From a filamentous cyanobacterium CCP3 (GTDB taxonomy: Bacteria > Cyanobacteriota > Cyanobacteriia > Phormidesmidales > Phormidesmidaceae), in assembly GCA_003022385.1 (NCBI GenBank), contig PYGV01000010.1:1-46529 (forward strand): a stretch of DNA of 46,529 nt, written 5' to 3'. The position numbers and the translations under genes are program-made. The notes under the pieces were generated by a model. The model was not told the origin of the DNA. It saw only the letters and a program-made list of their open reading frames with translations, and made no database searches. Position 1 is the first letter of the stretch, and every line of letters begins with the position of its first letter. This document shows positions 1-46,529 of the stretch, piece after piece.

Positions 1-581
1 GGTAGGGTGTTGTCGGTGGGGGTTTCCAGGCTGGAGAGGGCGATTTGGTCCTGGAGCTGTTGCAGCTGGGAATGGGTGGCTGATAAGCGATCGCGGCTGG
101 CGTCTAGCCGCTGCTGGGCCATTTGCTGGTAGGCGGGGGTTTCAATCTGGTCGAGCACCGCCAGCCCGTCGGCTACCTGACCAGAGAGGTCAAGCACGGT
201 GTGCATGGCTTCGAGCAGCTCGACCTGGAGCAGCGGGTCGCGGCTGTAGATGCGGGCAGCGAACTGCTGCGATTCTGTAGCCCAGGTCTGTACCTGACGC
301 CAAGTGTTTTGCGACTTCGAGGGTACTCGCTGCTCCAGGGTACCCAGCTGGATGGCAAAGGTTTGGGCATTGAGCAGGTCGCTACTGTTGGCCGCTGCCG
401 GGCTGGGGCGAAACCCGGTGGCCCAGCTGCTTACCATAGCTGCGGCGATGCCAGATCCGGCCAGAACGGCCAGGGGCTTTGGTCCCGCTAGCAGCATTAA
501 CAGGGCATAGCCCAGGGCGGTTCCCCCCAGCAGCACGTAGGTTTGGGGCTGGCTCCAGAAAGTCGATCGGCGCGTGGCCAT
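1..581 (-). CDS. Membrane-anchored coiled-coil protein, C-terminus cut by window edge
   Basis: An open frame runs from an ATG at 581 to the left edge without a stop, giving at least 193 codons. It begins MATRRSTFWSQPQTYVLLGG. Two adjacent hydrophobic stretches (about residues 14-32 and 34-53) suggest a membrane hairpin at the N-terminus. The rest is polar and Gln/Leu-rich with a heptad feel (for example QQLQQLQDQIALSS near the edge), so a coiled coil is likely. It lies 71 bp downstream of, and on the same strand as, the exported protein ending at 653, so the two may be co-transcribed. I do not recognise the family. The reading frame is well supported by codon usage and by the membrane segments; function is unknown. 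Confidence 0.6.
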   Translation of the reverse strand, partial: MATRRSTFWSQPQTYVLLGGTALGYALLMLLAGPKPLAVLAGSGIAAAMVSSWATGFRPSPAAANSSDLLNAQTFAIQLGTLEQRVPSKSQNTWRQVQTWATESQQFAARIYSRDPLLQVELLEAMHTVLDLSGQVADGLAVLDQIETPAYQQMAQQRLDASRDRLSATHSQLQQLQDQIALSSLETPTDNTL

Positions 582-652
582 AGCTGGGCAACTATCTCTC
601 TAGCAGTTTTTTGGGCGATTTTCTTGGGCAATATCGTCTAGCGCAAATCTGC

Positions 653-1267
653 CTACGGCACGATCAGGGTGCTGCCCAGGGCATTAATGGCATCAGAGAC
701 TTGGGCTTCGCCTGCGCTGGTGGCGGCTACCATCAGCAAAAACACCTGGGCCTCGCGCTGGCGGGCAAAGATTTTGCCGGTGATGGGCTGGGGCGGGGCT
801 GCCCCCTGGCTCAGTCGTCCGGCCCAGTTGATGCGCACACCACCCCCGGCAATGGGCTGCACATCGCCCGCCACAAAGCCTTCTCCAGCGCCAAAGGTGC
901 TCTCAGCCGCCGCGACCATGGCGGCCTCGGGGGAACTATTTGGCAGTAAGGGGGCGACTGCTACGGTATAGGCCAGGCTGCCGTCAGCGGCTTGAAACAG
1001 GGGGGTAGCCCCCACCGAGCTGACGCTGTAGCCGTCTAAAATGCCGATCTGAAATCGTCCCTGGGGGTCTTCAAAATTGCCGCTTACCATCGGCAGAGCG
1101 GGGGCCAGGGTAGGCGGCGGCGCATTGCCCTGAGCCTGAGCCAGCGGCGCAGTGACGCGGCCCTGGCCCCCCAGTTCCCAGCTGGTGCCATGGGTCAACA
1201 GGATGCTCGCCACCAGCGCGATCGCGCCCACGACCAGCACTCTCAACCGCCGTATGCCCAGTCCCAT
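653..1267 (-). CDS. Exported protein of unknown function, possible PsbP/DcrB-like fold
   Basis: 204 residues from the ATG at 1267, chosen because GGGAGGA lies at ribosome-binding distance; a longer frame to 1354 has no such signal. Residues 6-24 (RVLVVGAIALVASILLT) form a signal peptide or anchor. After a Pro/Ala-rich linker comes a globular part starting NFEDPQGRFQIGILDGYSV, which resembles the opening of PsbP/DcrB-type lipoprotein domains; this is a weak pattern match, not an assignment. It would act outside the cytoplasmic membrane or attached to it. It is upstream of the coiled-coil membrane gene on the same strand. Confidence 0.6.
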   Translation of the reverse strand: MGLGIRRLRVLVVGAIALVASILLTHGTSWELGGQGRVTAPLAQAQGNAPPPTLAPALPMVSGNFEDPQGRFQIGILDGYSVSSVGATPLFQAADGSLAYTVAVAPLLPNSSPEAAMVAAAESTFGAGEGFVAGDVQPIAGGGVRINWAGRLSQGAAPPQPITGKIFARQREAQVFLLMVAATSAGEAQVSDAINALGSTLIVP

Positions 1268-1414
1268 GGTGCAATCCTCCCTACTTAACCGCCCAGCATA
1301 GCCAACTTTGCGGGCGGCGCACCCCCTTCGCTCAAAGAAGTTAACCTTGAACACTCTCCCCGCTCACTTCGACTCCGCTCAGGAACCGGCTGCTTCTACC
1401 TCGTTCAACGGGAT

Positions 1415-1480
1415 GTCTACCCACCCACCTACCCACCTACCCACCTATTCATCCACCTACCTACCCATCCACCCATCTAC
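1415..1480. repeat. Short tandem repeats of CCCACCTA/CATCCACC type
   Basis: Degenerate 7-8 bp units (CCCACCTA, CATCCACC) are repeated for about 65 bp. The tract abuts and slightly overlaps the stop codon of the M20 peptidase gene on the minus strand. Such short tandemly repeated repetitive sequences are common between genes in filamentous cyanobacteria. A 19-base stretch at 1459-1477 recurs exactly, in the opposite orientation, at 15952-15970 inside a histidine kinase gene. A CGACTCCGCTCA arm of a second repeat family lies just upstream at 1370-1381. Confidence 0.75.
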
Positions 1481-2688
1481 TCCCCAAAATACGCCTCCAC
1501 ACAGCGCACAAACATCTCCACCCCCAGCCCCAGGGCCGTCTCATCAAAATCGAAGCGGGGGTGATGATGGGGGTAGGCCAGGGCCTTGTCGGCATTGGCT
1601 GAGCCTAAAAAGAAGTAGCAGCCCGGCACTTCTTGGAGGAAAAAGGCCATGTCTTCGCCGCCCATGGTGTGGCAGTCGGGCACTACGCCCGCTGGCGTTT
1701 CGACCACGGCCAGCGCCACCGATCGCACCAGATCCGCCATACCCGCATCGTTAATCACGGGGGGATACAGCGCCCGGTAGTCGAAGCTGTAGCTGGCTCC
1801 GTGGGCCTGACAAATACCCGCGATGATCTGCTCCAGGCGGGGGGCAAAGTAGTCAGCATAGGCGGGGTCGAAGTAGCGCACGGTGCCGCCAAAGGTAGCG
1901 GTGTCGGCAATTACGTTCTGGGCCTTACCCGCGTGAAACTGGCCCACGGTGACCACCGCTGACTTGGTGGGGTCGATATTGCGAGCCACGATGGTTTGCA
2001 GCGCGTTGACAATCTGCGCCCCCACCACGATCGCATCTACCGTCTGGTGGGGCAGCGCCCCGTGGCCCCCCTTGCCCTGCACGGTGCAGGTAAAAAATTC
2101 TGACGCCGCCATCAACGCCCCGGTGCGCACGCCCACGGTGCCCAGGGGCAGGTTGTTCCACAGGTGCAGGCCAATCATGGCTTCGACGTCGGGGTTCCTG
2201 AGTACCCCGGCCTCGATCATGGGTTTGGCGCCGCCCGGCCCCTCTTCGGCGGGCTGAAAGATGACCTTGATGGTGCCCGCAAAGTCGCGGTGGGTAGCCA
2301 GGTAGTAGGCGGTGCCCAGGGCGATCGCCACGTGGCCGTCGTGGCCACAGGCGTGCATCACCCCGTCGTGCTGAGAGCAGTAGGGCACGGTATTTTCTTC
2401 TTGAATGGGCAGGGCATCCATATCGGCACGAATGCCCAGCACGGGGCCGGGGCGGGTGCCCTCAATGACTGCCGCCACGCCGGTTTGAGCAATATTGCGC
2501 TGGTACTCAATACCCCACTCGCTGAGCTGAGCGCAGATAAAGTCGGCGGTCAGCCATTCTTTGAACCCCAGCTCGGGCTTTTGGTGCAGGCCGCGCCGCC
2601 AGGTGACCAGCTGGTCTTGCAGCGCTTGAATGTCTGGACGAATGCGATCGCGGTGGACGGGCAGGGGAGGGGCGGTGGTGGCAAACAT
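1477..2688 (-). CDS. M20D family amidohydrolase (N-acyl-amino-acid / hippurate hydrolase type)
   Basis: 403 residues from the ATG at 2688; in-frame codons extend to 2736 but add an unlikely N-terminus. Family hallmarks are all present: RADMDALPIQEE (residues about 88-98), the metal-binding HACGHDGH (112-119), the catalytic pair in QPAEEGPGG (Glu148-Glu149), GLHLWNN (about 172-178), and the C-terminal GGEDMAFF and YPHHHPRF segments. These enzymes are cytosolic dinuclear metal hydrolases that release amino acids from N-acyl, N-benzoyl or indole-acetyl conjugates. Substrate cannot be read from sequence. Length is normal for the family (about 390-410). No operon partner is evident: the next gene upstream is divergent. 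Confidence 0.93.
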   Translation of the reverse strand: MFATTAPPLPVHRDRIRPDIQALQDQLVTWRRGLHQKPELGFKEWLTADFICAQLSEWGIEYQRNIAQTGVAAVIEGTRPGPVLGIRADMDALPIQEENTVPYCSQHDGVMHACGHDGHVAIALGTAYYLATHRDFAGTIKVIFQPAEEGPGGAKPMIEAGVLRNPDVEAMIGLHLWNNLPLGTVGVRTGALMAASEFFTCTVQGKGGHGALPHQTVDAIVVGAQIVNALQTIVARNIDPTKSAVVTVGQFHAGKAQNVIADTATFGGTVRYFDPAYADYFAPRLEQIIAGICQAHGASYSFDYRALYPPVINDAGMADLVRSVALAVVETPAGVVPDCHTMGGEDMAFFLQEVPGCYFFLGSANADKALAYPHHHPRFDFDETALGLGVEMFVRCVEAYFGE

Positions 2689-2835
2689 GGCGTAACGACT
2701 AAGAAATAGAGCTAAACAAGCCTCTGCCTGGGGCAAGAGGTACCCCTACCAGCATAAACCAGGCATCCTGACGGCTGGCCTCAGCAAGACCCCGTTCAGC
2801 ATTTGCAGTTTAATAGAGGTATTCAACCCGCACAC

Positions 2836-3303
2836 ATGCTCACAGTTATGACGCTACAGGAATTACAAGACCAGGCTCTGCAACTTTCGGTTGAGGCCCG
2901 TTGGCAGCTCGTGAATACCGTTCTGGCCTCGCTCCAGCAAGACACCCACTGCGCCCTGATGGAACCCGACCCCGCCTTTCCCGACATTGCCTTTCGCTCC
3001 GATGCCGAAAATAGCTGGGTGCCCGTGGTGCACGGCACCAGTATTCACGTCAAAACTGTTGTGATGGCGGCCACTGAATGGGAATGGTCCAGGGAGCAAA
3101 TTGCTGAAGAGTACGGTCTCTCTAGCGCTCAGGTAGACGCAGCCCTGGTGTTTTACAACACTCACCGCGATGAGGTGAATGGCGCGACTCCGGCGGCAGC
3201 ACCGAGACAGGACGCCGAACCAACGCCTAAGCTAAAACCCCAAAAGTCGGCTAAAAAATCGTCTAAAACCCCGATTGAGTCTGCCGAGTCTGCCAAGGTA
3301 TAG
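2836..3303 (+). CDS. DUF433 (VapB45-like) protein with lysine-rich tail
   Basis: About 155 residues from ATG 2836; ATG 2848 (MTLQELQDQALQLS) is an equally possible start, since neither has a clear ribosome-binding site. The N-terminal helix resembles the start of small antitoxins. The central part, from about residue 60 (VPVVHGTSIHVKTVV) to FYNTHRDEV, is a DUF433 domain: the 'G-T-x-I' strand, the W-x-x-E-Q-I-A-E-x-Y helix and the 'aL.fY..H..E' end are visible. DUF433 proteins are winged-helix-like and often act as antitoxins to DUF5615/PIN-like toxins, but no such toxin gene is adjacent. The last 35 residues are Lys/Pro/Ala-rich and probably disordered. Confidence 0.75.
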   Translation: MLTVMTLQELQDQALQLSVEARWQLVNTVLASLQQDTHCALMEPDPAFPDIAFRSDAENSWVPVVHGTSIHVKTVVMAATEWEWSREQIAEEYGLSSAQVDAALVFYNTHRDEVNGATPAAAPRQDAEPTPKLKPQKSAKKSSKTPIESAESAKV

Positions 3304-3313
3304 CCCTACCCCT

Positions 3314-3652
3314 GTGCCTTTCCACAGATACCTCAAATTTGAAGAAGCGTTAGACTGTCAACAGTACAGTTACAAATGTTTACAGATGCTTCCCGATTTG
3401 ATTGGCGCCACCCGAGACTACTGGCGCAAGCTAGACGAGGTCGAAGCCGCCTACCAGCGCAATGAGCTGACCCTGAATGAGGTCAACGCCGAGGTTAAGG
3501 CGCTGATGGTTGAACTGGGCCAAACCCGGCGGCAGCTGTTGAGAGATAGCTGGGCGATCGCGCAGAGGTTTGTGCAGCGGCAGGGCGACGCTCTGGCGGG
3601 GGTGGCGGCGCTGGGCGTACTGGCCTACGTGTGGCTGGCGGTCAATTTCTAG
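3314..3652 (+). CDS. Small membrane-anchored protein of unknown function
   Basis: About 112 residues if a GTG at 3314 is used (MPFHRYLKFEEALDC); an ATG at 3386 would give 88 residues, and the start is uncertain. The body is a charged helical region (YWRKLDEVEAAYQRNELTLN) that looks like a helical hairpin. It is followed by one C-terminal hydrophobic segment, ALAGVAALGVLAYVWLAV, ending two residues before the stop: a tail-anchored topology. It starts 10 bp after the DUF433 gene and may share its transcript. A HIP1 octamer (GCGATCGC at 3554) lies inside. I do not recognise a named family. Confidence 0.5.
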   Translation: MPFHRYLKFEEALDCQQYSYKCLQMLPDLIGATRDYWRKLDEVEAAYQRNELTLNEVNAEVKALMVELGQTRRQLLRDSWAIAQRFVQRQGDALAGVAALGVLAYVWLAVNF

Positions 3653-3763
3653 CCATTGTGCAAGTGATGGCACCGCGTTCTTTGCAGCGGTTCAGCAACA
3701 TTTTGCTGAGTGAACCCTCAGGCATTGGCTAAGCTAAAGTCACTCCTCTAGCTCTGTGCCCCC

Positions 3764-5587
3764 ATGCCCAATCTGCAGCAAACCTGGGACAACAGCCGCT
3801 TCTTCACCGGCAGCGACGATCCTCAAATTGCGGCCACCGCCCGTCGCCTCAAGGCCGAAATCGATGCTCTGGCCACCCTCTGTGCCCCTTTTGTTGAGCC
3901 CGTTGAGGCGGCAGCGCCCCTCGCCCCAGACCAGTTTGAGGGCTGGCTGGCCCAAGTCAGAGCCGCCCACCAGCAGCGCACCGCCACCAGCAAACAGCTG
4001 GGCAACCTGCGCACCTTTATTTCTTCTGTTCTCAGCGTTGACTCCCGCGATGCCAGCGCCAGCGAGTGGAAGCCTACGCTGCAACAGCTCGGCGCCGAGC
4101 TGAGTCAGGCCACCAAAGCGCTGGATATTTTCCTGCTGCGGGCCAGCGACGAGTTTATTCAGGCCCTGGTGGCCGATCCGGTGCTTGCAGAGCTGAGCTT
4201 TTCGCTGCGGCACCAGCGCCAGCTCAATGACCAGCTGCTCAGCCTGGCCGAAGAAAAGCTGATCACGGGCCTGGCCGTGAACGGGCTACAGGGCTGGGGC
4301 AACCTCTACACCGAGCTTTCGGGTACCCTGCAGTGCACCGTCGGGGGCGAGAGCGTGGGTTTGGCCAAAGCCTTTAACCTGCTCAGTTCGCCCGATCGCA
4401 CCATTCGCTCTGAGGCCTGGCACGGCGTCAATGCCGCCTGGGAGAGCCGGGCCGAAACGGTGGCGGCCATTCTCAACGCCATCAACGGCTGGCGGCTAGA
4501 GGAAACCCGGCGGCGATCGCACCACCGCACCCTGCACTACCTCGACAAAAGCTGCCACCAGAGCCGCATCGATCGCGCTACCCTCGACGCCATGATGGAG
4601 ACGACCTATCAGCGGCGGGCGATCGGCCAGCGAGCTTTGAAGGCGATGGGCCAGGTGCTTGACATTCAGCCCGCCCCCTGGGATTTGTTTGCGCCACCTC
4701 CCACCAGCCAAAGCGAGGGCCAGAGCGAAGGCTACACCTTTGCCGAGGCCATTGACCTGATTGCCAGCGCCTTTAGCCAGTTCAACCCGGCCATGGGCGA
4801 CTTTGCGGTAATGATGGCTGAAAAAGGCTGGATTGACGCCCAGCCCACCCCCAACCGAGCCACTGGGGCCTACTGCACCAGCTTTGCCGAACCAAAAGAG
4901 CCGCGCATCTTTATGACCTTTGAGGGCAGCATGAACAACGTGCTGACCCTGGCCCACGAGCTGGGCCACGCCTGGCACAACTGGGTCATGCAGGATTTGC
5001 CCCGCTACAAAACCTTCTACCCCATGACCCTGGCCGAAACAGCCAGCATTTTTGGCGAAACCCTGGTGCGCGACGCCCTGTTTGAGCAGGCCAGCACCCC
5101 CGAGCAAAAGCTCAGCATCGCCTGGGAGGAGGGGTCTGCCGCCTCCACATTTTTGCTCAACATTCCGTCGCGCTTTACCTTTGAGCAAAAACTGGTCGAA
5201 GCTCGCCAGCGCGGGTTTGTGATTGCAGGCAGCCTCAAAACCACGATGCGCGACAGCTGGCAGCACTGGTACGAAGATAGCCTGACCCACTACGACGAGA
5301 TGTTTTGGGCCAGCAAGCTGCACTTCTCGATCGCAGAACTGGGCTTTTACAACTATCCGTACCTGTTTGGCTACTTGTTTAGCCTCGGCATCTACGCCCA
5401 AAAAGACCGCTACGGCAGCGCCTTTAACGACCTGTACACCAACCTGCTGCGCGACACGGGCAGCATGACCGCCGAAGAGGTGGTGCAGCGCCACCTACAG
5501 CAGGATATTCGCCAGCCCCAGTTTTGGCAGGCCAGCCTGGATATTGTCGATCGCGCCGTCAGCCGGTTAGAGAGTTTGGCTCTCTAA
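3764..5587 (+). CDS. pepF: M3 family oligoendopeptidase F
   Basis: 607 residues from ATG 3764, a normal length for the PepF branch of M3 metallopeptidases. The zinc site is complete: HELGH at residues 398-402, with the third ligand expected at Glu425 in MTLAETASIFGE. The preceding PRIFMTFEGSMNNVLTLAHE and the later YLFGYLFSLGIYAQ segments are typical of the clade. Such enzymes are cytosolic, zinc-dependent and cut peptides of roughly 6-20 residues, in turnover of signal-peptide and other fragments. The gene stands alone; a strong hairpin with a T run follows at 5665-5741. Confidence 0.93.
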   Translation: MPNLQQTWDNSRFFTGSDDPQIAATARRLKAEIDALATLCAPFVEPVEAAAPLAPDQFEGWLAQVRAAHQQRTATSKQLGNLRTFISSVLSVDSRDASASEWKPTLQQLGAELSQATKALDIFLLRASDEFIQALVADPVLAELSFSLRHQRQLNDQLLSLAEEKLITGLAVNGLQGWGNLYTELSGTLQCTVGGESVGLAKAFNLLSSPDRTIRSEAWHGVNAAWESRAETVAAILNAINGWRLEETRRRSHHRTLHYLDKSCHQSRIDRATLDAMMETTYQRRAIGQRALKAMGQVLDIQPAPWDLFAPPPTSQSEGQSEGYTFAEAIDLIASAFSQFNPAMGDFAVMMAEKGWIDAQPTPNRATGAYCTSFAEPKEPRIFMTFEGSMNNVLTLAHELGHAWHNWVMQDLPRYKTFYPMTLAETASIFGETLVRDALFEQASTPEQKLSIAWEEGSAASTFLLNIPSRFTFEQKLVEARQRGFVIAGSLKTTMRDSWQHWYEDSLTHYDEMFWASKLHFSIAELGFYNYPYLFGYLFSLGIYAQKDRYGSAFNDLYTNLLRDTGSMTAEEVVQRHLQQDIRQPQFWQASLDIVDRAVSRLESLAL

Positions 5588-5620
5588 GTAAGTGGGTCGG
5601 ATGATCTATGAGCTGCATTC

Positions 5621-5690
5621 CGACTCCGCTCAATGCTCGACCCGTATTTCTGCCTATGTGGGAACCGCAGCCGTTCCCTGAGCGGAGTCG
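5621..5690. repeat. Dispersed inverted-repeat element, copy with CGACTCCGCTCAA arms
   Basis: CGACTCCGCTCAA at 5621-5633 and TGAGCGGAGTCG at 5679-5690 are inverted copies of one arm. The arm also occurs at 1370-1381 and, as related arm pairs, at 19816-19867 and 26956-27003. Immediately after the right arm comes TTCGCGCTGGCGTCTCCCG, ending in a CTCCCgtaGGGAG hairpin. It resembles the abundant cyanobacterial palindromic element with a TTCGCG...GTCTCCC...GGGAGA pattern. The insertion lies in the 3' region of pepF. Confidence 0.65.
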
Positions 5691-5741
5691 TTCGCGCTGG
5701 CGTCTCCCGTAGGGAGAAAGGGAACGGCTGTGGCTGTTTTT
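5665..5741 (+). terminator. Probable terminator of pepF
   Basis: A 15-base stem, CCGCAGCCGTTCCCT (5665-5679) against AGGGAACGGCTGTGG (5719-5733) with one mismatch, is followed by five T at 5737-5741. The 39-base loop carries a repeat-element arm and a second small hairpin, so a repeat may have inserted into an older terminator loop. It lies about 80 bp after the pepF stop. Confidence 0.6.
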
Positions 5742-5827
5742 ATTGGTGAGGGTGCTGCACTAGCGGCACAGACGATCGGTGTCAGCCAATATCTACCTCA
5801 CCCAACCAGGAGCTGCTGCGTGAAAAT

Positions 5828-7192
5828 CTAAACGGCAAAACCCGTCTTTTGCTTTGATTTGCCTTTCGACTTTTTCTTTGACGAGCCCTGGCCGACCTCT
5901 TGCAGCGCCTCCTGAAACAGGTTGTGCAGGTGAATCGGCACGTTGGCAATCTCTGGCAGCGTGGGTTCTAGCGGTTTGTCAGCCTGAGCCAACACCTGAT
6001 CTAGATCGGCTGTGCTCAGCTCAGGGCGATCGAGCACGCGCCCTAGCGACGCCATCAGCGGTTTGGGGTTTTCGTCAGCGAGGCAGCGCCAGATATAGGC
6101 GTTGACCGCATCATCCTTGAGGTACTTCTGAATTAGGCGATCTAGTTTTGCCATCGAGGCTTCATCGGTCGCCTCAAACAGTTGGGTAAGGTGCGTGTAG
6201 TCTTTTAAGAACGTTTGACCCCAGCGAGGATGGACAAATACGGTAACCGCTTCTGCCCGACGCAGATCGTCCGGCAGGCTGATGGAGGGCATGGCCATTT
6301 TGACCGCCTGCTTGTTCTTTAACAGGCGATTCACCTGGCCCCCGTCTTCGCCAAACGACTCTACCGACTCAGCAATGTCTGCCTCAGAGACACCGGCTTC
6401 AGCCGCTAGCTCCTGCAGCGATTTGGAGCCGTCGATCCCGGCCTCTTCCAGGCGACGCTGGGTGGTGACATCCTGGTACTCGTTCAGCTTTTTGTTGAGT
6501 TCGTGGCCCGAGAGGGTGACGCGATCGCCGCCAAAAAATTCAACAAAGTCTTGGTGAAAGCGCTCTACAGACTCCCAGGCGGCCTCTAAAAGCTCTGGGG
6601 CATCGCCGTAGAGGTAGCCAGGGAACCAGTTTTTGAAGTTGCCAATGGCCACCGCAAGTTTAGGTTTGCCCAGCTTGCCCAGCAGCATGAGGGGGCCTGA
6701 AAACGTCCACTCCTCTGGGGCCATCGGCAGCAGGCGAGTGACGACAATTTCGCCGGGGCTGAGCCGGGCTAGCTCCTCGGCTGACTGGGCCGCGCTGGGC
6801 TCAACCCAGTAGCGCTTTTCTGTCAGCCAGTTCATTAACTCGTAGCGATCGCCCGAACCTTCAGCTGAATCACCATCTGGCACCTGAAGGACTTTGAATA
6901 AGCCGTTGAAGGTATTTTGCCAGCTCCTAACTAAAGCCTGGTCGGCCTTGGATAGCTGAGATTGATGTATAAAAGCATCCAGCACCGATTGGTCAGCGAC
7001 CTGACCTTCGGTTAGAAACATATCGATGGCAAGTTCAGAGCGACTGATGCCCTGTAGGTTAGTCGATGACCAGAGTTTTAAGCGATCGGCACTGTAGCTT
7101 TCTAAGGCCGTTGCTAACTCACCATCGGTGTCCAGCACAAAGTTATATAGGTCTTGCTTTAATTCTTCAGATCGCTTTAACTGATCGTTCAC
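5828..7192 (-). CDS. Large cytoplasmic protein of unknown function
   Basis: 454 residues beginning with GTG at 7192 (MNDQLKRSEELKQDLYNFV). There is no signal peptide or membrane segment. The composition is that of a soluble alpha-helical protein, with regions such as WFPGYLYGDAPELLEAAWES (about 195-214) and FVHPRWGQTFLKDYTHLTQL in the C-terminal third. A helix-turn-helix-like stretch, LQELAAEAGVSEADIAESVE, is near residues 270-290. The last 20 residues are lysine-rich (SSKKKSKGKSKQK), suggesting nucleic-acid or membrane contact. I do not recognise the family; it looks cyanobacterial and vertically inherited (HIP1 sites, host-like codons). Confidence 0.75.
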   Translation of the reverse strand: MNDQLKRSEELKQDLYNFVLDTDGELATALESYSADRLKLWSSTNLQGISRSELAIDMFLTEGQVADQSVLDAFIHQSQLSKADQALVRSWQNTFNGLFKVLQVPDGDSAEGSGDRYELMNWLTEKRYWVEPSAAQSAEELARLSPGEIVVTRLLPMAPEEWTFSGPLMLLGKLGKPKLAVAIGNFKNWFPGYLYGDAPELLEAAWESVERFHQDFVEFFGGDRVTLSGHELNKKLNEYQDVTTQRRLEEAGIDGSKSLQELAAEAGVSEADIAESVESFGEDGGQVNRLLKNKQAVKMAMPSISLPDDLRRAEAVTVFVHPRWGQTFLKDYTHLTQLFEATDEASMAKLDRLIQKYLKDDAVNAYIWRCLADENPKPLMASLGRVLDRPELSTADLDQVLAQADKPLEPTLPEIANVPIHLHNLFQEALQEVGQGSSKKKSKGKSKQKTGFAV

Positions 7193-7248
7193 AGAGAGCC
7201 CTACTTAACACAACGAAACCCCTAGCAGCCTGCCCCTTTAAAAACAGA

Positions 7249-7280
7249 TTAGGACAACTACCCTTCAGAAGTTGTCCTAA
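7249..7280 (-). terminator. Perfect 11-bp hairpin, likely terminator on the minus strand
   Basis: TTAGGACAACT (7249-7259) and AGTTGTCCTAA (7270-7280) are perfect inverted copies around a 10-base loop. Read on the minus strand, the stem is followed by TCTGTTTTTAAA, so it can end transcription coming from the GlsB-type gene at 7435-7704. An operator role for the gene starting at 7192 is the alternative. Confidence 0.5.
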
Positions 7281-7434
7281 ATCGTTATGAGCAGGTGGGT
7301 CTAACCACTTCAGGGCAATTTAGTGCCCAGTATACCAAAGCTTCGGATTATGGTGCGCCAGTCTGTAGCGCAACCTGCTTTGGGCTCTGGGGCACGGCTG
7401 CCCATCTAAGTCAGCTAGCCACTATTGCTGCTAA

Positions 7435-7704
7435 TTAGACAGTCCGCTTGGTGGCTGCGTAGTAGATAAATAGAGCCACAATTGCACCCAAAACAGCGAT
7501 GATAACGCCGCCAATGCTGAGCCCCGTTGCCGTGAGGGCGAGCGAGCCTGTCGTCAGCAGAGTGTAAAGGCTGCCGCCCACAAAGGCACCGATGACACCT
7601 AAGATGAGGGTGCCCAGGATGCCGCCGCTCTGATGACCAGGATAGATGGCTTTAGCAATGGCGCCAGCAACCAGACCCAACACGATCCAAGCAAGAATAT
7701 TCAT
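7435..7704 (-). CDS. GlsB/YeaQ/YmgE family stress-response membrane protein
   Basis: 89 residues from ATG 7704, preceded by GGAGA at good spacing; a longer frame to 7731 lacks this. Three hydrophobic glycine-rich segments cover most of the protein: NILAWIVLGLVAGAIAKAIY, a middle GTLILGVIGAFVGGSL segment and a C-terminal IIAVLGAIVALFIYYA segment. The motif G-x-I-A-K-x-I-x-P-G followed by GGILGTL is diagnostic of the transglycosylase-associated (DUF/Pfam Transgly_assoc) family. Members are small inner-membrane proteins raised in stress; their molecular role is not settled. The gene is monocistronic. Confidence 0.9.
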   Translation of the reverse strand: MNILAWIVLGLVAGAIAKAIYPGHQSGGILGTLILGVIGAFVGGSLYTLLTTGSLALTATGLSIGGVIIAVLGAIVALFIYYAATKRTV

Positions 7705-8190
7705 AAGACTGTCTCCAGAGAGTAAAATCAACAGGATAAAAAACAGTTAAAAGGTCTCTAAGAGGTCATTAAAAACGTTAGAGACTGATCTGCGTTTTCC
7801 TTTTCAAATAGTAATTTAGCAGAGTGCATTGGGCTGTTGAGACTCTCTAAAGGTACATTCTGAGTAATCTAAAGACATAGGGCGATCTCTGGTGGCTGTG
7901 GAGAATTGCAGAGCGAGCCTCTCGTCTGTCTAGTTCAGTCTAGATAAGCAACCTGCTCTAACTCGCAAAACTCGTCTCAGAGGGCTGTAGACCTCTTGCA
8001 CCAACCGCTCAGGGCTATCGTAAAGATTCCTTTGGCCGGACTGCGACAGGGGTAATTTGATTGCTCAGCGAGCGCTTCTGCGCAACCGGGTTCTACCAAA
8101 AGATAGATCGGCGGAGCTGAGGTTTCTCTCTACTCTAGAGAGGTTGACTTTCACTTTGCCGAGCGAAAATTTTTTCCATGGCTCAAAATA
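7705..8190. other. Intergenic region between divergent genes
   Basis: About 485 bp between the divergent GlsB-type and flavoenzyme genes, so it should hold both promoters. The only structure I see is an 8-bp inverted repeat, GTCTCTAA (7754-7761) and TTAGAGAC (7778-7785), 50-80 bp upstream of the GlsB-type start. It could be an operator or a leader hairpin. No coding potential was recognised. Confidence 0.4.
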
Positions 8191-9573
8191 ATGCGGCGAT
8201 CGCGGGCGCTGGCAAATACCGTGACTAATTCTACGTTTGACTACGACCTACTCGTCATCGGTGCCGGGTCGGCTGGCCTGTCGGCGGCTACGACCGCTGC
8301 CCAGCACGGTGCCCAGGTGGCGATCGCCGACCCCGACTTGATCGGCGGTACCTGCATCAATCGCGGCTGTGTGCCCAAGAAATTTATGGTGTTTGCCGCC
8401 GATTTTGCTCGCCAGCAGTGCCTAGCCAAAAGCTACGGCTGGGTCAACCCCAGCGGCCAGTTCGACTGGTTGATGCTGCGCACCGCGATCGATCGCGAAC
8501 TCGCCAAGCTGCGGCAGTCGTACCAGTCGAAGTTGACTAAGCTGGGCGTAACTGTGCTCAACGATGCGGCCCGGTTTGTTGACCCCCACAAGGTCGAGCT
8601 GGGCGATCGCACCGTTGTTGTCGATAAGGTGATCATCGCCACGGGCGCTCAGCCCGTCAAGCCCGACCTGCCCGGCATCGACTGCGGCCTCACCTCGCGC
8701 GACATGTTTCAGCTAGAGGCGCTACCCAGCCAGCTCACCATTGTGGGCGGCGGCTACATTGGGGCCGAGTTCAGCAATATTTTTGCCACCCTGGGCTGCA
8801 ACGTCACCCTAATCGACAAAAATGACTGGATTTTGCCCGGCTTCGACGAAGACATTCGCAAAGCCCTGCACCACAGCCTGATGGATCAAGGCATTCGGCT
8901 CTGCGCAGAAACCTCGCTCAAAGCCTTGCGCACTGACGAGAGCGGCATTCACGTTTCTTTGTCGGGCAAGCACGACGACACGCTGCTGGCCGATACGCTG
9001 CTGCTGGCGCTGGGGCGCAAGCCCAACCTGGAGAGCCTCAACCTGGAGGCGGCGGGAGTGGAGGTCAAGGATGGGGCGATCGCCGTTGATGACTACAGCC
9101 GCACCTCGCAGCCGTCGATCTTTGCGATCGGCGACTGCACCGATCGCCTGCCGCTGACCCCCGTGGCCAAGGCCGAAGGCGCTGCCGCCGCCAAAACCCT
9201 CTTTACCGATCGCCCCCAGGCCGTTTCCTACCGCTGGGTGCCCTCGGCGGTGTTTTGCTCCCCGGAAGCCGCCACCGTAGGCTGGAGCGAGGCCGAAGCG
9301 AGGTCTCACGACGACTTAGAAATTGAGGTGCGCTGCTCGCGGTTCACGCCGCTGCGCTACCTGCCGTCGTCTCAGCAGCGAGAGGCGCTGATCAAGCTGG
9401 TGGTCAACGCCAAGTCTCAAGAAATCCTGGGCCTACACCTGGTGGGTGACGAAGCTTCCGAGATGATCCAGGGCTTTATTCCGGCGCTGCGGCGGGGGCT
9501 AACGGTGGCAGAGCTAACCGAAACCATTGGCCTTCACCCTACCTCTGGCGAAGAAATTTTTGCCCTGGATTAA
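8191..9573 (+). CDS. gor: Glutathione-reductase-family FAD disulfide oxidoreductase
   Basis: 460 residues from ATG 8191; a GTG at 8221 (VTNSTFDYDLLVIGAG) could be the true start, as homologues begin close to the FAD motif. Seen: FAD-binding GAGSAGL, the redox disulfide GGTCINRGCVPKK (Cys55, Cys60), a second nucleotide-binding GGGYIGAEF (about 186-194), the FAD motif AIGDCTDRLPLTPVAKAEG, and the C-terminal HPTSGEE with the catalytic His449-Glu454 pair. These support reduction of glutathione disulfide or a close analogue in the cytoplasm. The coenzyme pocket reads LIDKNDWILPGFD, with Asp209 and no paired arginines. That resembles NADH-using relatives more than NADPH-using glutathione reductases, so coenzyme and exact substrate are open. 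Confidence 0.85.
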   Translation: MRRSRALANTVTNSTFDYDLLVIGAGSAGLSAATTAAQHGAQVAIADPDLIGGTCINRGCVPKKFMVFAADFARQQCLAKSYGWVNPSGQFDWLMLRTAIDRELAKLRQSYQSKLTKLGVTVLNDAARFVDPHKVELGDRTVVVDKVIIATGAQPVKPDLPGIDCGLTSRDMFQLEALPSQLTIVGGGYIGAEFSNIFATLGCNVTLIDKNDWILPGFDEDIRKALHHSLMDQGIRLCAETSLKALRTDESGIHVSLSGKHDDTLLADTLLLALGRKPNLESLNLEAAGVEVKDGAIAVDDYSRTSQPSIFAIGDCTDRLPLTPVAKAEGAAAAKTLFTDRPQAVSYRWVPSAVFCSPEAATVGWSEAEARSHDDLEIEVRCSRFTPLRYLPSSQQREALIKLVVNAKSQEILGLHLVGDEASEMIQGFIPALRRGLTVAELTETIGLHPTSGEEIFALD

Positions 9574-9703
9574 CCCATTTTGCTATCTATCTCAGCCTGA
9601 CAGGATCGGGGTTGACGCTACGTTCTACCCTTTGGCGCTACTCAGTTTTTGATTTTTCTTTAGTTTGAGACCAATGTTTATTTAGCTTGGGAGAAAAGTG
9701 GTT

Positions 9704-10285
9704 ATGACTAGCGATGTTTCACTGGATAAAACTGAGATCAAGCAGGTGCGCGATCGCTCGCTGTGGACTGGCGTTGTACTCGCTATTTTTGGCGTGGTGG
9801 CAATCACACTGCCGATTGTTTCCACCATTTTTGTTGAAACCTGGGTTGCCCTCATTTTGGCTTCTGCTGGGGCAACCAAGCTGTTTTATGCCTATCAGAC
9901 TCGCGCCAAGGGCGGCACCCTGTGGAAGGTGCTGCTGGGCGTGCTCTACATCGCCACGGGCATCATGCTGTTTATAAACCCTCGCACGGGCATTTTGACG
10001 CTGACGCTGTTACTGGGCAGCTTTTTGCTCACCGAGGGCGTGTTTGAGCTGATTTTGGCGTTTAAGCTGCGGCCTCAGCAAAACTGGACCTGGTCTTTAG
10101 CCAACGGCATTATCACGCTTTTGCTGGGGGCGATGATCTGGTTTCAGTTTCCCTTCGATGCGCCCTGGCTGCTGGGTACGCTGGTGGGGGCCAGCATTTT
10201 GTTTACGGGCATTGCCCGCATTGGGCTATCGTTTAAGGCTCGCGAAGTGCTGAAAAATGAGTCTGAGTCGGCGGCCTCTGCTTGA
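9704..10285 (+). CDS. HdeD family (DUF308) membrane protein
   Basis: 193 residues from ATG 9704 (MTSDVSLDKTEIKQVRDRS); a GTG six bases upstream is possible, with GGGAG at 9688-9692. Six hydrophobic helices fill the protein, for example LWTGVVLAIFGVVAITLPIV, WVALILASAGATKLFYAY, VLLGVLYIATGIMLFI and NGIITLLLGAMIW. The paired-helix pattern with 'G.....P..' and 'G......A' small-residue motifs is that of HdeD/DUF308 proteins, linked to acid and other stress tolerance in enterobacteria. The mechanism in cyanobacteria is unknown. It follows the flavoenzyme gene by 130 bp, in the same direction. Confidence 0.85.
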   Translation: MTSDVSLDKTEIKQVRDRSLWTGVVLAIFGVVAITLPIVSTIFVETWVALILASAGATKLFYAYQTRAKGGTLWKVLLGVLYIATGIMLFINPRTGILTLTLLLGSFLLTEGVFELILAFKLRPQQNWTWSLANGIITLLLGAMIWFQFPFDAPWLLGTLVGASILFTGIARIGLSFKAREVLKNESESAASA

Positions 10286-10299
10286 GTTGTCGCCCTAGG

Positions 10300-10334
10300 G
10301 CCACCCGGCGGCCTTGACTAGGCCGCCGGGTGGC
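10300..10334. terminator. Perfect 14-bp GC-rich hairpin between convergent genes
   Basis: GCCACCCGGCGGCC (10300-10313) and GGCCGCCGGGTGGC (10321-10334) pair perfectly around a 7-base loop. It sits between the stop of the HdeD-type gene and the stop of the convergent VapC-like gene and abuts the latter. There is no T run on either side; many cyanobacterial terminators lack one. Confidence 0.7.
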
Positions 10335-10724
10335 TCAAACCCACACTCGCTCAATCAGATACAAATCAAATTTCTCGTCACTACTCAAGATAGGTAAGGA
10401 GTAGTTGATAGATTGAGCAACCAAAAAACGATCAAAGGGATCTCGGTGATTCTTTGGTAAAGGTAGATTTATGTAAATATCTAAATCTTCTGTACTGATC
10501 GGCAAAATTTCCACCTTTAGGAACTCAAGTCGAATCAAAAGCTGACTAAACGATGAAGTAATTTGGAGCTTGCCGATATTGAGCTTAATTGCAATTTCCC
10601 ACAAGCTAGCAACACTGAAAAACAGATCCTTTTTGGCATCTAAAATAGTCTTGGCTTGAGTGCTGAGCCTAGAATCCGACTCGGCATACCAAAGGACAGT
10701 GTGAGTATCTAAGAGGATTGACAT
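10335..10724 (-). CDS. PIN-domain ribonuclease toxin, VapC-like
   Basis: 129 residues beginning MSILLDTHTVLWYAESD. The PIN fold acidic residues are in place: Asp6 in LLDTH, Glu43 in SLWEIAIK, and the DPFDRFL segment (Asp95, Asp98), with a final acidic residue near Asp116 in LSSDEK. This is the subgroup with 'LLDTHTxLW' openings, usually paired with DUF2281 or Phd-type antitoxins. Such toxins cut tRNA or other RNA when freed from the antitoxin. It starts 14 bp after the antitoxin gene stop, so the two form a bicistron. AT-richer than the flanks, in keeping with an accessory region. Confidence 0.88.
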   Translation of the reverse strand: MSILLDTHTVLWYAESDSRLSTQAKTILDAKKDLFFSVASLWEIAIKLNIGKLQITSSFSQLLIRLEFLKVEILPISTEDLDIYINLPLPKNHRDPFDRFLVAQSINYSLPILSSDEKFDLYLIERVWV

Positions 10725-10738
10725 ACTACATATACTCT

Positions 10739-11008
10739 CTACATATACTCTGCCAAATCTTCTAATGGCTCATCGAAATCATCAGACATGATAATTTGGC
10801 CTTTTAAGCTGCCATACCCATAACGCTTTTCAGCCTCTTCGGGTGTTATCTGCTGTAGTTCCTGCTGTAGCTCCTGCTGTATTTCTAGAAGGTTAGATGT
10901 TCTATTCCTCAAATGTCTTTCTAGAAGAAATTCAACATAGTGCAGAACTTCTGTTTGCAATGATTCTGGCAAAACTTCTAGTTTTTTAAGCAAAGTAGGT
11001 TGAATCAT
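10739..11008 (-). CDS. DUF2281-type antitoxin, partner of the PIN toxin
   Basis: 89 residues, beginning MIQPTLLKKLEVLPESLQTE. The N-terminal helical part, ending in LHYVEFLLERH, is typical of DUF2281 antitoxins. A Gln-rich repeat, QQELQQELQQI, follows. The acidic C-terminus (MSDDFDEPLEDLAEYM) is the usual toxin-wrapping tail. It is directly upstream of the PIN toxin and downstream, on the same strand, of the restriction-methylation gene (107-bp gap). The Gln-rich repeat comes from a 12-bp DNA duplication (CTGCTGTAGTTC-like units at about 10850-10880). Confidence 0.82.
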   Translation of the reverse strand: MIQPTLLKKLEVLPESLQTEVLHYVEFLLERHLRNRTSNLLEIQQELQQELQQITPEEAEKRYGYGSLKGQIIMSDDFDEPLEDLAEYM

Positions 11009-11115
11009 CGCTTGTCTCCTCCGCAGATTTTGGTGATAACATTACAGCGATTCAGGTTTGAGTGAAGGCGTTGTTTTTCTTTCCAGAGCTTTTGAGATTA
11101 TTTCTCACAGTTCCA

Positions 11116-14100
11116 TCATGCCTCGCCTTGATGCTCTACGTTGTTAGGCATTTGATGGATGATGTTCATAGTCTCAACGCTAACGGTGCAGACCCGCTGG
11201 AGCAGGTCGATGACGTGCTCTTTGTAGTCGGCGAAGCGGTAGGTGTTGAAGAGTTCGCGGATGGTGGGGTCTTTGGGTTTCTTTTCTTTGTACTGGTCGA
11301 GTATCCACTCTAGGGCGGAGCGGTTGCCGAGTTTGTAATCCCAGGCAACGGCGGGCACTCCGGTTAGGGTGGTGTCGGTATCGAGGATGATGTGGCCTTG
11401 GGTTTTGTCGGCTTTGAGTTTGGGTTTGGGGGTTTTCTTCGGTTTGGCGGGGGCGTCGTTGGGGATTAACGATGCCTGTAGGGGCGCATCGTCTTGTGCT
11501 TCTGGGCTAGATTGGTCAATGCGTTTTAGACCGAAGGGTTCGGCGGTTTCGTAGGTGAGGTGGAGATCCATGAGGGCTTTGCCCCAGGTGGCCCACTGGT
11601 GGAAGTCGGAGTAGTAGGGCAGGCGGGGAAATTCGCGTTTGAGGTTGAGTTCGTATTTGGTGCGGTAGGCGGGATGGTGGAGGACGGCGTAGGTGTAGTG
11701 GAAGATGTCGAGTTTGGTGATGGTGGGGTCGGTGTAGTGGGTTTGGAATTGGGTTAAGCCCCAGTCGGTGATGTTGTCGATGCGATCGCCGTTTTCGTCA
11801 TAGCGATATATAGAAAAGTAATGAGATCCGCCTTGCGTTAGCAAATTTGGAATAAAATCAATTGCCAGTGCAAAGTTAGGTGTTTCTGCTCCTATCTTTA
11901 GCCAGATAGAATAATTCTTCTCATTTTCACTTGAGTTAGGATAAAAGTTTTTATAAAGCCCTGGTCTATCTATGACCAACTCTGACAAGTAGAGCAATCT
12001 TTTTACATAAGGCCTGTACAAGCTCTGAGAAATATCAGAAGCGAGGAATTTGATTTTACGACCAGCTTCAACATATCTCTTTAATTGCTCACTCCACTTT
12101 ATTTTATTACTTAGTAAAGCATCTATATCCTGTATGTTTTTGTGCTCTATACGTTTTAGATCGGAATTGTACACTTTGCAGAAGAAACTCATCTTGCCTT
12201 TCAATGCTTCGAGGCTGAAATCATATACCCACTCATCTCTATTAGTGGATATTCCTAAGGAGAAGTCCTGAAAAACTGCTTCTGCTACTCCCTGTGATTT
12301 TGATGCCTTACTTCCAATAGCTAGGAGTTTATCAAAATCATTATTGGCAAGGTTTATCCAGTTTGAGTGCTTGTCGGGCTTAACACGTTCAAAATTAATC
12401 TCTGAGAGTCTATTGCCTGAAAGAAACTCTAACTTATTCTCTGAGATCTCAAATTCTGGCCTACGTGCATAATATATTTTTGCAAAATCTTCACCTTGGC
12501 GATCTCGTTTGACCATAAAGCTGATAGCGACACCTGTTTGTATTCCAAAGACATTATGAGTTGTGCCAGACAGCCTTGAGTTTGCCCGTACATTGCCACC
12601 AAGATCTATGACATATATTTCGGAAAATTCTCTCGAAATAACTTGCCTCAATCCATCAAAATTCTTTGCATCTATGAATGAAGAGTTTGTGATAAATGCT
12701 AGGATGCCATTTCTATCAAGTCGACTGCTAGCCCATCTAAAAAAACGAGTGTACATATCATACAGCTTCGTTTTTTGTGCTTTGCTCTCTCTTAAATACG
12801 TGGCTTTTATCTGTTTATCTATTTCTGTATAATTCCTGTTTCTGTTGTTGTCATTTTCGTTTTCCTGGTTAGCGTTGTACGGTGGATTGCCAATAATGAC
12901 GGAAATATTTTTACTGTTCTGATCTGAAATCCTTGTCGTATTTTGTACGCTCATCGCAAACAGGTCAAACTGCTGTCCTTCAAAGGCGCAGTGATCTAGC
13001 GTATCCACCAAGCAAATGTTCTTAAACTCTTCGTACTTGCCCATCTTTTGCTGATAGGTAAACTCAATATTCAAATTTGCAATGTAATAGGGCAAAATCG
13101 CTACTTCATTACAGTGAATCTCGTGTTTGTACTTGTGCTCTAGCTTATCGTGGGGCAAATATTCAATCAGCTCCGTCACATAGGTTCCCGTTCCCGTGCA
13201 GGGGTCTAAAATCTCCACCCCCGGATCGCTCAGCAGCTTGCCAAAGTGCTTGTGGGTCAAATAATCGGCACTCTCAATCATGAAGCGCACAATTTCATTG
13301 GGCGTGTAGACAATGCCCAGCCGATCTGCCGCTTTTGGGTTGTATGCCTTGTAAAAGTTTTCGTATACCGCCTTCAAAAACTTCTGCTTTTCGTGGTGGT
13401 TGGCGATGTTTTCTGATTTGCGGCGAATCACTACATAGTAGTGCTCAATGCTTTTGAGGGTGTTTTTGCGAGTTGCCCCGGTAAAAAAGGTGTTGATGAT
13501 TTGGGCAATGCCCTGGGCAATGTTGTTTTCGCGGTGAAACTGCGACTCATGAAAGATATTGGTAAAAATATCCTCCGTGAGAATATGCTGAATCAGCATT
13601 TCGTGGACGTCAAATACCTCAATTTCGGGGTTGATAGACTGGCGGCACAACTCCAGAAACATATCTCGCCGCTGGCGAAATGCCGTATTTGTATCTTCTT
13701 GCTGAGCAATGATGCTACGCAGTGCCTCCAGGATGTAAGGAATGTCGTCCCTAAAAGCTTTGATGGCCGCACGAAAGTCACGCACCTCGGGCCGTTCGTA
13801 GTCGATGAAGGCGGCAATTAGCCCATCCAGTTCGTCAGCATCGCGCATCGACACCCGCGCCTGCTCTCGTCCGTGCTGAATCAATACAGCCGTTTGTGAG
13901 TCTTCAAACAGAATGTTTTCGTCGGGGTAGCCCTTCTCAAACTTCTTCTCAATTTCTTCGTCCAGAACATCGTACTGGTCTTTGCTCTCCCACCAGCCAT
14001 GCTCTAGCCGAATCGCATCCTTCACGGTGCCATCTGGGTAGACCGTGGTATTGAACTTAGTTTTGTAGTCTAACTCTGGAATCAGCATGTAGTTGCGCGG

Positions 14101-14223
14101 CTTGCAGTAGTCGTTTAGCAAGCGCTCAAAGGCATTGCGAATGCTGGTTTCTTTGCGGGAGCCGCCGTACTGAATAATTTTGGCCACTTCGGCCTGGTAC
14201 TGCGTAACGATGAGGCGAGACAT
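11116..14223 (-). CDS. Type IIG-like fused restriction endonuclease and N6-adenine DNA methyltransferase
   Basis: 1035 residues from ATG 14223 (MSRLIVTQYQAEVAKIIQYG). The frame extends to 14328, but those 35 residues look like untranslated leader just past a hairpin. The N-terminal 150 residues hold a probable PD-(D/E)xK nuclease: Asp69, then Glu79-Ser-Lys81 in WWESKD. A helical region follows, then the methyltransferase: motif I DPCTGTGTYV (340-349) and motif IV NPPY (446-449), which mark an N6-adenine or N4-cytosine enzyme. The rest (about 600-1035) should carry target recognition. No helicase motifs were seen, so it is IIG rather than ISP-like. Base composition is a mosaic: 11.8-13.1 kb is clearly AT-richer than both ends. 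No separate specificity or control gene is adjacent. Confidence 0.85.
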   Translation of the reverse strand: MSRLIVTQYQAEVAKIIQYGGSRKETSIRNAFERLLNDYCKPRNYMLIPELDYKTKFNTTVYPDGTVKDAIRLEHGWWESKDQYDVLDEEIEKKFEKGYPDENILFEDSQTAVLIQHGREQARVSMRDADELDGLIAAFIDYERPEVRDFRAAIKAFRDDIPYILEALRSIIAQQEDTNTAFRQRRDMFLELCRQSINPEIEVFDVHEMLIQHILTEDIFTNIFHESQFHRENNIAQGIAQIINTFFTGATRKNTLKSIEHYYVVIRRKSENIANHHEKQKFLKAVYENFYKAYNPKAADRLGIVYTPNEIVRFMIESADYLTHKHFGKLLSDPGVEILDPCTGTGTYVTELIEYLPHDKLEHKYKHEIHCNEVAILPYYIANLNIEFTYQQKMGKYEEFKNICLVDTLDHCAFEGQQFDLFAMSVQNTTRISDQNSKNISVIIGNPPYNANQENENDNNRNRNYTEIDKQIKATYLRESKAQKTKLYDMYTRFFRWASSRLDRNGILAFITNSSFIDAKNFDGLRQVISREFSEIYVIDLGGNVRANSRLSGTTHNVFGIQTGVAISFMVKRDRQGEDFAKIYYARRPEFEISENKLEFLSGNRLSEINFERVKPDKHSNWINLANNDFDKLLAIGSKASKSQGVAEAVFQDFSLGISTNRDEWVYDFSLEALKGKMSFFCKVYNSDLKRIEHKNIQDIDALLSNKIKWSEQLKRYVEAGRKIKFLASDISQSLYRPYVKRLLYLSELVIDRPGLYKNFYPNSSENEKNYSIWLKIGAETPNFALAIDFIPNLLTQGGSHYFSIYRYDENGDRIDNITDWGLTQFQTHYTDPTITKLDIFHYTYAVLHHPAYRTKYELNLKREFPRLPYYSDFHQWATWGKALMDLHLTYETAEPFGLKRIDQSSPEAQDDAPLQASLIPNDAPAKPKKTPKPKLKADKTQGHIILDTDTTLTGVPAVAWDYKLGNRSALEWILDQYKEKKPKDPTIRELFNTYRFADYKEHVIDLLQRVCTVSVETMNIIHQMPNNVEHQGEA

Positions 14224-14335
14224 GGAGGCAACAGGTGAAAGACCAGCAGGCAAGGGTTTCTTACCTTTTACCTGATCTTTCCCTTTGTGGAGCCGCGAAC
14301 CCGCCAGACTTTCATCCTTTAAACGCATAAATTAA

Positions 14336-14368
14336 CCGAGACAAGAGAATTGAAGTCTCTTGTCTCGG
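14336..14368 (-). terminator. Perfect 13-bp inverted repeat upstream of the restriction gene
   Basis: CCGAGACAAGAGA (14336-14348) and TCTCTTGTCTCGG (14356-14368) pair perfectly around 7 bases. On the minus strand it lies 26 bp after the stop of the small gene at 14394 and is followed by TTAATTT, so a terminator is the first reading. It also sits just upstream of the restriction-methylation gene, where an operator would be expected. Confidence 0.55.
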
Positions 14369-14393
14369 AAGTTTCGGTGATGAAAGCTACGAA

Positions 14394-14681
14394 TTAATTG
14401 AGCTGTCGCCAGCGCAGCAGGTAGCTAAACACCTCCCCCTGCTCTGGGGTAATCAAAATCCCCGAGTCGGGGATGGTTACCAGCTGGCTCCACTCCCGCT
14501 GTTCGGCGTAGCGGAGCAGGTGCAGGTGGTTGATTGCCCCCCGCACCCCGTCGGGCGAACCGACCACCAGATGGCGCAACCGCTCGCGCCCCGGCTGGGG
14601 CATTGGGGATGCTAATTGCAGCGAATCTAGATCCCCGGTTTTTCCAAAAAACCGGGGATCTTGACGGGTAAAACACAACAT
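14394..14681 (-). CDS. Small conserved cyanobacterial protein of unknown function
   Basis: 95 residues from ATG 14681, which has an excellent GGAGG eight bases upstream. An internal ATG at 14603 (MPQPGRERLRHLVV) lacks any such signal. The conserved-looking body is RLRHLVVGSPDGVRGAINHL, then LRYAEQREWSQL and PDSGILITPEQGEVFSYLLR. It has no membrane segment. A perfect palindrome (14629-14661) falls inside codons 7-18 and encodes DPRFFGKTGDL, which may be a repeat element captured by the reading frame. I know no function for the family. It is upstream of the restriction gene on the same strand. Confidence 0.65.
   Translation of the reverse strand: MLCFTRQDPRFFGKTGDLDSLQLASPMPQPGRERLRHLVVGSPDGVRGAINHLHLLRYAEQREWSQLVTIPDSGILITPEQGEVFSYLLRWRQLN
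14629..14661. repeat. Perfect palindrome of the CCCCGGTTTTT family
   Basis: AGATCCCCGGTTTTT and AAAAACCGGGGATCT form a near-perfect 15-bp stem with a tiny loop (14629-14661). Similar CCCCGG/CCGGGG hairpins are at 20811-20840 and 24342-24380, where they act as likely terminators. Here the palindrome is inside the start of a coding frame. Confidence 0.7.
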
Positions 14682-15270
14682 AAGGTTTCCTCCAAAGGAA
14701 TGGATGGGTAGGAAACCAAAATTTGGCCGCTCCCAGAGGTCGTGCGGTTCGGAGCGGCCAAGAGTAAAATGCTACTCAGCCACCGAGACTGCTTGCTTCA
14801 GCCTTGGGGGTCAGCCGCTGGTTGGAGGCCCTAATCTCCTTCCAGTGGCGTTCGACCAAATTTTGGGAATCAAGCTGCTCGCACCACAGCTCTTAGATGA
14901 GAAATTTAGCCTATTGCGATCGCCTAGGCAAGTCAAAATCGCTACAGAGTGTATCTCCGTCGTGAACCGTTACATTGCGGGGGCGATGGCGCTGTGCCAG
15001 CCCTGATTGCTTAGCTGCGGCTGTTGTAAGGGCTGCATTTAGCCGCGACATCCTTGGTGTCTAAAGTCTCTAGGTAACAGGCCAATCGATAGAAGTCAAT
15101 CTATCGACCGCTCGTTAAGCTACTAGTAAACCGAACGAAAAAAAGATTATGCGTTAAAAAATTTGCTGGGTGAAGCCGAAACCAAGCTGTCAGACGCCGG
15201 TATGGACAAGCGCGGTGCAGACCGTTTTGCAGGGGGAGCACGGTTTACCTGCTCGACGACGAGGCCGTAG
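14682..15270. other. Intergenic region, no supported gene
   Basis: About 590 bp. It holds the GGAGG leader of the gene starting at 14681 and a 7-bp inverted repeat, CGATAGA (15087-15093) and TCTATCG (15100-15106). A 100-codon frame at 14704-15006 has no ribosome-binding site and no recognisable motif, so I do not call it. No terminator with a T run was found after the kinase stop at 15271. Confidence 0.4.
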
Positions 15271-18200
15271 TTATTTATTGAAATTGAGGAGGTCGGCGAT
15301 CGCGTTGATCAGGCGATCGGGCTCGACGGGCTTAGCGATATGCTTTTGAAAGCCCGCCGCTATAGCCTGCTGATAGTCGATTTCTCCGGCGTAGGCGGTG
15401 AGCGCGATCGCCGGTACCTGGCCGCCCTGTTCTGGCGGCAATTGTCGCATCTGACGCATCAGCGTGTAGCCGTCTACATCGGGCATACCAATATCGCTGA
15501 GCAAAATGTCGGGAATAAACTGGCCCAACACCGCCATGGCCTCATGAACGCTGGCGGCGGCTATCACCTTAGCCCCGTTTAGCTCCAGCAAAAAGGCAAT
15601 AAACTCAAGCGTGTTGGTGTCGTCATCCACTACCAGAATTTGCACGTCGGTTAGGTTAGTAGAGGGCTTGGCCGGTTCGGTCTCCTGAGCGGCAGAGCCC
15701 TGCGCTATGAGCGGAATTTGCACGGTAAAGGTGGCCCCCCTACCTTCGCCGGGGCTGTCGGCCTGCACTCGACCGCCGTGCAGCTCGACCAGGTAGCGCA
15801 CCAGGGCCAGCCCCAGCCCCAGCCCGCCAAACTGGCGCGTAGTGGTCGCGTTTTCCTGCCGAAAGCGATCGAAGACATGGGGCAGAAAATCGGGGTGAAT
15901 GCCTTTGCCGGTGTCGCTGATGGTGAGCTGGGCGTAGTGGGTAGACGGGTGGATGGGTGGATGGGTAGGTGAGCTGGTGGGGCTTGTTCCCTCCCCGACG
16001 CTCCCACGCTCCCACTCGCCTACACTCCCGCCCTCCACTTGCTCCAGCCGCACCTCAATCCGCTTGCCCTCTGGCGTAAACTTAACCGCGTTGGACAGCA
16101 GGTTCCAGGCCACTTGCTGTAGCCGATCGACGTCGCCCCACACGGGTCTCAGGTTGGGCTCCAGGTCTGTGTGAATTTGAATCGATTTGGCCTCTGCTGC
16201 TAGCTGCACGGTTTCTAGAGCCGCTTGCACCACCGTCGCCAGGCTGACGGCTTTCTTGTTTAGGCTCAGCTTGCCGCGCAAAATGCGAGATACATCGAGC
16301 AGATCGTTGATCAGCTGTGCCTGCACCTGGGCGTTGCGCTCAATGACTTCTAGGGCATGGCGGGTCTTTTGCTCGTTGAGCTGGCCTTTGCGCAGCAGCT
16401 GCGACCAGCCCAGAATGGGGTTGAGGGGCGATCTAAGCTCGTGGGACACCACCGCCAAAAACTCGTCTTTGATGCGGTTGGCCGCTTCGGCCTGGGTGCG
16501 GGCGGTACGTTCGCTGGCCAACAGCTGCTCGCGCTCTTGCTCGATCTGTTTGCGGGGGGTAACGTCTTGCACCACCCCGAGCATGCCTAAGGTCTGCCCC
16601 GAGCTGTCGTACTGAGCGCGCCCTTTGGCCGCAATCCAGCGCGACTGACCGTCGGTACGCAGTATTAGGTATTCAATGTCGTAGTCGCTGTGGTTAGCGA
16701 CCGAATGCTCGACCTGCGATCGCGCCTTTTCACGATAGTCAGGGTAGATGAGACGCTGAAGCTGCGACCAGGTCATGTGGGGGCCGGGCGGAATGCCAAA
16801 TATCTCGGCCGCCTGCTCTGATAGGGTCACGATGTCGGTGGCCGCATCCCAGCTCCAGTCGCCCAGCTTGGCTGCCGCCAGGGCCAAAGCCAATCGGGTT
16901 GCGCCGGTTCGCAGTTTTTCTTCGGTCTGTCGGCGTTCGGTCTCGCTGCGTTTGCGATCGCTGATATCGCTGAGCACCCCGACCAGACGCAGGGGGGTGC
17001 CGTCTGGGTTCAGCTCAAACTGCCCCATCGTCTCGACCCAGCGCCACCTACCATCGCTCTGCCGACGAATGCGGCAGGTGGCCTGAAAGCGCCCGTCTTT
17101 TATGCCCTCAGCCAAACAGCGCTCAAACGCCTCGCGATCGTTGGGATGAATGACCTCGTTTAGAAACTGGACCTGGTTGAAGGCACCATTCTCTGGTCGT
17201 TGGCCAAAAATATCGTACATCTGAGCGTTTTCCCAGATGGCACAGTCGGCCTGCACATTCCACTCAAATACGCCCAGCTTGGCCGCCTGGGTGGCCAGAT
17301 CGAGGCGCTGCTTGCGCTCTTGCAGGGCAACTTCTGCCTGTTTGCGATCGGCTTCGCTGCGTTTGCGATCGCTGATGTCTTCAGCAATGCCGCCAATCCA
17401 CAGCAGCTCTCCCTGGTCATCATAGATAGGAAAGCCGCGATCGCGAATCCAGGCGATGGTGCCATCGGACCGAATTATTCGGTACTCCTGGGCAAAGGCC
17501 ACCTGGGTACACTGCTGCCAGCCCCAGTGAATGCGATCGCGATCGTCGGGGTGAACAAACTCGATAAAGCGGTCCAGATGGGCGTGCAGCTCGGTGGCAG
17601 AGCGGCCCCATACCTGCTCAAACGAAGGGCTGACGTAGACCAGCTGATACTTGTGAGCATCCGTAATCCAAATGACGTCGTTGCTGTTTTCGGCAAAACC
17701 CTTAAAGCGAGCCTCGCTCTCTCTCAACGCCGCCTCGGCGCGGGCGCGCTCTAGCTGAGGAAAGATCTGGTGGGCCAGCTCGCGAATGAGGTCAACTTCG
17801 TCATCGCGCCAGTTGTGGGATACCGAGTCGTAGACGTTGAGCATAAACCGCCATCGGCCCTCCTGATGGAACGGCACGCTGACCAGTGAGTTGACCTCAA
17901 CGGCGGCGTAGGGTTCGCTATGGATGCGAGAATCGGCCTTAACGTCTCGAACGACGACGGTTTCTTGATCGCGGGCCGCTCGACGAAAGTCATCGGTGAG
18001 AAAATCGGCAAGGTGATAGGTGCCCACCGGGTCGGGGGTTCCCTCCGCGTGCCAGGCGTAATTAATCACCGCGTCTACTTCAGCGTCGTCGATTTCGACC
18101 AAGACACAGGCAAACAGATTTAGGTAAGCGCCAATTTTGGCGCCGACGGTTTGCATAATTTCATTGGCTGTCGACAGCCGAGAAAACTCAGTCGCAACTT

Positions 18201-19356
18201 CAGCTAAAAACGCCGTATTGGCGGCGCGGCGTTTGCTTTCAGTGATATCGACGGCTACCCCGTAGAGCAGTCGCTGAGCGCTGTCGAACCGAGATCTCCA
18301 AAACAGCCAGCGATAGGAGCCATCCCTGTGGCGGAAGCGGTTTTCAAGGGTTGAGGTTTCCTGGCCAGAGAGCAACGCCTCTGCCTCCACCACCGTTTGC
18401 GCTAGATCCTCTGGATGAATAAACTCAGCCCAGGGCTGAGCGATGATTTCGGTGTCGGCCCAGCCCAGTACGCGTTTAAAGGAGGGGCTGACCCAGCGAA
18501 AGTACCCGTTACTATCCGCGACGACTTGCACATCTGAACTGACGGCAAAAAATGTCTCTCGCTCCTGTTCTAATATTTTGCGGATCGTGATGTTGTTGAA
18601 CAGGATGCCAAACTGGTGGTGATCGGGCCTGCCCAGGGGGAAAGCATACACATCAAACCAGCGCTGCAGGGGCACCGACTGCTGCTCAAAGCGAATTCGC
18701 TGGCGATCGCGTGCGACGCGGCCAAAGGTCTCGATCCAGACAGCTTCGAGATCGGGCACTAGCTCGCGGGCGGTTTTGCCAACGGGCTGCTGCAGGCCAG
18801 TCAGCGACTCAAAGACCGCGTTGACCTCTAAAAACCGATAGTCAACGGGGGCACCCTCCGAGTTGAGCACCATTTGGCAGAGGCAAAAGCCTTCGTCTAG
18901 CGACTCAACCAGGTCTCGATAGCGATCGTCCGCAGAGAGCAGGGTGGTTGCAACCGAGGCGCTGTCGGCAGCCGGCATGGCGGCATTGAGAGCCTGATGG
19001 AGCGTGTCAGCGCTCACCTGCTCTCTGATCAAATAGTCTGCTGCACCTGCCTGAAAGGCTTTTCTGGCTAGGTTGGCATCATTGACGTCAATCACGATGA
19101 CCGACGGACAGCGTTCCCCCAGCTGAGCCTGAAGGCGAGTCAGTACCTCAAAGCTGCGCAGGTCGGGACTGTGGGACTCCAGCAGAATGCTGTCTACAGC
19201 ACAGGTGCGGCACAGTTCGACAATGGGGCCATCGTAGCGCTCTGCAACTATCCGGTAGGCCAGGGCGCTCTTGGGTTCCAGCAAATGCTGGTAAAAGTCA
19301 GCGCTGCCGCAGGTGTCATCATCCAAAACCAATATCGTGCGATCGCAAGGTGCCAT
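15271..19356 (-). CDS. Multi-PAS hybrid sensor histidine kinase with two receiver domains
   Basis: 1361 residues, soluble. Domain order: degenerate receiver (about 5-125), PAS units near 145-260, 265-375, 545-665, 680-800 and 815-935 with a GAF between (about 380-540), HisKA with phosphoacceptor His972 (VVSHELRSP), ATPase with N box (NLLSNAVKF, Asn1085/1089), DTGKG (1148-1152) and GGLGLGLAL, then a C-terminal receiver (1238-1355) with Asp1288 and Lys1342. In the first receiver the phospho-Asp position is Glu60 (SILLESHSPD) and the usual Lys is replaced (YLIREQ), so it is probably not phosphorylated. Residues about 1109-1140 are an insertion encoded by short tandem repeats between the N box and DTGKG. 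The GAF lacks the Cys-His of bilin-binding domains. Stimulus unknown; PAS signatures suggest redox, gas or light inputs. Isolated from any partner regulator gene. Confidence 0.9.
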   Translation of the reverse strand: MAPCDRTILVLDDDTCGSADFYQHLLEPKSALAYRIVAERYDGPIVELCRTCAVDSILLESHSPDLRSFEVLTRLQAQLGERCPSVIVIDVNDANLARKAFQAGAADYLIREQVSADTLHQALNAAMPAADSASVATTLLSADDRYRDLVESLDEGFCLCQMVLNSEGAPVDYRFLEVNAVFESLTGLQQPVGKTARELVPDLEAVWIETFGRVARDRQRIRFEQQSVPLQRWFDVYAFPLGRPDHHQFGILFNNITIRKILEQERETFFAVSSDVQVVADSNGYFRWVSPSFKRVLGWADTEIIAQPWAEFIHPEDLAQTVVEAEALLSGQETSTLENRFRHRDGSYRWLFWRSRFDSAQRLLYGVAVDITESKRRAANTAFLAEVATEFSRLSTANEIMQTVGAKIGAYLNLFACVLVEIDDAEVDAVINYAWHAEGTPDPVGTYHLADFLTDDFRRAARDQETVVVRDVKADSRIHSEPYAAVEVNSLVSVPFHQEGRWRFMLNVYDSVSHNWRDDEVDLIRELAHQIFPQLERARAEAALRESEARFKGFAENSNDVIWITDAHKYQLVYVSPSFEQVWGRSATELHAHLDRFIEFVHPDDRDRIHWGWQQCTQVAFAQEYRIIRSDGTIAWIRDRGFPIYDDQGELLWIGGIAEDISDRKRSEADRKQAEVALQERKQRLDLATQAAKLGVFEWNVQADCAIWENAQMYDIFGQRPENGAFNQVQFLNEVIHPNDREAFERCLAEGIKDGRFQATCRIRRQSDGRWRWVETMGQFELNPDGTPLRLVGVLSDISDRKRSETERRQTEEKLRTGATRLALALAAAKLGDWSWDAATDIVTLSEQAAEIFGIPPGPHMTWSQLQRLIYPDYREKARSQVEHSVANHSDYDIEYLILRTDGQSRWIAAKGRAQYDSSGQTLGMLGVVQDVTPRKQIEQEREQLLASERTARTQAEAANRIKDEFLAVVSHELRSPLNPILGWSQLLRKGQLNEQKTRHALEVIERNAQVQAQLINDLLDVSRILRGKLSLNKKAVSLATVVQAALETVQLAAEAKSIQIHTDLEPNLRPVWGDVDRLQQVAWNLLSNAVKFTPEGKRIEVRLEQVEGGSVGEWERGSVGEGTSPTSSPTHPPIHPSTHYAQLTISDTGKGIHPDFLPHVFDRFRQENATTTRQFGGLGLGLALVRYLVELHGGRVQADSPGEGRGATFTVQIPLIAQGSAAQETEPAKPSTNLTDVQILVVDDDTNTLEFIAFLLELNGAKVIAAASVHEAMAVLGQFIPDILLSDIGMPDVDGYTLMRQMRQLPPEQGGQVPAIALTAYAGEIDYQQAIAAGFQKHIAKPVEPDRLINAIADLLNFNK
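15937..16032. repeat. Short tandem repeats inserted in frame in the kinase ATPase domain
   Basis: About 96 bp made of two repeat types: GGGAGTG/GTGGGAG-like heptamers next to CATCCACC octamers (minus-strand reading). They encode GGSVGEWERGSVGEG and PTHPPIHPSTH. The segment gatgggtggatgggtaggt (15952-15970) is the exact reverse complement of 1459-1477 next to the M20 peptidase gene. Confidence 0.8.
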
Positions 19357-20045
19357 ATAAAGACCTTAGTTACCCAAGCAGGCAGACTTTTTAGATGCTT
19401 TATAAAGGCTCAGGCCCGCGCCTGAAGGGTTAGAAAGCGACCATTGCAAACATTTAACCAGCGACCAACGCCCGTGAATTAACTGACCAAACTCCGGCAG
19501 GTATGGGTAAAAAACTCGTACAGGGTAGGCAGAGAGCAGCCTTGAGGGCATCGGCGCGATCGCGAAAAATACTTTTCAGATCATATATCCTCTGCTGGGT
19601 GGGTTGAATCTATCGCAAGGCAGACGCAGGTCAAGGACTGCGGGGCAAACGCGACGCTATTCTCCCAAGGGGCCACAGCCTTTTAGGCTGTGGCCCAACA
19701 CCAGCGGTTTTGGCAAAGCCTGGACAATCGCCACAACCCTCAAGGTAAGCAGGAAGGCCAAATTAAACCCAGCATGAGTTTCTGGACTTTTTCCCTGCGG
19801 AAGATATTTCGTGAACGACTCTGCTCAACCCTCTGCCCATCAACGAACCGAGCCTTGAGCAGGGTCGAAATATATCTCGTAGACAATTGGACCTATCTGC
19901 ATATGAATTTGAAATCATAGCTATAAAAGTCATTATATCTACCTATATTGTCTACCTATGTGTAGAGAATAACTCGCCCGTAAATAACCAGAATGAATGG
20001 ATAAGATTAGCTAAACTCAGGCTAATTAAAAACAAAAGGATTACT
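19357..20045. other. Intergenic region with a hairpin and a repeat element
   Basis: About 690 bp between the divergent kinase and manganese catalase genes. A perfect 11-bp hairpin, GGGCCACAGCC (19670-19680) and GGCTGTGGCCC (19686-19696), has no T run. A dispersed inverted-repeat element lies at 19816-19867. The 150 bp before the catalase start are AT-rich and should hold its promoter. The catalase frame stays open back to 19887, but that stretch is not protein-like. Confidence 0.5.
19816..19867. repeat. Dispersed inverted-repeat element
   Basis: Arms CGACTCTGCTCAA (19816-19828) and TTGAGCAGGGTCG (19855-19867), one mismatch, flank a core CCCTCTGCCCATCAACG that is almost the same as the core of the copy at 26956-27003. 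It is a roughly 52-bp non-coding repeat unit. Confidence 0.75.
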
Positions 20046-20753
20046 ATGTTCTTTCACAAAAAAGATCCCGTTCATACCGTTCAGGTTAATGAAGCTAACC
20101 CGGTATTTGCTCAGCTCTTGCTGGAGCAGTTTGGTGGGGCTACCGGAGAGCTTTCTGCTGCCCTTCAATACTGGGTGCAATCCTTCCATGTCGAAGATGC
20201 AGGCATTAAAGATATGCTGCAAGACATCGCGGTCGAAGAGTTTGGCCATTTAGAGATGGTCGGCAAGCTGATTGAAATTCACACTAAAAACACCGATCAG
20301 ACCGAAGCTTATAACAGCACGCTTTTTGCCGTACGCGGCATGGGGCCTCACTTTCTCGACAGCCAGGGCAATAACTGGACGGCTAGCTACCTGAACGAAG
20401 GTGGCGATGTCGTTAGAGATCTGCGAGCCAATATTGCTGCCGAGGCCGGTGCTCGTCAAACCTACGAGTCACTGATCAAATTGGCTACCGATGAGGGTAC
20501 CAAAAAAACGCTGACGCACCTGCTCACTCGGGAAATCTCCCACACCAAAATGTTTATGAATGCCCTTGACGCTATGGGCAAACTCACCGACCCGATGTTC
20601 GGTAACATTCAACCCGATGAGACTGTAGAACTTTACTACAATCTCTCAACCAACGGTGACGGCAAAGACGAGCGCGGTCCCTGGAACTCTGAACCTGACT
20701 TTAAGTACATTGCCGACCCAGTCAGCAATCTCCACTCAGCCCCTCGTAACTGA
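20046..20753 (+). CDS. Manganese catalase
   Basis: 235 residues from ATG 20046, which follows AAAAGGA at good spacing. The dinuclear manganese ligands expected for the family are all visible in a four-helix ferritin-like layout: Glu35 (TGELSAAL), Glu65 and His68 (VEEFGHLEM), Glu133 (AAEAGARQ) and His166 (REISHTKMF). The enzyme disproportionates hydrogen peroxide in the cytoplasm without haem. Length fits the shorter members of the family. It is monocistronic, with a hairpin terminator at 20811. Possible but less likely: a related non-haem ferritin-like protein without catalase activity. Confidence 0.92.
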   Translation: MFFHKKDPVHTVQVNEANPVFAQLLLEQFGGATGELSAALQYWVQSFHVEDAGIKDMLQDIAVEEFGHLEMVGKLIEIHTKNTDQTEAYNSTLFAVRGMGPHFLDSQGNNWTASYLNEGGDVVRDLRANIAAEAGARQTYESLIKLATDEGTKKTLTHLLTREISHTKMFMNALDAMGKLTDPMFGNIQPDETVELYYNLSTNGDGKDERGPWNSEPDFKYIADPVSNLHSAPRN

Positions 20754-20810
20754 CGCCAAAGTAGGTGAGCTCCGCTCTCTTGCTTCTGACTCGCGCTGTT
20801 TTGCGCCGCT

Positions 20811-20840
20811 AACCCCGGTTCTTTCAAAGAATCGGGGTTT
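20811..20840 (+). terminator. Terminator of the manganese catalase gene
   Basis: AACCCCGGTTCTTT (20811-20824), loop CAA, then AAAGAATCGGGGTT with a TTTT end (to 20841). One mismatch in a 14-bp stem. It lies 58 bp after the catalase stop. Confidence 0.8.
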
Positions 20841-21118
20841 TGAAGTCTCTCAGCTCAATTTTAGGGATTGCAAAACGCAGGTATGAACCAATATTCCCAG
20901 CGTGTTTGATGTAGCCGCCACTAGACAGCCCGACTTTGTGCAAAGCACGGTGAATGCGATCGCTACCACCCTGGTCGACCAGGTGCAGGACTGGGTCGAA
21001 GACAAATTCGCCGTCGAGTCTCGTTTCCGCTGCCCCGGCTGCCGTTCTAGCGCAGGCCAAAAGGCGTTGCTAAACTCAGGCAAAAGTCCTAACTGTTTAA
21101 CGCCCTAAAGGTTAACGC

Positions 21119-21145
21119 CAAAAAAAAGGGCGCTACTTAGCACCC
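21119..21145 (-). terminator. Intrinsic terminator of the WGxxGxxG gene
   Basis: On the minus strand GGGTGCTAAGTAGCGCCC forms a 7-8 bp stem with one G-T pair and is followed by eight T. It lies 47 bp after the stop at 21192. Confidence 0.75.
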
Positions 21146-21191
21146 CTCCCCAAGCAGTTTAGCTACATCAACTCATTTCTCAACCTCTGCT

Positions 21192-21515
21192 TTAGATGCG
21201 AGGATCCGTAGAGGTTGGGGTCGTCATGCGATCGTCCGTCCGGTAGGTCGTCGTCGTCCGGTCTCTGTTGCGTCCGGCTAAACCAGCCAGACCCAGCAGA
21301 CCGAGCAGACCCAGCCAGCCCCAGTCAAACCCGTCGTCTTCGACTTCGTAAGTGGGATCGGTATAGGTCGCATCGGGTGCAACATCGTCAGAAAGGGTCG
21401 GATCAACCGGGTCAGGCGTTACTTGGGCAGCAGCCGGTAGCGCAGAGGGCAAAATGGCCAGGCTCAGCGCCAGGGCACTGGCTCCAACCCATTTCGTTGC
21501 AAGATTACTTTTCAT
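21192..21515 (-). CDS. Small exported WGxxGxxG family protein
   Basis: 107 residues from ATG 21515 (MKSNLATKWVGASALALSLA); a longer frame to 21536 only adds residues before the signal peptide. Cleavage is expected after LPAAAQ near residue 31. A Pro/Asp/Thr-rich spacer follows, then DWGWLGLLGLLGLAGLAG with a basic end (RNRDR), which is the WGxxGxxG motif, and a Thr/Arg-rich tail of about 25 residues. The Trp-Gly hydrophobic stretch plus basic residues looks like a C-terminal sorting or membrane-anchor signal of a surface protein. No processing enzyme is nearby. Role unknown. Confidence 0.8.
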   Translation of the reverse strand: MKSNLATKWVGASALALSLAILPSALPAAAQVTPDPVDPTLSDDVAPDATYTDPTYEVEDDGFDWGWLGLLGLLGLAGLAGRNRDRTTTTYRTDDRMTTPTSTDPRI

Positions 21516-22241
21516 ATGTCGAGTTCCTAAAGCCAAGTTTTTTTGAGAACAAAGGCGCCTGATCTATCCGCAACTCCCAGACCGCAGATCATCAACTACA
21601 AGCTGCGGCTCAGTACATTTAGCACGACAGGGTGAGCCTTTGATTTCTATACAATAAGAACTTTTTTCCCAGATGTTATTCGTCGTTAGTTAGACATTTT
21701 TGCGGGCCTCCCTACGGCTAACGGCTGAGCAAATTGCAGCGTCTAGAGCGGGCTTTAGCAGGTGAAGTTCGCTGCGATAATTTTCCTTACTATTCTTAAC
21801 AACAGGAGGGCGAATTTGAAGCTCAGCAGTTGTGTGTTTAGATTGAGCCCGAATCGCATAGCCCCGAGTCTGCAGCGTCTTGTGTAGAGGCTGCCGTTAA
21901 GAATCGACGCAGATCGCTAAAACTAAAATTACTTCAGGAAAAGTTTTAATTTTACGCTCTTTAGCACTGTCCGCAGATGAGTACTGACTTCATCTCTCTT
22001 TACACATAAAGCATCAAAACCCCTCACTATTAAATTGATAAACATGAGAAGTATGCGCGATTGAGAGGCCCGCCAATCTCTCTGTAAACTCAAAATCATC
22101 CTTAAGTCAGATGACAACTTCACTAATCCATTTAAGGCTGCCCACTATACCCCAGGTGCTTGCTAAATTGTTTTACTGCCTGAATCGTCGCCCTGCACTA
22201 TCGTCGCCCTGCCCTTACAAGCAAACAGGATCTTGCAAATC
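21516..22241. other. Long AT-rich intergenic region
   Basis: About 725 bp between two divergent genes. It has no HIP1 site and no clear hairpin. Short frames, such as the 64-codon one at 21929-22123 on the minus strand, have no supporting signal. It presumably holds the promoters of both flanking genes; I cannot place them. Confidence 0.4.
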
Positions 22242-24323
22242 ATGGCTTTATTTACAATCGCTGGCTTTACGTTTGAAGAGAACGATCTCGTTGCTGAGGC
22301 CTCTATCGTAGAAGGCGCATCGGCGACCCAGCTCTTTTTGTCGGGGCTACCGTTTCCCGACCTGTTAGACAATACCGTTGGTGCGCTGGTGGGTGGAACC
22401 AATGGCCAGGCGATCGCATTAGGCAACCTTTTTAACCGCTCAACCCTCGAATTGACCTGGGAGGCGGGCGCTGGCCCGGTTAACCAAACCGGCGATGACA
22501 TTGTTGTCTACGAAAATGGGTTTGCCAACGGCCCCGAATACTACGCTGTCGCGGTGCGCAGCGCCACCACAGGGCTTTTCACTCCGTATCGCTATGAAAC
22601 CTTTGACAGCTACGATGAACGTGCAATCAGCGGCCCAGATGACGGCACAGGTCTCTTTGCTACAGCTTTTGATTTAAGCGATTTTGGCCTGGCGCCAGAA
22701 GATGCTATTGACGCCATACGAATTCAGAATTTGACGGCAATGGATATTGCCAGCGGCCTTTTTGAGCAGGGATTAATTAATTTACCCAATACCAATGCTT
22801 TTAATGTGTTGGTTGACCTGTTTCGAGAGCCCTTCACCCTGGATAAATTAGATAAGTTTGACCCCGATATTACGCTGGTCGCCAGTTTAAATGGCAGTTC
22901 GCTGTCGCCGCAGCCGCTCCAGCTTTTTGACACCAGCAATAGGTTAGTGGGCGGTTTCGACAGCATTCAGTCAGCCGTGGACGCCGCCAGCGATGGCTAC
23001 ATTTTAATCGCCGCCGCCGGCACCTATAGCGAAGATGTCGTTCTTGACAAGGAGCTAACCCTAATTGGCGCTAACTTTGGGTTGGCGGGTAACGACAGCG
23101 CTCGTGGCCCAGAATCTATTGTCGATGGCTCATTTACGCTCGGCGACAACAATATTTCGATTCTAGGATTTGAGTTTACGAATGACTCTGCGGCTATTCA
23201 GGGCGGCGGCAGGGGCGATAACTTTAGCAATATTGCGATCGCATTCAATGACTTTGTAGGACTAACCAACTCGTCCCAAACATTTATCACCAACGGATTT
23301 GGTACCGGGGGCGCACCGTCGGGAGGGGCTAACTGGGCCATTACTGAAAACTACTTCGACGGCATCAGCGGCAACGACGCCTCGATTATGCGCATTGACA
23401 ACGTCGATGGCCTGCTGATTGCTGACAATATTGGCTTTCATGACGATGCCAGCGCCTCTGGACGGCGGGGGATTCAGGTCGACAATGTTCAAAATGTTGA
23501 GATTTTAAGAAATGCGATCGATCTGGGGGTGGCCGACTTTTCTAGTGACGCAGCCGTATTTGATGCCGCCCTCTACAATCTTCAGCTTTCCTTAGATGAC
23601 GACGGTTCAGATAGATCTACCGCAACTGTTGTGATTGCAGATAATACGTTCTCAGGGGCCTATGATGGCATTGTCACCCTCGACGATCGCGACCTGACCG
23701 GGCTAGATATCGTCAACAATACCTTCGCCGACCTGTTCTACGGCGTGCGGCTGGCGGCGGGGCCGGGTGAATTGAGCCAGAGCACTCAGGCTGATATTGA
23801 AATCAGCTACAACATTTTCGACGGCATTGAAGCCGCCGCCGTAGCGTTTGACCATCGAGAGCCAGCCGAAGCGTTCGCCGATATTGTGGTTAAGAACAAC
23901 GACTTCAGGGGAGAGTTTGCCGGTATTGATCACATCAACCCAGAGGCGCGCCGGATATCGGGTACTAACCTCTTTGAGGGCTCCGACGGCAGCGATGAAC
24001 TGCTGGGAGGCAGCGGCGACGACAGCCTGTTTGGCTTTGGCGGCAGCGACTTTATAAATGGTGGCACCGGCAACAATATTCTGGCTGGCGGCGCAGATGT
24101 AGATATTTTTGCCCTGGTTGAGGGGGCTGGCGTTACGACCGTGCTGGACTTTGACGCTGCCGTCGACCAGCTGACCAACGCCACCTTTTTTGATGTCATC
24201 TTGGCCCAGGGTACGGGCGACGAGGCCAGCACTACCTTCGTTCTGGACGATACAACCTTTGATGTAATGGCGCGCTTGCTGTCGACCAATGCGATCGACA
24301 TTACCCCAGCCACATTTGTTTAG
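22242..24323 (+). CDS. Secreted beta-helix protein with RTX calcium-binding repeats
   Basis: 693 residues from ATG 22242 (MALFTIAGFTFEEND), with AGGA upstream; no N-terminal signal peptide. Residues about 1-185 form a beta-rich domain containing GDDIVVYENGF and EYYAVAVR, as in several cyanobacterial surface proteins. Residues about 245-575 read as a right-handed parallel beta-helix: SIQSAVDAASDGYILIAAAG, then many N-x-F/I rungs such as IADNTFSGAYDGIV. Residues about 582-620 carry RTX nonapeptides (GGSGDDSLFGFGGSDFING) that bind calcium. A short C-terminal domain follows, as usual for type I secretion substrates. It is probably exported by an ABC/TolC system encoded elsewhere. Polysaccharide binding or cleavage is possible, but no lyase catalytic residues were identified. 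Confidence 0.82.
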   Translation: MALFTIAGFTFEENDLVAEASIVEGASATQLFLSGLPFPDLLDNTVGALVGGTNGQAIALGNLFNRSTLELTWEAGAGPVNQTGDDIVVYENGFANGPEYYAVAVRSATTGLFTPYRYETFDSYDERAISGPDDGTGLFATAFDLSDFGLAPEDAIDAIRIQNLTAMDIASGLFEQGLINLPNTNAFNVLVDLFREPFTLDKLDKFDPDITLVASLNGSSLSPQPLQLFDTSNRLVGGFDSIQSAVDAASDGYILIAAAGTYSEDVVLDKELTLIGANFGLAGNDSARGPESIVDGSFTLGDNNISILGFEFTNDSAAIQGGGRGDNFSNIAIAFNDFVGLTNSSQTFITNGFGTGGAPSGGANWAITENYFDGISGNDASIMRIDNVDGLLIADNIGFHDDASASGRRGIQVDNVQNVEILRNAIDLGVADFSSDAAVFDAALYNLQLSLDDDGSDRSTATVVIADNTFSGAYDGIVTLDDRDLTGLDIVNNTFADLFYGVRLAAGPGELSQSTQADIEISYNIFDGIEAAAVAFDHREPAEAFADIVVKNNDFRGEFAGIDHINPEARRISGTNLFEGSDGSDELLGGSGDDSLFGFGGSDFINGGTGNNILAGGADVDIFALVEGAGVTTVLDFDAAVDQLTNATFFDVILAQGTGDEASTTFVLDDTTFDVMARLLSTNAIDITPATFV

Positions 24324-24341
24324 TCTAAATCTAGTCCACTA

Positions 24342-24380
24342 AACCCAAAAAACCGGGGTCATGCCCCGGTTTTTTGGGTT
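24342..24380. terminator. Perfect 17-bp bidirectional terminator
   Basis: AACCCAAAAAACCGGGG (24342-24358) and CCCCGGTTTTTTGGGTT (24364-24380) around 5 bases, between the convergent RTX gene and sbtB. The T-rich arms on both strands suit termination in both directions. Confidence 0.85.
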
Positions 24381-24393
24381 GTATCATCTCAAT

Positions 24394-24732
<339 letters not shown>

Positions 24733-24811
24733 TTACCTCCTTACATATACATTCATTGAACCACTGGATCGCCGGGCCAAGGGAGCACCGGCAGACCGGA
24801 GCCGATTGGGA

Positions 24812-26017
24812 TTAGCCACCCGCCATTGCTTGGGCGAGCCCGACGAAGAGCGGTATGCACAGGGCGATCGCAACCGGGGTGCCAATAGCCGTAGACGCGC
24901 CGATGTAGGCGGAGGGGTTAGCTGATGGGATACCGGCTCGCAACGTGGGCGGCCCAGAGATATCTGAACTGGAAGCGGCAATAACGGCTAGGAGCGCAAC
25001 GCCGCCAGCGCTAAACCCAGTGGCGTAGTGGGCAATCATGCCGAGACCGAAGGCGATAAAGCCGTGCAGAAAAGGTGCCACAAAGGCATATAGAGCGTAC
25101 CACTGGGCCACTTTGCGTAGCTCGTTTAGTCTTGCCCAGGCCTCCATACCCATAATCAGCATCAGAATCGAAAGCAGGCCGCGAAAGAGGGGATCGTAGA
25201 AGCTTTCGTAGACGCTTTCTGGCCGGGTGAGAATGCCTAGAGCGAGACCGAGCAGCAGGGCCGAGAGGGCAGATCCCTGAATGCTTTCCTTCACGATAGG
25301 CCAGATCCTAACCCGGCTGCTTGGGGTACCGCCCGACCCGCTGGAATACCCGCCTGCGCTACCGCCCGACTCGCCAGAATAACCGCCTGCGGAACTGCGC
25401 GGATCGCTGGTGGGATACCCGCCCGCCGGAATGGGCTGGTCGATGGGAGCCCCACCTGCGGCAACCGGCTGCATGCCAACATACTCATCATTTCTGAGAT
25501 ATTTCTCGTTTTTGAGGTATTTGTCGCGCTTCTGATTGTTGCTATAAATGCTGGCTACGACGATCGCCGTCACGAGCGCTGGGATATCCATGAAGGGATA
25601 GAGTGCGCCGGCCCAGGCTTCGTATTCCATGCCCTGCGCCTCTAGTACCGTGATGCCGGCAACCATAGTCGAACCACTGACAGCACCGAACAGGCCCCCG
25701 GTGGCAAGCGCGTCTAAGGTTTTAATACCCGGTAGCTTGGCCAACGTGTAGCGTGCAATGAGCACGATTACGATCCCCGTTATGACAGCAAACAGCGCGG
25801 GCAAAAGCATCTCTGTCAGACTGGCATTGCGAATGGCCATGCCGCCGGTCAGGCCGACTTTGATCAGCAGCATGAAAACGATGAACTTATAGATCGCATC
25901 GGGAATGGCCAATTCGCTACCGAGGGCGGCAATGACGATGCCGCCAATCAGAAAGCCGAGCGTCGGGGACTGCAACTGTGCCCCAAATTTCGCTAAAAAC
26001 TCGGACAAAAAATCCAT
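24812..26017 (-). CDS. sbtA: SbtA, sodium-dependent bicarbonate transporter
   Basis: 401 residues from ATG 26017, eight bases after GGAGG; a TTG just before it is less likely. Two inverted halves of about five helices each are visible: 17-158 with GLFGAVSGSTMVAG, and 245-395 with SSSDISGPPTLRAG and NPSAYIGAST, the sodium/substrate site segments of the SbtA fold. It is a high-affinity plasma-membrane transporter of the CO2-concentrating mechanism. The cytoplasmic loop joining the halves (about 161-237) is long and contains three AGGY-led Gly/Ser repeats (198-232). This makes the protein roughly 25 residues longer than the Synechocystis form. sbtB follows. Confidence 0.96.
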   Translation of the reverse strand: MDFLSEFLAKFGAQLQSPTLGFLIGGIVIAALGSELAIPDAIYKFIVFMLLIKVGLTGGMAIRNASLTEMLLPALFAVITGIVIVLIARYTLAKLPGIKTLDALATGGLFGAVSGSTMVAGITVLEAQGMEYEAWAGALYPFMDIPALVTAIVVASIYSNNQKRDKYLKNEKYLRNDEYVGMQPVAAGGAPIDQPIPAGGYPTSDPRSSAGGYSGESGGSAGGYSSGSGGTPSSRVRIWPIVKESIQGSALSALLLGLALGILTRPESVYESFYDPLFRGLLSILMLIMGMEAWARLNELRKVAQWYALYAFVAPFLHGFIAFGLGMIAHYATGFSAGGVALLAVIAASSSDISGPPTLRAGIPSANPSAYIGASTAIGTPVAIALCIPLFVGLAQAMAGG

Positions 26018-27076
26018 CAAAACCTCCTTCCGCCCCCTCTATCAAGGGGTGATTACTGGATAAGTGAGCTTGAAATCTATGGGGTGAAATGCATCACCCC
26101 ATAGCACAGGTGTTACGTGAGAACCTGTCGCTAGGGCGTTCAACGAGAGTGACTCTCTGACAGGGGCTGGAAAGCCATAGCTGCCCCGCAGTACCTCTCA
26201 TAGAGCTTTATCTATTGAGAACTTAATCTCTATGTGCTTGAGTCTATCTTGAAACGCCTAGTTTTTTGCACTCCCCATGTATGAGTTTGAAGAGCAATGT
26301 CAAATTTGATTCATAGGTTTTTCTTATGTTTTTGAAGGGCTCGCATATCTCCGATCAATGCAAAATGCGATCGCTCTATTCTCCCTAGATGCTGTGCCCA
26401 GGCAAGGTCGTTGCAGATAGACCTTGCCCCTGACGTTAAACAGCGCTGCCGAACGCAGTCTGTTTAGAGGCAGTCTTGGGCGCAGTCATTGGTCAACCCT
26501 GGCCAGCTTTGACGTCGTGAGCCGACAATTGGGCCGTGATCATCGCCCCTGGCCGATCAAAAATTGCCGACCAAAAATCGCCAGAGTCTATTTGCATGGC
26601 AGTTGCCACTCTGGTGAAACCCCGCTCAGTACAGGTGAAGGGCGATCGCGCGCTGGGTTGCTGTGCCAGCTTGGCAGCGACTCGGCCACTCTTGCAACGG
26701 CCAAAAATAGTTGTGAAACCGGCGATCGGCACTCATTCAAGTAGCTTGCCCCTGAGTTCTGGCGGGTAGCTTTGTGAGAGGGGCAATCATAGGTAATGGT
26801 GAGGATTAAGTCGGTGACGACAGTAGCGGTTCGGCTTGTACCCCGATGTGAAGCGAGACGGTGGTACCGCTAGATGCCCGTTTGCCGCTCAAGCTTCCGG
26901 GTTTTCTCCCTGCGAGAGACACGTCGTGTTCGCGTTAGCGTTGCTGAGCCAAACAACTCCGCTCAACCCTCCGCCCAGCAGCGGATCGAGCATTGAGCGG
27001 AGTCGAAATGCGTCTTAAGATAATCAGACCTGCTTACTTGAAAGCGGTCTGCAATCGGTCAAAGGTACGGGTAAAC
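26018..27076. other. Long intergenic region upstream of sbtA
   Basis: About 1060 bp. Immediately upstream of sbtA is a long leader. A palindrome TCAAATTTGA (26300-26309) overlaps a TTGACA hexamer on the minus strand (26298-26303), about 285 bp from the sbtA start. It is a candidate promoter and LysR-type regulator site for low-carbon control, on weak evidence. An inverted-repeat element is at 26956-27003. Overlapping frames on both strands around 26424-26769 have no supporting signal. Confidence 0.4.
26956..27003. repeat. Dispersed inverted-repeat element, best-preserved copy
   Basis: ACTCCGCTCAA (26956-26966) and TTGAGCGGAGT (26993-27003) are perfect 11-bp inverted arms around a core starting CCCTCCGCCCAGCAGCGG. 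The sequence before it, CTCCCTGCGAGAGAC with TTCGCGTTAGCG, resembles the companion palindrome of the copy at 5621-5720. Confidence 0.8.
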
Positions 27077-27694
27077 CTATTCGCCTATGGCCTCTATCTT
27101 GGCGGCAATCTTCTCCTTAATTTCCTCAAGGCTGGGCATAAACTCTTTCTTCTTCTCAAAGCCCAGTTTTACCTTTTCCGAAATTTCTTCGGGGGTAAGA
27201 GATATTTCAGCCCCAGGCGCATCGGGGTCTAAAGCTGCTTTACTTTCCATGCCGACTTTAATGCGCTCAGCAATTTCATCTGGAGTCGGAATGAACATGT
27301 CTTTCTTATTCATGAAAACCTCTTTCTTTTGTTCGGGCGTGAGGGCCGCAAACAAATTGCCCTTGGGAACGGTTTTTAGGGTGGCGGCCAACTCGGTTTT
27401 TTGTTCCGTTGTCAGCGCCATTGCCTTAAATGCTTTGCGCAAGCTGTAGCCGTCTTGAATGGACTGCTCAAATTGTTTCCTCTGCTCGGGAAAGAGTATA
27501 CTTTCAATTTGGGGTACATACTTCGAGCGTAGATCGTCAACTAGAGCTTTCTGATCGGCGGTTAAATCAACATTTTCAAAGAGCGGCAGCGAAAAAGGGA
27601 ACGGTTTGGCGCTAGCCGGACTAGCTACCAAAATTAGGGAGAGTAATGTGCACAGCAGGGTGTACAGCACAGGGGCAAAAAGCTTTCGTAGCAT
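27077..27694 (-). CDS. Exported Spy/CpxP-like repeat protein
   Basis: 205 residues from ATG 27694, preceded by GGAGA. A signal peptide (LYTLLCTLLSLILVASPASA) ends near residue 29. The mature part is a charged alpha-helical protein with repeated 'L-T-x-x-Q' helix starts: LTADQKALVDDL, LTTEQKTELAATL, LTPEQKKEVFMNKK and LTPEEISEKVKLG. LTxxQ is the signature of Spy/CpxP periplasmic chaperones, though here there are four or more copies and two further related helices (PTPDEIAERIKVG, PSLEEIKEKIAAK). A role in envelope protein care is plausible but unproven. No Cpx-type kinase is adjacent; the DUF1275 gene upstream is on the same strand. Confidence 0.7.
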   Translation of the reverse strand: MLRKLFAPVLYTLLCTLLSLILVASPASAKPFPFSLPLFENVDLTADQKALVDDLRSKYVPQIESILFPEQRKQFEQSIQDGYSLRKAFKAMALTTEQKTELAATLKTVPKGNLFAALTPEQKKEVFMNKKDMFIPTPDEIAERIKVGMESKAALDPDAPGAEISLTPEEISEKVKLGFEKKKEFMPSLEEIKEKIAAKIEAIGE

Positions 27695-27770
27695 ACTTGG
27701 GAAATCTCCGTACTAATTAACACAACTTAATGGGAAAACTGGCGATCGCGCTGCTGCTAAATCAGGCTGT

Positions 27771-28562
27771 CTAGCTATCTTCAGAAACAGCCTTGAAATG
27801 CTCTGAAAAGGCGACAACTGCCATAAACGATATCACAATCACCGGAATGACCAGACTCCACCAGGTTTCAGAAATTAACACAAAGTAGGTTGCCCCCAAA
27901 CCGCCCAGGGCAAAGCCCAGCAGAATAGGCAAGATGCGGCCCATGCGCTCAACTGATTCAGCGGCAGCCAGGGCTGCTTTTTCGTCACCTGCAGGAGCAA
28001 ATTTAGAGACGGCCACCTGTACCAAATCGATAGTGAGCTGGGTGGTATTGCCGGTCATCACCGTGGTGGGAATATAGCTTTTGAATACCCCTTTTGCCTC
28101 TTTCATTAAAGCATTTTGAATGGCCATCGCCACGACCCCAGCAATGCCGATTGGCAAAATATATTCTTCTTGAATATTTAAGATTAGCGCTGGGGAAAGA
28201 TTGACTCCTACAATCAAAAAAACCGTCAGGGCGATCGCCTCGGCTGTCAGCAAAACAGCAAATACGGGCCACTCTTTTTTGCGGGCATAGCGCGCCAGCA
28301 GTGATGTGGCGGCCACCGCCACCATAAAGGCCGGAAACATTAACAGGTGAGTTATAGTAGATTCTTCATCAGACTGCACAAACTCGTACCCCGCCAGGGC
28401 AATATTGCCGGTCACGTGGGCGGTAAAGATGCCAAACAAAATAATAAAGGCAGAGGTATCGACAAACCCCGCTACCCAACTCAGCATGAACCCGGCCGGG
28501 CCATCACTGAGAAGGTATTGGCCAAGGCTAAACTCAGATTTAGTCGGAGAACTCGCAACCAT
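27771..28562 (-). CDS. DUF1275 (YoaK family) membrane protein
   Basis: 263 residues from ATG 28562 (MVASSPTKSEFSLGQYLLSD); a GTG two codons earlier is possible. Six hydrophobic segments and the family signature SWVAGFVDTSAFIILFGIFT followed by AHVTGNIALAG are clear, as is the mid-protein 'NALMKEAKG...TTVMTGNTTQLT' region (given in part). The family is widespread and predicted to move small molecules; no substrate is established. It ends 76 bp before the Spy-like gene on the same strand, so they may form a transcript. Confidence 0.9.
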   Translation of the reverse strand: MVASSPTKSEFSLGQYLLSDGPAGFMLSWVAGFVDTSAFIILFGIFTAHVTGNIALAGYEFVQSDEESTITHLLMFPAFMVAVAATSLLARYARKKEWPVFAVLLTAEAIALTVFLIVGVNLSPALILNIQEEYILPIGIAGVVAMAIQNALMKEAKGVFKSYIPTTVMTGNTTQLTIDLVQVAVSKFAPAGDEKAALAAAESVERMGRILPILLGFALGGLGATYFVLISETWWSLVIPVIVISFMAVVAFSEHFKAVSEDS

Positions 28563-29317
28563 GGTCACTATCTAAACTGTGCAGCGGTAAAACGACAAAG
28601 GCCTAACGCTAGAACCACCTGGGCTCACCATGGGCGGTTGCTCGCCCGTCGTCAGTAACAGGCATAACGGATTACCCCTTGCCATACTCGGCTTTGGAGG
28701 AATGACCCTGATCGCCTGGTAGAGGTGGCTGTCGGTTAGTAAACGCCACCGCTTCGGCGGTCTCCTCTGGCTGAGCCGTCGGGAGAGCCAGAGGGGGAAC
28801 CTGGCTGGGGTCGTTAAACTCAGCCCCGCTGCCCCAGTGGATGAGCAGGGCGATGTGGGGTGTATCAATGCCCCATCCTATAGGGCAGGGGTAGGAGCCT
28901 TTTGTTGGTTTCAATACCGTTTTTAGTGTCTTCTAGAGGCATAAATTAGAGCACACCCCTCTTAAGAGAGATTTTTGGCTTACGGTTCTACCCCTTGCGA
29001 GAGAGTTATGACATCTTGTGTTCTTAACTACAGAACCCGCGAAATCTTTCTTCTATAACAGCATAGAGCGTTTGTATACAGTACACCGTATTCAGTGTGC
29101 TGTCGTATTCACTGGCTCTTTCCGCTCAATGGGAGTATTCGATGCTAGGCAGAGAAAACTGGCAGATTTGTTTAAGTTCTGCTGAGCGCAGCCGCAAAGC
29201 CCTCTCATTAGTATCTCAGCGAACAAACAAACGCATTTTTGGTTGTAATTCTTTGTGAGGTCGCAAAGTTAGGTCGTAAAGTCCAAGCATTTTACAAAAA
29301 ACATTTCGGGAGGGTAC
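28563..29317. other. Intergenic region with small hairpins
   Basis: About 755 bp between divergent genes. ACCGC-TTCG-GCGGT (28748-28761) is a UUCG-type hairpin. CCTCTGGCT (28764-28772) and AGCCAGAGG (28786-28794) form a second hairpin right after it. The block 28660-28920 is GC-rich and carries open frames on the minus strand without start signals; it may be the decayed remnant of a mobile element, but I cannot identify one. The last 350 bp are AT-rich promoter-like DNA upstream of the permease. Confidence 0.4.
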
Positions 29318-30751
29318 ATGGCACAGGCAGATCGCGAAAGCGCTATCGCGCCGGAGATGGACGGCGACAGAATTAGTTTCCAGTCTGAACTGATCTACGG
29401 CTTAAACGATAAGCCACCGGTTGGGGAATCTATTTTTGTAGCCATTCAGCACGTGCTGGCGGCCTTTGTCGGCATTATTACGCCGGGGCTGCTGATCTGT
29501 GGGGCTCTGGGGGCGAGCCCTGCGGACACCGGCATTATTGTCAGCATGTCTTTGTTTGCCAGCGGCATCTGTACGTTTATTCAGTGCCGTCGGTTTGGAC
29601 CAGTCGGGTCGGGTCTGCTTAGCCTGCAGGGCACTAGCTTTGCATTTTTGGGGCCGGTAATTGGGGTGGGAACGGCGGCAGTTGCCGGTGGTAGTACCCC
29701 TGAGCAGGCGCTGGCGCTAATTTTTGGCGTTTGCTTTTTTGGCTCTGCGATCGAAATTATTCTGAGCCGATTTCTGCACCTGCTGCAGCAGATTATTACT
29801 CCAGTAGTCACTGGTTCGGTGGTCATGATTATTGGCCTGAGCTTGATCAAGACAGGCTTCTTTAGCTTGGCTGGCGGCGCCCCTGCTATCGCGAATGAAA
29901 CCTTTGGCAGCACCCAAAACCTGGCCCTGGGCGGGCTGGTGCTGGCGATTGTGGTGGTGCTTACCCTGTCGCAAAACCGCTTTTTGCGCATGGGCGCGAT
30001 CGCCATTGGTCTGGTGGTTGGCTACATCATTTCCATCATTTTGGGTCTGGTCGACTTTAGCTCCCTCAGCAGCCTGCCGCTGATCCGCTTGCCGCTGCCG
30101 CTGCGCTATGGCTTGGACTTCAACTTCGCCGCCTTCGCGCCTTTTATCATTCTCTATGTCATCACCGCCATCGAGACTATCGGCGACCTGACGGCGACCT
30201 CGGCGGTGTCAGGTGAGCCGGTTTCTGGCCCGCTCTACTTCCGCCGAATTAAGGGTGGGGTGCTGGGTGATGGCATCAACTCGGCCATTGCAGCGGTGTT
30301 TAACACCTTCCCGAATACCACGTTTAGTCAAAACAACGGCGTGATTCAAATGACCGGGGTGGGCAGCCGCTACGTGGGTTTCTACGTGGCCGGTATCTTT
30401 GCCATCCTGGGTCTGATTCCCATTGTCGGCGGCGTTTTTCAGGTTATTCCGCAGTCGGTTTTAGGCGGAGCCACGCTGGTCATGTTTGGCTCGATCGCGA
30501 CGGCCGGTCTGAATATTGTGGCCTCTACTGGGCTCGATCGCCGCTCTGCCGTGATTGTGGCGGTCTCACTGGCGCTGGGTCTAGGGGTAGTCTACTCCCC
30601 TGATATCTTTGCCGACAAGCCCGCCCTAATCAAAAACGTGTTTTCTTCAGGTATTTCTACCGGCGGTTTAACAGCAATTCTGCTGAATATCTTCCTGCCT
30701 GGGCGGCCCAAAATGGCAACGAGGACCAGCCCAGAGCTTTCTGAGGCCTAG
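29318..30751 (+). CDS. NCS2 family nucleobase permease (xanthine/uracil type)
   Basis: 477 residues from ATG 29318, preceded by GGGAGGG. About 12-14 membrane helices. NCS2 signatures are clear: the glutamate motif ITAIETIGDLTATSAVSGEP (about 285-304), and NTTFSQNNGVIQMTGVGSR (about 335-353), which matches the family QN-x-G-x(4)-T-x-x-x-S/R motif. The ETIGD...VSGEP wording is closest to the xanthine/urate and uracil-xanthine branch rather than adenine permeases. It would import purine or pyrimidine bases, coupled to protons or sodium, as a nitrogen or salvage source. No purine-catabolism gene is adjacent, so the substrate remains open. Confidence 0.9.
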   Translation: MAQADRESAIAPEMDGDRISFQSELIYGLNDKPPVGESIFVAIQHVLAAFVGIITPGLLICGALGASPADTGIIVSMSLFASGICTFIQCRRFGPVGSGLLSLQGTSFAFLGPVIGVGTAAVAGGSTPEQALALIFGVCFFGSAIEIILSRFLHLLQQIITPVVTGSVVMIIGLSLIKTGFFSLAGGAPAIANETFGSTQNLALGGLVLAIVVVLTLSQNRFLRMGAIAIGLVVGYIISIILGLVDFSSLSSLPLIRLPLPLRYGLDFNFAAFAPFIILYVITAIETIGDLTATSAVSGEPVSGPLYFRRIKGGVLGDGINSAIAAVFNTFPNTTFSQNNGVIQMTGVGSRYVGFYVAGIFAILGLIPIVGGVFQVIPQSVLGGATLVMFGSIATAGLNIVASTGLDRRSAVIVAVSLALGLGVVYSPDIFADKPALIKNVFSSGISTGGLTAILLNIFLPGRPKMATRTSPELSEA

Positions 30752-31097
30752 GGAATGATTCGTTCTGTTATCAAGGCAGCTTTAGAGTCACTTTGATGAC
30801 AGGAACTATCACTTTTTTGGATGCTGCGCCGAGTGGCTGTAGATCACGGAGTCGACGCTGGCTACCCGCGTCGGCTTTGCCAACCCGTTCAGGGTCTGGC
30901 GGCGTTGCAGCTGTAAACGAGTTTGAGAGGTCGGCGACGGCAGAGAAGGCCGGGTGAACTGGAGAATCACCTGGTTCTTTGACTCCGTTTCTCATTACCT
31001 TGGAGCTTTTAGGTCTAGAACCCTCAGACGGTTTTCTGCCTAATCGGTTCCCAGGGGTCGACGAATGTGTGGATGTGTTTAGGTGTGAGGAAAATTG
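30752..31097. other. Intergenic region upstream of the porin
   Basis: About 345 bp. CGACGC...GCGTCG (about 30853-30874) is a small inverted repeat after the permease and could end its transcript. Nothing else was recognised; the porin promoter should lie here. Confidence 0.35.
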
Positions 31098-33038
31098 ATG
31101 GTAAACGTATTGTTTGGGCGGGCTGCGGCGCGCCTCTGTCTAGAGAGCGGTGAGCGCTGTTTAGTGACGGCGGCGGTGCTGCTGCTGTCAACCACGGCGG
31201 CGATCGCCAGTGCCCCTGCGGCTGAACCGCTGGAAGAGGGCAGCGAGGCAGCGATCGCCGCTGCTTTTGAACCTGTCTCATTCGAGAATGCTAGGGAGGC
31301 GGATTTAGGGCTAGCGATCGCTGAAACGCTGCCCCAGGAGGTCACCCCCTCGGCTCCTCTACTGGCTTCTGACCCCCTGCCAGCGATCGAGCCAGAGGCC
31401 ACCGGCATGTTTCGAGTTAACGATCTCGAAGCCAGCTTAGCTGACGACGCCACGGTACAGCCCGTACCCGCCGATGGCCTGGCTCAGGTCACCCAGGTCA
31501 GCGACTTTTCAGACGTGCAGCCCTCCGACTGGGCCTTTCAGGCGCTGAGCAACCTGGTCGAAAGCTACGGCTGCATCCAGGGCTACCCCGACAGCACCTT
31601 TCGGGGGCAGCGCTCCCTCACCCGCTACGAGTTTGCGGCTGGCCTCAACGCCTGCCTGGACGTCATTGTCAGCACCCTGAGTACCGACGTCTCGGAGGAA
31701 GATTTAGCCACCATTCGTCGCCTCCAGGAAGAGTTTGCGGTCGAGATCGCATCCCTGAGCACCCGTGTCGACCAGCTAGAGGCCGACACCGCCCAGCTGC
31801 AGGCTCAGCAGTTCTCCACAGTGACGAAACTGCGGGGCCAGGTGTTCGCCAACCTGGGCGGCGGGTTTACCAACGGCAACATTCTGGCGGAGGGGCGCAG
31901 CATCTTCGATCCTGACCCCAGAGGATTTGTGCGGACCGTTACCGGCAACCCCGCAGTCAGCACCAGCAGTTTACTCTGGCTCAACCTCGACACCTCCTTT
32001 AGCGGGGCCGATCGCCTCAAGCTGCAGCTGGTGACCGGGGCGGGCAGCGGCCCGGCCAACCTGTACGGCTCGGCGGGGTTGTTCAATACCTTTGGCACAA
32101 CCTTTGTCAACCAGAATGGGGTACCGGCCGGCCAGGACTTTAGCGTCTACATTCGCGAGCTGAGCTACGCCTTCCCCGTGGGCGACAGCCTGACCATTGA
32201 CATCGGCCCCCGCATCAACTGGTACGCCTACTTTGACAACAACCGCTACACCTTCTTTTTGACCGGAGCTAACAGCTTTAACTCCAGCGGCGGCACCCAG
32301 GTCAACACCGTTGACCGGGGTACGGGGGCGATCGCGGTCTGGGATGTGGCCGACTGGCTCGATATTCGGGTGGGCTATCTAGCCGAAAACACTGAGTTTA
32401 TCGGCGGCAACAAGGCTCCGAGCGACCCCAGTATTGGCCTGTTTGGCGGCGCCAGTACCCTTACGGGACAAATTGGTATCAGACCGGTTGATAACTTAAA
32501 CCTGCGCTTTTTGTATACCCGGTCAAACCTGGTACCCAATGCGGCAGGCAACATCGGCGGCACCTTTAGCGAACCCATCTACGGCTTTGCCGACGATGGC
32601 ACTGGCGGCCCCTTGACCAATGCTCCAGCTGACACGTTTCTGGTTAACTTCGACTGGACGCCAGCCAGCTGGCTTGGTCTATTTGGTCGCTACAGCTACG
32701 GCAGCGTGAATTTGACCTCTGCCCTGACGAGAACGGGTCTTGGCAGTGTCGATGCCCAGTCCTTCCAGGTTGGTCTAGCTTTTCCCAATCTGTTCAAAGA
32801 AGGCGCGCTGGGGACGATTTCGTACCTGGTTCCCTTTAGCGTTGTCAGCGGCGAACAGTTTCTGGCCTCAGGCTATGGCGATGGTGGTCGGCAGCAGGAG
32901 CTAGAGATTTCCTACCGCTATCCACTGAACCGGAATATGGCGCTGATGCCCTCGGTCTACTGGATTCAGCAAGTCAACAATTTCAGCACCAATCCCGACA
33001 TTTTTATCTTTAACATGTTGGCGCAGCTGACGTTTTAG
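31098..33038 (+). CDS. SLH-domain OprB-type outer-membrane porin (SomA / iron uptake porin family)
   Basis: 646 residues from ATG 31098, with GAGG nine bases upstream. After an N-terminal signal region (LVTAAVLLLSTTAAIASA), a variable acidic segment leads to one SLH domain (about 137-190: SDVQPSDWAFQALSNLVESY, then GYPDSTFRGQRSLTRYEFAA). A coiled coil follows (about 205-240, RLQEEFAVEIASLSTRVDQL). The remaining 400 residues form the OprB-type beta-barrel, ending in the C-terminal phenylalanine (MLAQLTF) typical of outer-membrane proteins. These trimeric porins are the main outer-membrane proteins of cyanobacteria and pass small ions and inorganic solutes; the SLH part binds peptidoglycan-linked polymer. 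A clear terminator follows. Confidence 0.93.
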   Translation: MVNVLFGRAAARLCLESGERCLVTAAVLLLSTTAAIASAPAAEPLEEGSEAAIAAAFEPVSFENAREADLGLAIAETLPQEVTPSAPLLASDPLPAIEPEATGMFRVNDLEASLADDATVQPVPADGLAQVTQVSDFSDVQPSDWAFQALSNLVESYGCIQGYPDSTFRGQRSLTRYEFAAGLNACLDVIVSTLSTDVSEEDLATIRRLQEEFAVEIASLSTRVDQLEADTAQLQAQQFSTVTKLRGQVFANLGGGFTNGNILAEGRSIFDPDPRGFVRTVTGNPAVSTSSLLWLNLDTSFSGADRLKLQLVTGAGSGPANLYGSAGLFNTFGTTFVNQNGVPAGQDFSVYIRELSYAFPVGDSLTIDIGPRINWYAYFDNNRYTFFLTGANSFNSSGGTQVNTVDRGTGAIAVWDVADWLDIRVGYLAENTEFIGGNKAPSDPSIGLFGGASTLTGQIGIRPVDNLNLRFLYTRSNLVPNAAGNIGGTFSEPIYGFADDGTGGPLTNAPADTFLVNFDWTPASWLGLFGRYSYGSVNLTSALTRTGLGSVDAQSFQVGLAFPNLFKEGALGTISYLVPFSVVSGEQFLASGYGDGGRQQELEISYRYPLNRNMALMPSVYWIQQVNNFSTNPDIFIFNMLAQLTF

Positions 33039-33413
33039 ACCCAGTCCTGGCGATCTATGTGATCGTCAAAGACTGAATTCAAGCCCTGCCTGATCCTAGG
33101 CAGGGCTTTTTTGATTAGACCTAGCCAATCTCTACGGCCAGCTCCTACTGGAGCCATGGCGCGGTCTTAAAAAAACTATCAATCGGGGTTTCGCGCCAAA
33201 TCCGGATGGTATACCCCCCGATCTCATCCAGGCGGATGGCGGAGGGGCAAACGCCCTTTGCCCTTTCCCATCGGGGGGAGTCAAGGAGAATGGCGGATCA
33301 GAGGGATCAGGAATTCACCGAGACGAATTAAGGTATCTCCTGATGCTAGGACCTGGCCAATACCCTTAGGTTAGAAACAGGAATCCAGTGTTTGGTCATC
33401 TGAGGCCTAGGTT
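33039..33413. other. Intergenic region before the cyanobacteriochrome-type kinase
   Basis: About 375 bp with the porin terminator (33082-33112), a small hairpin GGGCAAA (33245-33251) / TTTGCCC (33257-33263), and a spaced inverted repeat ATCAGGA (33306-33312) / TCCTGAT (33338-33344) about 70 bp before the kinase start. The last could be an operator. No gene. Confidence 0.45.
33082..33112 (+). terminator. Intrinsic terminator of the porin gene
   Basis: AGCCCTGCCT (33082-33091), loop GATCCT, AGGCAGGGCT (33098-33107), then a run of six T to 33112. Perfect 10-bp stem, 43 bp after the stop. Confidence 0.93.
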
Positions 33414-36400
33414 ATGAGCTCTTCTCAATCGGCGACTTTAGCTATTGATCAACCCTTGACGTCGCTGGCGGCGTTGGCGGTACCCACGGCTTCCGTACCG
33501 CCAACGGCGACTCTGCAACAGGTCATTGAGCAACTGGGAGCCAATCGAATTAGCCCCCAAAGCTGCGTCTTGATCGTTGACCAAAATGCTGTGGTGGGTC
33601 TGATCACCGAGCGGGATGTCATTCGTCTACTGGCCAGCGGCACAGCTGTAGAGAGCGCCATTGCCAGCTACGTCAACAATGACCTGACCGTTCTCTCCGC
33701 TGACTCGTCTCTCACGCCTCTCGATATTCTCGATATCATGCGGCAGCGGAGAATTCACCACTTGCCGCTGTTGGATAGGGATCAGCAGCTGCAGGGGTTG
33801 ATTACAACCCACTCCCTGCAACAGGTGCTGTCCCCCCCCCATGTGCTGAAGCTACAGACGGTGCGATCGCGCATGACGCCCCACGTCGTGACCGCCCATC
33901 CCACCGATTCGGCCCTGAAGGCGGCCATGATCCTGGCCGATTATCAGGTCAGCTGTGTTGCCGTAGTCGACCCAGAAAACGCCAGCACTCTGGTGGGGCT
34001 GGTGCTGCGGCAGGATCTGCTGCGGTTTCAGGCGCGGCAGCAGAACCTGGCGGAGCTATCGGTACAAACGGTCATGGGAGAGGCCCAGTTTTGTTTAAAG
34101 CCCGACGATTCCCTGTGGCTGGCCTATCAAGCCATGGGACAACGCCATCTGCCCTGTCTGCCGGTGGTCACCCCCCAAAACCAGCCCCTGGGAATCATCA
34201 CCCAGTCCGATTTACTCTACAGTCTTGACCTGAGAGGGTCCCACGGCTCCTTTGGTCAGCTGTGGCAGTCCTTCAACTGTTCGAACCGGGAACAGGTGGA
34301 GTTGTGGAAAAACCACAGCTCAGAACTCGAGCGGCTAGTGCAGGCGCGCACCGAGCAGATGGAGTCCCAGGTTAAGTGCGATCGCCTCCTCACCTCCCTG
34401 ACCCAGCGCATCCACGAGTCCCTCGATACCCAGGAGATTCTGGCCACCACGGTCTCAGAAGTTGGGCAGCTGCTGCAGGCCGATCGCACCATGATTTACC
34501 GTTTTGACACCCCAGCCCGAGGCACCGTTGTCGTTGAGGCCGTGGTTTCCCCCTGGGACTCGCTACTGGGGCAGGTGATTGAAGACAGCTGCTTTGCCAC
34601 CCACTGGGCCGATGCCTTTCGATTTGGTCGCATTCAGGCGGTGGAAGATATTCATCGCGCCGGCTTAGCCCCTTGCCACATCGAGCTGCTGGCCGGACTA
34701 CAGATTCAGGCCAATTTGGTCATTCCCATCGTCTATGACCATAAGCTCTGGGGGCTGCTGGTGGTCAACCAGTGTTGCGCCCCCCGTCGCTGGCACGACT
34801 GGGAAATCCGCCTGGTGGAACAGTTAGCCCGTTCGGTGGCAATCGGGCTGCGACAGTCTGAACTGTACCAGAAACTCCAGGATGATCTGGCCCTCAAGCA
34901 GCAGTACGAACAACACCTGCAGCGGCTCAACGACGAGCTGGAGCAAAAGGTTGACGCTCGTACCGCCTCCTGGCGGCGGGCCACCGAACGACTACAGGAA
35001 GAAGTCGATCACCGCCGTCAGGCTGAGCATGCTCTGGAAATCACCAACCAGCAGCTTCAGGCCGTCCTGGATGCGGTGCCCGCCATGGTCTCCTGGGTGG
35101 ACCGCAGCGGCTGCTACCTGGGCTGCAACCACCGCCTGGCCAACACGGTAAACCTGGCCCCCGCCGACTTTGCGGGTAAGCCCATCGGTTTTTTGGGCCA
35201 GGCCTCGCCCTTTGGCAACTTTGTGACCCAATTTCTGGCCAGCGATGTCGAAACCACCAGCCAACAACTGGTGATGCCCCTCAACCAAACCATCAGCCAT
35301 GTGCTGGTGGTGGGCCAAAAATACGACCAGGGGGAAGCCGCCGTGTTTGTCGGGCTAGACATCAGCGATCTGGAGCAGACCAAAACGGCGCTGCAGCAGA
35401 GCGAAACCAAATTTCGCAACCTGGTCGAACACACCAACGACTGGGTGTGGGAAGTCGATCCACAGTTTCGCTTTACCTACGTCAACCCCAGAGCCGTTGA
35501 AATCCTCGGCTACACCACCGAGACGATTCTGGACTACCAGTTCACCGACTTTATGCCCGCCGACGAAGCCGTGAGATTCAATACCGTGCTGAGCCACCTG
35601 ATCCAGAGCCGCCAGCCCTTCACTCAGGTAGAAGCCACCTGCCTGAATCACGCAGGCCAACCCGTCACGCTGGAAATCAGCGGTTCCCCCAACCTTAGCC
35701 CCGAGGGAGACTTCCAGGGATACCGCGGCATCACCCGCGACATCACCGAGCGCAAACAGGTCGAAGTTGACATCCGCAAGGCCCTGACCCGCGAGAAGGA
35801 GCTCAACGACCTCAAAACCCGATTTATCTCGATGGCCTCCCACGAGTTTCGCACCCCCCTGACCACCATTTTGGCCTCTGCCGAAACCCTGGAGCGCTAC
35901 CGCCATAAGTTCTCCCCTGAAAAGCAGGAGGTGGTCCTGCGGCGCATTCAAGACGCCGTACACCACGTCATTGGCCTACTCAATGACGTACTGACCGTGG
36001 GAAAAGCAGAGGCTGGCAAGCTGATCTGCACTCCGACTCCTTTAGATCTACGGCAATTCTGCCAGGATTTAATTGAAGAACTGGAGTTTGCCCAGTCAGA
36101 CCTCACTCAGGCGATTCAGCTGACGTTTACGGGCGAAACATCCCAGGTGCTAGCCGATGGCAAACTGTTGCGACACATCTTAATTAACCTGCTGTCAAAT
36201 GCCTTGAAATATTCCCCTGACCGCACCCCGGTCGAGCTGATCGTGACCTGCACTCCGTCGCTCACCAGGTTTCAAGTCAAAGATCGGGGCATTGGCATTC
36301 CCTCTGAAGACCAGCCCAAGCTTTTTGAGAGCTTTCACCGAGCGGCCAACGTCGGCAATATCTCTGGCACCGGCCTCGGCCTGGTGATTGCCAAACGGGC

Positions 36401-36503
36401 CGCCGAAGCCCACCAAGGCTCTATTGCTTGCCAAAGCGCCCTGGGCGAAGGCACCACGTTTACCGTTGAACTCTCTCTCAAATGTACGGAGGATCTATCA
36501 TGA
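33414..36503 (+). CDS. CBS-cyanobacteriochrome-PAS sensor histidine kinase
   Basis: 1029 residues, soluble. Four CBS repeats in two pairs (about 15-140 and 150-270) could bind adenine nucleotides. A coiled linker leads to a GAF domain (about 325-480) with two cysteine motifs of bilin photoreceptors: Asp-Ser-Cys-Phe (391-394) matching the DXCF motif, and Cys421-His422 in APCHIELLAGLQIQANLVIP matching the canonical chromophore Cys-His. Their 28-residue spacing equals that of TePixJ. So it is a probable DXCF cyanobacteriochrome, expected to sense blue against green or teal light. A long coiled coil, two PAS domains (about 540-655, 660-780), HisKA with His810 (SMASHEFRTP) and a complete ATPase follow. 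One deviation: the usual His in 'AHQC' is Asn (VVNQCC). The 3' end overlaps the next gene by four bases. A nine-C run lies at 33832-33840. Confidence 0.9.
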   Translation: MSSSQSATLAIDQPLTSLAALAVPTASVPPTATLQQVIEQLGANRISPQSCVLIVDQNAVVGLITERDVIRLLASGTAVESAIASYVNNDLTVLSADSSLTPLDILDIMRQRRIHHLPLLDRDQQLQGLITTHSLQQVLSPPHVLKLQTVRSRMTPHVVTAHPTDSALKAAMILADYQVSCVAVVDPENASTLVGLVLRQDLLRFQARQQNLAELSVQTVMGEAQFCLKPDDSLWLAYQAMGQRHLPCLPVVTPQNQPLGIITQSDLLYSLDLRGSHGSFGQLWQSFNCSNREQVELWKNHSSELERLVQARTEQMESQVKCDRLLTSLTQRIHESLDTQEILATTVSEVGQLLQADRTMIYRFDTPARGTVVVEAVVSPWDSLLGQVIEDSCFATHWADAFRFGRIQAVEDIHRAGLAPCHIELLAGLQIQANLVIPIVYDHKLWGLLVVNQCCAPRRWHDWEIRLVEQLARSVAIGLRQSELYQKLQDDLALKQQYEQHLQRLNDELEQKVDARTASWRRATERLQEEVDHRRQAEHALEITNQQLQAVLDAVPAMVSWVDRSGCYLGCNHRLANTVNLAPADFAGKPIGFLGQASPFGNFVTQFLASDVETTSQQLVMPLNQTISHVLVVGQKYDQGEAAVFVGLDISDLEQTKTALQQSETKFRNLVEHTNDWVWEVDPQFRFTYVNPRAVEILGYTTETILDYQFTDFMPADEAVRFNTVLSHLIQSRQPFTQVEATCLNHAGQPVTLEISGSPNLSPEGDFQGYRGITRDITERKQVEVDIRKALTREKELNDLKTRFISMASHEFRTPLTTILASAETLERYRHKFSPEKQEVVLRRIQDAVHHVIGLLNDVLTVGKAEAGKLICTPTPLDLRQFCQDLIEELEFAQSDLTQAIQLTFTGETSQVLADGKLLRHILINLLSNALKYSPDRTPVELIVTCTPSLTRFQVKDRGIGIPSEDQPKLFESFHRAANVGNISGTGLGLVIAKRAAEAHQGSIACQSALGEGTTFTVELSLKCTEDLS

Positions 36504-37585
36504 CCAAAATTTTAGTCATTGAAGACGAAGCGGGGGTCCGCGATAGCTTAGTGGATATCCTCAACGCCGAAGACTTTATCGTCGATAGCGCCGTCAACGG
36601 CGAACAGGGACTAGCGCAAATCCGTGATTTGCATCCCGACCTGGTGATTTGCGACATCATGATGCCGGTGCTAGATGGCTATGGCGTGCTCAAGCAGGTC
36701 CGCCAAGATCCTGACTTAGCTACCCTACCCTTTGTCTTTTTGACGGCCAAAGCCGATCGCATTGACTTTCGCGAGGGTATGGATCTTGGGGCCGACGACT
36801 ATCTCACCAAACCCTTTACCCACGACGACCTGCTGCGCATGATCCACACCCGCTTGGAGGCCCAAGAGGCGGTGGAGCAAAAAACTAAGCAACAGCTCAG
36901 TACCCTCAGGAATAGCATCAGCACCGCCCTACCCCGAGAGCTAGGGGCTCCGTTGCGGGAAGTGCTGAAGCTAGCCACTACTCTGATTGATGAGGCTGAA
37001 ACCCTGGATCCCGAAGAGGTCGTCACCTTAGCTAAGGCCATCCACCGCAATGCCCAACGCACTGCTCGCCTCACCCAAAACATGATGCTGTTTGCCAAGC
37101 TAGAGCGGCTTAGTCCCGAGCAAATCTCCGCTGAAGCCCTCCAGCGCCAGCACACCAACCGCGCCGACAAGGTCATTACCGAGATGGCCCATGCCATAGC
37201 CGCCGACTATCTGCGCGAGGACGACCTGGGGATCTCCCTAGAGCCCCTGGATGTCCCCATGTCCGAGGCACAGCTGCGCAAGGTCTGCGAAGAGCTGCTC
37301 GACAACGCGTTTAAGTTTTCTGCCGTGGGTACCCCGATCCAGATATTTGGATCTCACGGCGACGGGAAGGTCACCTTCTATGTAATCGACTACGGCCAGG
37401 GCATGACCTCTGATCAGATTGCCCACGTAGGGGCTTACCTCCAGTTTGAAACCGACTCAGAAGCCACCGGCACTGGTCTGGGTCTCACCATAGCCAAACG
37501 CCTGGTCGAGCTGCACCGAGGGGATGTGCTAATTGAGAGCATTCCTGGGCAGCAGACCATTGTGCGAGTGGCATTGCCAGCCTAG
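36500..37585 (+). CDS. Receiver domain fused to a histidine-less kinase-like ATPase
   Basis: 361 residues from ATG 36500, whose ATGA overlaps the TGA of the kinase gene; GGAGG lies upstream inside that gene, so translation is probably coupled. Residues 1-120 are an intact receiver (Asp52 in VICDIMMPVLDG, Lys104 in YLTKPF). A dimerisation-like helical region follows, in which the expected His-Glu-Leu-Arg-Thr-Pro reads ALPRELGAPL, with Arg146 in place of the phosphoacceptor His. The ATPase motifs are present: CEELLDNAFKFS, DYGQGM and GTGLGLTIAK. It is likely the receiver for the upstream photoreceptor kinase, with output through the ATPase domain (allosteric, or phosphorylating another protein) rather than through DNA binding. 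Confidence 0.9.
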   Translation: MTKILVIEDEAGVRDSLVDILNAEDFIVDSAVNGEQGLAQIRDLHPDLVICDIMMPVLDGYGVLKQVRQDPDLATLPFVFLTAKADRIDFREGMDLGADDYLTKPFTHDDLLRMIHTRLEAQEAVEQKTKQQLSTLRNSISTALPRELGAPLREVLKLATTLIDEAETLDPEEVVTLAKAIHRNAQRTARLTQNMMLFAKLERLSPEQISAEALQRQHTNRADKVITEMAHAIAADYLREDDLGISLEPLDVPMSEAQLRKVCEELLDNAFKFSAVGTPIQIFGSHGDGKVTFYVIDYGQGMTSDQIAHVGAYLQFETDSEATGTGLGLTIAKRLVELHRGDVLIESIPGQQTIVRVALPA

Positions 37586-37699
37586 CCCCGTGGCTAGGGT
37601 CTATCAGCTTCAGCCGATTGCATCTTTTCACCGCTGAAGCCTTTCGTCCAGTCTATTTCAACCATCAGGGCCTATTACTTATCAGGGGAGGTGCGTCTC

Positions 37700-39070
37700 A
37701 TGGGCAGCCCAACCCACCTCGTGCATCTAAAACAAAACATCGAAATTTGGAACCGCTGGCGCAATGATAACCCAACTGTAAAACCCGATTTAAGCGAAGC
37801 CTACCTCTGCGCCGCCGCCCTCAGCGCGGCCAACCTCAGCGGCGCTAATTTACACAGAGCCGACTTCTACTCTGCCGATCTGTGGGGAGCCGATCTGAGT
37901 CAGGCCAATGTGCGAGCGGCTAACCTCAGCAGCGCTAACCTAGGCAGCGCTAACCTCTCTGGGGCCAACCTCGCCGAAGCCGAGTTGCTGGGTGCCAACC
38001 TCAGTCAGGCCGATCTGAGCGGGGCCAACTTGCATCGCGCCAACCTCGGTATGACCAACTTGGGGGGAGCTAATTTGGCGGGGGCCGACCTCACCGGGGC
38101 GAACGTTAAGGGCGCTAAGCTCACCCATGCCAACCTCACCAATGTCCGCTTAACCGGGGCCAACCTGACCGGCATTATGGTGAGTGATCAAGATATTAGC
38201 GTGCTGGCTACTCTGCAGCAGGTTACCTGTGACCACGTCTATGTCCTGTCTTGCGTAGATCAGAGTGGCGGTCAGCCCGCGAATACCTACACCACCACCT
38301 TTCGCTCAGCACTGCACCAGTTTTATCAGCGCTTTGTCGAGGCGTGTGATGGGCTGGGGCAGCAGTTCTACCGGGTGAGCTGGCCCACAACGGCGATCGC
38401 CCCCAGAGGCCCCGATATCTACCTGCAATCGGTGGAGCGCCAGGCCAATGGCGATCTGCTGGTGCGGGTCGGGGTCCCCAGCCTAGGGGCCGAAGCCACC
38501 CCTGAGAAACCCAGTGTGCAGCAGCTGTTTAGCACCTTAGGCCGGGGCGACTTTTACCGTCAGCAGCTGCAACTCAAGGAAGAGCAAATGGCTACCGTGC
38601 AGCGGCAAAACGACGAGCTGCTCGAGTTGCTCAAGGCCATGACTCGGAAAAACGTTTACGTTCAATCTGTTTCTGTTTTGGAGAACAACATTATGACTGG
38701 TGTATCTAAGTACGACCTGCGGGGAGCTAATATCGGCAGCTTTGCCGACACGGTGGCAGACGGTGGTCAGCAGCAGGTGGTGCAATACAATCAATCCGAC
38801 GATGATACGGTGCTAGACCTACAGACACTCAAGGAGCTGGAAGACATCTTTCGGAAGCTGGCTGGACAAGCATCTCAAGTGCCTGCCCACCAGCGGCCCC
38901 AGGTGGTGGGTCAGGTGCTGAAGAAAAAGGCGATCGCCAATCCCGACTTCAAGCAGCGCCTCTTTCAGGCCATTGAGTCGGGCAGCGCCGAGCTGATCCG
39001 GGTCTTTACCCACAATCCCTACGTCAGCATTCCCATGGCCCTGGTCAAGGGATGGGTGACCGCTACCTAG
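37700..39070 (+). CDS. Pentapeptide-repeat protein with coiled coil and helical C-terminal domain
   Basis: 456 residues from ATG 37700, eight bases after GGGAGG; the upstream GTG at 37691 is too close to it. Residues about 30-160 contain more than 20 A(N/D)LSx-type pentapeptides (for example ANLSGANLHRADFYSADLWG), which fold as a right-handed quadrilateral beta-helix. A globular middle region (about 165-290) of unknown fold follows, then a short coiled coil (about 295-320, LQLKEEQMATVQRQNDELLE). A segment starting SKYDLRGANIGSFADTVADG is also seen in other cyanobacterial pentapeptide proteins. The C-terminal helical domain (about 370-456) is of unknown fold. Cytoplasmic, probably a scaffold; position among signalling genes suggests a part in the same pathway, but this is inference. 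Confidence 0.85.
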   Translation: MGSPTHLVHLKQNIEIWNRWRNDNPTVKPDLSEAYLCAAALSAANLSGANLHRADFYSADLWGADLSQANVRAANLSSANLGSANLSGANLAEAELLGANLSQADLSGANLHRANLGMTNLGGANLAGADLTGANVKGAKLTHANLTNVRLTGANLTGIMVSDQDISVLATLQQVTCDHVYVLSCVDQSGGQPANTYTTTFRSALHQFYQRFVEACDGLGQQFYRVSWPTTAIAPRGPDIYLQSVERQANGDLLVRVGVPSLGAEATPEKPSVQQLFSTLGRGDFYRQQLQLKEEQMATVQRQNDELLELLKAMTRKNVYVQSVSVLENNIMTGVSKYDLRGANIGSFADTVADGGQQQVVQYNQSDDDTVLDLQTLKELEDIFRKLAGQASQVPAHQRPQVVGQVLKKKAIANPDFKQRLFQAIESGSAELIRVFTHNPYVSIPMALVKGWVTAT

Positions 39071-39270
39071 GGGCTGGGGGGTCTTGTCGGAGAGGCTAAG
39101 GCTGTGGAATGACGTGTCGATTCTGTTACGCTTGCCGGGCTATTCCCGCCCGGCGGGAACCCTTAGGTTAATCGTACAATGCCTTTTATCGCCTCTCTGC
39201 TCCCCATTCCCAGCGGCGCTGGAGGGCTCGATGCTTCCTCGCTGTGCCCAACGGGAGACCCATTTCGGCT
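39071..39270. other. Gap with two overlapping, mutually exclusive hairpins
   Basis: GCCGGGC (39134-39140) can pair with GCCCGGC (39148-39154). TTCCCGCC (39143-39150) can instead pair with GGCGGGAA (39152-39159). The two structures share bases, so only one can form. There is no T run. It may be the terminator of the pentapeptide gene or a leader structure for the next kinase gene. Confidence 0.45.
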
Positions 39271-42200
39271 ATGACTGCAGATTCGCCAGACGCTTCCAAC
39301 AGTGAAGAGTTTGCCTACCAACAGCTGTTTTGGGTCTGCCCAGAGCCGATGTGGGTCTACGACCTGGAAACCCTGCAGTTTCTGGCCGTGAATGATGCGG
39401 CGGTGGAGCGCTACGGCTATTCCCGCGACCAGTTTCTGGCCATGACCATCCGAGATATTCGCCCTCCAGAGGATATACCAGCCCTGCTGGACAATATTGC
39501 TCGGGTGACGGAGGGGTTTGACTTTGCGGGGGTTTGGCAGCATCGCCTGGCCGATGGGCGAGTCATTCTGGTGAAGATTACATCCCACACCTTGGAGTTT
39601 AGAGGTCGCCCAGCGGAAGTGGTGCTGGCTCACGACGTGACCGAACAAAAGCGACTGGAGCAGACCCAAACCGAAACTGCTGCTCATTTACAACGGCTGA
39701 ACCAACAGCTACAGGAACGAGAACAGGCCTTAAATACGGCCCAGCGCATTGGCAATATGGGAAGCTGGCAGCTTCAGGTTGATAGCCAATTGCTGACTTG
39801 GTCAGAGCATATTTTCAGGATCTTTGAGATTTCCCAAGCTGAGTTTAGAGGTACCTTCGAGGCGTTTTTGGAGTTCATTCATCCAGAAGATCGCGTGGAC
39901 TTTTTGAAGGAGCAGGAGGCCGCTCTGGCGGGAGAACGCCCCCTGGATGTTCAGCATCGGATTATCTGTCTCAATGGGCTAGTGAAGACGGTTCATGAGC
40001 GGGCGGAATTGTTGCAGTCACCGCAGGGGCTTCTGCTATCGGGAACCGTTCAAGATGTAACCCGTTGGGTTGAAACCGAGGCCCAGTCTCGAAAAAACGA
40101 GGCCCTGCTCAAAATTGCCGGTCAGGTGGCGCATTTTGGCGGCTGGTCTGTCGACCTCAGCACCGGCGAGGCGGAATGGTCTGAAGAGGTCTGCGCCATC
40201 CATGAAGTCGCCACCGAGGGCACCAGAACAGTGTCGGTGGAAGACGGCATTAATTTCTATGCCCCCGAATATCGCGATCGCATTCGCACCGTGTTTACCA
40301 CCTGTGTCCAATCGGGCATTCCCTTTGACGAAGAACTACAAATTATTACCGCTAAGGGCAACCGAGTTTGGGTACGGGCGGTGGGCGAAGCGGTCCGTAA
40401 CTCAGTCGGCGAGATTGTTCGCATCCAGGGGGCGTTTCAGAATATTGACGCGCAAAAGCAGGTCGAGCAGGCGCTGGTGTTGAGCCAGCGGCGCTTTCAG
40501 CAGCTGGCCGACGCCCTACCCCAGATGGTTTTTACTGCCGAACCCGACGGTACCGTTGACTACGCCAACCAGACCTACTACCGCTATCGAGGCATCGCCG
40601 CTACCGCCATTGACCTGCGCGCCGGAGACTGGATTCATGGTCTGCATCCCGACGATGTAGACCTCTGCCTGCAAAAAGCCCGAGAGGCCGTCATGGCGGA
40701 CACCGCCTTTCAGCTAGAGTATCGGATTCGACGCAGCGACGGTGACTATCGCTGGCATCTGGTTACAGCCCAGCCCATCCACGACGACGCTGGCAACCGG
40801 ATCAAGTGGTATGGGTCAGCCCTAGATATCCACGATCGCAGGCTGGCCGAAGCGGCGGCTCAATCCCTGGCCGATCGCCTCAACCTGACGCTGGAGAGCA
40901 TCAGCGACGGCTTTTTTATTCTCAATCGCAATTGGCACTTTACCTTTCTCAACCGAGAGGCCGAGCAGCTGCTGCAGCGATCGCGCACCGAGCTACTGGG
41001 GCGAGAGGTCTGGCAGGAGTTTCCAGAGGCCGTCGACAGCGAGATTTATCATGCCTACCACCAGGCCATGGCAACGGGGCTATCGACCAGCCTCAAGTTC
41101 TTCTATCCGCCCCTCGACACCTGGTTTGACGTCAGCGCCTATCCCTCTGCGGAGGGGTTGGCCGTTTATTTTCGCAATATCACCGAGCAAAAAGCAATCC
41201 AGGAACAGCTGGCCCGGCAGGCCGCCCTGCTGAATGAAACCCAGGACGCCATCATCGTCAGCGATATGCAGCTTGACATTCAGTTTTGGAACCGCAGCGC
41301 CGAGCGGCTCTACGGCTGGACCGCCGCAGAAGCGATCGGCCAATCGGTCGAGACCCTGATTGACGAAGACCGAGAAACCTTTGCCCAGGCCACCGCCGCC
41401 GTCCGGCAGCAGGGGGTCTGGAGCGGCGTCATGAAGCAGCATCGCAAAGACGGTTCTCCCCTGACCACCGAGTGCAACTGGACCCTGGTGCGAGACGAGA
41501 CCGGGCAGCCGCGAGCCATGATGGCCGTCAATACCGACATTACCCAGCGGCTGAAGCTAGAGCAGCAGCTGCACCAGTCGCAGCGCCTAGAAGCCCTGGG
41601 CCAGCTGACCGGCGGCATCGCCCACGACTTTAACAACCTGCTGACCGTGATTTTGGGCAGCGCGGAGCTGCTGACCGATCAACTGAAACCGTATCCCAAT
41701 TTGGTGGCGCTGGCCGATCTCACCATTGACGCCGCCCAGCGGGGGGCCGACCTGACCCATCGCCTGCTCGCCTTTGCCCGTCGGCAGACCCTCGACCCCA
41801 AAGTGGTGCAGGTCAATGCCCTACTGACCGAAATAGAGCCGCTGCTGCAACGCACCCTGACCGCCAATATCGCTCTCGACCTGATTCAGACTGAGGCCGT
41901 TTGGCCCTGCCTGGTTGACGCAACTCAGCTGGAATCGGCCATTGTGAATTTGTGCCTGAACGCCCGTGATGCCATGCCGGACGGAGGAAAGCTCACCATA
42001 GAGACGACCAACGCCTACCTTGACGCGCACTACGCCGACCAGCACGCCGAGGTGACGGCGGGAGAATATGTCAGAATTATCGTTAGTGATTCAGGCCAGG
42101 GCATTCACCCTGACCACCTGAGCCAGGTGTTTGAGCCTTTTTTTACCACTAAAGCGTTGGGTCGGGGCACTGGCCTGGGGTTAAGTATGGTGTATGGTTT

Positions 42201-42714
42201 TGTCAAGCAGTCGGGCGGCCATGTGGCGATCTATTCAGAATTAGGCCAGGGGACCACCGTCAACCTCTACCTGCCCCGCACCCGGCAGGATCAAGCCCCT
42301 GACTTGGCCCAGGAGGAAGCCGCTGCGATCGTCGGCGGAACTGAAACCATTCTGGTAGTGGAGGACAATGATCTGCTGCGAACCCACGTCGAGCGCCAGC
42401 TCACCTCCCTAGGCTATCGGGTGCTGACGGCCAATGCCGGGGGCCATGCCCTGCAAACCCTGTATCGAGAGCCCGACATCGATCTCCTCTTCACCGACGT
42501 GATGATGCCGGGCGGCATGAACGGGCCGCAGCTGGTCGAGGCCGCCCGGGCGCTGCGCCCTCGCCTGAACGTGCTGTACACCTCTGGCTACACTGAAAAT
42601 GCGATCGTGCAGCAGGGCCAGATTGGCCCTGGGGTCGCTGTGCTGCAAAAACCCTATCGACTGCAAGACCTGGCCCGGATGGTTAGACAGGTTCTGTTGG
42701 AGCCAGCGCCATGA
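39271..42714 (+). CDS. Six-PAS hybrid histidine kinase with C-terminal receiver
   Basis: 1147 residues from ATG 39271 (MTADSPDASNSEEFAYQQLF); a GTG at 39244 is an alternative. No membrane segment. Six PAS-type units lie at about 15-125, 155-265, 283-393, 405-520, 535-640 and 650-760. The kinase core is of the GGIAHDFNNLL type with phosphoacceptor His785, N box LCLNARDAMPDGG (about 894-906), DSGQGI and GRGTGLGLSMVYGFVKQSGG. The receiver (about 1024-1145) has Asp1076 (LLFTDVMMPGGMNG) and Lys1127. This core is typical of kinases that relay to a separate regulator. The stop overlaps the ATG of the receiver-EAL gene, making that protein the likely partner. Ligands of the PAS domains cannot be told from sequence. 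Confidence 0.92.
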   Translation: MTADSPDASNSEEFAYQQLFWVCPEPMWVYDLETLQFLAVNDAAVERYGYSRDQFLAMTIRDIRPPEDIPALLDNIARVTEGFDFAGVWQHRLADGRVILVKITSHTLEFRGRPAEVVLAHDVTEQKRLEQTQTETAAHLQRLNQQLQEREQALNTAQRIGNMGSWQLQVDSQLLTWSEHIFRIFEISQAEFRGTFEAFLEFIHPEDRVDFLKEQEAALAGERPLDVQHRIICLNGLVKTVHERAELLQSPQGLLLSGTVQDVTRWVETEAQSRKNEALLKIAGQVAHFGGWSVDLSTGEAEWSEEVCAIHEVATEGTRTVSVEDGINFYAPEYRDRIRTVFTTCVQSGIPFDEELQIITAKGNRVWVRAVGEAVRNSVGEIVRIQGAFQNIDAQKQVEQALVLSQRRFQQLADALPQMVFTAEPDGTVDYANQTYYRYRGIAATAIDLRAGDWIHGLHPDDVDLCLQKAREAVMADTAFQLEYRIRRSDGDYRWHLVTAQPIHDDAGNRIKWYGSALDIHDRRLAEAAAQSLADRLNLTLESISDGFFILNRNWHFTFLNREAEQLLQRSRTELLGREVWQEFPEAVDSEIYHAYHQAMATGLSTSLKFFYPPLDTWFDVSAYPSAEGLAVYFRNITEQKAIQEQLARQAALLNETQDAIIVSDMQLDIQFWNRSAERLYGWTAAEAIGQSVETLIDEDRETFAQATAAVRQQGVWSGVMKQHRKDGSPLTTECNWTLVRDETGQPRAMMAVNTDITQRLKLEQQLHQSQRLEALGQLTGGIAHDFNNLLTVILGSAELLTDQLKPYPNLVALADLTIDAAQRGADLTHRLLAFARRQTLDPKVVQVNALLTEIEPLLQRTLTANIALDLIQTEAVWPCLVDATQLESAIVNLCLNARDAMPDGGKLTIETTNAYLDAHYADQHAEVTAGEYVRIIVSDSGQGIHPDHLSQVFEPFFTTKALGRGTGLGLSMVYGFVKQSGGHVAIYSELGQGTTVNLYLPRTRQDQAPDLAQEEAAAIVGGTETILVVEDNDLLRTHVERQLTSLGYRVLTANAGGHALQTLYREPDIDLLFTDVMMPGGMNGPQLVEAARALRPRLNVLYTSGYTENAIVQQGQIGPGVAVLQKPYRLQDLARMVRQVLLEPAP

Positions 42715-43919
42715 CTCCAGGCCATGCTGAACAGGCAAAGCTACTCATCCTTGACGACGATCCAGCGATCGGGCAGCTGATGACTGAGATCGCACGTAAT
42801 GCGGGCGTTTTAGCTGTCTCGACCACCACGGCCGAGGACTTCTTTCAGCACCTGCAAACCTGGGGGCCCACCCACCTGGCCCTGGACCTGGTAATGCCCG
42901 ATATCGACGGCATTGAAGTTTTGCGGCAGCTGGGAGAACTGACCTGCCAGGCCAAGGTGATCATCATCAGCGGCATCGGCAGTCGGGTACTGGAGGCGGC
43001 CTACCGGTCGGCGGCTGAGCACGGGCTCAACGTTGCCGGCACCATTTCAAAGCCTTTCTCCCAAAACCAGCTGCGGTCGCTGCTGACCTCGGTGGAACCC
43101 AATGCCCTGGGGACGGCCAAGCTTGCCGAAGACCAGATCCCCGCCAAGGAGGAGCTTGTCACTGCTGTTTCGCTGATGACAGCCATCGAAACCAACCAAA
43201 TCGAAGTGTGGTATCAGCCCAAAGTTGTCTGTCAAACGGGTCAGCTGGTAGGGTTTGAAGCGCTGGCGCGCTGGCGTCATCCCCAGTCCGGGCTGATTCC
43301 CCCCGATCGCTTTATTCCCTTTGCCGAGCAAACTGGGCTGATCGACCTGCTGACCGACGCCATCTACACAGAGGCGCTGGCCTGGTTCTCCACCTACTTT
43401 GCCGAGGCCGATCTGCTGCTGTCTATCAATCTTTCGGCCCGATCTCTGAGCGACATTCGCCTGGCCGACCGCATTGCCGCCACTTGCCAGGCCTGCCAAA
43501 TCCATCCCGAGCGCGTCATTTTAGAACTGACCGAAACCAGCGCCATGGCCGATCCGACCACCACCCTCGACCTGCTGACCCGGCTGCGCATTAAAGGCAT
43601 GCAGCTCTCGATCGACGACTTCGGCGTGGGCTACTCGTCGCTGATTCGTCTGGCCCGGCTGCCCTTCTCCGAACTCAAAATTGACAAAATGTTTGTCACC
43701 ACGGCTATGCAAAGCTCCGAGTCGCAAAATATTATCAAAGCCATTATCGGGTTGGGGCACAGTCTGGGGCTGCGGATCACCGCCGAAGGGGTGGAAGACG
43801 AACTGGCCTTTAAGTTTTTGCAGCAGGTGGGTTGTGACCTGGCCCAGGGCTACTGGCTCAGTAGACCCATGCCTGGGCCAGCGGCGGCCCAGTGGCACTG
43901 TGAACGCCTGGTGAGTTAA
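42711..43919 (+). CDS. Receiver-EAL response regulator, c-di-GMP phosphodiesterase
   Basis: 402 residues from ATG 42711, overlapping the upstream TGA by four bases. The receiver covers about 9-128 (Asp59 in LALDLVMPDIDG, Lys114 in TISKPF). The EAL domain covers about 150-395 and keeps the residues needed for catalysis: Glu183 in GFEALARWRHP, Asn240 in INLSARSL, Glu272/Glu275 in LELTETS, Asp302-Asp303 in IDDFGVGYSS, Lys323 in ELKIDKMFV, Glu359 in TAEGVED and Gln379 in AQGYWLSRPM. It should cut c-di-GMP to pGpG when phosphorylated by the coupled kinase. In cyanobacteria, lower c-di-GMP usually favours motility over surface attachment. The convergent usher gene may be one output. Confidence 0.94.
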   Translation: MTPGHAEQAKLLILDDDPAIGQLMTEIARNAGVLAVSTTTAEDFFQHLQTWGPTHLALDLVMPDIDGIEVLRQLGELTCQAKVIIISGIGSRVLEAAYRSAAEHGLNVAGTISKPFSQNQLRSLLTSVEPNALGTAKLAEDQIPAKEELVTAVSLMTAIETNQIEVWYQPKVVCQTGQLVGFEALARWRHPQSGLIPPDRFIPFAEQTGLIDLLTDAIYTEALAWFSTYFAEADLLLSINLSARSLSDIRLADRIAATCQACQIHPERVILELTETSAMADPTTTLDLLTRLRIKGMQLSIDDFGVGYSSLIRLARLPFSELKIDKMFVTTAMQSSESQNIIKAIIGLGHSLGLRITAEGVEDELAFKFLQQVGCDLAQGYWLSRPMPGPAAAQWHCERLVS

Positions 43920-43947
43920 TCGGGCTGATTTAAACCCCATCTGCCCT

Positions 43948-46529
43948 CTAGGGCGCGACGTCTACGGGGGCTGGGCTAGGGGCCGGAGCCTCTAGGTTAT
44001 AAACCCCCGTTGTTTCTGGTGGAATCTCAAAAGTGGTGACGGGGTCAGGGCGGCCAAACAGACGAATTTCGTAACGACCTGGCTTTAACCCCTCGGTGGC
44101 GAAGCGCCCTGTGCGATTGGTAATCAGTTCAGCGTCGGGCCAGTTGGGGTCAGATAGCGACACAATGCGCCCCTGCTGCAAGGCCAGCGGGTTGCCCTGC
44201 TCATCCACGAGTACACCGCGCAAAAAGACAGTGGCCTCTGAGCCGACGCGGATGACCGTACCACTGCGGTAGGTGGGAAAAAGCGCATAGCTGGCTGGCC
44301 CTAGATCGCTCCCTAGGGGGAGATCGGGGGCATTGACGGAGAGAGTGGTCAGGTTGTAAGGCGACAGGGGCACTACGGCTGGCCCCAGGGCATCGGCGCG
44401 GGCGATGTCGCCAAAGCTGCTGGGGTTGATCTGCACCAGCTGATCCTGAGCTGTACCCCGGCGGGTAATGATGGCAAAGCTGTTGTCGATGGGGCGCGAC
44501 CAGCCAAACACGCCGTCGGCAAAGACCAGAGCGGTACCCCAGGTGACGCGGGTGGTGTTGGTCACCGGGCCAGGGATATTTTGGGGGATAGTCAGGGTGT
44601 GGTCGAGGGATAGATTGGCCCGGTAGCCCGAGTAGCGGGTTTGGCTCAGCAGAGTCAGGGCGCGATCGCCCGTAGTGGCCGTCAACCCGGTGCTCAGCCC
44701 CCCAACGGGTGCTGGGGAACTGTAGGACCAGTTGATGCGATTGGCCAGGCCGCTGTTGTCTAAGGTGGTGGTGGTGTTGATGAACTGCCGCTGCTGGGGC
44801 AGCGAGGCTGATATACCAACAAACATGCGAGGTTCGGCCCGGCCCTGGCTGTTAATACCGTAGCTTGCACTGGCATTGAGACTCATATTACGGGCAATGG
44901 GCTTGGAGATGCCTAGGGCAATGCTGTAGGCATTGCTAGGCTGGTTGCGAGTAACCTGGTAGCGCCCGTTCAGCGTCAGACTGGCATTGTCTAGAATAGT
45001 TTGGCTGTAGGTCAGCGACACATCTAGACCGGTATTGTTGTTGGGCAACTCATCGGCGACGGTCATAAAATTGGCTCCCCGATACTCAGCAGCCAACCGC
45101 AGGCTCCGATTCTCGGCGCTGGTCGCCCCCTGAAAGAACCAGTCGTAGTAGAGCCGCGCGGCTCCATCTAGACCGTGATGTTGATCAAGGCTAAGGGCAG
45201 CATCCCACCCAAAGTTGCCTAGGGTGGTGGCCCAGGTGCCCTCAACCCCGACCATTTGCGTGCTCAAGTCGCCCTGAAGATAGCCCCCCAGGGTGAGGTT
45301 ATCGCTCAGCCCCATTCGGTGAGAGAGCGTCAGGGTCGGCTGGTTCAGATTGTAGCCCTGGGGGCTGCTAGCGCTGTCGCTCACCGCCGGGAAACCCAGG
45401 CTGTAGGCAAACTGCTGCACTCCCGGTGCCAGTAAGTCGCCCGACACGCCCGTGGCAAAGTCGAGCTGCTGCACCCGGCCCAGGTCATCGGTAATGACCA
45501 GCTGCACCCCATTGATGCCGCCCCGCAACGGTAGGTTGCGTACGTCCTGTGGGCCAGGGTCGAGGCGCAGGGTCTGCACCGACTGGCCATTAATAAACAC
45601 CTCAACCGTGGAGGGGCGCTCTAAAAAGAACTCAAACCGGCTAATGGGGCGGGTAATTTGGTACGGCTGCAGCGAAAAATTGCGCGCTACGGTCACACCC
45701 AGCATGGGGATGCTGGCCTGGTAGCCCCGCACTGGCACCGACACCTCGCCCACCTGGTAGCGAATGGCGGTCGCCATGTCGTCATGCACGAGGCGAGTCG
45801 CGCCTCGCTGCCAAGTTGGGTTTCCTGACTCGGTAAAGCCCAGACTGCTTTCTAACACCCATCCGTTGACATTGAGGGCGCCGTCAAAGCTGAGGGTGAG
45901 CGGTTGTCTACCGGTACTGCCCTCGGCCCCTGTCCATACAATGGTTTGGCTACCACGCAGATTGAGGTAACCGCTTACAGTGCTGGGCGGCAAGGCTTGG
46001 GCCAGCTCCCTAGGAATATTGGCAGAGTTAGCGTCTACCACAGTGATTTGCCGCAGGGCTGGGGGAACGTTGACCTGCAACTCTAAACGGCTGCTATCGA
46101 AGTTAATGGCAATGCCGAGGTCGCGGATGCTTTGCAGCCTTAGGGTGCCATCGGCCTGGCTGGTGGCGGCCAACTGATCGGCAATATCCGATCGCAGAAT
46201 GGTTTCTACGGCGGCCAAAAAAGCGGCGGTAGCCACCTGCACATCGACCTGGGTACCACCGGGCACGATCACGACCCCCTGGCCAGCAGGCTGGTCGTTG
46301 ACAATAATTGGCACAATCACCTGTCGAGGGCCCAGGTCGCGGGGCTGTCCAAATACTTCTTCGAAAATGTCGGTGGTGGTGGGCTGAGCTGGCGCAACTG
46401 GGGTTGGCTCAGCCTCGCTGGGGGCGTCTTCAACCTCTACTTCATCGCCCCCTGGTGGCAATGGGTCGGCACCGTCTGGGGGCGGCCCTGGGGCTGGGCC
46501 ATCGGCTGGGGCCATGACCTGAGCTAGGG
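43948..46529 (-). CDS. Outer-membrane usher protein (fimbrial/spore-coat type), N-terminus cut by window edge
   Basis: At least 859 codons; the frame is open to the right edge. An ATG at 46515 exists, but the codons before it read LAQV, like the end of a signal peptide, so the true start is outside. A Pro/Asp/Glu-rich stretch comes first, then a beta-rich domain (RQVIVPIIVNDQPAGQGVVI). The usher barrel signature follows: FFLERPSTVEVFINGQSVQT, DVRNLPLRGGINGVQLVITD and LAPGVQQFAYSLGFP, with many alternating strands to the C-terminus. A carboxypeptidase-regulatory-like domain (GVLVDEQGNPLALQQGRIV, GRFATEGLKPGRYEIRLFG) precedes a Pro/Ala tail. Ushers assemble chaperone-delivered pilins into surface fibres. 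No terminator with T run was found; a small GCCCTctAGGGC palindrome overlaps the stop. Confidence 0.9.
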   Translation of the reverse strand, partial: LAQVMAPADGPAPGPPPDGADPLPPGGDEVEVEDAPSEAEPTPVAPAQPTTTDIFEEVFGQPRDLGPRQVIVPIIVNDQPAGQGVVIVPGGTQVDVQVATAAFLAAVETILRSDIADQLAATSQADGTLRLQSIRDLGIAINFDSSRLELQVNVPPALRQITVVDANSANIPRELAQALPPSTVSGYLNLRGSQTIVWTGAEGSTGRQPLTLSFDGALNVNGWVLESSLGFTESGNPTWQRGATRLVHDDMATAIRYQVGEVSVPVRGYQASIPMLGVTVARNFSLQPYQITRPISRFEFFLERPSTVEVFINGQSVQTLRLDPGPQDVRNLPLRGGINGVQLVITDDLGRVQQLDFATGVSGDLLAPGVQQFAYSLGFPAVSDSASSPQGYNLNQPTLTLSHRMGLSDNLTLGGYLQGDLSTQMVGVEGTWATTLGNFGWDAALSLDQHHGLDGAARLYYDWFFQGATSAENRSLRLAAEYRGANFMTVADELPNNNTGLDVSLTYSQTILDNASLTLNGRYQVTRNQPSNAYSIALGISKPIARNMSLNASASYGINSQGRAEPRMFVGISASLPQQRQFINTTTTLDNSGLANRINWSYSSPAPVGGLSTGLTATTGDRALTLLSQTRYSGYRANLSLDHTLTIPQNIPGPVTNTTRVTWGTALVFADGVFGWSRPIDNSFAIITRRGTAQDQLVQINPSSFGDIARADALGPAVVPLSPYNLTTLSVNAPDLPLGSDLGPASYALFPTYRSGTVIRVGSEATVFLRGVLVDEQGNPLALQQGRIVSLSDPNWPDAELITNRTGRFATEGLKPGRYEIRLFGRPDPVTTFEIPPETTGVYNLEAPAPSPAPVDVAP

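Follow-up and report, generated by a model that had tools for sequence, protein, structure and literature searches.

The window, that is, the whole stretch of 46,529 nucleotides from the filamentous cyanobacterium CCP3 that was analysed, carries on its forward strand a gene for a sensor histidine kinase of 1029 residues, followed by a gene for a receiver-kinase protein. The ATG chosen as the start of the kinase is supported by a colinear Met in three relatives (L052, L053 and L079). A Pfam scan of the open reading frame recognised four CBS stretches (E 1.1e-34), a GAF domain at residues 338-478 (E 3.2e-21) and an HATPase_c domain (whole-protein E 2.3e-26), while a motif search located CHIELL at residues 421-426, VVNQCC at residues 450-455 and HEFRTPL, which holds His810, at residues 810-816. 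The combination described in the original prediction, namely four CBS repeats, a GAF domain with DSCF and Cys421-His422 and a histidine kinase, is thus present in a single protein, which by its sequence is of the orthodox sensor histidine kinase type. Neither the kinase gene nor the downstream gene received a specific NCBIfam name, the matches shown being far under the cut-offs. The features are as follows.

33414..36503, forward strand: kinase coding sequence, 1029 amino acids, in the order four CBS repeats, long helix, GAF, PAS, PAS, HisKA, HATPase_c
33459..34229, forward strand: CBS tetrad, about residues 16-272 (Pfam, AF2 model), an AMPK-gamma-like disc in the model
33615..33617, forward strand: Asp68, ribose-position Asp of CBS1 (GLITERD), Asp in 26/26 aligned rows
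34014..34016, forward strand: Asp201, ribose-position Asp of CBS3 (GLVLRQD), Asp in 26/26 rows
34209..34211, forward strand: Asp266, ribose-position Asp of CBS4, Asp in 6/26 rows (window, L052, L053, L054, L055, L079)
34230..34418, forward strand: long helix from the CBS tetrad to the GAF domain, residues 273-335 (DSSP on the model), with an ART (ERT-type) signalling-helix signature
34425..34847, forward strand: GAF domain of DXCF cyanobacteriochrome type, residues 338-478 (Pfam, structure matches, tree, predicted fold)
34584..34595, forward strand: DSCF, residues 391-394, with the second Cys, Cys393
34674..34679, forward strand: Cys421-His422, the canonical bilin-attachment Cys and its adjacent His (His in 23/26 rows)
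about residues 545-650, forward strand: first PAS domain, limits estimated, the Pfam PAS model giving two stretches
35424..35759, forward strand: second PAS domain (PAS_4), residues 671-782 (Pfam)
35814..36017, forward strand: HisKA, residues 801-868 (Pfam), phospho-acceptor His810
36156..36479, forward strand: HATPase_c, residues 915-1022 (Pfam)
36500..37585, forward strand: receiver (REC) and HATPase_c gene with a degenerate HisKA (Pfam), its start overlapping the kinase stop (ATGA)

Conservation was examined in several samples. A first alignment (A1) comprised the window and 15 of 29 other loci chosen for carrying both cysteines, so that their invariance in A1 is not evidence; it was used as the query for a wider similarity search, from which the best 80 loci were kept. 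The 26-row alignment (A2) referred to throughout consists of the window and 25 of the 29 CBS-spanning loci from that search, omitting L066, L067, L068 and L107, which were matches of odd length or late in the list. Because the 26 rows were recruited through their likeness to the query family, their conservation figures are inflated. For the GAF tree, 22 loci were taken from the 52 numbered L080-L131, and three short rows from the window's own genome (L045, L050 and L051) were omitted.

By sequence, key residues and predicted fold, the GAF domain is a DXCF-type cyanobacteriochrome. The top matches among solved structures are TePixJ, PPHK, miRFPnano and RcaE, the best being TePixJ (3vv4, E 2e-33) and PPHK (6oap, E 3.5e-33), and the AF2 model of the domain superposes on TePixJ 4glq with a Z score of 24.6 and an rmsd of 2.1 over 149 residues (VIA-align). 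The spacing of 28 between Cys393 and Cys421, reported earlier as that of TePixJ, was borne out by a gapless pairing of the two domains in which 56 of 120 residues are identical, including D391, F394, H397, W398, R406, D412, C421 and H422. Both cysteines are kept in 22 of the 26 aligned CBS-GAF proteins (canonical 24/26, second 23/26) and in 27 of 30 matches of a second sample that partly overlaps the first; the pair is therefore not a matter of chance. A placement among bilin-free GAF domains, named beforehand as the outcome that would refute the original prediction, was not what was found: sequence, predicted fold and key residues group the domain with the cyanobacteriochromes, and a bilin-free type was rejected on both cysteines, the Cys-His motif and the cyanobacteriochrome-type fold. 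The accompanying caveat, that VVNQCC has no His where photoreceptors usually carry one, proved weak and was discarded as a strong objection, since PPHK has the same VVNQC and yet binds phycocyanobilin, its Pg state absorbing at 562 nm (PMC11480761), and position 452 is His in 9 of the 26 rows and Asn, as in the window (Asn452), in 8.

The same genome holds a PcyA-family gene (one match over the cut-off for the ferredoxin-dependent bilin reductase family, E 1.5e-76), through which the host is predicted to make phycocyanobilin. An apo GAF domain, with some other signal being sensed through the GAF, PAS or CBS domains, is nevertheless conceivable from the loss of cysteines in other CBS-GAF relatives (both in L016, L019 and L074, the second in L017 and the canonical one in L064), but the window keeps both cysteines and the Cys-His motif, and the canonical Cys is present in all seven of the window and its six nearest relatives among the matches listed, making this reading highly improbable.

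The colour of the putative bilin chromophore is less tightly constrained. The DXCF motif followed by His-Trp, as in TePixJ, is kept in the window and in four of its six nearest relatives (L053, L054, L055 and L079), whereas the second Cys is absent from the other two, L052 (which reads DSYF) and L056, so that blue absorption is presumably not constant within this clade. L052 and L053, the latter with DTCF, both come from Nodosilinea nodulosa PCC 7104. PPHK, too, has DQYF and no second Cys, and Asn452 and Phe402 of the window depart from TePixJ. A domain that binds bilin without a blue/green switch, because phycocyanobilin is retained or no bond forms at the second Cys, and that therefore shows another colour pair, would fit these departures; given the conserved DXCF and His-Trp, it is considered unlikely. 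In the GAF tree the window groups with six Cys421-bearing relatives at 100/98. The deep forks (25 of 92 inner branches) are unresolved and the bootstrap had not settled; TePixJ falls elsewhere in the tree, which assigns the window to no particular DXCF lineage.

The four CBS repeats form a pseudo-fourfold disc in the predicted model, which matches AMP-bound SSO3205 (3ddj) with a Z score of 27.9 over 262 residues and AMPK-gamma with AMP (2v8q_E) with a Z score of 24.3 (VIA-align, AF2 model). AMP, ATP and S-adenosylmethionine are all named as possible ligands of CBS domains (PMC8846402), and the nucleotide sites of AMPK are described as CBS1, CBS3 and CBS4, CBS2 being without the Asp (PMC5535039). 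When candidate ligand residues were placed by motif position in the alignment, the window and five relatives showed the ribose-position pattern D68-S134-D201-D266, with Asp at every repeat except CBS2. G62, T65, D68, G195, D201 and G260 are invariant in all 26 rows, against a mean column identity of 48%. The AMPK-gamma-like predicted fold and the Asp pattern thus lend support to the earlier suggestion that the tetrad binds adenylates.

A likeness of modelled folds is by itself no proof of ligand binding. The residue three positions before the ribose Asp, a Thr or Ser, contacts phosphate in CBS repeats; it is present in the window as T65 and T263 and replaced by Leu198 in CBS3, where 19 of the 26 rows have Thr, a loss shared by the five closest relatives among the matches listed. 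The CBS4 Asp is missing from 20 of the 26 rows and limited to the window's own clade. Because of these two departures, not every putative site can be assumed to work. One alternative is a kinase responsive to light only, in which the tetrad is a dimerisation scaffold or an inert relic and the GAF domain, perhaps with the PAS domains, is the sole sensor. The loss of the CBS3 Thr and that of the CBS2 Gly in 4 of the 26 rows fit such a reading, and a GAF-GGDEF piece of SesA lacking the N-terminal part is reportedly still light-regulated; an inert scaffold is, however, disfavoured by the invariant ligand positions, and this alternative is judged rather unlikely. If the tetrad binds no adenylates, that conservation in 26/26 rows needs another explanation.

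In an otherwise dual sensor, the ligand may also be a different adenosine derivative, for instance c-di-AMP or S-adenosylmethionine. The family profile matches several kinds of CBS protein, including OpuCA, IMP dehydrogenase and AMPK-gamma, and OpuCA binds c-di-AMP. The reported binding of S-adenosylmethionine by CBS domains fits as well, but the top fold match, SSO3205, carries AMP and the Asp residues are placed as in AMPK-gamma, which makes a ligand other than AMP, ADP or ATP distinctly improbable.

The tetrad is joined to the GAF domain by a predicted helix of 63 residues (273-335), in which an Arg-Thr pair occupies the place of the ERT signature of signalling helices (PMC1592074) in 22 of the 26 rows. 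The AF2 model was built from 26 sequences and its domain arrangement is not reliable, as its pTM is 0.53 and residues 275-279 have pLDDT below 50. At the output end, the window and all six nearest relatives have a receiver-kinase gene directly downstream, the products being 51-85% identical. Its H box reads RE where HE is expected, the phospho-accepting His being replaced by Arg in the window and in five of the six nearest relatives among the matches listed. The downstream product is likely a partner of the kinase.

The domains, motifs, conservation, predicted folds and gene pairing observed are best explained by a two-input sensor histidine kinase for light and adenylates, a reading held to be slightly more likely than not. 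The kinase would be soluble and probably dimeric, with two stacked inputs. The GAF domain would hold a phycocyanobilin-derived bilin covalently at Cys421, with Cys393 adding reversibly to C10 of the bilin; this would most likely be phycoviolobilin, absorbing blue in the dark state and green in the photoproduct, as is the case for TePixJ and SesA. Adenine nucleotides would most likely occupy CBS1, CBS3 and CBS4 of the AMPK-gamma-like disc, and the nucleotide state would travel along the 63-residue helix, reach the GAF dimer and go on by way of the PAS domains to His810, so that kinase activity would be set jointly by light colour and adenylate state. Phosphotransfer would most likely go first to the REC domain encoded by the overlapping gene downstream.

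Matches to the whole CBS-GAF stretch, at least 79, occur in at least 53 of the 386 sampled cyanobacterial genomes, a lower bound taken from match spans rather than from a per-protein domain scan, with four candidates scored per genome. The architecture is accordingly not rare, and while the DXCF-type GAF domain of the original prediction stands and its adenylate idea has gained ground, the description of the combination as unusual does not hold. It also seems to occur in a studied photoreceptor. An open reading frame of a Thermosynechococcus metagenome-assembled genome (MAG) shows CBS similarity to query residues 19-293 and, after it, a DXCF GAF domain with a Cys spacing of 28. Its Cys pair agrees with the SesA numbering, Cys499/Cys527. 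It further follows SesA in having RVGD at R676, as given in PMC5871770, and is by its sequence an apparent ortholog of SesA (Tlr0924), CBS domains included, pointing to a comparable architecture in a photoreceptor known to sense blue light. SesA is listed with phycoviolobilin and a blue/green cycle (PMC8846402). CBS goes unmentioned in the papers on full-length Tlr0924, PMC4067208 and PMC4223177, and the passages of PMC8846402 and PMC7291507 on CBS domains hold no description of them in cyanobacteriochromes; most photobiology papers lay outside this scope, within which no paper using the term "CBS-GAF" was found, and an earlier description is quite possible. An Arthrospira multi-sensor kinase phosphorylated in a CBS domain is described in PMC7291507, and CBS counts in kinases are tabulated in PMC9953108.

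The window kinase may thus be regarded as a new member of a widespread CBS-cyanobacteriochrome kind, for which a dual light/adenylate histidine kinase is, by a narrow preference, the best reading. More tentatively, and with somewhat less than an even chance, an AMPK-gamma-like CBS tetrad, a signalling helix and a DXCF GAF domain may form a portable module of cyanobacteria that is built into histidine kinases, diguanylate cyclases and GGDEF-EAL proteins, with SesA as one of its carriers. Within this module the adenylate energy charge would gate or retune how the protein responds to light colour, and the known blue/green photobiology of SesA would account for only half of its input. Photosynthetic cells must balance light colour against energy supply, and if the tetrad binds adenylates, one protein would weigh the two, in a design that would be widespread and would appear to take in SesA.

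Among the known systems, the SesA-like MAG protein shares with the window CBS domains and a DXCF GAF domain with Cys spacing 28, with a CBS identity of only 26%; it has a PAS domain between the CBS and GAF domains, a GGDEF end and Tyr after the canonical Cys, whereas in the window the GAF domain comes straight after the CBS helix and the protein ends in PAS-PAS-histidine kinase. TePixJ (3vv4, 4glq) has the same Cys pair and spacing, DXCF, Cys-His and His-Trp after DXCF, but is a methyl-accepting chemotaxis protein, has His553 and Tyr503 in place of Asn452 and Phe402, and is not sister to the window in the GAF tree. PPHK, a dual-sensor histidine kinase from Leptolyngbya JSC-1 known here as a GAF structure (6oap, with phycocyanobilin in the crystal), shares VVNQC and the Cys-His motif and differs in DQYF for DXCF. 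AMPK-gamma, MJ1225 and SSO3205 resemble the predicted four-CBS disc (Z 24-28; 3ddj, 3lfz, 3kh5 and 2v8q), AMPK-gamma also in the repeats that carry the Asp (PMC5535039), at 18-20% identity; in the window the disc is fused to a light sensor and a kinase rather than being a separate subunit, and its CBS3 has lost the Thr.

The kinase and the other genes considered in the window are as follows:
33414-36503, forward strand: kinase CDS, 1029 amino acids
36500-37585, forward strand: REC-HATPase_c gene, whose start (ATGA at 36500) overlaps the kinase stop codon
37691-39070, forward strand: pentapeptide-repeat gene, after the kinase operon
39244-42714, forward strand: multi-PAS hybrid histidine kinase, overlapping the next gene
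42711-43919, forward strand: REC-EAL protein, likely forming a c-di-GMP output system with the hybrid kinase
43948-46515, reverse strand: protein with an outer-membrane usher family match (E 4.2e-18)
11116-14328, reverse strand: Type ISP restriction-modification enzyme with Type_ISP_C, coupler and N6-methylase domains

Pfam assigns to the kinase four CBS stretches, a GAF domain (338-478), PAS domains, HisKA and HATPase_c, with DSCF at residues 391-394 followed by Cys421-His422, and HEFRTPL placing the phospho-acceptor at His810. The start codon is backed by colinear N-termini in three relatives from Nodosilinea (L052, L053 and L079).

The original prediction of a DXCF cyanobacteriochrome is borne out at the level of sequence, the best solved-structure matches of the GAF domain being TePixJ (3vv4, E 2e-33) and PPHK (6oap, 3.5e-33), followed by further cyanobacteriochromes and phytochromes. 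The ungapped alignment with TePixJ (numbering anchored on its Cys494) has 56 of 120 residues identical, pairs Cys393 and Cys421 with the TePixJ cysteines and shares Asp391, Phe394, His397, Trp398, Arg406, Asp412 and His422 as well, while TePixJ differs at Phe402 and Asn452. In the AlphaFold2 model of the kinase (mean pLDDT 84.3, pTM 0.53), the GAF domain superposes on TePixJ 4glq with Z 24.6 and rmsd 2.1 over 149 residues. Asn452, in the VVNQCC stretch where photoreceptors usually have a His, was raised as a caveat at the outset; this objection is weak, as PPHK also carries Asn there, and PMC11480761 regards PPHK as binding PCB, its Pg state lying at 562 nm. The CCP3 genome encodes a PcyA-family protein and has 20 matches to the window GAF; by a count from aligned rows, seven others combine a DXCF motif with Cys-His or Cys-Tyr.

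Among the matches listed, close relatives of the kinase occur at six loci, in Nodosilinea nodulosa PCC 7104 (L052, L053), Nodosilinea sp. LEGE 07298 (L079), Phormidium sp. FACHB-1136 (L054), Leptolyngbya sp. PCC 6406 (L055) and a groundwater MAG (L056), with 43-65% identity over residues 1-485. They group with the window in the GAF tree (support 100/98) amid cyanobacteriochrome GAFs, the deep forks being open. The canonical Cys is present in all six and the second Cys in four (DTCF, DECF, DSCF or DRCF), L052 (DSYF) and L056 (NTRF) being without it. L052 and L053 (DTCF) are paralogs of one strain, so a genome can carry a copy without the second Cys beside another that retains it; the two form a natural candidate colour-variant pair.

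A REC-HATPase_c homologue (51-85% identity) follows the kinase gene in all six, starting -7 to +24 bases from its stop. By motif, Arg (RELGAP) occupies the expected HisKA phospho-acceptor position in the window protein; its H box, RE, recurs in five relatives, and L056 and the CBS-GAF locus L057 have HE. Because of this RE and a Pfam HisKA match below cut-off, the window protein seems to combine a receiver and a kinase core whose own phospho-acceptor has been lost. The pentapeptide-repeat gene is likewise found downstream in L053, L079 and L054, and was not seen within the short flank of L052 and L055.

The CBS part of the model resembles AMP-bound SSO3205 (3ddj; Z 27.9 over 262 residues, model residues 11-282), MJ1225 (Z 26.8-27.0) and AMPK-gamma with AMP (2v8q_E; Z 24.3). 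According to PMC5535039, AMPK binds nucleotide at CBS1, CBS3 and CBS4, the ribose-binding Asp being missing from CBS2; the corresponding window positions, matched by motif, are D68, S134, D201 and D266. In 26 aligned CBS-GAF proteins, whose collection by similarity biases towards conservation, Asp is invariant at 68 and 201 and occurs at 266 in six, every one in the window's clade. CBS3 position 198, Thr in 19 of the 26, is Leu in the window, a point against the AMPK-like reading. At two further loci (L016, L019), the tetrad precedes a GAF lacking both cysteines; thus, the CBS part outlasts the bilin site.

The combination, thought unusual at the outset, proved widespread: at least 79 matches cover CBS1 to GAF in at least 53 of 386 cyanobacterial genomes, that of the window among the 53, a lower bound derived from match spans. 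Both cysteines are present in 27 of 30 fetched proteins and in 22 of the 26 aligned. Pfam outputs of seven relatives include HisKA/HATPase_c (L056, L057, L071), HisKA_2 (L060), GGDEF (L059), GGDEF-EAL (L065) and a kinase with receiver (L077); the scan gave no CBS match for an eighth protein, L089.

From the observed domains and motifs, the predicted folds and the order of the genes, we infer the remaining steps of a mechanism: photoswitching of the bilin in the GAF and binding of nucleotide by the CBS disc would converge on a predicted helix (273-335), and the signal would pass through PAS-PAS to His810 and onward to the REC encoded by the adjacent downstream gene. An RT pair stands in this helix, in 22 of the 26 proteins, at the place of the ERT signature of signalling helices (PMC1592074).

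No description of CBS tetrads in cyanobacteriochromes was found in the open-licence library searched, which lacks most photobiology papers. In the Thermosynechococcus MAG behind L089, one ORF matches both CBS (query 19-293, 26% identity) and GAF (query 307-485), and Pfam gives CBS (three stretches individually significant), PAS_3, GAF and GGDEF. With numbering begun at Met 24 of the ORF as listed, its cysteines fall at 499 and 527, as in Tlr0924. Its RVGD lies at 676-679, the SesA inhibitory motif being 676-RXXD in PMC5871770. By genus, architecture and numbering, this ORF appears to be a SesA (Tlr0924) orthologue, whose design is apparently similar to that of the kinase. As a photoreceptor, the kinase belongs to a known kind; its adenylate sensing is putative.
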